Shown here one piece after another: positions 1 through 34,543 of a stretch of DNA of 34,543 nucleotides. Every line of letters begins with the position of its first letter. Position 1 is the first letter of the stretch. The notes beneath the pieces were generated by a model. It ran no database searches, was not told where the DNA came from, and saw only the letters and a program-made list of their open reading frames with translations. The position numbers and the translations under genes are program-made. Origin of the DNA: a virus; IMG/VR virus record IMGVR_UViG_3300044446_000023, positions 1 through 34,543 of that record; one strand, 5' to 3'.

Positions 1-294
1 CTCACAGATTTCGTCGGGCACGAGAACAACGCCTTCGCGCAGAGTATCGCAACCGGGGCACGCGCCGCCCGCGAGTCCGCTCACCGGGCAGGAGTAGCCG
101 CACTGGCAGCGCCACAACAGCGCCTCCGCGTCGTCGGCCAGCTCCGCCCGCATTCCCTCTGCGACTGCTGTTATCCGCGTGCGGAGCGCGTCAATTCCGT
201 TCAGCGCGTATTCCCTGCTGCCGCGCTCGTATTCGGTGATTGCGCCATTGAGCAGGCGGCGCGCATCGGCTAATTGGGTTTCGATTGTTTTCAT
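1..294 (-). CDS. zinc-ribbon-like hypothetical protein, 3' end cut by window edge
   Basis: A leftward reading frame of 98 codons runs off the left edge with no stop. It starts at an ATG at 294, preceded by a GGAGG ribosome site five bases upstream. The ATG overlaps the stop of the upstream gene (ATGA), so the two are translationally coupled. The first 60 residues look helical and charged. Then two pairs, CQCGYSC and CPGC, form a probable zinc ribbon. I do not recognise the family, and the C-terminus is missing. It is the third gene of an operon with the SWIM protein and a tiny membrane protein, from the promoter at 794-822. Confidence 0.7.
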   Translation of the reverse strand, partial: MKTIETQLADARRLLNGAITEYERGSREYALNGIDALRTRITAVAEGMRAELADDAEALLWRCQCGYSCPVSGLAGGACPGCDTLREGVVLVPDEICE

Positions 295-404
295 TGATTC
301 CTCCACGCTAGATAAATGAAAATCAGGACTACGGCGGCTGCGGCTTCCAGTAGCAGCGCAGCGGATAGGCCGCGAAAAAATCCCAAGTCGTCACGGCGCT
401 TCAT
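291..404 (-). CDS. 37-residue single-span membrane protein
   Basis: A 37-residue protein starts at an ATG that overlaps the stop of the SWIM gene (ATGA). Its own stop overlaps the next start the same way. The N-terminus is basic (MKRRDD). An Ala/Leu/Val/Ile-rich stretch at about residues 13-33 is one likely membrane span, with a short WRNQ tail. An in-frame ATG nine bases upstream is possible but would enlarge the overlap. Function is unknown. Coupling on both sides in a tight operon is the main evidence that it is translated. Confidence 0.6.
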   Translation of the reverse strand: MKRRDDLGFFRGLSAALLLEAAAAVVLIFIYLAWRNQ

Positions 405-739
405 ATGCACCATCCACTTCCGTAGCGGGCTTCGAACCCGAACATCTGCCCTACTGTCGGTTCGACTTCGGCTCCGTGCGTGCGGAACGCCTGACAGAGA
501 ATATTGGCCTGCGCCCCGGCTGCCAGGTGCTTGCAGTAGAGGCCCGCTTGCCCGCCCTTGCACGAGCACTCCCCGAACTTGTGGCCGTTGGCGACCGCAA
601 AGCGGACCGTGTAAGTCTCGCCGCTCTTACCGGTTACGCTATATGTGCGCTGGCACACATTAACGACTTTCACTTTCAAGTGTTCGGCTTTCGCTCTTTC
701 AATCGCCTTCTGCATTTTCGCGGGTTCTAATTTCAGCAT
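401..739 (-). CDS. SWIM-type zinc-finger protein
   Basis: A 112-residue protein with a CxCx8CxH pattern (C58, C60, C69, H71) preceded by beta-rich sequence, which fits a SWIM zinc finger. SWIM domains bind DNA or proteins and occur in ATPases, transposases and small phage proteins. This copy stands alone. The first 25 residues are a charged helix. It is the first gene of the leftward operon. The start at 739 is downstream of a GGAGACG-like site and the promoter at 794-822, giving a leader of about 45 bases. A regulatory role in early infection or lysogeny is inference from position. Confidence 0.75.
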   Translation of the reverse strand: MLKLEPAKMQKAIERAKAEHLKVKVVNVCQRTYSVTGKSGETYTVRFAVANGHKFGECSCKGGQAGLYCKHLAAGAQANILCQAFRTHGAEVEPTVGQMFGFEARYGSGWCI

Positions 740-793
740 ATCGTCTCCGTTGTTGTGTTCCTGTTTGGTTCTTGCTACTGCCTAACTGGGCGC

Positions 794-822
794 ATAGTAT
801 CCCCACTTAGGGATACCGTCAA
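794..822 (-). promoter_or_regulatory. leftward sigma70-type promoter of the SWIM operon
   Basis: Read leftward, the -35 is TTGACG (817-822), the spacer is 17 bp and the -10 is TACTAT (794-799). The predicted start of transcription lies near 787, upstream of the SWIM gene. The whole spacer is occupied by an inverted repeat, so a bound repressor would block RNA polymerase directly. Confidence 0.75.
797..816. promoter_or_regulatory. operator palindrome inside promoter spacer
   Basis: GTATCCC and GGGATAC form perfect 7-bp arms around a 6-bp centre, exactly between the -10 and -35 of the leftward promoter. The C-run/G-run pattern recurs in the promoters at 1572-1601 and 33429-33457, which suggests related control. 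Confidence 0.65.
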
Positions 823-835
823 GAGAAAAATGCAG

Positions 836-873
836 AAAAAATAAAAAAGCCGCCAGCGCTTAAGCCGACGGCT
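836..873 (-). terminator. rho-independent terminator for the leftward RHH transcript
   Basis: Read leftward, AGCCGTCGGC pairs with GCTGGCGGCT (10 bp including G-T wobbles, 6-base loop, 848-873), followed by a near-continuous T tract down to 836. It lies between the RHH gene and the SWIM promoter, so it would insulate the SWIM operon from RHH transcription. Confidence 0.85.
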
Positions 874-876
874 CCG

Positions 877-898
877 CTATGTGTGCTAGGACACATAG
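877..898. other. 8-bp stem-loop in the control region
   Basis: CTATGTGT and ACACATAG are perfect 8-bp arms around a 6-base loop, followed rightward by AT-rich sequence. It could be a second terminator element or a protein site. No gene overlaps it. Confidence 0.4.
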
Positions 899-923
899 TA
901 TTAATATTTTAATTACAAATTTG

Positions 924-952
924 TTTGCACTACCGATCAACGGGAGTACTAT
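924..952 (+). promoter_or_regulatory. possible rightward promoter
   Basis: TTTGCA (924-929), a 17-bp spacer and TACTAT (947-952, the same -10 as the SWIM promoter). It would give a leader of roughly 100 bases before the ATG at 1068. The leader contains a TTGCCC (962-967)/GGGCAA (985-990) inverted repeat. The -35 is a weak match. Confidence 0.35.
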
Positions 953-1067
953 GAGGCAGCATTGCCCTTCTCACCCCCATAGCGGGGCAAGGTAAGCACT
1001 TACACTAGCGCCCACCCCACGAGAGCGCAGGACGTTAACCGAGAAACACGCCTGGAGCACTAGTTAA

Positions 1068-1361
1068 ATGACAATCTTACAAATCACCCTATTTGCCGCC
1101 GCGTGCAAAAACCTTCTAACGGCTAAAGACACGCCGACCGTCTTACGCGAGCGTGTAAGCCATTGCATGTCAGAATTAAGAGACATGTTAGCGCCTGATG
1201 CCGCCCGCCGGGTGGACGGCATTGAAGCCGAGGCCATTATTACTTCTTTTGGGCCGCCCGACGCTGCCGAGACTGTTCAATCATTTGGCGCTGAAACTCA
1301 TCCAGCGTCCCATCAAACGCATCCCGCGCCGCCAGCCATATCGGCAAGCACTGACGAATAA
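1068..1361 (+). CDS. uncertain short reading frame antisense to RHH gene
   Basis: A 97-residue frame starts at ATG 1068. A GGAG lies about 11 bases upstream, which is longer than ideal spacing. Residues 1-60 read as a plausible helical protein. The last 40 residues are antisense to the 3' end of the RHH gene and are Pro/His/Ala-rich, so they look like a shadow. A weak promoter lies at 924-952. I do not recognise the protein. It may be a real convergent gene or an artefact of GC-rich sequence. Confidence 0.3.
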   Translation: MTILQITLFAAACKNLLTAKDTPTVLRERVSHCMSELRDMLAPDAARRVDGIEAEAIITSFGPPDAAETVQSFGAETHPASHQTHPAPPAISASTDE

Positions 1362-1470
1362 CATCAACTGCAATTTCATTTCGGGTGTAGCCCTCGACGT
1401 GCTTAGCGGCATCTTCGAGGGCTTTTACTGTCTGTTCGGGCATGTAGAGCTTCAGTTCTTTGTTAGGCAT
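1240..1470 (-). CDS. ribbon-helix-helix DNA-binding protein
   Basis: A 76-residue protein whose first 45 residues have a ribbon-helix-helix pattern: a short strand (NKELKLYMP), a helix (EQTVKALEDAAKHV), a turn at GYTRNE and a second helix. The rest is a basic helical tail. Such proteins are small dimeric repressors that usually control their own promoter. The start at 1470 has a GGAGAGC ribosome site. Three 8-bp tandem repeats at 1484-1507 sit just upstream and are a candidate autoregulatory operator. Transcription probably starts at the promoter at 1534-1563 and stops at the terminator at 836-873. Confidence 0.75.
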   Translation of the reverse strand: MPNKELKLYMPEQTVKALEDAAKHVEGYTRNEIAVDVIRQCLPIWLAARDAFDGTLDEFQRQMIEQSRQRRAAQKK

Positions 1471-1483
1471 AGACGCTCTCCGA

Positions 1484-1507
1484 ATTAGGTCTTTAGGTCT
1501 TTAGGGA
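1484..1507. repeat. 8-bp tandem repeats upstream of the RHH gene
   Basis: On the plus strand three consecutive units read ATTAGGTC, TTTAGGTC and TTTAGGGA, lying in the leader of the RHH gene. RHH repressors often bind short tandem sites with this spacing. That this protein binds here is inference. Confidence 0.5.
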
Positions 1508-1533
1508 CAAACGAAACCACACAACAACAGAAG

Positions 1534-1563
1534 TATTTAAGCCCTTCGAGCTTGATAAGTCAA
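1534..1563 (-). promoter_or_regulatory. leftward promoter of the RHH gene
   Basis: Read leftward, TTGACT (1558-1563), an 18-bp spacer and TAAATA (1534-1539). Its -35 lies only 8 bp from the -35 of the rightward promoter, so the two are back to back and could share control. Confidence 0.5.
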
Positions 1564-1571
1564 TTTCCGCC

Positions 1572-1601
1572 TTGACACTCCCCAATTGGGGATTGTATAG
1601 T
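1572..1601 (+). promoter_or_regulatory. rightward early promoter with operator in its spacer
   Basis: TTGACA (1572-1577), an 18-bp spacer and TATAGT (1596-1601). The spacer contains the perfect 14-bp palindrome TCCCCAATTGGGGA (1579-1592). A second inverted repeat, GGGAT-N5-ATCCC, covers the likely transcription start at 1610-1624. It drives the gene at 1644 and, by readthrough, perhaps the replication module. Confidence 0.8.
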
Positions 1602-1643
1602 CCAGTCCAGGGATAGGACATCCCCAAATTAGGAGAGAACGCA

Positions 1644-1829
1644 ATGGCTAATAAACCCAAAAAATCTGGACTACCGCAGAAACCTAGAAACGGCTGGAAA
1701 ATCTACTTCACGGCGGAAGAAGTCCAATACTTAGAAGCAGAAGCGCGTCGGCTAGGCTACAAAAGCGCGCAGAAGTACGTCGAGGATAAGTTCCGACAAG
1801 AGAGACTTCAAGCAAAGCTGAAGGCGTAG
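1644..1829 (+). CDS. small basic protein, RHH-like
   Basis: A 61-residue, lysine-rich protein with a good ribosome site (AGGAGAG) and an operator-controlled promoter directly upstream. After a basic, Pro-rich N-terminus, residues 18-58 (from WKIYFT through AEEVQYLEAEARRLGYKS to the end) read as a short strand and two helices, compatible with a ribbon-helix-helix fold. It may be the Cro-like counterpart of the divergent RHH gene. The fold call is weak and based on pattern only. Confidence 0.6.
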   Translation: MANKPKKSGLPQKPRNGWKIYFTAEEVQYLEAEARRLGYKSAQKYVEDKFRQERLQAKLKA

Positions 1830-1878
1830 ATCAGCCATCCCGCGCCGCCACACAACAAACACCGGCGCGGGTTCAACG

Positions 1879-1920
1879 CCGGGCGGGGCTTCGGGCATGT
1901 TCCCCGCCCGGTTTCATTTT
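1879..1920 (+). terminator. strong rho-independent terminator
   Basis: CCGGGCGGGG (1879-1888) and CCCCGCCCGG (1902-1911) form a perfect 10-bp GC stem followed by TTTCATTTT. It separates the small regulator gene from the replication module. Without readthrough or antitermination, the downstream genes would need their own promoter, which I do not see. Confidence 0.85.
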
Positions 1921-1940
1921 GCAGTCATAAAGAGAGGCAT

Positions 1941-3053
1941 ATGGAATTCCACTCAGTCGCCAACATTTTCCCGATGATGAGCGCCGAAGAATTTGAAGCG
2001 CTCAAGGTGGACATTGCCGCCAATGGCCTGCGCGAACCGATATGGCTTCACCATGATCAAATCATCGACGGACGCAATAGGTATCGTGCTTGCGAGGCTG
2101 TCGGCGTCCAGCCCGAGTTTCGACGGTGGGGCGGGCAAGGCGATCTTGCTTCTTTCGTCGTCTCACTAAACCTGAAGCGGCGCCATTTAACAAGTAGCCA
2201 GTTGGCCGTTGTCGCGCTGGATATTGAGAAATATTTAGCGGAAGAGGCAAAAGCCAACATGCGCGCAGGGGGCGGCGACAAGCGAAACGGATCGGGGTGT
2301 CAAAAAGTTGACACCCCGATTGGCCGGGCTGCCGAGCAAGCTGCCGCAATCGTCGGCAGCAACCGCCAATATATCAGCGACGCGAAGAAGCTCGAGAAAG
2401 AAGCCCCTGAATTGCTATCGAAAGTCCGCGCCGGTGAAATCACTATCCCCGAAGCCAAGCGCGAGATTAGCGCCCGGCACCAAGGAGAGCGACGGGAAGA
2501 ACGAATCGCCAAAGTCATTGACCCGCTGAATACCATTGGGCGCTTCCCACTGATCTACGCCGACCCGCCGTGGCAATACGACTTCAGCGTTGACGACGCC
2601 GACCAGATCGAAAACCACTACCCGACAATGACCCTGGAAGAAATTTGCGACCTGCCCGTCGCGAAAGCCGGAACCGACGATTGCGTTCTGTTGCTGTGGG
2701 CGACCTCGCCTAAGCTGGAAGAAGCTTTCGCCGTGGTAAACGCATGGGGCTTCACTTATCGGACCTGCGCCATTTGGGACAAAGAGTGGATCGGGCCGGG
2801 CTACTACTTTCGCCAGCGCCATGAGTTGCTACTTGTGGCCACGCGAGGAAGCCTTCCGGTTCCCCTTCCCTCAAATAGGCCGGATTCAGTCTTCGCTGAA
2901 CGTCGCACAAGGCATAGCAAAAAGCCAGAACTCGCCTATCAACTAATCGAACGCATGTATCCCGAACTCCCGAAACTGGAACTGTTCGCGCGAGAGGCCC
3001 GCGACGGTTGGTCAGCATGGGGCAATGAGACAACAAGAAAGGCGGCTGTGTAA
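1941..3053 (+). CDS. ParB-domain / MT-A70 adenine methyltransferase fusion
   Basis: A 370-residue two-domain protein. Residues 1-75 form a ParB/Srx-like domain with the signature DGRNRYRA (43-50). Residues 75-180 are helical with an HTH-like stretch (NRQYISDAKKL). Residues 200-365 are an MT-A70-family N6-adenine methyltransferase with the catalytic DPPW motif at 208-211. The family methylates adenine N6 using S-adenosylmethionine. The ParB-like domain probably adds DNA binding or nucleotide-dependent loading. In phages such enzymes protect DNA from restriction or alter regulation. It starts at ATG 1941 after GAGAGG. The next gene overlaps its stop (TAATG). Confidence 0.9.
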   Translation: MEFHSVANIFPMMSAEEFEALKVDIAANGLREPIWLHHDQIIDGRNRYRACEAVGVQPEFRRWGGQGDLASFVVSLNLKRRHLTSSQLAVVALDIEKYLAEEAKANMRAGGGDKRNGSGCQKVDTPIGRAAEQAAAIVGSNRQYISDAKKLEKEAPELLSKVRAGEITIPEAKREISARHQGERREERIAKVIDPLNTIGRFPLIYADPPWQYDFSVDDADQIENHYPTMTLEEICDLPVAKAGTDDCVLLLWATSPKLEEAFAVVNAWGFTYRTCAIWDKEWIGPGYYFRQRHELLLVATRGSLPVPLPSNRPDSVFAERRTRHSKKPELAYQLIERMYPELPKLELFAREARDGWSAWGNETTRKAAV

Positions 3054-3676
3054 TGGACGCTCATTTCGGTAACGATTTGCAGTTCTCATGGGATCAAGCC
3101 GGCGCGCCATTCTGGGAAGAGGTTTACCGAACAGCCTTTCCGGATTTCGGATCGATGGTTGACGTGCGAAAGGATGGCTGGGCACAGCGCGGCGGCATTG
3201 ACCGAGTCATCACGACGCTGAATGGACGTACCTGGACAGTAGACGAGAAGGTGAGGCGCCAGAAATGGGACGACTTCCTTCTCGAACACATAGCAGACGA
3301 AGGCAAAAACACGCCGGGCTGGATCGAGAAGGATTTGGCTTGTGATTATATCGCCTACGCGTTTTTACCCAACAGGGAATGCTACCTCCTGCCCGTGCCC
3401 GCCTTACAAAGGGCATGGCGAAACCACAAAAGCGAATGGCTTACGGAATACAGGACCAAAGCCGCTCCGAATACCTACAAGGGCCGAAAATGGACAACGA
3501 TTAGTTGCCCCGTGCCAATCAAGGTTGTAATGCGCGAGATTGCCGTCGCCATGTTCTTTCGCTGGAAGTCTGACCCGCTCGTAGACGCGCCAATACGGGC
3601 ACAGGTAACCGCGCCAGCCCCGACCTATATCGTTCCACAAGAAGCCTGGTCGCCCGAATGGGACCCGCAGTTTTAA
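3053..3676 (+). CDS. PD-(D/E)XK-like nuclease candidate
   Basis: A 207-residue protein whose start overlaps the methyltransferase stop (TAATG), so the two are co-translated. The segment GGIDRVI (D50) followed by WTVDEKVRR (D64, E65, K66) has the spacing of a PD-(D/E)XK active site, and the helix after it (DDFLLEHI) fits that fold. Pairing with an adenine methyltransferase could make a restriction-modification-like or DNA-processing pair. No sequence-specific family is recognised. The nuclease call rests on the motif alone and is moderate. Confidence 0.6.
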   Translation: MDAHFGNDLQFSWDQAGAPFWEEVYRTAFPDFGSMVDVRKDGWAQRGGIDRVITTLNGRTWTVDEKVRRQKWDDFLLEHIADEGKNTPGWIEKDLACDYIAYAFLPNRECYLLPVPALQRAWRNHKSEWLTEYRTKAAPNTYKGRKWTTISCPVPIKVVMREIAVAMFFRWKSDPLVDAPIRAQVTAPAPTYIVPQEAWSPEWDPQF

Positions 3677-3682
3677 ATCAAA

Positions 3683-4576
3683 ATGGCATTTATTCCCGAT
3701 GAGGCAGTCGATCGAATGACGGAGTTAAGCGCCGGAGCGCTGAGATTATACATATTTCTTTGCCGCTGCCGGAACCAGAAAACCGGGAAATGCTTCCCGT
3801 CGGGCCGAACCTCAGCGGAGGCGATTGACGTGCATCCCAAGAACATTTTCAGACTCAGAAACGAACTCGCGGCGGCTGGATGGGCCAGATTTGACGCGGA
3901 CGAGGCTTTTGACCTGCTTGGGTTCGAGAGTAGCAAAAATGCTACCACTGACGTTGAACCCATTGAAGATGCGGACGAGAGTTGCAAAAACGCTACCATT
4001 CGGGCGATTGGTAGCAAAAACACTACCGTTGGTAGCAAAAATGCTACCGCAGAGTTGCAAAAACGCTACTCACTGGTAGCAAAAATGCTACCAAATGGTA
4101 GCAAAAACGCTACTCCCTATAAGGAAGAACCAGCAAAGGAACCAGCAAAGATAACCAGCAAAGAAGAACCATTACCGGATACTGACGTATCCGGCTGCAC
4201 GCTGGACATCAAGGGCTGCTATGCCCTCTTCGTGGAACTGTGGAAAACCGTAGGCGGATACGAAGCCCCCTACCAGAACAAGAAAGCCGACTTCGTTCAG
4301 CTAGCCGACTTGATTAAAAAATACAGCGCCGCTAATTGGCCAATCACGCAGGAAAGATTCGAGAAGGCCGCAAGGAATTACTTTGCCACACCTCAAGGCG
4401 CTCACACCCTAGCCGACCTGGCCAGCCGGTTCAGCGAGTTCTACAAAAATGCGCACAACGAGTTCAAGCGACCGACGGCTAACGGCGTGTTAGCCGCTTT
4501 CACACCAAACGCACAGAAAACCGTAGCCGCGCTTGAGTCATTCGTGGCGCGCAATATGGCGAAGGAGGATTTATGA
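3683..4576 (+). CDS. winged-helix replication initiator with intragenic iterons
   Basis: A 297-residue protein. Residues 1-75 form a winged-helix domain of the kind seen in phage and plasmid initiators (a GALRLYIFLCRC helix, then a FPSGRTSAEAIDVHPKNIFRLRNEL recognition region). Residues 82-146 are a low-complexity linker encoded by seven palindromic DNA repeats. Residues 165-297 are a helical C-terminal domain. The next gene, a helicase-loader-like protein, overlaps its stop (ATGA). The layout matches lambda O: DNA-binding N-terminus, iterons within the gene, helicase-loader contact at the C-terminus. Role: binds the iterons, opens the origin and recruits the loader. The start lacks a clear ribosome site and lies 6 bases after the previous stop. 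Confidence 0.8.
   Translation: MAFIPDEAVDRMTELSAGALRLYIFLCRCRNQKTGKCFPSGRTSAEAIDVHPKNIFRLRNELAAAGWARFDADEAFDLLGFESSKNATTDVEPIEDADESCKNATIRAIGSKNTTVGSKNATAELQKRYSLVAKMLPNGSKNATPYKEEPAKEPAKITSKEEPLPDTDVSGCTLDIKGCYALFVELWKTVGGYEAPYQNKKADFVQLADLIKKYSAANWPITQERFEKAARNYFATPQGAHTLADLASRFSEFYKNAHNEFKRPTANGVLAAFTPNAQKTVAALESFVARNMAKEDL
3929..4114 (+). repeat. seven palindromic iterons: candidate replication origin
   Basis: Seven 18-bp units, GGTAGC-AAAAAT/C-GCTACC with few variations, start at 3929, 3980, 4010, 4031, 4053, 4075 and 4097. The last four starts are 21, 22, 22 and 22 bp after their predecessors, two helical turns apart, so bound proteins would lie on one face. Units 5 and 6 fall in different reading frames from the rest, so the selected unit is DNA, not peptide. 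Arrays like this inside an initiator gene are origins in lambdoid phages. Confidence 0.85.
4128..4194 (+). other. candidate DNA-unwinding element and origin hairpin
   Basis: Next to the iterons lie three copies of AACCAGCAAAG (4128-4138, 4140-4150, 4153-4163) in a purine-rich, strand-asymmetric stretch. A perfect inverted repeat follows: CCGGATAC (4175-4182) and GTATCCGG (4187-4194), with a 4-base loop. Iterons, then a purine-rich melting region, then an inverted repeat is the order seen in lambda ori. Confidence 0.6.
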
Positions 4577-5394
4577 CCAATCGAGACTCGGCGGAATTTG
4601 CAAGGCTGTTCGTGGGGCTGGCGCAGGCGTTCGACAAGCAGGCCAGCGACCTACTGATTCAAATCTACTTCGACAGCCTGAAGGACTTCAGCCTTGAGGC
4701 CGTGACGACCGCCGTAAATCAGGCCGTCCACACCAAGAAGTTCTTCCCGAAAGTGGCCGAACTCCGCGAACTGATCGTGGGCAACCCCGAAGACCGGGCG
4801 GCAGGCGCGTGGACGGCATTCCTCGAAGCCGCTGCGAATGGTGGCACGGCGTCCGTGAAGTTCTCCGACCGTGCCACAGCCGCCGCAATGGACGCGGTGT
4901 TCGGCAGTTGGCTGGAAGCCTGCCGCCTTCTCTCTGCCGGTGGAACCGACGAAAAGACCGGGCGACAGGTGGGCGGCTGTACGGACGAAATGTTAGCCAG
5001 CTACCAAAAGTCATTCCTGAAGCAGTACGCCGCTGCTACGAACAGCAAGCGCGACGTTGAGCTATACCGGGCTGGCTTGTCCGAAGTCTCAATGCGCGAA
5101 CAGGGCGCCGCATGGGCAGCACGTATGCCGACGCTTCAACAGCCGGTCCTGTTCGTCGGTCCTGACAGGGTGATTGAGATTCCGCTGACGTTCGACGTAG
5201 CGCGCGGCCAGCTAGCCGACGAGTCCCGCAAGCTTCTCGAGGGCGGATTCGACGCGGCGCGCGCTTTGGTCGAAGGCCAAAGTCTCAGACTGCGACAAAC
5301 CCAGGAACGCAATGCACTGCCCCCGGCTGACGGTGAAGAAGTGGCAATGCCCGAAGGATTGCAGGCCAGGATTGACGCCTTGGCCAAACGATAA
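4573..5394 (+). CDS. replicative helicase loader-like protein
   Basis: A 273-residue protein starting inside the initiator stop (ATGA). Residues 5-70 (FARLFVGLAQAFDK to KFFPKVAELRELI) match the helical N-terminal pattern of phage helicase loaders and inhibitors of the G39P type, where FFP-x-x-AELR is typical. The middle is Ala-rich and helical. The C-terminal 100 residues are charged. Position directly after the origin-binding initiator strengthens the call, since lambda P occupies the same place. Expected role: bring the host replicative helicase to the melted origin. No ATPase motif is seen, so it is not a DnaC-type loader. Confidence 0.65.
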   Translation: MTNRDSAEFARLFVGLAQAFDKQASDLLIQIYFDSLKDFSLEAVTTAVNQAVHTKKFFPKVAELRELIVGNPEDRAAGAWTAFLEAAANGGTASVKFSDRATAAAMDAVFGSWLEACRLLSAGGTDEKTGRQVGGCTDEMLASYQKSFLKQYAAATNSKRDVELYRAGLSEVSMREQGAAWAARMPTLQQPVLFVGPDRVIEIPLTFDVARGQLADESRKLLEGGFDAARALVEGQSLRLRQTQERNALPPADGEEVAMPEGLQARIDALAKR

Positions 5395-5417
5395 CACCCA
5401 ACTAACACGGAGGCGAA

Positions 5418-5918
5418 ATGAGCAACCCACTGGATACACCCGGCGTTCCGTTCGAAATCGAACTGATGAACCCGAACCCAAGTAGCCGACGGACAAAGGA
5501 CGGCCCGGTATACCGCCTCAGTTTCGAAGTGAAGCCGGAGACGCATACCGCGTTTATGCAAGCCGCTGAATCAAACCTGCGCCTCGTCGGCTACCTGTCC
5601 GTGCTGCCCGACACGGACGAAGAACCGGCGCATAAGGCGATTGCGGAGAAGCAGGAGAAAGGGCCATGGGGCCAATTGTGGCGCCATCTCCGTATCGCTG
5701 GCGTCGTCAATTGCCCCGGCGTTCGTGAGGCTATCGCCTTGGTCCGCCACTCGGAGACCGAAGACGTATGGATTGCCATTCATCGCGTGTTCGACGTGGA
5801 GACGCTTGCGACTGTTGGCCCGAATGACATTTACGTACACTTCCCGGTCGAACGTAACCCCCAAGTGAAAGTGATGGTCGAACAGGCGCTACGAAAGGCG
5901 GAGGAGGCAGCGAAATGA
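5418..5918 (+). CDS. hypothetical early protein
   Basis: A 166-residue soluble protein with a good ribosome site (GGAGGCGAA). Its end overlaps the RusA start (ATGA). The first 60 residues look beta-rich (RLSFEVKPETHTAFMQA). The middle is amphipathic (GPWGQLWRHLRIAG) and the end is a helix. I do not recognise a family. Position between the helicase loader and the resolvase suggests a role in replication or recombination, but that is context only. Confidence 0.7.
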   Translation: MSNPLDTPGVPFEIELMNPNPSSRRTKDGPVYRLSFEVKPETHTAFMQAAESNLRLVGYLSVLPDTDEEPAHKAIAEKQEKGPWGQLWRHLRIAGVVNCPGVREAIALVRHSETEDVWIAIHRVFDVETLATVGPNDIYVHFPVERNPQVKVMVEQALRKAEEAAK

Positions 5919-6286
5919 CAGGTGAAATTTGCAGACTGATTATTCCAGTGGACGCGAATGAACAGAACCCGAACAAGCGCCGGAAGCTGCGCGATTGGAT
6001 TCGGGCGAAGATGGCCCACAAGCACGCGGCGCATGTGGTGTGGATCGCAGCAGGCAAGCCGGTCTCCACTTCCCCAGTCACCGTCTCTGTGACTATCCGA
6101 CGCGGGCGGCTGCTGGACGAAGACAACGCGCGGGCCAGTCTTAAAGCCGTGTTCGATTCACTGTTCAAGAAAGCGATCACCCCCGACGATTCGCCGAAGT
6201 GGGTGAAGCTGGGCAGCTTGACGCAGGAAGTCGGCTCGCGCTGGAAGGCGAAGCCGCAGATTGAAATCGTGGTACAGGAGACATAG
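5915..6286 (+). CDS. rusA: RusA-type Holliday junction resolvase
   Basis: A 123-residue protein matching RusA in length (about 120) and key residues. LDEDN (D68, D70, N71) is followed by K77 and D81 on the dimer helix, and then by the acidic pair D91-D92 before SPKWV. RusA dimers cut four-way DNA junctions and, in phages, resolve branched replication and recombination products before packaging. It overlaps the gene before it (ATGA), and the next gene starts just after it. The family assignment is fairly secure. Confidence 0.85.
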   Translation: MTGEICRLIIPVDANEQNPNKRRKLRDWIRAKMAHKHAAHVVWIAAGKPVSTSPVTVSVTIRRGRLLDEDNARASLKAVFDSLFKKAITPDDSPKWVKLGSLTQEVGSRWKAKPQIEIVVQET

Positions 6287-6288
6287 CA

Positions 6289-6474
6289 ATGAAAGCGAAT
6301 GAATCACTAATGCTTATGGTTCTCGTTCAGTTCGCCTATCAGCAAGGCCAAGAACATGGCGCCCTTGCCGAACGGGAGCGGAGAGACAGCGAACTTGAAC
6401 AGCGCGTCACGGCGAGCGTTGACAAGCTAGCGCAGGAAACCCCGGAATTATGGGAGACAGAACTTGACGTGTAA
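6289..6474 (+). CDS. small hypothetical protein
   Basis: A 61-residue protein two bases after the RusA stop, with an AGGAG ribosome site inside the end of rusA. Residues 5-20 are mildly hydrophobic. The rest is a charged, probably coiled helix (ALAERERRDSELEQRVTASV). The family is not recognised. Tight packing in the operon supports its being real. Confidence 0.6.
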   Translation: MKANESLMLMVLVQFAYQQGQEHGALAERERRDSELEQRVTASVDKLAQETPELWETELDV

Positions 6475-6482
6475 TGGCCCGT

Positions 6483-6500
6483 ATTTGCGTTTTAAAGCCC
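6483..6500 (+). repeat. 18-bp exact repeat, copy 1
   Basis: ATTTGCGTTTTAAAGCCC lies in the gap before the gene at 6532. It recurs exactly, in the same orientation, at 14135-14152 between two leftward tail genes. Its core, GCGTTTTAAAGC, is nearly symmetric. Function is unknown. Confidence 0.6.
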
Positions 6501-6531
6501 AAGAACGAACGAAAACAACGGAGGGTATAGG

Positions 6532-6888
6532 ATGACAGCAGTAGAAACAATCAACGCCTTCAAGCGAAGCAAATGGTACAAGCCGACACTGCGCCGCTAT
6601 AACGCGCACCTGAAAGCCTGTGACGAGTTGGACTGCCCCGAACTGAAAGAGTCATTCCTGAGGTTTATTGACGAAATCGAGAACGCGCCGACGGACGAGT
6701 GTCGGGCTGACATGCTGGCAATCGAGGAACTGGCGCCGTACACAGCGTTCCAGCAATACCCTGCCTATGTCACGCCAATTATGGCCGAACAAAAGCTGGA
6801 CTTTTACAGCGCGGCAATGAGCACCAAAATGGGCGCAAGAATCGCCCAAAGGAGGACGATAGGTTACCACTCGAACGCGAAACCGTAG
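6532..6888 (+). CDS. hypothetical early protein
   Basis: A 118-residue, mostly helical protein with a clear ribosome site (GGAGGGTATAGG). It contains two Cys (ACDELDCPEL) but no complete metal site, and has a basic C-terminal tail. The family is not recognised. About 55 bases of leader, including the 18-bp repeat, separate it from the preceding gene. Confidence 0.6.
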   Translation: MTAVETINAFKRSKWYKPTLRRYNAHLKACDELDCPELKESFLRFIDEIENAPTDECRADMLAIEELAPYTAFQQYPAYVTPIMAEQKLDFYSAAMSTKMGARIAQRRTIGYHSNAKP

Positions 6889-6997
6889 AGACGAAGATTG
6901 ACGACAGGCACGGGGAGCGAAAGATTCAGCCTCTCAAGCGCCAGGGCTGCCGGTGTGTGCGGGTGCGGTTAACGTTGGTATAGAAAGGAACAGGGAA

Positions 6998-7258
6998 ATG
7001 AGAAAACTGGACGCGATTAAACAGCGATTGGCAAAGGCGACAGATCCTAACACCAACACGGACGAAAAGCTGGAAAATGGCGGGATTACAGACTTCGTTA
7101 TGTACGGGGAATCCGACGTTGCGTGGTTGTTAGAGCGCGTGGGCGAGTTAATGAACGCCGGACAGCGCGTGCTGATTCCGTATGACAGCGACACGAATGA
7201 TTTACTTCTAGCGATTAACCGGACGGTGGAAGCCGAAGACGAAAGCGAGGGGAAATGA
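6998..7258 (+). CDS. hypothetical early protein
   Basis: An 86-residue protein. I choose the ATG at 6998 because AGGAACAGGGAA precedes it, while the in-frame GTG 45 bases upstream has no ribosome site. It consists of a helix (LDAIKQRLAKATD), an acidic loop, a helix (DVAWLLERVGELMNAG) and a C-terminal acidic helix. The stop overlaps the next start (ATGA). The pattern recalls short phage proteins in quorum or ssDNA operons, but no family is recognised. Confidence 0.65.
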   Translation: MRKLDAIKQRLAKATDPNTNTDEKLENGGITDFVMYGESDVAWLLERVGELMNAGQRVLIPYDSDTNDLLLAINRTVEAEDESEGK

Positions 7259-7959
7259 GCGAATCAAACGAAGCCGAAATAGCCAACTTACATTCCAATA
7301 TGTTCAGTTGGGAGGATCTGGCCAGCGACTGGATAGAACACAGGCGACGCATCGCCGAGCTTGAAGCCAAACTCGCCGCCCGCCAATCGCTCGACGAAGG
7401 CTATCAGGCCGTCGAGTCGGCGCTGGGGCCGGAGGGTGTGCGGGCGCTGGTTGAGGCGCACAACAAGGCGCAGGGAAGGATTAAAGAACTTGAGGCCGAA
7501 AACGTCCGCATGTGCGGACAAGTTGACGACGCCGTGGCGCAGTTGGGCGCCGAGACTAAGCGCTGGCTCACCGCCGTTGACGAAGGCGTTCGGCTGAAGG
7601 CGCAGTTGGCCAGCGAACGCGACGAAATGGCCGAATGGATATATCGCGCAGAGCAAGCCGAAGCATGCGCGCAGAACTTTCAGGTGCTCAAGGATGAGAT
7701 GAATGGGCGACTTGGAGACCTACTGGAAGCCTATGAAGAAGTGGTCGCAGGCAATCAGGCGTTATCACTGGGTATAGAGAAAGCCAAAGCGCAGGCGGCG
7801 ACGTTGGAGAAGGTCAACAAGAAACTACATCGGGAAATCAGGGACTTGGTGGTAAGCGAGGGCCACCTGCGCGACGCGCTGGAAAAGGCGGACGGTGGCC
7901 ACAAGCCCGACTGCGCGCGTCAAGCCGCCCTCGCACCGAAGGAGGGGGAAGGGGATTAA
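7255..7959 (+). CDS. coiled-coil hypothetical protein
   Basis: A 234-residue acidic protein, nearly all alpha-helical with heptad-like spacing from about residue 25 to 215, so a long coiled coil is likely. It overlaps the previous gene (ATGA). A C-terminal HKPDC segment has a lone His/Cys. It is the last gene before the hairpin at 7991-8067. Function is unknown; coiled-coil accessory proteins of this size are common in phage early regions. Confidence 0.7.
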   Translation: MSESNEAEIANLHSNMFSWEDLASDWIEHRRRIAELEAKLAARQSLDEGYQAVESALGPEGVRALVEAHNKAQGRIKELEAENVRMCGQVDDAVAQLGAETKRWLTAVDEGVRLKAQLASERDEMAEWIYRAEQAEACAQNFQVLKDEMNGRLGDLLEAYEEVVAGNQALSLGIEKAKAQAATLEKVNKKLHREIRDLVVSEGHLRDALEKADGGHKPDCARQAALAPKEGEGD

Positions 7960-7961
7960 AA

Positions 7962-7990
7962 TTGCACCCTTCCCTGATTAGTCGTATTAT
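7962..7990 (+). promoter_or_regulatory. rightward promoter
   Basis: TTGCAC (7962-7967), a 17-bp spacer and TATTAT (7985-7990). Transcription would start near 7997, inside the first strand of the structure at 7991-8067. It could drive the membrane-protein gene at 8144 and the genes that follow. Confidence 0.5.
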
Positions 7991-8077
7991 GCGCCCTGCG
8001 TGAACGGTAGAGGCTTTAACCCTCTACCGCTCTTAACCGAAACTTGGACTTCGGAAGCGCAGGGCGCGTTTGTATTT
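7991..8077 (+). ncRNA. three-way-junction structured RNA / terminator candidate
   Basis: GCGCCCTGCG (7991-8000) pairs perfectly with CGCAGGGCGC (8058-8067). Inside are a 9-bp hairpin (8005-8013 with 8021-8029) with a 7-base loop CTTTAAC, and a 5-bp hairpin (8037-8041 with 8050-8054). TTTGTATTT follows at 8069-8077. It could act as a terminator or as a small RNA. It superficially resembles a tRNA lacking the D arm, but invariant tRNA bases are absent. Confidence 0.5.
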
Positions 8078-8143
8078 AGCCTATTCATTTCAGTTAAGCA
8101 AACCCGCCAAGCCTACCGAGTCCCTTGACTACAAGGGGACGAA

Positions 8144-8884
8144 ATGCAACCACAACCGCGCAGTTTCACCTGGGGTAAAGTCGCGGGCATAGTTTTCGCC
8201 GTGATTATCCCCGGCGTGCTGGTCATAGTCGCCAATTATACGGTCTTCCCTGATGCGAGTTGGCTAGCAACCGGCATGGTTATAACCACCATGGGCATGG
8301 CCATCATCTTCGCTGTCGCAAGCGCCTTCGCTACGCCAAAAGTAAAACGATATGTTCTGATCGCGGCTTTCGCTATCGATCTTGTCCTGGCGGGCAATCT
8401 GGCCCTTCACTGGGTATTAGCGCGCCAGATCAGCGGCACCAAGCAAGCTACAACCGCCCGCCACGAAGACGAAGACCGGGCCGACAAGCGCGCCGAGGCC
8501 ACAGCCCAGCGCCAAAAGGATCTGATTGCGGCGGAGACAAAAAGGTTCAACGCTGAAGCGTGGCGCAACGCCGAAGCGCGCAAGCTTGGGGTTCAAGCGC
8601 CGCGCGGCGCTAGGCTGGCCACGTCAGCAGCAACCGCGCCAACTGCTGAGGCCACGACCGCAGTATCGGCGCCCGCCGATAAGCCGCAGACCATAGATCA
8701 GGTCATGGCGACGTATACACCCTGGCTACTCGGCTTCGCTATCGCCGAACTGTTGACCTCCATTGTCGCGTTCGGCATTTGTGCCCTGCTTTGGGAATGG
8801 GACCTGAACGGCGACGGCATAGACGACAACTTGCAGCAGCCGAAAGAGCAAGAGGTGAATTGGCCTAACCAAGTGGGAAAATAG
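8144..8884 (+). CDS. multi-span membrane protein with acidic DxNxDGxxD loop
   Basis: A 246-residue inner-membrane protein with three likely spans near residues 12-32, 38-62 and 68-92. A charged coiled-coil and Ala/Thr-rich region (100-185) follows, then a fourth span near 194-217. DLNGDGIDD (220-228) comes just after the last span and matches a dockerin/EF-hand-type calcium loop. The ribosome site is GGGGACGAA. It lies ahead of the small membrane protein and lipoprotein genes, so a role at the host envelope (exclusion or lysis control) is plausible but unproven. Confidence 0.65.
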   Translation: MQPQPRSFTWGKVAGIVFAVIIPGVLVIVANYTVFPDASWLATGMVITTMGMAIIFAVASAFATPKVKRYVLIAAFAIDLVLAGNLALHWVLARQISGTKQATTARHEDEDRADKRAEATAQRQKDLIAAETKRFNAEAWRNAEARKLGVQAPRGARLATSAATAPTAEATTAVSAPADKPQTIDQVMATYTPWLLGFAIAELLTSIVAFGICALLWEWDLNGDGIDDNLQQPKEQEVNWPNQVGK

Positions 8885-8885
8885 C

Positions 8886-8922
8886 CGCCGCCACGGAGAA
8901 GGGAAGGGGGCCGGTGGCGGCG
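8886..8922 (+). other. hairpin over the GTG start at 8914
   Basis: CGCCGCCAC (8886-8894) and GTGGCGGCG (8914-8922) form a perfect 9-bp stem. The candidate GTG start of the next gene is the first codon of the 3' strand, so the hairpin could limit initiation there or mark a later start. No T-run follows, so it is not a classical terminator. Confidence 0.45.
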
Positions 8923-9633
8923 AAGGTGGAACCCGAACAACCAATGGAGGTGAAAAGTGAGCAAAACAAAAGCATGGATAATACTAATCCTGCTGACAAT
9001 CGGCATTTGCGGCCTAGTAGTGAGCGCGTTCCTAACGCTGCCGAGCGGAGTAGTAGCGTTCTGCATAGTGGCGCTGCTCCTGGCCATATCGAGCGAGTAG
9101 GGGCCGAAGTAGCGGAGGCTGGAAAACCGCCTCTTGCCAGTACTGGCAAATTGGGGAATGTTCTCCCGTTTGCCAGTACTGGCAAATCGCCATTGCCAGC
9201 TAAAATGCCAGTACTGGCAAATCAACAGAATGCCAGTACTGGCAAACTGCCCCTAACTGATTGGAAACACAGCGACAGCAGGCCGCCACATCCCAAGGGC
9301 TACGAACTCTCAACGCCGCACGGAAAGGCTGAAATTGAGGTAGAATACAGAGGTAAAAAGCGGCGGCAATTAGTCCACGGCTACCAGATACTTTGGCGCA
9401 CGAAATGCGCTGATTGCCAGCGGAAAGTCAGGCCGGTTGCAGCGTTCTTTGGGCCACTGGCATTACACGAACTTTTGAAGGAGAAAAAAGATGTCCAAGA
9501 GGGAATCGTTAGCTTTAAACTACTCCGCTTCCGCAGAAGGCAAGCCGGAATCGAGCCTAGATGTCGTGGATGCGCCGGACAGGATATTCGAGGCGCTTCA
9601 CTGGATACGAGCGTTGCAGCTTCGGGGAACTGA
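8914..9633 (+). CDS. zinc-finger protein with intragenic palindrome array
   Basis: A 239-residue frame. The start is uncertain: GTG 8914 (AGGGGG upstream but inside a hairpin), ATG 8944 or later. Residues 1-120 are low-complexity and probably disordered. Residues 72-114 are encoded by four copies of a palindromic DNA repeat giving ASTGK or MPVLAN peptides. Residues 130-225 look folded, with CADC and CRGC pairs that could form a zinc ribbon. The design (disordered linker made from palindromic sites plus a DNA-binding-like domain) parallels the initiator at 3683. It overlaps a nested membrane-protein gene at its start and another gene at its end. Confidence 0.55.
   Translation: MAAKVEPEQPMEVKSEQNKSMDNTNPADNRHLRPSSERVPNAAERSSSVLHSGAAPGHIERVGAEVAEAGKPPLASTGKLGNVLPFASTGKSPLPAKMPVLANQQNASTGKLPLTDWKHSDSRPPHPKGYELSTPHGKAEIEVEYRGKKRRQLVHGYQILWRTKCADCQRKVRPVAAFFGPLALHELLKEKKDVQEGIVSFKLLRFRRRQAGIEPRCRGCAGQDIRGASLDTSVAASGN
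8957..9100 (+). CDS. 47-residue two-span membrane protein, GTG start
   Basis: The frame starts with GTG 8957 directly after GGAGGTGAAAA, an excellent ribosome site. It is clearly hydrophobic: a basic start (SKTKAW), a span IILILLTIGICGLVVSAFL, a short LPSG turn and a second span VVAFCIVALLLAI. It lies wholly inside the longer frame at 8914-9633 in another phase. The ribosome site and hydropathy argue it is genuinely translated. A pinholin or antiholin-like role is possible from size and topology, given a lipoprotein gene downstream. Confidence 0.65.
   Translation: MSKTKAWIILILLTIGICGLVVSAFLTLPSGVVAFCIVALLLAISSE
9134..9245 (+). repeat. four perfect or near-perfect 16-bp palindromes
   Basis: TTGCCAGTACTGGCAA occurs at 9134-9149 and 9170-9185. 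Copies with a first-base change (ATGCCAGTACTGGCAA) lie at 9205-9220 and 9230-9245, and a half site TTGCCAG lies at 9193-9199. Spacings are 36, 35 and 25 bp. The third copy is in a different codon phase. The motif is unrelated to the iterons at 3929. It may be a second origin, a partition site or an operator array. Confidence 0.8.
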
Positions 9634-9733
9634 CGCGGAAGGGAAAGAGATGGCCGCCAAGGCTGAAGAGCTTTTAAAAGACCTGCCCGCCTGCTTGGCG
9701 GCTGCCGCTGTGAGACTTGCGGAGGTGGCATGA
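9491..9733 (+). CDS. hypothetical helical protein
   Basis: An 80-residue protein with a good AAGGAG site. Its first 140 bases overlap the end of the 8914 frame in another phase. It is almost all helix (FEALHWIRALQLRG, EGKEMAAKAEELLKDLPACLAAAAVRLAEVA). The stop overlaps the lipoprotein start region. No family is recognised. The overlap with a Cys-rich C-terminus means one of the two frames could be partly spurious; the ribosome site favours this one. Confidence 0.6.
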   Translation: MSKRESLALNYSASAEGKPESSLDVVDAPDRIFEALHWIRALQLRGTDAEGKEMAAKAEELLKDLPACLAAAAVRLAEVA

Positions 9734-9909
9734 TGAACAAATCATTTTGGCGTGGGGCGCTGATTATGTTCCTTATCCTTGCCTCTGCCTGTGAGTACAA
9801 AGTTGCGCGCGTTACTGTCTGGCGCGGCTGGGTTGGATGGATCGCCGACGGCTTGCACGAATTGCATGGAGGCGAGGATCATGCAGGCCGAGACGTTGAC
9901 ACCGAATGA
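9733..9909 (+). CDS. 58-residue lipoprotein, possible Rz1-like
   Basis: A 58-residue frame follows GGAGG by 7 bases; an adjacent ATG at 9730 overlaps the previous stop and would add one Met. It has a short basic start (NKSFWRG), a hydrophobic core ALIMFLILA, and the lipobox LASAC, with Cys expected to be lipidated after signal-peptidase II cleavage. The mature part is about 40 residues with Trp and His. Small lipoproteins near small membrane proteins resemble spanin or Rz1 parts of lysis cassettes, but no endolysin is adjacent, so exclusion is an alternative role. Confidence 0.65.
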   Translation: MNKSFWRGALIMFLILASACEYKVARVTVWRGWVGWIADGLHELHGGEDHAGRDVDTE

Positions 9910-10294
9910 GGGGCGCGCTACTCTGTCGTTGACTTGAACGGGCGACCTTCCGTGTAGCAATCAGTCGCCCCGCGACGGTAGTAAGTTGAGGCAAAGGCCG
10001 TCATTGGACCAGAATCCAGTGGCGGCTTTCCCTTCCCACCTGGCCGATAAATCCTTTAAAAACAAACCGAAATTCCCCGCTAATTACCTAATATCTATTA
10101 TCAGACGCACTGGTAGCATGTCTACCCCAGCAGGATAGGCAAAAGAAAAGGCCGGTCAATTGCTGACCGGCCTTAATCGTTAGCCCAATAAAGAACCAAA
10201 TCGAACTGAAACAGCAGGAAATCTGCCCCAAAGAACTATCGCAGCCTACCACCTTCCCCGCCTGTTTCGCAAGCGCAAAACTGTTCCATTTACG
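9910..10294. other. convergent intergenic region between early and late modules
   Basis: No convincing gene. Contents: an inverted repeat GGGCGAC (9940-9946)/GTCGCCC (9964-9970) with a 17-base loop just after the last early gene, an AT-rich stretch around 10045-10105, and the strong terminator at 10141-10174. Rightward early and leftward late transcription meet here. Confidence 0.6.
10141..10174 (-). terminator. late-operon terminator, possibly bidirectional
   Basis: AAGGCCGGTCA (10148-10158) and TGACCGGCCTT (10164-10174) form a perfect 11-bp stem with a 5-base loop. Read leftward it runs into TTTTCTTTT, a strong terminator for the late genes. Rightward it is followed by TTAATCGTT, weaker but plausible for early transcripts. 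Confidence 0.9.
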
Positions 10295-10924
10295 CTACTG
10301 CTGGGTCAGTTCAATGATGCTCATATTCTGGAACACGTCAGCGGCTGCCGCCCCTACCCCTACTACTGATCTGACTCTCATAGTGATTGCGGTTGAAGCC
10401 AGGTTCGCTACAGTCAGATTGGTGTTTCTACAAGCCATTATCCCGCCCTCTGTAAATGACTGCGGCGCGTTAGCTGAATCCAGAGCCATTATATTGGCTA
10501 GGTAAAAATGAGAGATTCGAACGTGAGTAGCGTCAATTCGCGCAATCCTGTTGACGAAAGCCCAGCCGCCCGCAATGTCTAAATCAACAGCCCCGGCCCC
10601 AGCATAATCTTGCCCGTCAAATTGCGCCTGTACTCCCTTGTCTCTGTCGTTGGCGGCAAAGTTGCCAGCGTACCACACGCTTAAATAATCGCCGTTTGTC
10701 TCCAAGCTATTAGCAGGCAGGGAGAAGGTATGCAGTACGTCTGGCCCAACCCCAACACTATCCACCTTCGCAAAGTTGCGGTGAATATTGCGGGGGGAAC
10801 TTCTTACCCACGCGATAATCCGGTTTAGTTCCTCGTCTACCCTGCTGGACGAAGGCCCGCCCACATCGCCAAGCTTGCGAATGATAAGATTGTTCAGAGT
10901 TGCGTAGACGCGGGTAAGGCTCAT
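10295..10924 (-). CDS. fibre- or appendage-like virion protein
   Basis: A 209-residue protein at the end of the late operon. It has an N-terminal helix (SLTRVYATLNNLIIRKLGDVGG) followed by beta-rich sequence. It ends with VGVGAAAADVFQNMSIIELTQQ, the kind of terminal strand seen in trimeric phage receptor-binding or fibre proteins. It carries no enzymatic motif. It directly follows the holin-like gene. Receptor binding is inferred from position and the beta-rich C-terminus only. Confidence 0.5.
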   Translation of the reverse strand: MSLTRVYATLNNLIIRKLGDVGGPSSSRVDEELNRIIAWVRSSPRNIHRNFAKVDSVGVGPDVLHTFSLPANSLETNGDYLSVWYAGNFAANDRDKGVQAQFDGQDYAGAGAVDLDIAGGWAFVNRIARIDATHVRISHFYLANIMALDSANAPQSFTEGGIMACRNTNLTVANLASTAITMRVRSVVGVGAAAADVFQNMSIIELTQQ

Positions 10925-10927
10925 TGA

Positions 10928-11143
10928 CTATTCCGTCTCGTCAGTGTCCAAGCGCTTGATCGGCCAGCGCTGGTTAAGTTCCCGTTTTACGAAATGCAGA
11001 ATGACGGCCCCTGCGATCATTGTCAGTACCGACGCGGCAAGCTGCCAGATCCAATGCAGCCCCGTTGCCAGTCCGATGATCGTGCCCATACCCGCCAGCC
11101 ATACATTATCGCCGTTGCGTTCTATCACCCTTATAAACCTCAT
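10928..11143 (-). CDS. holin-like small membrane protein
   Basis: A 71-residue protein with two close membrane spans (about 13-31 and 34-52, around LHWIWQLAAS), a basic N-terminus (MRFIRVIERNG) and a charged C-terminal tail (KRELNQRWPIKRLDTDETE). Length, topology and location among tail genes fit a class II holin, which would form inner-membrane lesions at lysis. The start follows AGAGGATGAA. No endolysin gene is beside it, so the holin call is provisional. Confidence 0.55.
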   Translation of the reverse strand: MRFIRVIERNGDNVWLAGMGTIIGLATGLHWIWQLAASVLTMIAGAVILHFVKRELNQRWPIKRLDTDETE

Positions 11144-11176
11144 TTCATCCTCTTAGGGGGAGGATTTGATTTAGTC

Positions 11177-11692
11177 TCACATCATCACAAGCAATTGATT
11201 CTGAATCGCCGTCACGACTTCAATCTTAATATTTGCGATAGTCGCCGTCGCCGACGCTGTCTCGCCCACGTCAACGGTCACCACGTCTAAAAGGTCGCGC
11301 ACTTGAACCTGCGTTAAATTCTGCGCAATGGACAGCGCAACGGAAAACGTTGTCGGTCCCTGAGAGGCTGTGTATAAGTCCCTTTGAACTGCCGTTATCC
11401 ACGAACCGCCGCCATTTATGCTGTACTGTAAGAGAAATTCGTTCCCGGCGCCGTCGCCTGTCAGGCTACCGCTCGACGTGTGATCAATCTTCAGCGTCAC
11501 AGACAGTATTCCGAACGCGCTAACAGCGGGGAACGAAAACCATCGGCAGGACTTCGACTGGGCGCCGCCTGCGCCGCTGGCCGAAGCCAGCGTAGAACTG
11601 TGACCGGTGTTTGTGGGGCCGGTCACAGCCACGCCGCCTAGCGTGGCGTCGGGTGTTTGATTGCTTGCCGGATTGAGTGTTGTTGTCGGCAT
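11177..11692 (-). CDS. beta-rich virion protein
   Basis: A 171-residue, Ser/Thr/Gly-rich protein with alternating hydrophobic residues typical of beta-sandwich virion proteins (FGILSVTLKIDHTSSGSL, FLLQYSINGGGSW). Its ATG overlaps the stop of the fibre-like gene (TAATG), so it is coupled to it. The sequence suggests a head-fibre, tail-fibre or carbohydrate-binding module. No catalytic motif is seen. Confidence 0.55.
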   Translation of the reverse strand: MPTTTLNPASNQTPDATLGGVAVTGPTNTGHSSTLASASGAGGAQSKSCRWFSFPAVSAFGILSVTLKIDHTSSGSLTGDGAGNEFLLQYSINGGGSWITAVQRDLYTASQGPTTFSVALSIAQNLTQVQVRDLLDVVTVDVGETASATATIANIKIEVVTAIQNQLLVMM

Positions 11693-12474
11693 TAAAACAC
11701 CTGCTGCGTTCCGCGAGCGCTGATAGTCACATCTCTTTCGGTAACAACGCCGGTTCTGGAACTAATGAACATTATCAAGGTGTCACCGGGACTAATCGGG
11801 AAATCCACTATATCTACAGTAAAAACGACAAGTGGGACATTGTTCACCGCGTCTATCCCAATCGTTCCAAAGTTCGTAACAGTGACCCAGCTACTCGCGG
11901 CAGAGCGGTGTTGAAGCTGGAAAGCCAGTCCCGTGCCACCAGCATGACTGCCGGTTTGATACACCGCGCTGATTTTCGTCACGGTGACGGACACGCCGTC
12001 AGGGCATACCCAGGTAACCGTACCAGGGATGATTCCGCCCACGGTCGGCGTAGACGGGTCGGCGACACCGAACGAGATGGAAAAGGCCGTCTTTGCGGTT
12101 GCTAGAGCGAATGAGATGCTATTCAAGCCGTCCAGTAAATCGGCATTCAGATTTGGACAAACAGTCGTAGACGCCACGGCAATTGGCGCGGTCCCGGCTG
12201 TCACGGCGGAGCTTATCTGTCCGCTGTTGGCGATAGCGAGCTTTGAAACGCCATTCTGTTTGAGAGTGAGAAGATTCCCCGCGCCTAGCTGGTCGAACTC
12301 TGCGACGGGTTCCGTCGCGTGGTTGTATTTCGTGAGTATGCGATTAGTGGACGAACCGCCGTTCAATAAGCCGTTCGCGCCCACAACTTGGTTGAACTCA
12401 CTATCCAACCCGTTCAGGTTCGGCACCGGAATGATTGCCTGAAAACTGGCGACAAATCTACTTATTAGAGCCAT
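11692..12474 (-). CDS. tail-fibre-like protein
   Basis: A 260-residue protein with an N-terminal attachment-like helix and a fibre-repeat region containing the recurrent phage-fibre motif NLNADLLDGLNSISF near residue 110. A beta-sandwich-like C-terminus ends TISARGTQQVF. The LLDGL motif is common in trimeric side-fibre proteins across tailed phages. It overlaps the next gene (TAATG). Likely part of the adsorption apparatus, with the two downstream beta-rich proteins as tip or accessory parts. Confidence 0.65.
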   Translation of the reverse strand: MALISRFVASFQAIIPVPNLNGLDSEFNQVVGANGLLNGGSSTNRILTKYNHATEPVAEFDQLGAGNLLTLKQNGVSKLAIANSGQISSAVTAGTAPIAVASTTVCPNLNADLLDGLNSISFALATAKTAFSISFGVADPSTPTVGGIIPGTVTWVCPDGVSVTVTKISAVYQTGSHAGGTGLAFQLQHRSAASSWVTVTNFGTIGIDAVNNVPLVVFTVDIVDFPISPGDTLIMFISSRTGVVTERDVTISARGTQQVF

Positions 12475-12486
12475 AATAATCCCCTA

Positions 12487-14121
12487 TCAAACGTCCGTAA
12501 CTCTTCTTTCGTTGAGCGGCGCAAACCATAACTGGAAATCTTGCAAGGTGAAGCCTTCCCCGTTCTGCGAGTTGAAAACATTGAAAGTAATGTCCTGCGA
12601 TTCGCGCCCGAAGTCGTTCGACTTCAAATCTCTCACAATGTCGAATGCCCCACTGAAGGTCGTTCCCCATAGGCCCGCGCCCCATAGCCCGGCAGCCCAC
12701 AGCGCGCCTGTGACCGTGCCCGCAAGGCCGAAGGAATAGGAGTCGCCACGCAATAGGTTCTGATCGAAATAGTAGGTCACCTGCAACTGGGCCGTGGCGC
12801 TCAGGAGGTTTAATCCCAGCGCCCATTCGTGCCAGAACTTGTTGATTAGCTGAACGTCGCCATTAAACGACTTCATGGCCATCGCCTTTGTGTAGGCGGC
12901 CCCATTGTCGGAGAACAGCGCGGTTGTCTCGCGCGGTAGGTACTTGTAAATCTGGTACGTCCCCGCCGCGTTGATTGCGCCAATTAGGTAGACCTTTCCT
13001 GTCGAGGCCGGGAATGCAGTATAGGCCGTCCCTGCAACCAATCCGTCAAAGCGGGTCCAGCGAACAAACCCCTCATTCAGCTTGAGGTAGTCCATTGCGT
13101 ACACGTTCGGCGTGGCGGTCGGTGAAACAGCGGTCGGGATTGAGAGCCAATATTGCGCGGCGGTGTCGAAGAGGAATGCGGGGATTTCCTCCGTCGTCTT
13201 CGGAAACGCGCCAATCTCCGCGATATTCCGGCTATAGAATGCCGTGCGGAAGTTTTCGGCAGTCTCCACCAGCTTGAGGGACGCTACCCCTTGATCGGAC
13301 AAGAAAAGAACGTCGTCAACCACCTGACGAATCGAGTACGGCGAGCAACAGCCTATGTTCTGCGTCACTATCTCAACGCGCAGATTCGCCGGGTCGGTGT
13401 TGGGCAGCGCGGCGGCCACGAGTTTATAAATGCGCTTGCGCTTGAAGACGTAGAGCGCGTCCCGCGTGGCGAAGAGTCCGGTAATCAAGTCGCCGTCGTC
13501 AGGGTCAATATCCAGCGTGATAGCCGACGTGGCCAATCCAGCCGTGACAGTCCAGCTTTCGGGATTGCCTAGCACGCTTCCCCAAATCTGATTGGGTTCC
13601 GCCGCTGAAGCGATCCATACACGGTTGTTCCAAACCTCAATGTACTTGCCCTTCGGCGGGCTTCCAGGCAACGCCGTTGCGGCAGCCGCCGCTGTCACCT
13701 TGATTGGGTTGTCTCCGCTGGTCGCCTTGTTGACGCCGATTGCAATCCCGTTGAACGTCACCCATTGCCAGAATGTATCCGACGGCAGCGTTAGTGCGCC
13801 GGAAAGGGTTGTTAGCCCTGTGCCGTTGGTTTCGACGATTCGAAGCGTGGTTCCGGTCGTGAAGAGTACGCCGACTTCCCCGCTCTCCGTCGTGAAGTAG
13901 TGGAGAGATGTAATCCGGCCCGCGAAGGTAGTGGAAAGAAGTTCGGTTACGCCGCGCCTCGTGGATAGATTGCCGGAGGTGTCGAACTCGAAGTTCAACA
14001 GGTCTTGAAGTTCATTGTTGGCTATTTCGGTCGGCGGAGTGGCAGTGTTGATCCCTAGGCGCCAGTCAGGGACGCGGATTGGTTGGACACCTATTGAATC
14101 TAAATTCGTGCTGGCCGCCAT
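12487..14121 (-). CDS. beta-propeller tail hub / DNA-stabilising protein
   Basis: A 544-residue protein. The N-terminus DWRLGINTATPPTEIANNEL then LLNFEFDTSGNLSTRRG is typical of the podovirus nozzle or P22 gp10-like tail proteins. The body has propeller-blade repeats such as YIEVWNNRVWIASAAEPNQIW and ALYVFKRKRIYKL. C-terminal residues 450-544 are beta-rich, with a WAAGLWGAGLWG turn. It follows the adaptor gene, matching the portal-adaptor-nozzle assembly order. The role is to close the portal and hold packaged DNA. The family call rests on pattern. Confidence 0.7.
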   Translation of the reverse strand: MAASTNLDSIGVQPIRVPDWRLGINTATPPTEIANNELQDLLNFEFDTSGNLSTRRGVTELLSTTFAGRITSLHYFTTESGEVGVLFTTGTTLRIVETNGTGLTTLSGALTLPSDTFWQWVTFNGIAIGVNKATSGDNPIKVTAAAAATALPGSPPKGKYIEVWNNRVWIASAAEPNQIWGSVLGNPESWTVTAGLATSAITLDIDPDDGDLITGLFATRDALYVFKRKRIYKLVAAALPNTDPANLRVEIVTQNIGCCSPYSIRQVVDDVLFLSDQGVASLKLVETAENFRTAFYSRNIAEIGAFPKTTEEIPAFLFDTAAQYWLSIPTAVSPTATPNVYAMDYLKLNEGFVRWTRFDGLVAGTAYTAFPASTGKVYLIGAINAAGTYQIYKYLPRETTALFSDNGAAYTKAMAMKSFNGDVQLINKFWHEWALGLNLLSATAQLQVTYYFDQNLLRGDSYSFGLAGTVTGALWAAGLWGAGLWGTTFSGAFDIVRDLKSNDFGRESQDITFNVFNSQNGEGFTLQDFQLWFAPLNERRVTDV

Positions 14122-14134
14122 TTAAATACCCCGC

Positions 14135-14152
14135 ATTTGCGTTTTAAAGCCC
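14135..14152 (+). repeat. 18-bp exact repeat, copy 2
   Basis: ATTTGCGTTTTAAAGCCC, identical and in the same orientation as 6483-6500. Here it fills the gap between the adaptor gene and the propeller gene, ending at the adaptor stop. Confidence 0.6.
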
Positions 14153-14904
14153 TAGGACCAGCCATTGTTGAAATGGCTAGGGTCGAATATGGGCCGCTCT
14201 CTGCGCCGAATATTGCTCAGGTCGCTTTGCTTGAGGACGTTCATTTTCGCCACCTTGGAAAGCTCCTGCTTCACAAGCTTCGCAAGATTGGCGTCGAATC
14301 GCCGCTGGCACCTGTCCGCCGCGTCGTATTTCTGATCTATCTCCAACAGCCGCGCCTTGACGTGATCCTTCACCAAAACAATGTGTTGATCTTGTACGGG
14401 CAGAACCGTAGCCGACGCGACTTCGGACGGGTGATAGAACCATTCCCTTTCAACGGTAAGAATGGAGTCCGGAACAGGGGCAAGCCGGTACTGATAGAGA
14501 ACGTTCACGCCGGAAACAAGATTGCCGTCTTCGAGCCACGCCCGCGCGCGTCCCGCGTCCTCCAACTTAATCGTTCTCCGCGCCGCCTCCTGAATGGTCA
14601 CAAGCGGGATCGGTTCCCCGGTATCGAGGTATCGAAGCTGGATAATCTCCCGCCCGCCCACAGGGAGTTGATACTGCGCCTGCGCAATGACAGTCGAGAA
14701 CGTGCCCCGCGTGCGGAACGTGTTCCAGTTGGTTGCAATGGCGATCTCATCCAGGGCGTTATTCACGCGCGTCTCCGTGCGAGTCACGGCCCCGGCGTTA
14801 TCTATCGCCTTCTCCATGTCCTGTAGGATTTCGACCGCGATGCTGTTCGGTGTCGCCAATGCTTCCCCTTTAGTCGCCGCGTGCAAGCCCTCACGGACCT
14901 GCAC
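14152..14904 (-). CDS. portal adaptor / head-tail connector protein
   Basis: A 250-residue protein of the kind found between portal or capsid genes and the nozzle in podoviruses. A helical N-terminus (ALDEIAIATNWNTFRTRG) leads into a beta segment (AQYQLPVGGREIIQLRYLD) and then a long helical C-terminus. The longest frame starts with GTG 14904, which lies inside a perfect hairpin. A TTG at 14859 follows GGGGAAGCA and gives a more natural N-terminus (ATPNSIAVEIL), so it may be the true start. Role: docks on the portal and receives the tail. Confidence 0.7.
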   Translation of the reverse strand: MQVREGLHAATKGEALATPNSIAVEILQDMEKAIDNAGAVTRTETRVNNALDEIAIATNWNTFRTRGTFSTVIAQAQYQLPVGGREIIQLRYLDTGEPIPLVTIQEAARRTIKLEDAGRARAWLEDGNLVSGVNVLYQYRLAPVPDSILTVEREWFYHPSEVASATVLPVQDQHIVLVKDHVKARLLEIDQKYDAADRCQRRFDANLAKLVKQELSKVAKMNVLKQSDLSNIRRRERPIFDPSHFNNGWS

Positions 14905-14909
14905 GCGGC
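14876..14909 (-). other. 10-bp hairpin at adaptor gene start
   Basis: Read leftward, GCCGCGTGCA and TGCACGCGGC (14900-14909 and 14876-14885) pair perfectly around a 14-base loop. The annotated GTG start lies in the stem. The structure could hide that start and favour the TTG at 14859, or tune expression of the adaptor relative to the gene upstream. Confidence 0.5.
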
Positions 14910-14990
14910 TGTAGCCCCAACAGATTCACTCGTTCATAGCCAATGCGCGTGCTTTCGACCTTGGCGGGCCGTCCAGGGCTGCCCCTAAAA

Positions 14991-15482
14991 TCAAGCCTGT
15001 GCCGCTGTCAGGAAGCCCGGCACCGGCGTCCATCCCTGCTGCTGCCCCACTTCCTCTTCGCTCATAATGTGCGAATTGGACATCCCGTGGGCCGTGGCAA
15101 CGTGGTACTGAAGTAGCCCAAGAAGCGTGTCCCCCATTGTCTTACCCGACGGCAAGACCTGGGCTTGTGGGACTGTCTCCCAGCCTGCGTTGTATCCGGC
15201 CTGCTTCGCCGCGTCGTAGCCACAGTTTCTTTCCTTGCACATTGACGGCGTGAGTTCGACCATTCGGCGGATCAGGTTGAACTGATCGACCTTGATTTCC
15301 TGCAAAATGAATGTCTTTCCGGTCCCCTTCGGCAGTTCGATTTTCTCAGCCGTAAGCCGCGCCTGCTCCTGCTCCATGGCTCGCTGGCTGTTGATTGCCT
15401 GCTGGTCTTGCGGATCAATGCCGGTTAAGGCGGTAGCGGCCTTTTCAGCCGCTACCAGTTGTGAGATTTTTGAAACCCCCAT
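14991..15482 (-). CDS. virion-associated hypothetical protein
   Basis: A 163-residue protein. I take the ATG at 15482 (MGVSKISQLVAAEKAATAL) because the frame above it reads as unlikely leader sequence. The ribosome site is a modest GGGAAA. Features: a helical N-terminus, KLELPKGTGKTF-like text without a true P-loop, and a lone Cys pair (CKERNCGY). It is the first gene after the leftward promoter at 15747-15775 and its structured leader. No family is recognised. Position suggests a head or tail accessory protein. Confidence 0.6.
   Translation of the reverse strand: MGVSKISQLVAAEKAATALTGIDPQDQQAINSQRAMEQEQARLTAEKIELPKGTGKTFILQEIKVDQFNLIRRMVELTPSMCKERNCGYDAAKQAGYNAGWETVPQAQVLPSGKTMGDTLLGLLQYHVATAHGMSNSHIMSEEEVGQQQGWTPVPGFLTAAQA
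15432..15456 (-). other. hairpin near the gene start with GGTAGC/GCTACC arms
   Basis: GGTAGCGGC (15432-15440) and GCCGCTACC (15448-15456) are perfect 9-bp arms with a 7-base loop, about 26 bases into the coding sequence. The arm ends match the iteron arms at 3929-4114, but the centre differs in length and sequence. Confidence 0.45.
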
Positions 15483-15739
15483 AAGTTTCCCGAAAGGGGA
15501 CTGCCGCGCTTTAGACGGCAGGGGAATTTCGCATCGGCGAGTCTTCGAGCCGATCCCCTCTTGAAATTCCGCGAGGTTAATTGAAACCAAATACAGCAAC
15601 ATACGTATATTGCCGCATAGGCACGAAGCCGCTTTGCGGTGGAAACGGCCTCTTTGAAAATCCGGATATAAGGTTCTACGCACTACTTGCATAGGTAAAA
15701 TCTTGAAGTCTCAGCGGTTCGGTTTTCCGAATCGCGTAG
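15483..15739 (-). other. structured 5' leader of the leftward head-tail transcript
   Basis: About 255 bases lie between the promoter at 15747-15775 and ATG 15482. Read leftward, GGAATTTC pairs with GAAATTCC around an inner ATCGGC/GCCGAT hairpin, and CTGCCG/CGGCAG forms another hairpin just before the ribosome site. A frame runs through it, but its peptide is unconvincing. It could be a regulatory leader for late translation or transcription. Confidence 0.5.
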
Positions 15740-15746
15740 AGGCCGC

Positions 15747-15775
15747 ATAATGTGTTCGGCAACGGATACTGTCAA
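15747..15775 (-). promoter_or_regulatory. leftward late promoter
   Basis: Read leftward, a consensus TTGACA (15770-15775), a 17-bp spacer and CATTAT (15747-15752). It sits in the only large gap of the late operon and would boost the adaptor, nozzle and fibre genes. The spacer begins GTATCC, as in the SWIM promoter, but lacks the inverted partner. Confidence 0.65.
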
Positions 15776-15800
15776 CCGGCCTTCAGTGAAAATCTGCTGG

Positions 15801-15854
15801 GGCGTAGGGGCCGGAAAGCCTACGCCTGAAAATCGTCGCTCTCGCCGCGAACGA
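15801..15854 (-). terminator. tandem hairpins downstream of the head genes
   Basis: Read leftward, first TCGT(T)CGC pairs with GCGACGA (15833-15854) followed by TTTTC at 15828-15832. Then GGCGTAGG/CCTACGCC (15801-15826) forms an 8-bp stem with a 10-base loop. They probably reduce readthrough from the capsid block before the next promoter. The T-tract is short, so termination may be partial. Confidence 0.5.
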
Positions 15855-15895
15855 CAAGCCGCCTGCTTCTAGCTGGCGGTAGTTGACTGTCTACC

Positions 15896-16102
15896 TCAGT
15901 ATTTCTTGGCCCGTTTGATCTTGTGCGGCCTGCCCGTCTTGCCGCGCGACGATCCGACGCCAAAAGTAGCCGGATAGCCGCCGACGAGTTGCCCGCCCTG
16001 ATTCGTTGGACGCGCAGGCGAAGCGTGCGAAATCTCCCGCGCGGAGGTCTTGATAGCCCCGCCTTTTACGCCGCCCGACGGTTTAGAAACTTTGCTTGGC
16101 AT
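15896..16102 (-). CDS. small basic head-associated protein
   Basis: A 68-residue, Lys/Arg/Gly/Ser-rich protein (KTGRPHKIKRAKKY at the end) with an excellent AGGAGG ribosome site. It is last in the block that starts at the scaffold gene. The basic, flexible composition suggests a nucleic-acid-contacting or cement peptide of the head. No known family is recognised. Confidence 0.65.
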   Translation of the reverse strand: MPSKVSKPSGGVKGGAIKTSAREISHASPARPTNQGGQLVGGYPATFGVGSSRGKTGRPHKIKRAKKY

Positions 16103-16104
16103 GG

Positions 16105-16650
16105 TTATCCTCCTAGTACTATGTCGCCCACGTTTGGTGCCCCCGCTGGAGTGACAAGTGCGAATGCACGCCGCCCAGCAGCTAAAACTAGAGCATCGGC
16201 AGCCGCCGCAGTGGCGATAGTCAACGACCCTGCCGTGGCTGAAGTTTCAAGCGCCGAACCGGCCACGCCTGCCGCGAGGCTTTTCGCGTTCGCCACATAC
16301 CCTTTGACGGTGATCCAGAACCACGAGAACTGAGCGACGTTTGAGTTCGTCGGAGAAATGACGCCCGCGAGAGAAACTCCCTCTAGTACTTGGAGCGTCG
16401 CTGAGGTCTGAACCACGGTGTGACGTCTGAAGGCGGCGGTGACGCTGAAGTCCAGCCTCACAGCGTCACCGGCTAAAATAGCGGTCGGCGATGCGACGGT
16501 ATTGCTCTGGACATACTTGATCGTATTTCCAGCGAATACGCCGCCGCGCGGGTCTTCGACTTCAAGGCCCGGCGGATAGAGATTGCCCACGCCTAGAGCC
16601 GTTCCGGGGTCAACCTGAAGAGGATTGATTCCCTGTGTTTGAATTGCCAT
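16105..16650 (-). CDS. head decoration-like protein
   Basis: A 181-residue, Ala/Val/Thr-rich, beta-dominated protein with an AAGGAG ribosome site, two genes after the capsid protein. Its N-terminus (MAIQTQGINPLQVDPGTALGVG) and even pattern of strands fit a decoration or head-accessory protein that binds the outside of the shell. No sequence motif gives a specific family. Confidence 0.55.
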   Translation of the reverse strand: MAIQTQGINPLQVDPGTALGVGNLYPPGLEVEDPRGGVFAGNTIKYVQSNTVASPTAILAGDAVRLDFSVTAAFRRHTVVQTSATLQVLEGVSLAGVISPTNSNVAQFSWFWITVKGYVANAKSLAAGVAGSALETSATAGSLTIATAAAADALVLAAGRRAFALVTPAGAPNVGDIVLGG

Positions 16651-16658
16651 AAATCTCC

Positions 16659-16844
16659 TTAATAGATGTACGCTTGGCCTACGCCAGCGCTAGCGCTCGT
16701 GGTTTCCGTCGCCTGTATAACGACATCGCCAGAGCCTGTACTTAAAGCGCCCGCCGATGCCTTGACATAGGACATACCTAAAGCGTCTCCCAAAGGAAAC
16801 TCAGGGACTGCGCTAACTCTGTTGAAGTCTATTTTTTCAGGCAT
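16659..16844 (-). CDS. small hypothetical protein of the capsid block
   Basis: A 61-residue protein directly after the capsid gene. It has an N-terminal acidic segment (PEKIDFNRVSAVPEF) and a Ser/Ala/Gly-rich C-terminus ending QAYIY. The ribosome site is weak (TAGGA close to ATG). Co-location with the capsid and decoration genes suggests a minor head component. The family is not recognised. Confidence 0.55.
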   Translation of the reverse strand: MPEKIDFNRVSAVPEFPLGDALGMSYVKASAGALSTGSGDVVIQATETTSASAGVGQAYIY

Positions 16845-16858
16845 TCCTAGTCATCCCT

Positions 16859-17872
16859 CTACACGGCGGTTTGGAAGTTAGTGCGGCCCTGACGGCGGCG
16901 ATTGGTAAGCAGGAAGTTCGCGTACAGCAAGCACTGAACGCTTTCCGCGTCCTGATTGTCGGGACGAATCGGATCGGTAAAGGTGAAGTCGTAGCCTTCG
17001 CCCATAACGAACTTCGCGTAATCGAGGTTGAGCGCCACACTACCCATTCCGGCGGCTGTGCTCGGAAGGTTTGGCAACATATCCCGATCCCACACCACGG
17101 CAACGCCCTTGAAAAGGAAGTTCGTGAACCCGGCGCGGGCCATGTCTTCGTTCGACTGTACGCGCTCGTAGTTCTCGATTGGCATGAGCACTTTCGTCTC
17201 CCAGAACTCATGCAATTTTTGGGTCGTGATCATGATGTCGGGACGGTCAGAGCCGCCCAATCCGGCGTTAACGAGCTTAGTCCATGCTGTGCGGAATATT
17301 CCGACGGCGGCGGCGTCTTCTGCGGTAATGTTGGGAGTGCCGTCGTAGTAGTTGCGCCAGTTCGGAATGGCGTTCGAATCAATCTCTTCGTACACGTTCC
17401 ACGGAGGCCCGGCCTGAACTGCGGAAAGTAAGCCCGTCAGGTCTTTTCCGCCGTTCCCGGTCCCGTCGTTGAAGAGTTGCGCGCTGACAGTTCGGCGCAT
17501 TGACAGGGAAAGCTGTTTCCCTATCGCGTCCCACAGGTTAATGACCTGCGCGGCCTGCCCTGAGTTCTTGAATTTCTCGATTCCGGCGATCTGGCCCACG
17601 CCTGCAATCTGCTTCCAGGCCTGCTCCGCCGCCGTGATTCCCGCACTGAGGGTCATATTGAGCGGGTCAAAAGCGGCGTAGCTTTGAACGCTCAGGTTAT
17701 CGTCAATGATGACGGGTTCAACTATGGATGTCGCGCCTGGCCGGGTTTCGATTCCGCCCATCTGCCCCAACTTCCACAGAATCACCTGATTTGTGGTGAT
17801 ATTATCCGTGATGACGCGGCTGTAGCCCTTTAAGCTGGTAGCCACGACCCGGTTAAAAACGGTATCGAGCAT
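16859..17872 (-). CDS. major capsid protein
   Basis: A 337-residue protein in the usual position after the scaffold gene, with AGGAGAACC before its ATG. The N-arm (VVATSLKGYSRVITDNITTN) has the pattern common in HK97-fold capsid proteins of this kind. The middle has the expected mixed alpha/beta character, and the C-terminus FLLTNRRRQGRTNF is basic. It builds the icosahedral shell around the scaffold. The N-arm resembles the 82-residue exported protein at 20730-20978. Confidence 0.8.
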   Translation of the reverse strand: MLDTVFNRVVATSLKGYSRVITDNITTNQVILWKLGQMGGIETRPGATSIVEPVIIDDNLSVQSYAAFDPLNMTLSAGITAAEQAWKQIAGVGQIAGIEKFKNSGQAAQVINLWDAIGKQLSLSMRRTVSAQLFNDGTGNGGKDLTGLLSAVQAGPPWNVYEEIDSNAIPNWRNYYDGTPNITAEDAAAVGIFRTAWTKLVNAGLGGSDRPDIMITTQKLHEFWETKVLMPIENYERVQSNEDMARAGFTNFLFKGVAVVWDRDMLPNLPSTAAGMGSVALNLDYAKFVMGEGYDFTFTDPIRPDNQDAESVQCLLYANFLLTNRRRQGRTNFQTAV

Positions 17873-17902
17873 GAGGTTCTCCTGACGTCCGGCTAGCTTG
17901 CG

Positions 17903-18910
17903 CTAGTTTCCCTGTGACGCCTGTTGAAGATTCCAGAGAATCAACTTCCCCAGGTCCTTGATGTCGGCTGGGGGTTGCTGATTCGCTGCGCCTCGCACTC
18001 CACTTGTGGCGGGGAGTTTTGCGGCCTGGGCTTTTTTCGCTTCGGCCTGCTCCTGGGTAATCGTTCGCGTGGCTAATTTAGGCGCGCCGGGCTGGGGGGC
18101 GGCCTGCTGTTGCGGGGTAAGAATGGGCGCAATGGAGTTGATAACGTCGTAAGCCTGACCGACGGTCAACGCCTGATTGCTCCGTACAAGCTCAATCGCG
18201 GCCAAGACTTTCGGTTGAAAGTCGGGTTCCGTGCCGCGTTGCGCTGCTAGCGCGTGATATTCCTGCTGTCGGCGCGAGTGTTCATTGCCCTGCTGGTAGG
18301 GGGCCATAACTTCCTGCGCCGCGCTGCGAACGTTCTGTTTAATGAAGCCCGCAAGGGTCTGCGGGTCGTAAAGGTCTATCTCCGAATAGTCCGGCTCTGC
18401 GGGCGCGGCGGCTTCGGGCGCCTTGCCCTGAAGGGTCGCCGTCAAGAGTTCTTTGAGTTGGGAGACCTGCGCGCGAAGTTCGGCCATTTCGACCGACGGC
18501 GCTGCTACGGCCTGTTGGGCCTCACTGCCGCCCGGCACTGCCTCATGCTGCGCGCTGAGTTCGGGCAGTTCCCCGCCCGCGTCCGTCTCAGCGCCTTCCG
18601 CTCCAATCTCCTCGAAGACTCGCGGCGCGACTTTTATGCGCCCGTTCTCGAAGGAGACTTCAACTTTGCGCGGATCAAGTGACGGATGGAATTGCTCAAT
18701 CAGGCTCAATTCCCTTGGGGGTGGTGTGGCTTCGGGCGGCGCAGTATTACCCAGCGCCACTGCCGCGCCGCCCGTTTGCTCCGGCGACGGAGACGCCAGA
18801 GGTGTTCCAGTCTGCCCAGCTACCACAACTCTGCCGTTGGCATCTTTCACGTAATTGGCGCCTTGACGGACGTTGGAGCCTTCGACTGGCGTTGTAATCG
18901 TGTTCCCCAT
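17903..18910 (-). CDS. scaffolding-like protein
   Basis: A 335-residue, acidic, Ala/Glu/Gln/Pro-rich protein with a low-complexity N-terminus. A coiled-coil region lies near residues 140-165 (MAELRAQVSQLKELL), and a helical C-terminus rich in Lys and Gln ends DLGKLILWNLQQASQGN. It is immediately upstream of the capsid gene, where phage scaffolds sit, and has its own promoter at 18926-18954. Scaffold: an internal assembly core that is lost from the mature head. The call rests on composition and place. Confidence 0.7.
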   Translation of the reverse strand: MGNTITTPVEGSNVRQGANYVKDANGRVVVAGQTGTPLASPSPEQTGGAAVALGNTAPPEATPPPRELSLIEQFHPSLDPRKVEVSFENGRIKVAPRVFEEIGAEGAETDAGGELPELSAQHEAVPGGSEAQQAVAAPSVEMAELRAQVSQLKELLTATLQGKAPEAAAPAEPDYSEIDLYDPQTLAGFIKQNVRSAAQEVMAPYQQGNEHSRRQQEYHALAAQRGTEPDFQPKVLAAIELVRSNQALTVGQAYDVINSIAPILTPQQQAAPQPGAPKLATRTITQEQAEAKKAQAAKLPATSGVRGAANQQPPADIKDLGKLILWNLQQASQGN

Positions 18911-18925
18911 AATTTAATACTCCCA

Positions 18926-18954
18926 TGTATAGAACAATTCCATACTTGCAACAA
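18926..18954 (-). promoter_or_regulatory. leftward promoter before the scaffold-capsid block
   Basis: Read leftward, TTGTTG (18949-18954), a 17-bp spacer and TATACA (18926-18931), giving a leader of about 10 bases. It would raise capsid and scaffold output above that of the portal and terminase. The -35 is a partial match. Confidence 0.45.
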
Positions 18955-18979
18955 GTCTAATCTGTGAAACTGTCTACAT

Positions 18980-19441
18980 TTATCCGGTTACGCGCGGGTC
19001 TTTCCCTGACGAAATCGGGGTGTCAGATAGCTTTTTGCAGGCGTCGGCTGTGGGTTCTCCGAATGAATCAATCACCCCGGAACCCGCGAACGCCTCCTCG
19101 AAAACCCTGCGCGACTGCTTCTCTAGTTTCGCGTCCCAGCCTTTGCGCGCCTCTTCCGCCGTCTTCTTTATCGCTTCCCTGTCGTCACGGCCTGAGAGTT
19201 CGACAATCCCTGCTTGCTTGCGCGCGCGCGCTATCTTCGACGCAGAGGTTAGATAGCCATGGCCCTTGATCGTCTCGCCGTAGAACCAATTGGCGTCAGG
19301 CCGCATTACGGGCAAGGACCAAACAAGGGGCGACGGCGCGCCGCACTCAGGACATGCGGCGCGTTCGTCTGCTGGTAGTCGCGGCATAAGTAGTTCAAAT
19401 TGATTGCCGTCTACCGGACATTGCCATTCGTAAATGGGCAC
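18980..19441 (-). CDS. FmdB-like zinc-ribbon protein
   Basis: A 153-residue protein starting MPIYEWQCPVDG, with C8 and CPEC (31-34) completing a short zinc ribbon as in the FmdB/putative regulatory family, whose members start MP-Y-Y-C. The rest is a long charged helix (REAIKKTAEEARKGWDAKLEKQSRR). The start is GTG 19441 with AGAGG upstream. FmdB-like modules occur in some phage late regions, where their role is unclear. Regulation or head assembly are both possible. Confidence 0.65.
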   Translation of the reverse strand: MPIYEWQCPVDGNQFELLMPRLPADERAACPECGAPSPLVWSLPVMRPDANWFYGETIKGHGYLTSASKIARARKQAGIVELSGRDDREAIKKTAEEARKGWDAKLEKQSRRVFEEAFAGSGVIDSFGEPTADACKKLSDTPISSGKDPRVTG

Positions 19442-19443
19442 TA

Positions 19444-19605
19444 CTAAACCTCTGTGGAATATTTCTCCAAACGGGTCAGCGCGAAGTCGATAGCTTCAGC
19501 CGCTTCATCGTCAAAGCCGGTTGAGTTGTCGTCTTTAGCGCGAAGTAATTCAGCGGCCCAACGAAGATTGGGAATGATGAACATAAGAATGATTTTGAGT
19601 TTCAT
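19444..19605 (-). CDS. 53-residue protein with hydrophobic N-terminus
   Basis: The frame starts at ATG 19605 after AGGAGAACT. Residues 1-14 (MKLKIILMFIIPNL) are a short hydrophobic segment, a possible signal anchor, followed by a charged helix (DDEAAEAIDFALTRLEKY). A longer frame upstream has no ribosome site and runs into the barrel gene. It belongs to the cassette of small exported or membrane proteins between portal and scaffold. The family is not recognised. Confidence 0.6.
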   Translation of the reverse strand: MKLKIILMFIIPNLRWAAELLRAKDDNSTGFDDEAAEAIDFALTRLEKYSTEV

Positions 19606-19627
19606 AGTTCTCCTGTTTTGAAGTGAG

Positions 19628-20140
19628 TCAGAATCTAACGCCGACGCCGGCGCCGAAACGCTGCGTTGAGGGGGAGTTGAATCCTTCCGTGCGAATCCAA
19701 TCAATCACAGCCGGACGAATGAACACGTGGCCTAAATTCACATCCACACCCACACCGTATGTACGCGTGAACTGCCGATCGCTGTTGTAAGCCGTCTGAA
19801 GGCCAAAGAGCGCACGTCCAAACGGCGACACGACGCCTTTGAATAAGTCCACGCTCAACTGCGGGCCGAAGCTGTAGGTGTCAAGCGGCAGATCGGCGCC
19901 GATATTGGCCCGGTTGAACTGGAACACGCCTCCGAGACGAACGGCGGATTTCTTGAATATTCGGGCGTCGAGTTCAGCCGACAGCCCTTGCGCGTATTCC
20001 GTGCCGAACAGCGACTCGAACGAGTATTCAGTGTTCACGAACCCGACGCTGAGTTTCACTTTGTCGGGGGATTTGTCCTGCGCGATGGCCGAAGTGGCGA
20101 ACAGAACGGTGAACGCGAGTGCGAAAAGTGTTTTTCTCAT
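19628..20140 (-). CDS. phage-encoded outer-membrane beta-barrel protein
   Basis: A 170-residue protein with a signal peptide (MRKTLFALAFTVLFATSAIA, cut before QDK). About eight amphipathic strands of alternating hydrophobic residues follow, ending with a terminal Phe (FGAGVGVRF), the C-terminal signature recognised by the outer-membrane assembly machinery. The ribosome site is CAGGAGAAAA. Size fits an OmpX/OmpA-transmembrane-like 8-strand barrel. In a phage late operon such a protein may alter the host surface to exclude other phages or aid release. The call is strong; the role is inference. Confidence 0.75.
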   Translation of the reverse strand: MRKTLFALAFTVLFATSAIAQDKSPDKVKLSVGFVNTEYSFESLFGTEYAQGLSAELDARIFKKSAVRLGGVFQFNRANIGADLPLDTYSFGPQLSVDLFKGVVSPFGRALFGLQTAYNSDRQFTRTYGVGVDVNLGHVFIRPAVIDWIRTEGFNSPSTQRFGAGVGVRF

Positions 20141-20709
20141 TTTTCTCCTGTGGTGAGTGGTTTCTTGACGATTTTCAGATATACGGTGTCTTCCGTTTCA
20201 TCCTCTAAAGCTATCCTGTATTTCTTCTTGTCTATTTCCATCCCGTACCAAGCCTCTTTGAGGTCGGTAATAGCGGGCAGAATCAAGGCGTCAATGCCGC
20301 CGACTGTAACGTCCGTCGTTTCATCTTCGGTTACCATAAGCCTCCTGTGATTGCTGATAATTTTCGCTAGCCCTTTGGCGTGGAACCCGTTCCAGCGCTG
20401 AATGTCAAGCATTGCTTCCGCGAGAAGTGGCACGACCCCAGTGCCTTTTATCGTGGCCGAGACTTCTTGATTGAAAGCCTTAGAGCCTGCCTCATGGCGG
20501 AACATCGCGACGTCGAACGCGGCTTTCAGGTCGCCTGCCGGGCGCTCCTGACGCTGCGCTTGCCGATAATCCGCCCGCGTCTCGTTATACGCGTCGGTTG
20601 CTTGTTTCAAGTCCTCATAGGCGGCCGCAAGTCTTGCGTCAACGCCGCGACTCTCTAGCGCCTCGTAGTCTTTCTGTAGCTGCTTGTATTCGTATTCAAG
20701 GCTTCCCAT
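20137..20709 (-). CDS. coiled-coil hypothetical protein
   Basis: A 190-residue protein. The first 70 residues are a charged coiled coil (LEYEYKQLQKDYEALESRG). A mixed helix region and a beta-rich C-terminus follow (EDTVYLKIVKKPL). Its stop overlaps the barrel-protein start, so the two are coupled. No signal peptide. It could be a head-tail accessory or a cytoplasmic partner of the exported cassette. The family is not recognised. Confidence 0.6.
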   Translation of the reverse strand: MGSLEYEYKQLQKDYEALESRGVDARLAAAYEDLKQATDAYNETRADYRQAQRQERPAGDLKAAFDVAMFRHEAGSKAFNQEVSATIKGTGVVPLLAEAMLDIQRWNGFHAKGLAKIISNHRRLMVTEDETTDVTVGGIDALILPAITDLKEAWYGMEIDKKKYRIALEDETEDTVYLKIVKKPLTTGEK

Positions 20710-20729
20710 TGATTCTCCCCTCTAAACGG

Positions 20730-20978
20730 TTACGCTCCCCAGATTTCTTCTCTGGTAGCGGGAGATAAAAGCCCCCTGCTTTTCAGTGCTGCGTATAACA
20801 GGGAGGGCCTTGTGAGATTGTCCAGCATGACCTGCTGGTAGTTCTTCAACGTTCGGGCTATCACCTCGTCAAGCGCAACGGCGGGAGCCACGCCATAACC
20901 GGGCAGTGCTAGCGGCGATGCGACGACGGCGATAGTTGCGGTTGCTAGTAGTCCTGTTAGAAAGTTTCTTCTGTTCAT
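20730..20978 (-). CDS. exported protein with Tat-like signal and capsid-N-arm-like segment
   Basis: An 82-residue protein starting 3 bases after the portal stop. The N-terminus MNRRNFLTGLLATATIAVVA has a twin-arginine motif (RRNFL) and a hydrophobic core, as in Tat signals. Residues 42-72 (DEVIARTLKNYQQVMLDN and on) align with the N-arm of the major capsid protein of this phage (VVATSLKGYSRVITDN), sharing 9 of 18 positions by eye. It may be an exported capsid-arm mimic or a fragment of an old capsid gene behind a signal. No ribosome site is obvious. Confidence 0.6.
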   Translation of the reverse strand: MNRRNFLTGLLATATIAVVASPLALPGYGVAPAVALDEVIARTLKNYQQVMLDNLTRPSLLYAALKSRGLLSPATREEIWGA

Positions 20979-20981
20979 TGT

Positions 20982-22910
20982 TTAAACCGTCGGCAGAGCG
21001 CCAGCGCCCCCGACGCCTCCACCTGTCAGTTGCATGAGTAGGTCTGCCACTTCGGGCGACATTTCGCCCCCCGGTTCCTGTGGCACTTCCGAAGGAGCCG
21101 ACTGTCCCGCCAATGCGGGGGTCGTTCCACCTTCCGGCTGTTCGAATGTTTGCGTCGGTTGGAGCGCGGGCCTAAAGAAGCGCGCGACCTCCGGTTCGTC
21201 AAAGCGCTTCAGCACAGCGCCCAGCACGGCGGGTAAGTCCACCTGAACAGGTGATCCTGATTCAGCCAGCGCGGGCATGGCCTGGACGATGACTTGTAGA
21301 ATCTGTAGCCACTGTTGGCGATCTAGCGCCGGGTCGAACTTCGGGGCGCTGAAGTATTGAACCTCTACGTCAACGTCGGCTTGAATGTCGTCCGGTTCGT
21401 ATTCCCGCCACTTCGCGCCCTCAGCGCCGACGATTCGAACCACGTCGGGGAGTGTGCGATTGGCCTTCAAATGGTGGAGAACCTGGCGCGCAAGTTCGGT
21501 TACGCCGACTTCTACAGCGCTCACCCTGTCGTCAGCCTTCAGGCGTTGAATACTTGTGCGGGCCGTGATCTCAACGCCCGTTGTCCGGCTTGGCAGCGCC
21601 TTGCCTTGCAAGAGATCGTCAGCGCCAGTGAGTTGCGTTGTGTCAGACGCGATCCGCCCTTCAACTCGCTCGAAGTCCGGCGACATTGGCGCGTCGGGAA
21701 TCGGCGCTATGGCGTCGGGTCTCTCGGCCATAATCAGGGCGCCGTCGGGCAGGTCGGTAAACTTCGTCGCTTCGTCCGTATCGAAGGAGCCGGTAATGCC
21801 GATAAACTTGCGGTTATGTGAGCGGATATGAAGGAATTGGGCCGTCCTGATACGGTTAAGCTGAATCTGTTGGTCTTCGGCAAGGCGCATGACGCCCATG
21901 CCGTAAGGCCGGTTATTCACCTTGATAAAGTCAATTTGCGTGTAAGGAAAGCCGTCCAGATACGGATATGGCCATTCTTCCTCAAGCAACGGAACGGGAA
22001 CGCCTTCAGCGTAGATGTAACGCTTGCGGAACTTCTTGTCGTAGATTTCCCACTTCGCTACTAGATTGTCTTCGGGAACCGTCTGACTGAGTTTCTGGCC
22101 CCATACCGGATCATTGCTACTGGCGCCCTCGAAGCCCGCCCGCATAGCCAGCGTATAGGCCCCGGTATGGATCAATTGCAGGGCTTCGCGGTTATAGTTC
22201 GTGTTGGCCATCACATCGTCGTAGCTGTCGAACGAGCATTCAGCCACCCATCGCGCCGTTTTCAGCGTCCCATCTTTAGCGCCGAGGTCTTTCAGGAATA
22301 GCAACGGGTCAACGCGCTCGAGATAGGCCGCGTCTTTCTTGATATAGTCCCGGTATTCAATCTCACCGTCAGCCTTGCGCCGCGCTTCGTCCACTTCCAC
22401 GACATAGCCGGTCTTCCCTATCCCGTGGCCGATAACAGTCACGTCGTGGACAATGGCCTTGCATTCCTCCGTCATTCCGCGCTCGCCCCACTCGTAATTG
22501 AGCAAGCCCTGTTGAATGTCGGCGCTCGTCGTCTCCTCTTCTTTACGCGGCTTCAGTTTGAACTTGATCTGCCCGTTTATCAGGAATGGCATATAGGAGA
22601 GCGCGATACTGCCTGTAATGTTCACCGTGGCCGTATTGCGGGCGTTGTCAGAGGCAAGGGTATGGCTATCCATGCCGCGTTCCATCCACTGCTCACCTTC
22701 GAACCACAGGTAATAGCGCTTCCAATCCTTTGAGCCATTCCGCATTTCTTCGCGCAACCGCATGGTCTTGGCCAGCCGTGATAGCCAGATTGGCCCGTCC
22801 TTCTTCCCGTCGCCTGTCTCTCGCGTGAAGGGCGCTTTGACCGTGGAGAGCGTTGTAACGGATTTGCCCGCCGGTTCGCCTTGATACTGTTTTTTCTTTC
22901 TAGTAGCCAT
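20982..22910 (-). CDS. portal protein
   Basis: A 642-residue protein right after TerL, sharing a TAATG overlap. The basic N-terminus leads into MRLREEMRNGSKDWKRYYLW, then QWMERGMD, a typical portal opening. The middle contains the helical crown and wing regions. A Gln/Glu-rich C-terminus ends VGGAGALPTV. Portals are dodecamers at one vertex, through which DNA is packaged and ejected. Size and position next to TerL agree. I did not identify single catalytic residues, none being expected. Confidence 0.85.
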   Translation of the reverse strand: MATRKKKQYQGEPAGKSVTTLSTVKAPFTRETGDGKKDGPIWLSRLAKTMRLREEMRNGSKDWKRYYLWFEGEQWMERGMDSHTLASDNARNTATVNITGSIALSYMPFLINGQIKFKLKPRKEEETTSADIQQGLLNYEWGERGMTEECKAIVHDVTVIGHGIGKTGYVVEVDEARRKADGEIEYRDYIKKDAAYLERVDPLLFLKDLGAKDGTLKTARWVAECSFDSYDDVMANTNYNREALQLIHTGAYTLAMRAGFEGASSNDPVWGQKLSQTVPEDNLVAKWEIYDKKFRKRYIYAEGVPVPLLEEEWPYPYLDGFPYTQIDFIKVNNRPYGMGVMRLAEDQQIQLNRIRTAQFLHIRSHNRKFIGITGSFDTDEATKFTDLPDGALIMAERPDAIAPIPDAPMSPDFERVEGRIASDTTQLTGADDLLQGKALPSRTTGVEITARTSIQRLKADDRVSAVEVGVTELARQVLHHLKANRTLPDVVRIVGAEGAKWREYEPDDIQADVDVEVQYFSAPKFDPALDRQQWLQILQVIVQAMPALAESGSPVQVDLPAVLGAVLKRFDEPEVARFFRPALQPTQTFEQPEGGTTPALAGQSAPSEVPQEPGGEMSPEVADLLMQLTGGGVGGAGALPTV

Positions 22911-24844
22911 TACCTATATCCAAATAAGCCGGGTCGTCTCCGTTGTTCGTGTTTCTGCTGCCACCACGAAAAGCTGCCTTTGGGCGCTACAGGGGAAGCG
23001 GCGCCGTAAAGGTGAATCTTTGTCGAAAGATGACAGGCGATTAGCGCCGCTGAAACCAAATCGTCGTGCTTGTCGGCAGCCGCGCCCATGTCGCCGTTCT
23101 CCAAAAGCATGTAATGCTGCAACTGGTCTATAACTTCGTCGGTCCTGAAAAGTATTTCGTGGTCGCGTATCAACTGCTGAAGCATTGCCACGTTGACGCT
23201 CTTATTCGTCTCCGTGGTCGCGTAGCCGGGCTTCGAAGCCGCCTTCTTATCGAAGGGGTCAAACCTGTAATAGAGCCTTGGATAATGCATTTCCCGCGCG
23301 AGCTTGAGGTTTATCGCGTATCCGCCCCGCTCGTTGTTCTCGACGCCCACAAGCGCCGTGTTGAAGATCATGCCGAGGTAGTAGACGAGTTCGCCAAATC
23401 TGTCAGGCGTCACGATCTCAGCAAAGCTAGCAACTTCTTCCAGGTCGGGAACCGACAGCACAACGAGCGCGGAAGGATCGCCGCTATTGGGTATCCCCAT
23501 AGCCGGGTCAACGCCTATGACGTAAGCCTGCCCAGCCTCCGGCGTCCTGTAGATTCGCAAGGAGCCGTAAGGGTCAACCTGAAACTTAGTGTTGGGGTCT
23601 AACACTTCGGGATTGTGGACATAGGCGAAGCGGAGGGGCTTAATCGCCTCCTCTTTCACGGCCAGTCGCATAAGCTCAAGTGAATTGCTATCGAAGACAT
23701 GGCGTCCTCGATTGGCAAACGCATGGCCCGGCGTCGTTGGATATTCACGCCGAAAGGTGTGAATATCACCGTTGCAGTCTTCGTTTATCGTGTACCTGCG
23801 CCAATTCAGCCGCGACTCAATCTCTTTCTCTAGCCACTCTTCCCCGCCTGCCGCTATCTCGTCCGTGTACCAGATCTCAAGCGCGTCTCTGATAATCCGC
23901 GCCTCTTCGAGTTCATTGCCGAAGCGCGTGGTTCTCCCGCCCTCTTCGTCCGTCCCGCACAGGTCGCCCAATGGCCTTTGCCGTGGCCGCCTATATTCGT
24001 CAAACGCTACCCAGGGAATGAATATCTTGCGGTAGCCGTCCTCCGGATCGTCCCACATTCGTTTCGCTTCGTTGTGGCCCTTGGCCGTGGATTCGCGGAT
24101 AACAATCGTTCCTGGCAGTTTCGGTATGGTCTGATTGAGCGCCCCCATTTGCGCCGCAACGTCAATCCCCAGGTCAGGCCAGATTGCGAACTCCGACAAC
24201 AGAACCATGTGGTAGTTGTCTGATCGGCCTAGCTCGTCCCTGCCTGCCGTGGCGAAAATGACGCGGCTATTCAGGCCTACGCCCGCCCCTGCCTGCCTTG
24301 CCGTCGTCTTGTTCCCGAATACAACGGCGTCCCGCCTGTCCAGAATCGTGGGGCTTCTCAACAGTTCGTGCGATTCGTGGTGCATGGAGCGGAATCGCTG
24401 ATTGAAGGTGTTTACCGACGATTCGTCGTGCGTGGCGATCAGAGTATTGCGGTTTGGCCGAAGTCCGGTAAGCCAGTAGTAGAGGGCCAGAAAGAACGTA
24501 GAGACGCCCATTTGACGGGCCTTGATGATGTACCAGCGCACGGGTCGCCCAGCCGCAAGGTCTTCCAGGAACCACTTCCACAACTGCCGCTGAACGCGGT
24601 TAAACAGTAGATTGACGCGCCGTCCCTGCTTCCCTGTTATCCAGATATTCGCGCCGGCAAACACCGGGAAGTCGTATTCGACGATTCGCGCGTAATTCTT
24701 CTCAATGTACTTTTCGGGGTTCTTCTTCCACTTCTTGACTTCGGAATCAACCCGCGCCGGATCGGACGCGGCGGCTGCGAGACGCGCGGCGTCAATGAAC
24801 GGGTCTTCGGCTGTGGACTCTAATTTAGTCGCTGTCCGGCTCAT
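22910..24844 (-). CDS. terL: terminase large subunit
   Basis: A 644-residue packaging motor. Residues 100-330 are the ATPase with a Walker-A-like KARQMGVST (108-116) and Walker B VLLSE (214-218). The C-terminal RNaseH-like nuclease begins YVIGVDPAMG (D446) and has a later acidic site KHDDLVSA near 609. It cuts concatemers and pumps DNA through the portal using ATP. It overlaps the small gene upstream by 20 bases and the portal by TAATG. Length is at the upper end of the family's usual range. Confidence 0.92.
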   Translation of the reverse strand: MSRTATKLESTAEDPFIDAARLAAAASDPARVDSEVKKWKKNPEKYIEKNYARIVEYDFPVFAGANIWITGKQGRRVNLLFNRVQRQLWKWFLEDLAAGRPVRWYIIKARQMGVSTFFLALYYWLTGLRPNRNTLIATHDESSVNTFNQRFRSMHHESHELLRSPTILDRRDAVVFGNKTTARQAGAGVGLNSRVIFATAGRDELGRSDNYHMVLLSEFAIWPDLGIDVAAQMGALNQTIPKLPGTIVIRESTAKGHNEAKRMWDDPEDGYRKIFIPWVAFDEYRRPRQRPLGDLCGTDEEGGRTTRFGNELEEARIIRDALEIWYTDEIAAGGEEWLEKEIESRLNWRRYTINEDCNGDIHTFRREYPTTPGHAFANRGRHVFDSNSLELMRLAVKEEAIKPLRFAYVHNPEVLDPNTKFQVDPYGSLRIYRTPEAGQAYVIGVDPAMGIPNSGDPSALVVLSVPDLEEVASFAEIVTPDRFGELVYYLGMIFNTALVGVENNERGGYAINLKLAREMHYPRLYYRFDPFDKKAASKPGYATTETNKSVNVAMLQQLIRDHEILFRTDEVIDQLQHYMLLENGDMGAAADKHDDLVSAALIACHLSTKIHLYGAASPVAPKGSFSWWQQKHEQRRRPGLFGYR

Positions 24845-25193
24845 ATTCTTCTATGTCGCCCTCTATCACTTCGCCTCGAATCTCAAAGAGGCCCCCAGTT
24901 TCCGAAGCGTTCTCCTGCCGCTTCTGTCTCAACTGGTCGAATGAAAGTTTGACTTCAACCGAATGGCCCGACTTCAGGTCTCCGGTTAGCTGGCCTAGCA
25001 TCTGAATGGCCCGTAGCGCTTCCCCGTCCTTGCCTGTCGCGGCAATCTCAACGATCTTGTCTATCCCCGGCCCATGCAGCGCAATCAGCGCCTTTGCCTT
25101 CGTCGCCGCCCGAAGCGCCTTCACGTATTCCCGGTCGTCGCCTACGGATAGCTGATCGTCGCCGCTCACTTGTTCAAGCGCCTGTGATTCCAT
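24825..25193 (-). CDS. possible terminase small subunit
   Basis: A 122-residue protein directly upstream of TerL with a 20-base overlap. The helical N-terminal half (REYVKALRAATKAKALIALHGPG) leads to a conserved-looking region (EALRAIQMLGQLTGDLKSG) and an acidic C-terminus. Small terminase subunits are short helical DNA-binding oligomers in this place. No HTH is clear, so it might be only an accessory. The preceding gene is the other candidate. Confidence 0.55.
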   Translation of the reverse strand: MESQALEQVSGDDQLSVGDDREYVKALRAATKAKALIALHGPGIDKIVEIAATGKDGEALRAIQMLGQLTGDLKSGHSVEVKLSFDQLRQKRQENASETGGLFEIRGEVIEGDIEEYEPDSD

Positions 25194-25530
25194 TGGACTG
25201 CCCCCATGTCTTCCACAGCGGATCGGTAAGGCCGCGCTCCGCCTGATAGGCGATTGTTTCCTTGGCCCAATCGGGCAGTTCTTTAAAGTCGTTCAGCCAC
25301 ACCTGGGCCGCGCCGTTGAATACCTGCTTACGCTTGTCGTAGGCTTCGACTATCAAGTCGAACGCAGCGCCAGCGGCCCCAGTCTTCAACTCGTCCTTGC
25401 CTACATAGAAATGTGAATTGAGGCGGGTGCGCATTTGGCAATATGCATCTGTCGCCTTTTTGAACTTCGCGCAGGTCGCTTTAATTGCAGACTGTAAAAT
25501 TTCCGGCTCAATCCGTGATTGCTGTTCCAT
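25174..25530 (-). CDS. hypothetical protein of the terminase block
   Basis: A 118-residue helical protein (EILQSAIKATCAKFKKATDAY) overlapping its neighbours by 20 and 23 bases, so translation is chained. It has Trp-rich segments (LPDWAKETIAYQ, LWKTWGQ). It could be the small terminase or a scaffold for it, but no DNA-binding motif is visible. Confidence 0.55.
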   Translation of the reverse strand: MEQQSRIEPEILQSAIKATCAKFKKATDAYCQMRTRLNSHFYVGKDELKTGAAGAAFDLIVEAYDKRKQVFNGAAQVWLNDFKELPDWAKETIAYQAERGLTDPLWKTWGQSNGITGA

Positions 25531-25801
25531 CGGCCTCCGTCTCCACGGTTAATTCATAAACCCGCGCTACCCGCACACTCACCTTCGACAACAACTCAGG
25601 CCCCGGCGATCTCTTCCCGTTAATCACCTTCCCCAGATTCCGCCTGTCCACCTCCATCCGCCTGGCCAGTTCCGAGATAGAGCCGTAGCGCTCCGCCATA
25701 GTTCGCAGGAATGCGCGAAATTCCCACTCGTTCAGCGTCAGGATGGATAGCGGCGCCGTCGGGGGTAAAGCTGTCTTGATTTGTTCTAGATTAGGAACCA
25801 T
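25508..25801 (-). CDS. HTH transcriptional regulator
   Basis: A 97-residue protein with a Cro/CI-type helix-turn-helix at residues 41-63 (SISELARRMEVDRRNLGKVINGKRS). The start is taken at ATG 25801; upstream in-frame sequence crosses the control region. It is the first gene of the terminase transcript and diverges from the operon at 25952. Direct repeats at 25850 and 25882 lie between them and are likely its binding sites. It could be an autoregulator or late-gene switch. Confidence 0.7.
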   Translation of the reverse strand: MVPNLEQIKTALPPTAPLSILTLNEWEFRAFLRTMAERYGSISELARRMEVDRRNLGKVINGKRSPGPELLSKVSVRVARVYELTVETEADGTAITD

Positions 25802-25951
25802 TCGCGGGACAGTGTGCCATAGCCGACACGGTAGCGCAAGATAAATGCGACACTTGGATAGTTTTTCCTGCGTCTTGTCGCACACTTGATACATTTATGA
25901 GAGCTTTACGGCTGAAGTGTGTTATAATTGGCGCGCTATGGAGGCTGAACA
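25802..25951. promoter_or_regulatory. divergent control region with ACACTTG repeats
   Basis: Between the HTH gene and the rightward operon: direct repeats ACACTTGGATA (25850-25860) and ACACTTGATA (25882-25891) 32 bp apart, and an inverted GAAGTGT (25914-25920) beside the rightward -10. The rightward promoter is an extended -10, TG-T-TATAAT (25920-25928), without a good -35, as is typical of activator- or repressor-tuned sites. No clear leftward promoter could be fixed. Confidence 0.55.
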
Positions 25952-26233
25952 GTGAATGAGGAGCCAGTCATACCAACAGACGAAGCTATCCTTAACGGAC
26001 TCGCCAGATACGCTAGCGGCGGCGATCAGATCGTTATTGGCCGATACGGAGACATATTCCAGATCGAAACCCTTGGCTGCGTCGGGCGTGGCAACTCCCT
26101 TCACGAAGCGTTCTTCGACTATTGGTACAGGCGCGAACCCTATGGCGCTCTTATCCTCGTTCAACCGTCCAGACACCCAACCCTATGGGCACACCTTTCC
26201 ACATGGTGGAACCAGAAACAGGAGGAAGCATGA
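25952..26233 (+). CDS. hypothetical protein, first gene of the divergent operon
   Basis: A 93-residue protein from GTG 25952 after an ATGGAGGC ribosome site. A compact fold is likely (AILNGLARYASGG, QIVIGRYGDIFQIETLG, LHEAFFDYWYRRE) with a Trp-rich tail. It starts the rightward three-gene operon opposite the HTH gene, and its stop overlaps the next start (ATGA). The family is not recognised. Confidence 0.65.
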   Translation: MNEEPVIPTDEAILNGLARYASGGDQIVIGRYGDIFQIETLGCVGRGNSLHEAFFDYWYRREPYGALILVQPSRHPTLWAHLSTWWNQKQEEA

Positions 26234-26499
26234 GACAGGGCAACCTACAGGAACTCAAGCACCGTATAGCCGCGATGCTCACCACGACACGCGCCGGTAT
26301 CTGCGATGCCACGCTGGAAGTCAGAATGCCTGACGGCATGCACTACCAGATAGTCAACGCCGTCTACCCGCAGGACAGGACGGCCATTGTCTTGATTGCC
26401 CGCGAATTTCCCATGCCGAAACTGGAACCCGGCGAGTGTATGGTAGGCGGACACCCGTCGGGTTGTGCTGGCCACGTCGAGCAGGAGGCCGGACAATGA
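26230..26499 (+). CDS. hypothetical protein of the divergent operon
   Basis: An 89-residue protein starting in the stop of the previous gene (ATGA). The mixed fold (TLEVRMPDGMHYQIVNAVYPQDRTAIVLIA) looks like a small beta-sheet protein. A C-terminal Cys/His/Gly segment (CMVGGHPSGCAGHVEQE) could bind metal. The family is not recognised. Coupling on both sides supports expression. Confidence 0.65.
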   Translation: MRQGNLQELKHRIAAMLTTTRAGICDATLEVRMPDGMHYQIVNAVYPQDRTAIVLIAREFPMPKLEPGECMVGGHPSGCAGHVEQEAGQ

Positions 26500-26771
26500 A
26501 CCAACAAGTGAAGAGTAACGACTTGCCTGATTATGTCGCCCTGCCAAATTCCGTGCGCCACGCCAAGAGGGCCACCAACCCAAGTCTTGCCTGGTGCGGC
26601 ATAGACGTCAGTAATCAACGCTTTCGACTTCTCGAGCCTGAGGACGTGGCAGCCCTGCGCTTCTGCGGAAATTGCCGTCGCTTCGGAGAGGTTGGCCGGG
26701 AGCGTGAACTTGAAGCCCGATTAGGCTGCGATCCCTACTGGCACTACTACGTGGAAGCCATGCTAGGCTAA
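26496..26771 (+). CDS. zinc-binding-like hypothetical protein
   Basis: A 91-residue protein starting in the stop of the previous gene (ATGA). Cys are arranged AWCG (33-36) and FCGNC (56-60), with a later single C. A small zinc site is possible but incomplete. The C-terminus ends in a Trp/Tyr-rich helix (CDPYWHYYVEAMLG). It is the last gene before the non-coding palindrome region. The family is not recognised. Confidence 0.6.
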   Translation: MNQQVKSNDLPDYVALPNSVRHAKRATNPSLAWCGIDVSNQRFRLLEPEDVAALRFCGNCRRFGEVGRERELEARLGCDPYWHYYVEAMLG

Positions 26772-27341
26772 TCCGCCCTACCCAGCCGCTTAGCTTTCTT
26801 TCTAATCTTTAACTCTCACCAAAACTTGGGAGGGATTCAACACGATCGACTCCCCTTCCCCTTCCCTTGGGGCTATCCGTGTCCCCTTCGCTGGCCCAAT
26901 GGCTGCATAGAGTTGCACGTTAGTAACGCAGGATTTGGATTGCGCCTGCGTGAGTGTGCGCGTGCCACCTCTCCACTCTGCTTGCCCTGTCGAGTATGCC
27001 TGCGAGGTGGAGACAGCCTGCGGCGGCGGGAACGCTAGCAATGTGGGGCAAACCGGAAACGAAACCCCGAAAATAAAATTGCCAGTTCCTGTTTGTTTGG
27101 GGGCAACTGTGTATTTCCCCGTGATTTCTGCAACACGTGAAACATTGTTTCACGTGTGATACTAGCAAGATAGGCCTATCCTTGCCTAATCCTGCAACGA
27201 GAATAGTCAAAGTGGCCAGAATCACGGGGTAAATACCCCAAATCGTTACACAATCCTGCAAGGAATGGGCGAGAGAGCGTGTGCGAAGGTTCTAGGGGTT
27301 TCCTTTGGGGTTATCGTTAGGGTTCTGGTAGTTGGTTGGGG
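26772..27341. other. non-coding locus with palindromes and G-rich tract
   Basis: No convincing gene in 570 bases; frames here lack ribosome sites. The left part is C/T-rich (CCCTTCC runs around 26850). The centre has the palindrome cluster 27112-27239. ATCCTGCAA occurs twice (27189 and 27252 regions). The right end merges with the G-rich tract. It separates the rightward operon from the leftward internal-protein genes. Confidence 0.6.
27112..27239. repeat. nested palindrome cluster with parS-like sites
   Basis: Outer arms at 27112-27130 and 27217-27235 are inverted copies matching 18 of 20 aligned columns. Inside lie a palindrome with 11-bp arms and a 3-base centre (27133-27157), an imperfect one, GCAAGATAGG/CCTATCCTTGC (27165-27185), and GGGGTA-AA-TACCCC (27226-27239). 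Two 16-mers (27129-27144, 27146-27161) each match the bacterial parS consensus TGTTTCACGTGAAACA at 13 of 16 positions. Confidence 0.75.
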
Positions 27342-27357
27342 CTATTGGGGTTTAGGG
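27295..27357 (+). repeat. G-rich tract with telomere-like units
   Basis: Six runs of three or four G (27295, 27307, 27320, 27338, 27347, 27355) are separated by short T/A-rich loops, including GTTAGGGTT and GGGGTTTAGGG. The plus strand could fold into a G-quadruplex. It overlaps the last codons of the leftward gene at 27342. Confidence 0.6.
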
Positions 27358-27665
27358 TGATCTAGGCGCTGGGTTTCAATGCCTGCTGTGGGCTGATCTT
27401 GGATACTAATAGGCGTAGGTGACGGGGCTAGGGGTTGGGTTTCGAGAACTGGGGCATGTTTGGTGCGGAATATGCGGTATAGAACCTCAAAGACGGAGGC
27501 AAAGGCAAGCATTAGAGCAAATAGGACAATCCAGAGTCCGGCATAGTAGCCCATGCGCGCATTGCTGGTTCCGGAAGGTGGAAGTGCGGGCCATGCTTGA
27601 AAGATTGTAATTAGGACGGCTAGGACAAGAAGGTAGGTTGCGAATCGCTTGAGGGTTTGCTTCAT
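27342..27665 (-). CDS. two-span membrane protein
   Basis: A 107-residue protein from ATG 27665 (GGAGAAACCC upstream; the longer frame lacks a site). Two spans lie near residues 9-26 and 38-63, separated by a short Pro-rich loop. The C-terminus is Pro/Gln/Thr-rich and likely cytoplasmic. It follows the internal-virion genes in the same transcript. It could be a second holin-like or DNA-entry membrane component. The family is not recognised. Confidence 0.6.
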   Translation of the reverse strand: MKQTLKRFATYLLVLAVLITIFQAWPALPPSGTSNARMGYYAGLWIVLFALMLAFASVFEVLYRIFRTKHAPVLETQPLAPSPTPISIQDQPTAGIETQRLDHPKPQ

Positions 27666-27720
27666 TGGGTTTCTCCGTTGGGGCGAGCGGAAGGTAAACC
27701 CGTGGCCGAATGGCGTCAAG

Positions 27721-30700
27721 TTATTTCTTCTTGTTGGCGCGCTCAGCTAAAGCACGGCGGGCTGCTGCCATAACGACGGCTGGGTTAAGAGTTGCAGGCG
27801 CTGAGCGCTCCTTGGCGTCCCGTACAGTGTCCTTTGCGCGGTCATTGAGGCGTTTCAGGGCCTCTTTCTGGAGATCGGGGGTAGCAGCCTTGTAGGGGCG
27901 GAAATCGAGCAACTGAGCGCCGAATTTGGAATAGATGCGGCCAAAGGATTGAACCTTGGCCGTGTAGGCGTCGTCGGATTCCTCCTCTTGCTTGCGGAAG
28001 CCTGATATGCCCTGATCGAGCCTTACCAGTTCGCGCAGTAGCGGATTCTGTTGGGCCTGGTCGGTTGATGTCCTGGTTGGGTCTATAAACTGCGTGGCAC
28101 GGTCTTCGATTGGACGGCCTAACACGTCTTGACGCTCCGGCAAGGTCTGGCGCGCGCCGGGTATGCGCTTGGCTACTTGAGCCATAAACCCTTGAGCGTC
28201 ACGCTGTTTGGGGTCCGCGGCCTCGGCGACTGCGGAGAAAGGGGTAGGAACGAATGATCCAGCCATCGAGCCAAGGCGCTCAGGGACACTGCCGGGAGTC
28301 GTCAATGCTCTAGCAATGTCTTTTGTGCCAATCAAAAGCGGCTGCTCAGCTATAGCCCGGACTGTCGCCTCTGCCGCTGCTGAAGCGTAACCGCCTTCCT
28401 GTTCAGATTCTCGGCCAAGCGTAGCGCCGATGACCAATAGGGCGGCATGGGGGCCAAAGCCTGTGATTTGATGCCAGGTATTGCCGATCTTGATAGAGCC
28501 TGGAGTACGGCCTGCCGCTTCGTCTCGCGCGCGACGGGTCGGATCGTCTTCGACAAGGCCTGTGACCAGTCCATCTCTGCCCAACTTCCAACCAAGGGCC
28601 ACAATTCCCGATCCGAGGGTCGCCCGTCCGAATGTTTGGGCAAAGGCGCGCTGCTCCGCGTCGGTGAAACTGCGCTTGGTGATCGCCTTGGCTATCTGGA
28701 TCACATTCTTACCGTATCCAAGCGGTGTAGCCTCGAGCATTCGAGCAACGACGTTTGTAGGGGCCCTGGGGAACGGGACAGTCATATCAATGCCGAAGTT
28801 TGCCACCTTGCCAGCCGCATAGGGTTCAATAGCCCGACGGCCCGCGTTCAGAAAGTCGCTGGCCAGGTTGGAATTGTTGAACGTGGCCACCTCGGCGTCG
28901 GCGACCGCTCCGGCTGCCAAGTCTTCAGGCGGCGCGGCTATCATCTCTCTGGTGCGCTTGCCGACATCTCCGCGTGGAATCTTGCCCTGCCGCATTTCTG
29001 TCAGAGCGGCGGCGCGCGCGCGGTCTTCGAGCGAACGGCGTAAGGCTAGCGTTCTGAATATCTTATCTTCAGCGCCCATCATTCTAAACGTGCCGTTCAC
29101 GTAAGTATTCAACACCTTCGAACCGCTGTTGATTTCCTTGTTGAGTCCCAGGCGTTCTACGTCTGCGTCAGAAACGCCACGCTTGATGATCTGCCAGGCC
29201 TCTTGAGTTCCCTTAGTCGCCGCTTGATAGGCTGAGCGCGCCATAGCGGACACGGACGGCCCGGTCACTGTTCGGCGTTTGAAGATAGGCGACAGCGCTA
29301 TGTCGAGTATCGCCGCAGGGATACGCGCAACCTCATCGCTGAGTTGAAAGAGACCGCTCCCGGCGACGTTCTTCACATGGGTCGTCACCCAGGATAGCAG
29401 TCCCGCTTTCCTGGCCGCTGATATGACTTCGAGGACCGGGGTTCGCTCCTCTTTCGTGACTAGCGACGGGTCAGCCTGAGCCTTGGGGCTGGGGGCCGAA
29501 TATCCAACCTCTTCGAGTCTTGGCCCGACGGATTCAGTGTAGGGCGTGGCCTGCGCTTCCCTAACGCCGAAGGTGGGCGGTTCGAGTTCGGCGCTGTACT
29601 GCGGGCTGACTTCCATTGCCGGGCTTGCCGCTGGCGCGCGCATAGCCGCTGCCTGAATAGCCGGGGGTCCATCGGGAAATGTCGCCGCTGAGAAGTAATC
29701 ATTGCCGATCTTAACGAGGCTGTTACGTTCGGCCTCGGAGAGCGCGCCAGGCGCGTCGTGACGGGCGAGCATTAGCTGGTCAGCGTCGGCGAGTTTCTGG
29801 ATTTCGGCGTCGAACGCCTCCTTGCTGATATTTGGGAACTCGGAGCGCAGTTGAGCGATCGAGACAGGCGAACTGGGCGTTCGCTGAAGTCCGGCCATAC
29901 GTTCGACAATCTGCTCACTTGCCGGGGCGGCCACCTGTGGCGCCGCTGGGGCTACTGACGCCTCAAAGGTGCGGGGCAAGACTCCGGCTTGCTGAATCGG
30001 ATTGGGACTTCCAGGCATGACCATTGGCTGCGCCTGGGTACTTCTGGGCCAGCCGGATTGAACCATGCTTTCCGTGGCGTTTGACGCCGCGCCTGGCGGA
30101 ACGGCTGTCCGCTGCCTGACAGCCTGAATAAGCGGATCAAGTAGAGCGGCTTTCTGCTCCTGAGTGAGGTTCGAGGCGTTAATTTGCTCAACGGCCTGGG
30201 TCAACGGGTCCGTACTGGTCGGGGCTGTCGTTCTGACGCCGGGTGTAGCGGCTGGCACTGGTAGAGCCTCCGTCTCTGCCCTCTCAAGGATTGTCCGCGG
30301 TAAGGGGTTTGTAGTCCGCGCATTCGGGACCTGTTCGAGCGCAGCAGTTGTGCGCGCCCCGGCAGTCTCAGCCGCCGCTGTTCCACCTCTAATCCGCCGA
30401 AGAATTGGGGCGACAAATTTACCGACAGGCAGAGGAATAGCCGACATACCGACGTTGAGCGCTGCATTTTCAGGCTGTGCGGCTGATTGTAGGGCCGTAG
30501 TCGCGGCGATAGCGGGGACCGATCCACCTGAAACGATGCCAGCGGCGACAGCGGGCAAGGCGCCGACAACGCCAGAGGCTACGCCCCGGGTGACTCTGCC
30601 ACTGAGCGACGGATCGAGCGCGGCCCGCTCATTCAATTTGGCCCGCTCAATGTTCTGATTCCGAAAGGCTGGATTACCTGCGCGGCGCCTGTTCTGTTCA

Positions 30701-31113
30701 GCTTGAACGGCGGCTATCTGCGGGTCCTGTTCGGCGGCTGTCGGCTCGTATGCAGCCCCAGCAGGATCGAATGCGGAAGCGAACTTCACAGCGCCACGTC
30801 CGTATTGTTCGGCAAGCTGGCGCGCAGGCGTAAGGTCGCCCTTGACGGCGGACTCTCCAGCTTCGGCCAGCGCGTAGATAGGCGCCTCTATATAGTCTTG
30901 ATAGCCTTGTTGCGCTCCGATCTTTAGGTTCTCAAAGAACCCGACTTCAGGCGGCGCGTGTGGAGCTTGTGGAGGTTGGGCGGCGATAGGGCCTGGGGCC
31001 TGAGCAACCACGGGACGCCTCAGCGCCTCCTCAATGGATGTAGGCCGCGCCTGCTTCGTGGCCGGACGGTTTAGAGCCTCTTCTATTGTGAGTCGTTTTT
31101 GTCCTTGTGGCAT
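27721..31113 (-). CDS. large internal virion / DNA-ejection-type protein
   Basis: An 1130-residue protein. The N-terminus has two copies of a short motif (TIEEALNRPATKQ and SIEEALRRPVVAQ) and then Pro/Ala-rich linker to about 530. A helical region (550-800) and a Gly/Ala-rich, partly hydrophobic region (about 800-930, for example FGRATLGSGIVALGW) follow. The end is helical and basic (RRALAERANKKK). Size, place after two other Ala/Gln-rich proteins and the podovirus setting suggest a protein ejected with DNA to form a channel. I see no clear lysozyme motif. Confidence 0.6.
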   Translation of the reverse strand: MPQGQKRLTIEEALNRPATKQARPTSIEEALRRPVVAQAPGPIAAQPPQAPHAPPEVGFFENLKIGAQQGYQDYIEAPIYALAEAGESAVKGDLTPARQLAEQYGRGAVKFASAFDPAGAAYEPTAAEQDPQIAAVQAEQNRRRAGNPAFRNQNIERAKLNERAALDPSLSGRVTRGVASGVVGALPAVAAGIVSGGSVPAIAATTALQSAAQPENAALNVGMSAIPLPVGKFVAPILRRIRGGTAAAETAGARTTAALEQVPNARTTNPLPRTILERAETEALPVPAATPGVRTTAPTSTDPLTQAVEQINASNLTQEQKAALLDPLIQAVRQRTAVPPGAASNATESMVQSGWPRSTQAQPMVMPGSPNPIQQAGVLPRTFEASVAPAAPQVAAPASEQIVERMAGLQRTPSSPVSIAQLRSEFPNISKEAFDAEIQKLADADQLMLARHDAPGALSEAERNSLVKIGNDYFSAATFPDGPPAIQAAAMRAPAASPAMEVSPQYSAELEPPTFGVREAQATPYTESVGPRLEEVGYSAPSPKAQADPSLVTKEERTPVLEVISAARKAGLLSWVTTHVKNVAGSGLFQLSDEVARIPAAILDIALSPIFKRRTVTGPSVSAMARSAYQAATKGTQEAWQIIKRGVSDADVERLGLNKEINSGSKVLNTYVNGTFRMMGAEDKIFRTLALRRSLEDRARAAALTEMRQGKIPRGDVGKRTREMIAAPPEDLAAGAVADAEVATFNNSNLASDFLNAGRRAIEPYAAGKVANFGIDMTVPFPRAPTNVVARMLEATPLGYGKNVIQIAKAITKRSFTDAEQRAFAQTFGRATLGSGIVALGWKLGRDGLVTGLVEDDPTRRARDEAAGRTPGSIKIGNTWHQITGFGPHAALLVIGATLGRESEQEGGYASAAAEATVRAIAEQPLLIGTKDIARALTTPGSVPERLGSMAGSFVPTPFSAVAEAADPKQRDAQGFMAQVAKRIPGARQTLPERQDVLGRPIEDRATQFIDPTRTSTDQAQQNPLLRELVRLDQGISGFRKQEEESDDAYTAKVQSFGRIYSKFGAQLLDFRPYKAATPDLQKEALKRLNDRAKDTVRDAKERSAPATLNPAVVMAAARRALAERANKKK

Positions 31114-31117
31114 AGGC

Positions 31118-32347
31118 TTACTGGACGTTAAAACCGCGCGCCTTTAAGTCCGCTTCGACGTCAGCCGGTGAGCGCTTCGACTTGCGGGCGAATGCGTTCA
31201 CTTGCGCGCGCGTGAATGTCTGCCCGCTGCTCTGCGGCGCCGCTGGCTGTGGCGCACTGGTCTGCCAGGGCATAGTTGGAAGGCCGAAGCCCCCCGTGGC
31301 TTGCCGGGCGTCCTGTGAGCGCTGCGCGAAAGACGGCCCCTGTTGCGCGGCGGGAATCTTGCCCCCAACGTACTCAAGCACGTTTACGGGGTTGCCTTCA
31401 ATTATTACCGTTCCGCTGTCCTTGTTGACTAGCGCAGCCGGGACCATCTGACCGCCTTCCAGCCGTGCCATTACCTGGCCGCTGCCAGTGCCTCCGGCGC
31501 CTGGATTCGCTGCCCTGTTGGCGCGTATCTCGGCTAGCTTGACCTGTGCGGATTCCCACTTCGCGGCCTCCGCTGAGAGCTTGTCGGTTAGGCCGGCGTC
31601 ATAGTCCGCCAGTTCTTTCGCGAACTTCCCGGCCCCAGCCTTGCGATAGGCGCTAGCGAACGTGCGCGCGTCCCTTTCCTGCTGGGCCTTCGCCGCTGCC
31701 ACTGCTCTCTCTGCCTGCCTGTCGTCGTCTTTGCGTTGGCGTTCGGTTAGTAGAGCGTCACGTAGCTTTTCCTTTGCAACGTCGTCTTGAATGCCCAACT
31801 GCCGTGTCCGTTCGTTGAGTTCCCGTTCGAACTGCTTGTCGGCCGCCGCCTGCGATTGCGCTGTTTTGCGCTCCTGATCGCGTTCGGCTGCTGAAATGCC
31901 GGACTCGCCCAGGGCTATGCGTTGCTGGTCGTATTGCTTCTGCTTCGCCTCAAACTCCCTTTGTGGGCGCTGGCGCTGCTCGTTGACTCCGGCCACAAAC
32001 TCACCGCCGCGCCCCTGAAGGCCCGCACTGACGCCAGAGAGTACCGTCCCGATCTTATCCAAGGTCGAGACAGGCTGTGGGGTTGGCGCTGTCGGCGCAG
32101 GCCCTAGGAGCGCGAGACGGCGCGCAATCATTGACTGGTCGAACGGCGCAGCCGGGGCCACAGGCGGTCCCGTAGGCGCAGGCATAGCCCCGCCAAGCGA
32201 TACTGGCGCGGGCGATTGTGGGCCACCTGGAAAGGTCGGCGTCACAGGTGGAGGCCCGCCGGGAACGAACGGAGGCGCCAATGTTGGCGCACTATTGGCC
32301 GGTGGAAGATTCGCTAACGCTGCTAGAATTTGAGTAATGTTTGCCAT
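31118..32347 (-). CDS. internal-virion-type coiled-coil protein
   Basis: A 409-residue protein. Residues 1-85 are Pro/Gly/Ala-rich and disordered. Residues 95-290 are a long charged, Gln-rich coiled coil (REFEAKQKQYDQQRIALG). The C-terminus has a short helical domain (FTRAQVNAFARKSKRSPADVEADLKARG). It lies 4 bases before the 1130-residue gene in the same operon. Likely an internal core or ejection protein. The last 30 residues resemble a small DNA- or protein-binding helix pair. Confidence 0.55.
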   Translation of the reverse strand: MANITQILAALANLPPANSAPTLAPPFVPGGPPPVTPTFPGGPQSPAPVSLGGAMPAPTGPPVAPAAPFDQSMIARRLALLGPAPTAPTPQPVSTLDKIGTVLSGVSAGLQGRGGEFVAGVNEQRQRPQREFEAKQKQYDQQRIALGESGISAAERDQERKTAQSQAAADKQFERELNERTRQLGIQDDVAKEKLRDALLTERQRKDDDRQAERAVAAAKAQQERDARTFASAYRKAGAGKFAKELADYDAGLTDKLSAEAAKWESAQVKLAEIRANRAANPGAGGTGSGQVMARLEGGQMVPAALVNKDSGTVIIEGNPVNVLEYVGGKIPAAQQGPSFAQRSQDARQATGGFGLPTMPWQTSAPQPAAPQSSGQTFTRAQVNAFARKSKRSPADVEADLKARGFNVQ

Positions 32348-33337
32348 TTAGGCCGCCTGCTTCTTCGTAAGGGCGCCGTAAGCGCTAATCCCCGCGCCGA
32401 CACCGCCGCTGAGACTGCCGACAATCCCTGCGATCTGCTGCGCTTTGGCCAGCGGCGAACGCGATTGGTCAAGCTGCTCTTGCTGAATCTGAGTGCGGAG
32501 GGCGTCGAGACTATTGGAGGCGTTGAATTGGCGCGTGGATTCTTGGAGCTTCTTCAGATCCACGCCGTAACCTGCCGACGCTATGTCGCGCTGCGTGCCC
32601 TGCCCTGCAAGCTGGACGCCCGTCCCTGCCACGTCGCTCAGGCCCGCGAGCGCGGAGTTGAGGCGATTGCGCTCCTCTTCCGTTAGCCCCAACTGAAGCT
32701 GAAGGCCACGCAGCGCGGCGTCCGACTGCTGCTGTTGTTTGACTAGCCCTTGCTGCTGTAGAAGCTGGGCGATTGAGTTCGTTGCAATACTGGACTGGTT
32801 TACCCGGTTGCCGAAGAGTCCGGCTAGCGCGGCGGCTGACTGCTGCTCGAACTGCTGTTGTAGCGCTGCCTGTTCGGCGTCGGACTGCGCCTTCAGCGCG
32901 GCCTGCGTCTGCGGGTCGAGTTGCGCGAGTTGTACAGGAGCGGAGAGGCGATCAGTCAGCCCGGTGATTGATTGGAGAGCCTGAGAGATTTCCGGCGAGG
33001 CTTGCTGTGGAAGAACTGCGGGACGGTTCGTGTTTTCGGTGATCTGCCCGCCTTCCCTACCCCCTGCTATGTCCCGCGCCAGGACGTGTTCGTAGCCTTC
33101 GGCGTCTTTGAATCGCACTTCTGTTGGCGATTGCGAGATCACCTGTGCGCCGGGCGGTACGGGAATCGGCCCGTACTGCGTCGTGACGAACGACAAGTAA
33201 TCGGGAGACTGAAAGAACTGCTCCGGCGACAGCCTGCGACCGGGCCTGTCGGCCTGATCGTACAACTGTTCGAGCCGCCGCTGGTATGGCGACAAGTGCT
33301 CGGTATCGGAACCGGGATAAAGGTATGATTTCCCCAT
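32348..33337 (-). CDS. internal-virion-type protein, first gene of operon
   Basis: A 329-residue protein with a GGAGG ribosome site. Its stop touches the next start. An N-terminal folded part (YLYPGSDTEHLSPYQRRLEQLYDQ) is followed by a Gln/Ala-rich coiled coil at about 115-270. A Gly/Ala/Ser-rich C-terminus (IAGIVGSLSGGVGAGISAYGAL) could insert in membranes. This order of three Gln/Ala-rich genes resembles podovirus ejection-protein operons. No family is certain. Confidence 0.55.
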   Translation of the reverse strand: MGKSYLYPGSDTEHLSPYQRRLEQLYDQADRPGRRLSPEQFFQSPDYLSFVTTQYGPIPVPPGAQVISQSPTEVRFKDAEGYEHVLARDIAGGREGGQITENTNRPAVLPQQASPEISQALQSITGLTDRLSAPVQLAQLDPQTQAALKAQSDAEQAALQQQFEQQSAAALAGLFGNRVNQSSIATNSIAQLLQQQGLVKQQQQSDAALRGLQLQLGLTEEERNRLNSALAGLSDVAGTGVQLAGQGTQRDIASAGYGVDLKKLQESTRQFNASNSLDALRTQIQQEQLDQSRSPLAKAQQIAGIVGSLSGGVGAGISAYGALTKKQAA

Positions 33338-33428
33338 GCGATCCTCCGTCCCAATTGTAAATCAATTGTTTCAGATATGGAACAAAAGAATGCCGCGCTA
33401 AAAATCTTTGCCTTGCTGAATATTTCCG

Positions 33429-33457
33429 TTGACAATACCCCCTAGGGGGTATATACT
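33429..33457 (+). promoter_or_regulatory. strong rightward promoter with 18-bp operator palindrome
   Basis: TTGACA (33429-33434), a 17-bp spacer and TATACT (33452-33457). The perfect palindrome ATACCCCCTAGGGGGTAT (33435-33452) fills the spacer. This operator closely resembles those of CsoR/CstR-type repressors. Transcription would start near 33464 and run into the structured leader and three small genes. Confidence 0.85.
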
Positions 33458-33483
33458 CCTATTCATAGCAAGACGGTAGTTCT

Positions 33484-33647
33484 TTGAAAGCTGAATAGAG
33501 CCAATCGAGTGAGAGCAGATCGCAGTCGCCAGATAACTGAAAGGCTTCCGGCTGATACCCTTCGGGGCAACGAAAATGCCGCGCACAATCAGGTAGCGTT
33601 GGAGAGACGGAGCAAGCCGCTCAAGATTGGCCCTATTGAGCTTTCAA
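33484..33647 (+). ncRNA. structured leader RNA closed by a 23-bp stem
   Basis: The 33484-33506 strand pairs with 33625-33647, 21 of 23 positions, with single G-G and A-C mismatches. Inside are a CCC-TTCG-GGG tetraloop hairpin (33558-33567) and GAGC/GCTC near 33610-33623. TTCTTTGAAAGCTGAATAG just after the promoter resembles the boxA region of rRNA leaders. The leader ends before the CCGGA/TCCGG hairpin and the gene at 33701. Confidence 0.65.
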
Positions 33648-33700
33648 TGGGCTACAGGCGAGCCGGACGCAATCCGGTGGCGGAAACGGGAGATAAAACA

Positions 33701-33913
33701 ATGACAAACGAAATCCAGACAGCAACCAAATCCAAGCCTGCCAAGAAACAGCCGAAAGACTTCACGGGGATCAAGGAATCAGTGAGAAGCTTGGGACACC
33801 TCAATTCGCCGTACTACGTGCGCCGTCTCGGCTATTCCACGCGCGAGATTGAAGCCGCTGTCAAGGCTGGCGCTCTGCGCTGGACTTCAGCGGGCAATCT
33901 GGAAGTCGCCTAA
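33701..33913 (+). CDS. small basic hypothetical protein
   Basis: A 70-residue protein from ATG 33701 (GGGAGATAAAACA upstream). The first 25 residues are Lys/Thr-rich. The rest (SVRSLGHLNSPYYVRRLGYSTREIEAAVKAGALRW) is a helical, HTH-like segment. It is the first gene after the structured leader, so it is probably an early regulator. The family is not recognised. Confidence 0.65.
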   Translation: MTNEIQTATKSKPAKKQPKDFTGIKESVRSLGHLNSPYYVRRLGYSTREIEAAVKAGALRWTSAGNLEVA

Positions 33914-33992
33914 TCGCAATCCACTTTCACGGCTGCCGGTGGCCATCACCGGCGCGGGCGAACAAGAACTGACACCAACGGAGGAAAAGAAA

Positions 33993-34166
33993 ATGACCAA
34001 ACAACAGTTCGATAAAATCACGCAGGATATCTACCAGAATGGCCGCGTCGAGGCGGCCGACGACGGGGACGATTCGGCTAGTTTCGACGCCGAGTTTCAC
34101 TTTGAGGCCAAGCAGCAAGGCTTCAGTGATCACGAGATCAAAGAAGCGCAGGAACGATTCAAGTAA
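33993..34166 (+). CDS. small acidic hypothetical protein
   Basis: A 57-residue protein with a strong GGAGG site. It is a charged, mostly helical protein with an acidic centre (EAADDGDDSASFDAEF) and a helix FSDHEIKEAQERFK. The upstream in-frame extension lacks a site. The family is not recognised. It belongs to the same rightward operon. Confidence 0.6.
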   Translation: MTKQQFDKITQDIYQNGRVEAADDGDDSASFDAEFHFEAKQQGFSDHEIKEAQERFK

Positions 34167-34209
34167 TTCCTGGTGTTCGCCTCTCTCCGGGGAGGCGTGG
34201 ATTGAAAGC

Positions 34210-34452
34210 ATGACCAAAGAAGAACGCCAACAATCACTAAAGCAGGCCTGGCAAGCCTGTCAGTGGCTAAGTGACCACGTTATAGCCGAACTGCCTAGAC
34301 CGCTACGGGAGCAAGTTTCGTGCTTGGTGACAGAGTTCGAGCGGCTGGACGCGGGGGAACAGACGCGCAACGAGGCGGGACGCCAGGGCGGGAAGCTGGG
34401 CGCTGTTCACGGAGCGAAGGGCGGATGGCCGAAAGGTAAAAAGAGAAAATGA
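34210..34452 (+). CDS. small hypothetical protein with basic Gly/Lys tail
   Basis: An 80-residue protein. Residues 1-50 are helical (KEERQQSLKQAWQACQWLSDHV, then LREQVSCLVTEFERLD). Residues 52-80 are Gly/Lys/Arg-rich (GRQGGKLGAVHGAKGGWPKGKKRK), typical of a disordered nucleic-acid-binding tail. The ribosome site is weak. It is the last complete gene before the right edge. The family is not recognised. Confidence 0.6.
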   Translation: MTKEERQQSLKQAWQACQWLSDHVIAELPRPLREQVSCLVTEFERLDAGEQTRNEAGRQGGKLGAVHGAKGGWPKGKKRK

Positions 34453-34455
34453 CGC

Positions 34456-34537
34456 GTGGTAAATCAGTGGCAAAATTTACCACAAACGCCAAGAATCAGC
34501 CCCAGGTAAGTAGAACTAATACCCGCTTGGGGCTTTT
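34456..34537 (+). terminator. tandem hairpins, terminator-like
   Basis: GTGGTAAAT (34456-34464) and ATTTACCAC (34475-34483) form a perfect 9-bp stem. AGCCCCA (34498-34504) and TGGGGCT (34528-34534) then pair across a 23-base loop, followed by TTTT. It probably ends the small rightward operon. A reading frame passes through but looks spurious. Confidence 0.55.
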
Positions 34538-34543
34538 GCATGG

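Follow-up and report, generated by a model that had tools for sequence, protein, structure and literature searches.

The DNA analysed here, which we call the window, is the entire IMG/VR virus record IMGVR_UViG_3300044446_000023, with a length of 34,543 bases. We have found in it an array of seven iterons, contained within a gene which codes for a putative replication initiator with an HTH_36 domain and is followed by a loader-like gene. Very probably the array is an intragenic iteron origin of the type described in phages lambda and SPP1, combined with a different DNA-binding domain: the design is familiar, the example is fresh and the function is putative. Dyad iterons with an A-tract thus also occur with a DNA-binding domain which lacks any detectable relation to lambda O. 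The features discussed below are collected in Table 1.

Table 1. Positions of the features found in the window and of the repeats found in three related contigs (L117–L119)
Feature	Positions	Strand	Sequence or remarks
Initiator gene, 297 aa	3683–4576	+	HTH_36 N-terminus, iteron-encoded linker, variable middle, C-terminal tail
HTH_36 DNA-binding domain, aa 13–67	3719–3883	+	PF13730, E=2.4e-9
Iteron 1	3929–3946	+	AGTAGCAAAAATGCTACC, frame 0
Iteron 2	3980–3997	+	AGTTGCAAAAACGCTACC, frame 0
Iteron 3	4010–4027	+	GGTAGCAAAAACACTACC, frame 0
Iteron 4	4031–4048	+	GGTAGCAAAAATGCTACC, frame 0
Iteron 5	4053–4070	+	AGTTGCAAAAACGCTACT, frame 1
Iteron 6	4075–4092	+	GGTAGCAAAAATGCTACC, frame 2
Iteron 7	4097–4114	+	GGTAGCAAAAACGCTACT, frame 0
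Maximum of predicted intrinsic curvature, whole record	3976–4070		AA-wedge model, ~91 degrees over ~95 bp
Candidate unwinding element	4115–4181		Low duplex stability, + strand purine-rich; putative role
C-terminal tail of initiator, last 31 aa	4481–4576	+	61–65% identity to L117–L119; no L060 match
Helicase-loader-like gene	4573–5394	+	Overlaps initiator 3' end by ATGA
Central repeats, L117			CCAGATCTGG-type
Central repeats, L118			CCAGATGTGG-type
Central repeats, L119			CCGGAAGCG-type
Purine-rich unstable stretch, L117	4550–4610		TATATAATACAGATAAGTACATAATACAGAGAAGAGATACTACAGAG
Purine-rich unstable stretch, L118	2672–2731		TATATAATACAGATAAGTACATAATACAGAGAAGAGATACTACAGAG
Purine-rich unstable stretch, L119	4550–4610		TATATAATACAGATAAGTACATAATACAGAGAAGAGATACTACAGAG

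The iteron array

The seven dyad units have 18 bp each, with the consensus GGTAGC-AAAAAY-GCTACC, and all seven have the same orientation. The first-pass annotation had reported seven units GGTAGC-N6-GCTACC inside the gene; we have located all of them, in positions 3929–4114. Two of the seven agree perfectly with this pattern, three have one mismatch, one has two and another one has three. The units had been considered palindromic: this is true for the arms, which are symmetric, but not for the 6-bp centre (AAAAAT, AAAAAC or AAAACA), which is asymmetric. Start-to-start distances are 51, 30, 21, 22, 22 and 22, so that the regular spacing of 21–22 bp extends to the last five units and not to the last four, as had been stated. 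We scanned the whole 34.5-kb record with the core GTAGC-A5N-GCTAC, allowing up to two mismatches: there are seven matches on the + strand and none outside the array. The reversed pattern, used as a control, has no match in the 34.5-kb record.

The array is conserved at the DNA level; it is neither due to chance nor a by-product of the protein sequence. Shuffles of the gene contain at most two similar dyads, as compared with the seven observed. In 5,000 synonymous recodings with phage codon usage we found a mean of 0.35 iteron units and a maximum of 4, while permuting the synonymous codons already present in the gene led to a mean of 0.94 and a maximum of 5. The homologous gene in L060 (the phage contig IMGVR_UViG_3300050511_000337) has six units, and the same recoding test produced no more than 4. 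It might be thought that the array is a protein repeat (GSKNAT) which is selected as a peptide, as five of the seven copies have a common frame: in frame 0 they encode (G/S)(S/C)KN(A/T)T. The other two copies are in frames 1 and 2, and encode ELQKRYS and LVAKMLP; three different peptides come from the iteron DNA, GSKNAT, LQKRYS and VAKMLP. Since synonymous recoding never reproduced the seven iterons, selection has acted on the DNA, and with both observations against it a peptide repeat is extremely unlikely.

The repeats could also act as RNA, in the form of tandem hairpins of the early mRNA. The folding of the RNA strand is much more favourable than that of its shuffles (z −8.6), a result which is expected of any dyad array. 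However, the loop AAAAAY is conserved as well as the arms, and changes in the arms have no systematic compensation: AGTTGC is found with GCTACC, and GGTAGC with ACTACC. An Rfam search gave no match, and the iterons accompany the DNA-binding domain between phages, as described below. We consider a role as RNA very unlikely.

The initiator and the loader-like gene

The match to HTH_36 agrees with the earlier description of an HTH initiator gene which contains the iterons. They encode amino acids 83–144, directly behind this domain. It is the only one matched in the initiator: PF04492 (Phage_rep_O) is absent, and a comparison with lambda O by hhalign gave no detectable homology (probability 1.7%).

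The presence of a loader-like gene after the initiator had also been noticed, and our results support it. Besides the overlap by ATGA, its product matches phrog_10105, a family of unknown function (E=6e-22), and has a weak match to the helicase loader phrog_2289 (E=0.002). The match to PF11417 (G39P) is below the cutoff, with E=0.026 and 15.5 bits for a gathering score of 22. Homologues in phage records are found directly 3' of genes for replication protein O, primosomal protein or replication initiation protein. From these weak family matches and the position of the gene, we describe the product as loader-like, a putative helicase loader. In the scan of genes near the array no DnaB-type helicase appeared; recruitment of the host helicase is therefore the likely route.

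The C-terminal tail of the initiator is kept only where the loader-like gene is kept, a pattern of conservation which suggests that it is likely the region of contact with the loader. AlphaFold models of the initiator and of the loader-like product have low confidence (pLDDT 36 and 57). A fold search with the loader-like product and a sequence search of solved structures gave no match.

Curvature and the candidate unwinding element

As it appears in Table 1, the strongest predicted curvature of the record coincides with part of the array. With the same method we obtained 72 degrees for lambda ori and 74 degrees for the L060 gene; all these figures are values of the AA-wedge model, not gel measurements. 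The DNA behind the array has low stability: the segment 4081–4181 is among the least stable 0.83% of the 100-bp windows in the record, and some other spots are less stable than it. Positions 4120–4179 have 67–77% purine on the + strand. A 12-bp repeat, GAACCAGCAAAG, is present in three copies, at positions 4127, 4139 and 4152. The A+T content behind the array is only 57%, modest beside lambda, and the putative unwinding element is therefore less marked than that of lambda. The GC skew of the record has no clear switch at ~4 kb and gives no origin signal.

Since the gene of this DNA-binding protein contains dyads which are likely its cognate sites, one may think of an autoregulatory operator: by binding to its own coding sequence the HTH protein would regulate early operon transcription, and the start of replication would be elsewhere. 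Such regulation could coexist with an origin role. As the sole function of the array it appears improbable: the seven sites are found 250–430 bp inside the gene, and a promoter-like site was looked for near the array and not found. Phased spacing, curvature and an unstable flank fit an origin, and the neighbouring gene is loader-like.

Proposed mechanism

We have high confidence that these features as a whole are best explained by an origin of the lambda/SPP1 type, with binding by HTH_36, melting and recruitment of a loader. A theta replication origin would be embedded in the initiator gene, and replication would start there. The HTH_36 domain would bind each of the seven iterons in its own gene, probably as a dimer. 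With five helically phased iterons and A-tracts in phase, the bound proteins could wrap the pre-curved DNA, and the resulting strain would melt the adjacent purine-rich stretch of low stability, at ~4115–4181. The C-terminal tail of the initiator would then recruit the loader encoded by 4573–5394, which would deliver a DnaB-type helicase of the host.

Comparison with other phage origins

Lambda ori, which is found in O next to P, had been proposed as a parallel, and the same layout is indeed present in positions 3683–5394. The first-pass annotation had also considered that the repeats were unlike the lambda iterons and that they might represent a new type of origin. These two claims do not stand. 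Lambdoid iterons are also inverted repeats; they are bound by O dimers and are intrinsically bent (PMC7466680, PMC5043065). In the sequence of lambda iteron 1, ATCCCTCAAAACGAGGGA, we can read the arms TCCCTC / GAGGGA and the centre AAAAC. The claimed novelty falls because the lambda iterons share the dyad symmetry and the A-tract centre. The same design is found not only in lambda, but also in the Flyfo siphovirus, AsaM-56 and Bcep176.

The likeness with lambda extends to most features. Both have dyad iterons of ~18 bp with an A-tract centre and a single orientation, which in lambda have spacings of 20, 24 and 23 (~20–24 bp). In both cases the iterons are found in the linker directly behind the N-terminal DNA-binding domain, the DNA is curved, and a flank which is purine-rich and has low stability is found 3' of the iterons. 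The next gene, which in lambda is the helicase loader P, overlaps the end of the initiator. Lambda iterons adjoin a region which is A+T-rich and highly strand-asymmetric (PMC4488673); in the window the 3' flank is much less A+T-rich. There are other differences: the iteron sequence is not the same, there are seven copies instead of the four of lambda, the domain is HTH_36 instead of Phage_rep_O, and the loader has no family match to P.

In SPP1, oriL is found within gene 38, beside the gene of a helicase loader, and has the loader gp39 as its partner (PMC6316719). As described there, it resembles the window in having the origin in the initiator gene, repeats with an AT-rich element and a loader which is the partner of the initiator; the weak G39P-like match of the 4573–5394 product points in the same direction. 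It differs in that its repeats are described as direct repeats and in that SPP1 has its own helicase, gp40.

Other phages provide further examples. Relatives of the loader-like gene of the window directly follow gp24 of Aeromonas phage AsaM-56, gp11 of Burkholderia phage Bcep176 and the O gene of the Flyfo siphovirus. The first two code for HTH_36 initiators, with linker arrays which differ in sequence from that of the window: dyads CGCAGATTCTGCA / CGCAGAAGTTGCG ~22 bp apart in AsaM-56, and GGAAACAGTCCCAAA with steps of 17 and 22 bp in Bcep176. Flyfo O is a Phage_rep_O initiator, which matches PF04492 as lambda O does; it has repeats ATCCCCAAAAATGGGGAT and is followed by DUF6475. Other neighbours of the loader-like gene, such as that of Vibrio phage FGH, have no clear dyad array. 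The intragenic dyad design is common beside the loader-like gene, but it is not universal.

Exchange of modules in related phages

A tblastn search with the initiator in 50,697 phage records gave no match, and when viral and genome contigs were scanned at the protein level, the contig of L060 was the only match. It had been suggested to look in phage sequences for the iteron inside initiator genes: the iteron pattern has 98 matches in viral contigs, nearly all of them single copies, as expected by chance, and among these contigs only L060 has an array in a homologous gene. In genome contigs, multi-copy matches are found only in Tidjanibacter. These MAG contigs (L147, in positions 3414–5603, and also L139, L144 and L134) have about 20 copies of the palindrome in a longer form, CACGGGTAGCAAAAATGCTACCCGTG, every 71–80 bp, with steps which are not multiples of 3. 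Given the longer palindrome and this spacing, we judge them unrelated to the array of the window.

In L060 the N-terminus of the initiator is very similar to that of the window (72% identity over 78 residues, E=2e-38), and the gene has six copies of the same iteron. The C-terminal half is unrelated. The gene which follows is not a loader: it codes for a Prim-Pol/DnaB_C (DnaB helicase) protein. The opposite situation is found in the contigs L117, L118 and L119. Their loader has 69–71% identity with that of the window over almost all of its length, and their initiators are also similar in the final 31 residues (Table 1). The N-terminal domain of the window has no match in these three contigs, which have a different HTH instead. 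Their central repeats differ from those of the window and among themselves. They are weaker iteron candidates, because they are largely frame-locked; in L117 the steps are 15 bp. Behind these differing arrays there is a near-identical stretch, purine-rich and very unstable, with repeats of ~12 bp: it looks like a conserved unwinding element.

The simplest reading of these alignments is that the iterons are inherited along with the DNA-binding domain, and the C-terminal tail along with the loader, as the swaps in L060 and in L117–L119 would tie each pair together. Since L060 is the only other contig with the iteron family of the window, this covariation rests on few events. The same division of labour has been reported in lambda O: its amino-terminal half binds the iterons (PMC4488673) and its last five residues are essential (PMC6022878). 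A modular initiator is known from hybrids of lambda, and we would thus have a well-resolved natural case of it: the DNA-binding half is exchanged together with its iterons, and the tail which contacts the loader is exchanged apart from them. As the binding sites are found within the gene of their own binder, matched pairs of protein and site can be obtained from the sequence alone.

A more general proposal is tentative, and we consider it rather doubtful at present: the intragenic origins of HTH_36 phage initiators may constitute an independent lineage, and a large one, where a cassette of DNA-binding domain and iterons is swapped as a unit against a cassette of C-terminal tail and loader or helicase. 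If this were true, cognate pairs of domain and iteron could be read from sequences and used to learn the recognition code.

Other elements in the record

Just upstream of the replication genes, in positions 1941–3053, there is a gene for a fusion protein, in which an MT-A70 adenine methyltransferase (PF05063) is joined with a ParB-like region at the N-terminus. The iterons could be imagined as a parS-like partition centromere for this protein, as it has weak ParB-like matches and the dyads are short palindromes. Such a role is hardly credible: there are seven phased dyads within the HTH_36 gene, and in L060 they are kept together with HTH_36. As a weaker point against it, tblastn for a relative of MT-A70 was negative in the L060 stretch, which is half of the contig. 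We maintain the interpretation of the array as a putative origin.

A second palindromic array is present in positions 9133–9247. It has four copies of TGCCAGTACTGGCA with spacings of 36, 35 and 25, inside the gene 8914–9630, the product of which has CxxC pairs in its C-terminal half. The repeats are not all in the same reading frame, and encode ASTGK and MPVLA. The four copies are found with identical spacing in the relatives L118/L120 and L121. We have discarded this array as a target of the 3683–4576 initiator: L118 keeps the array and its spacing, yet the DNA-binding domain of its initiator is unrelated. It may be the target of the 8914–9630 product itself, for example a late regulator.
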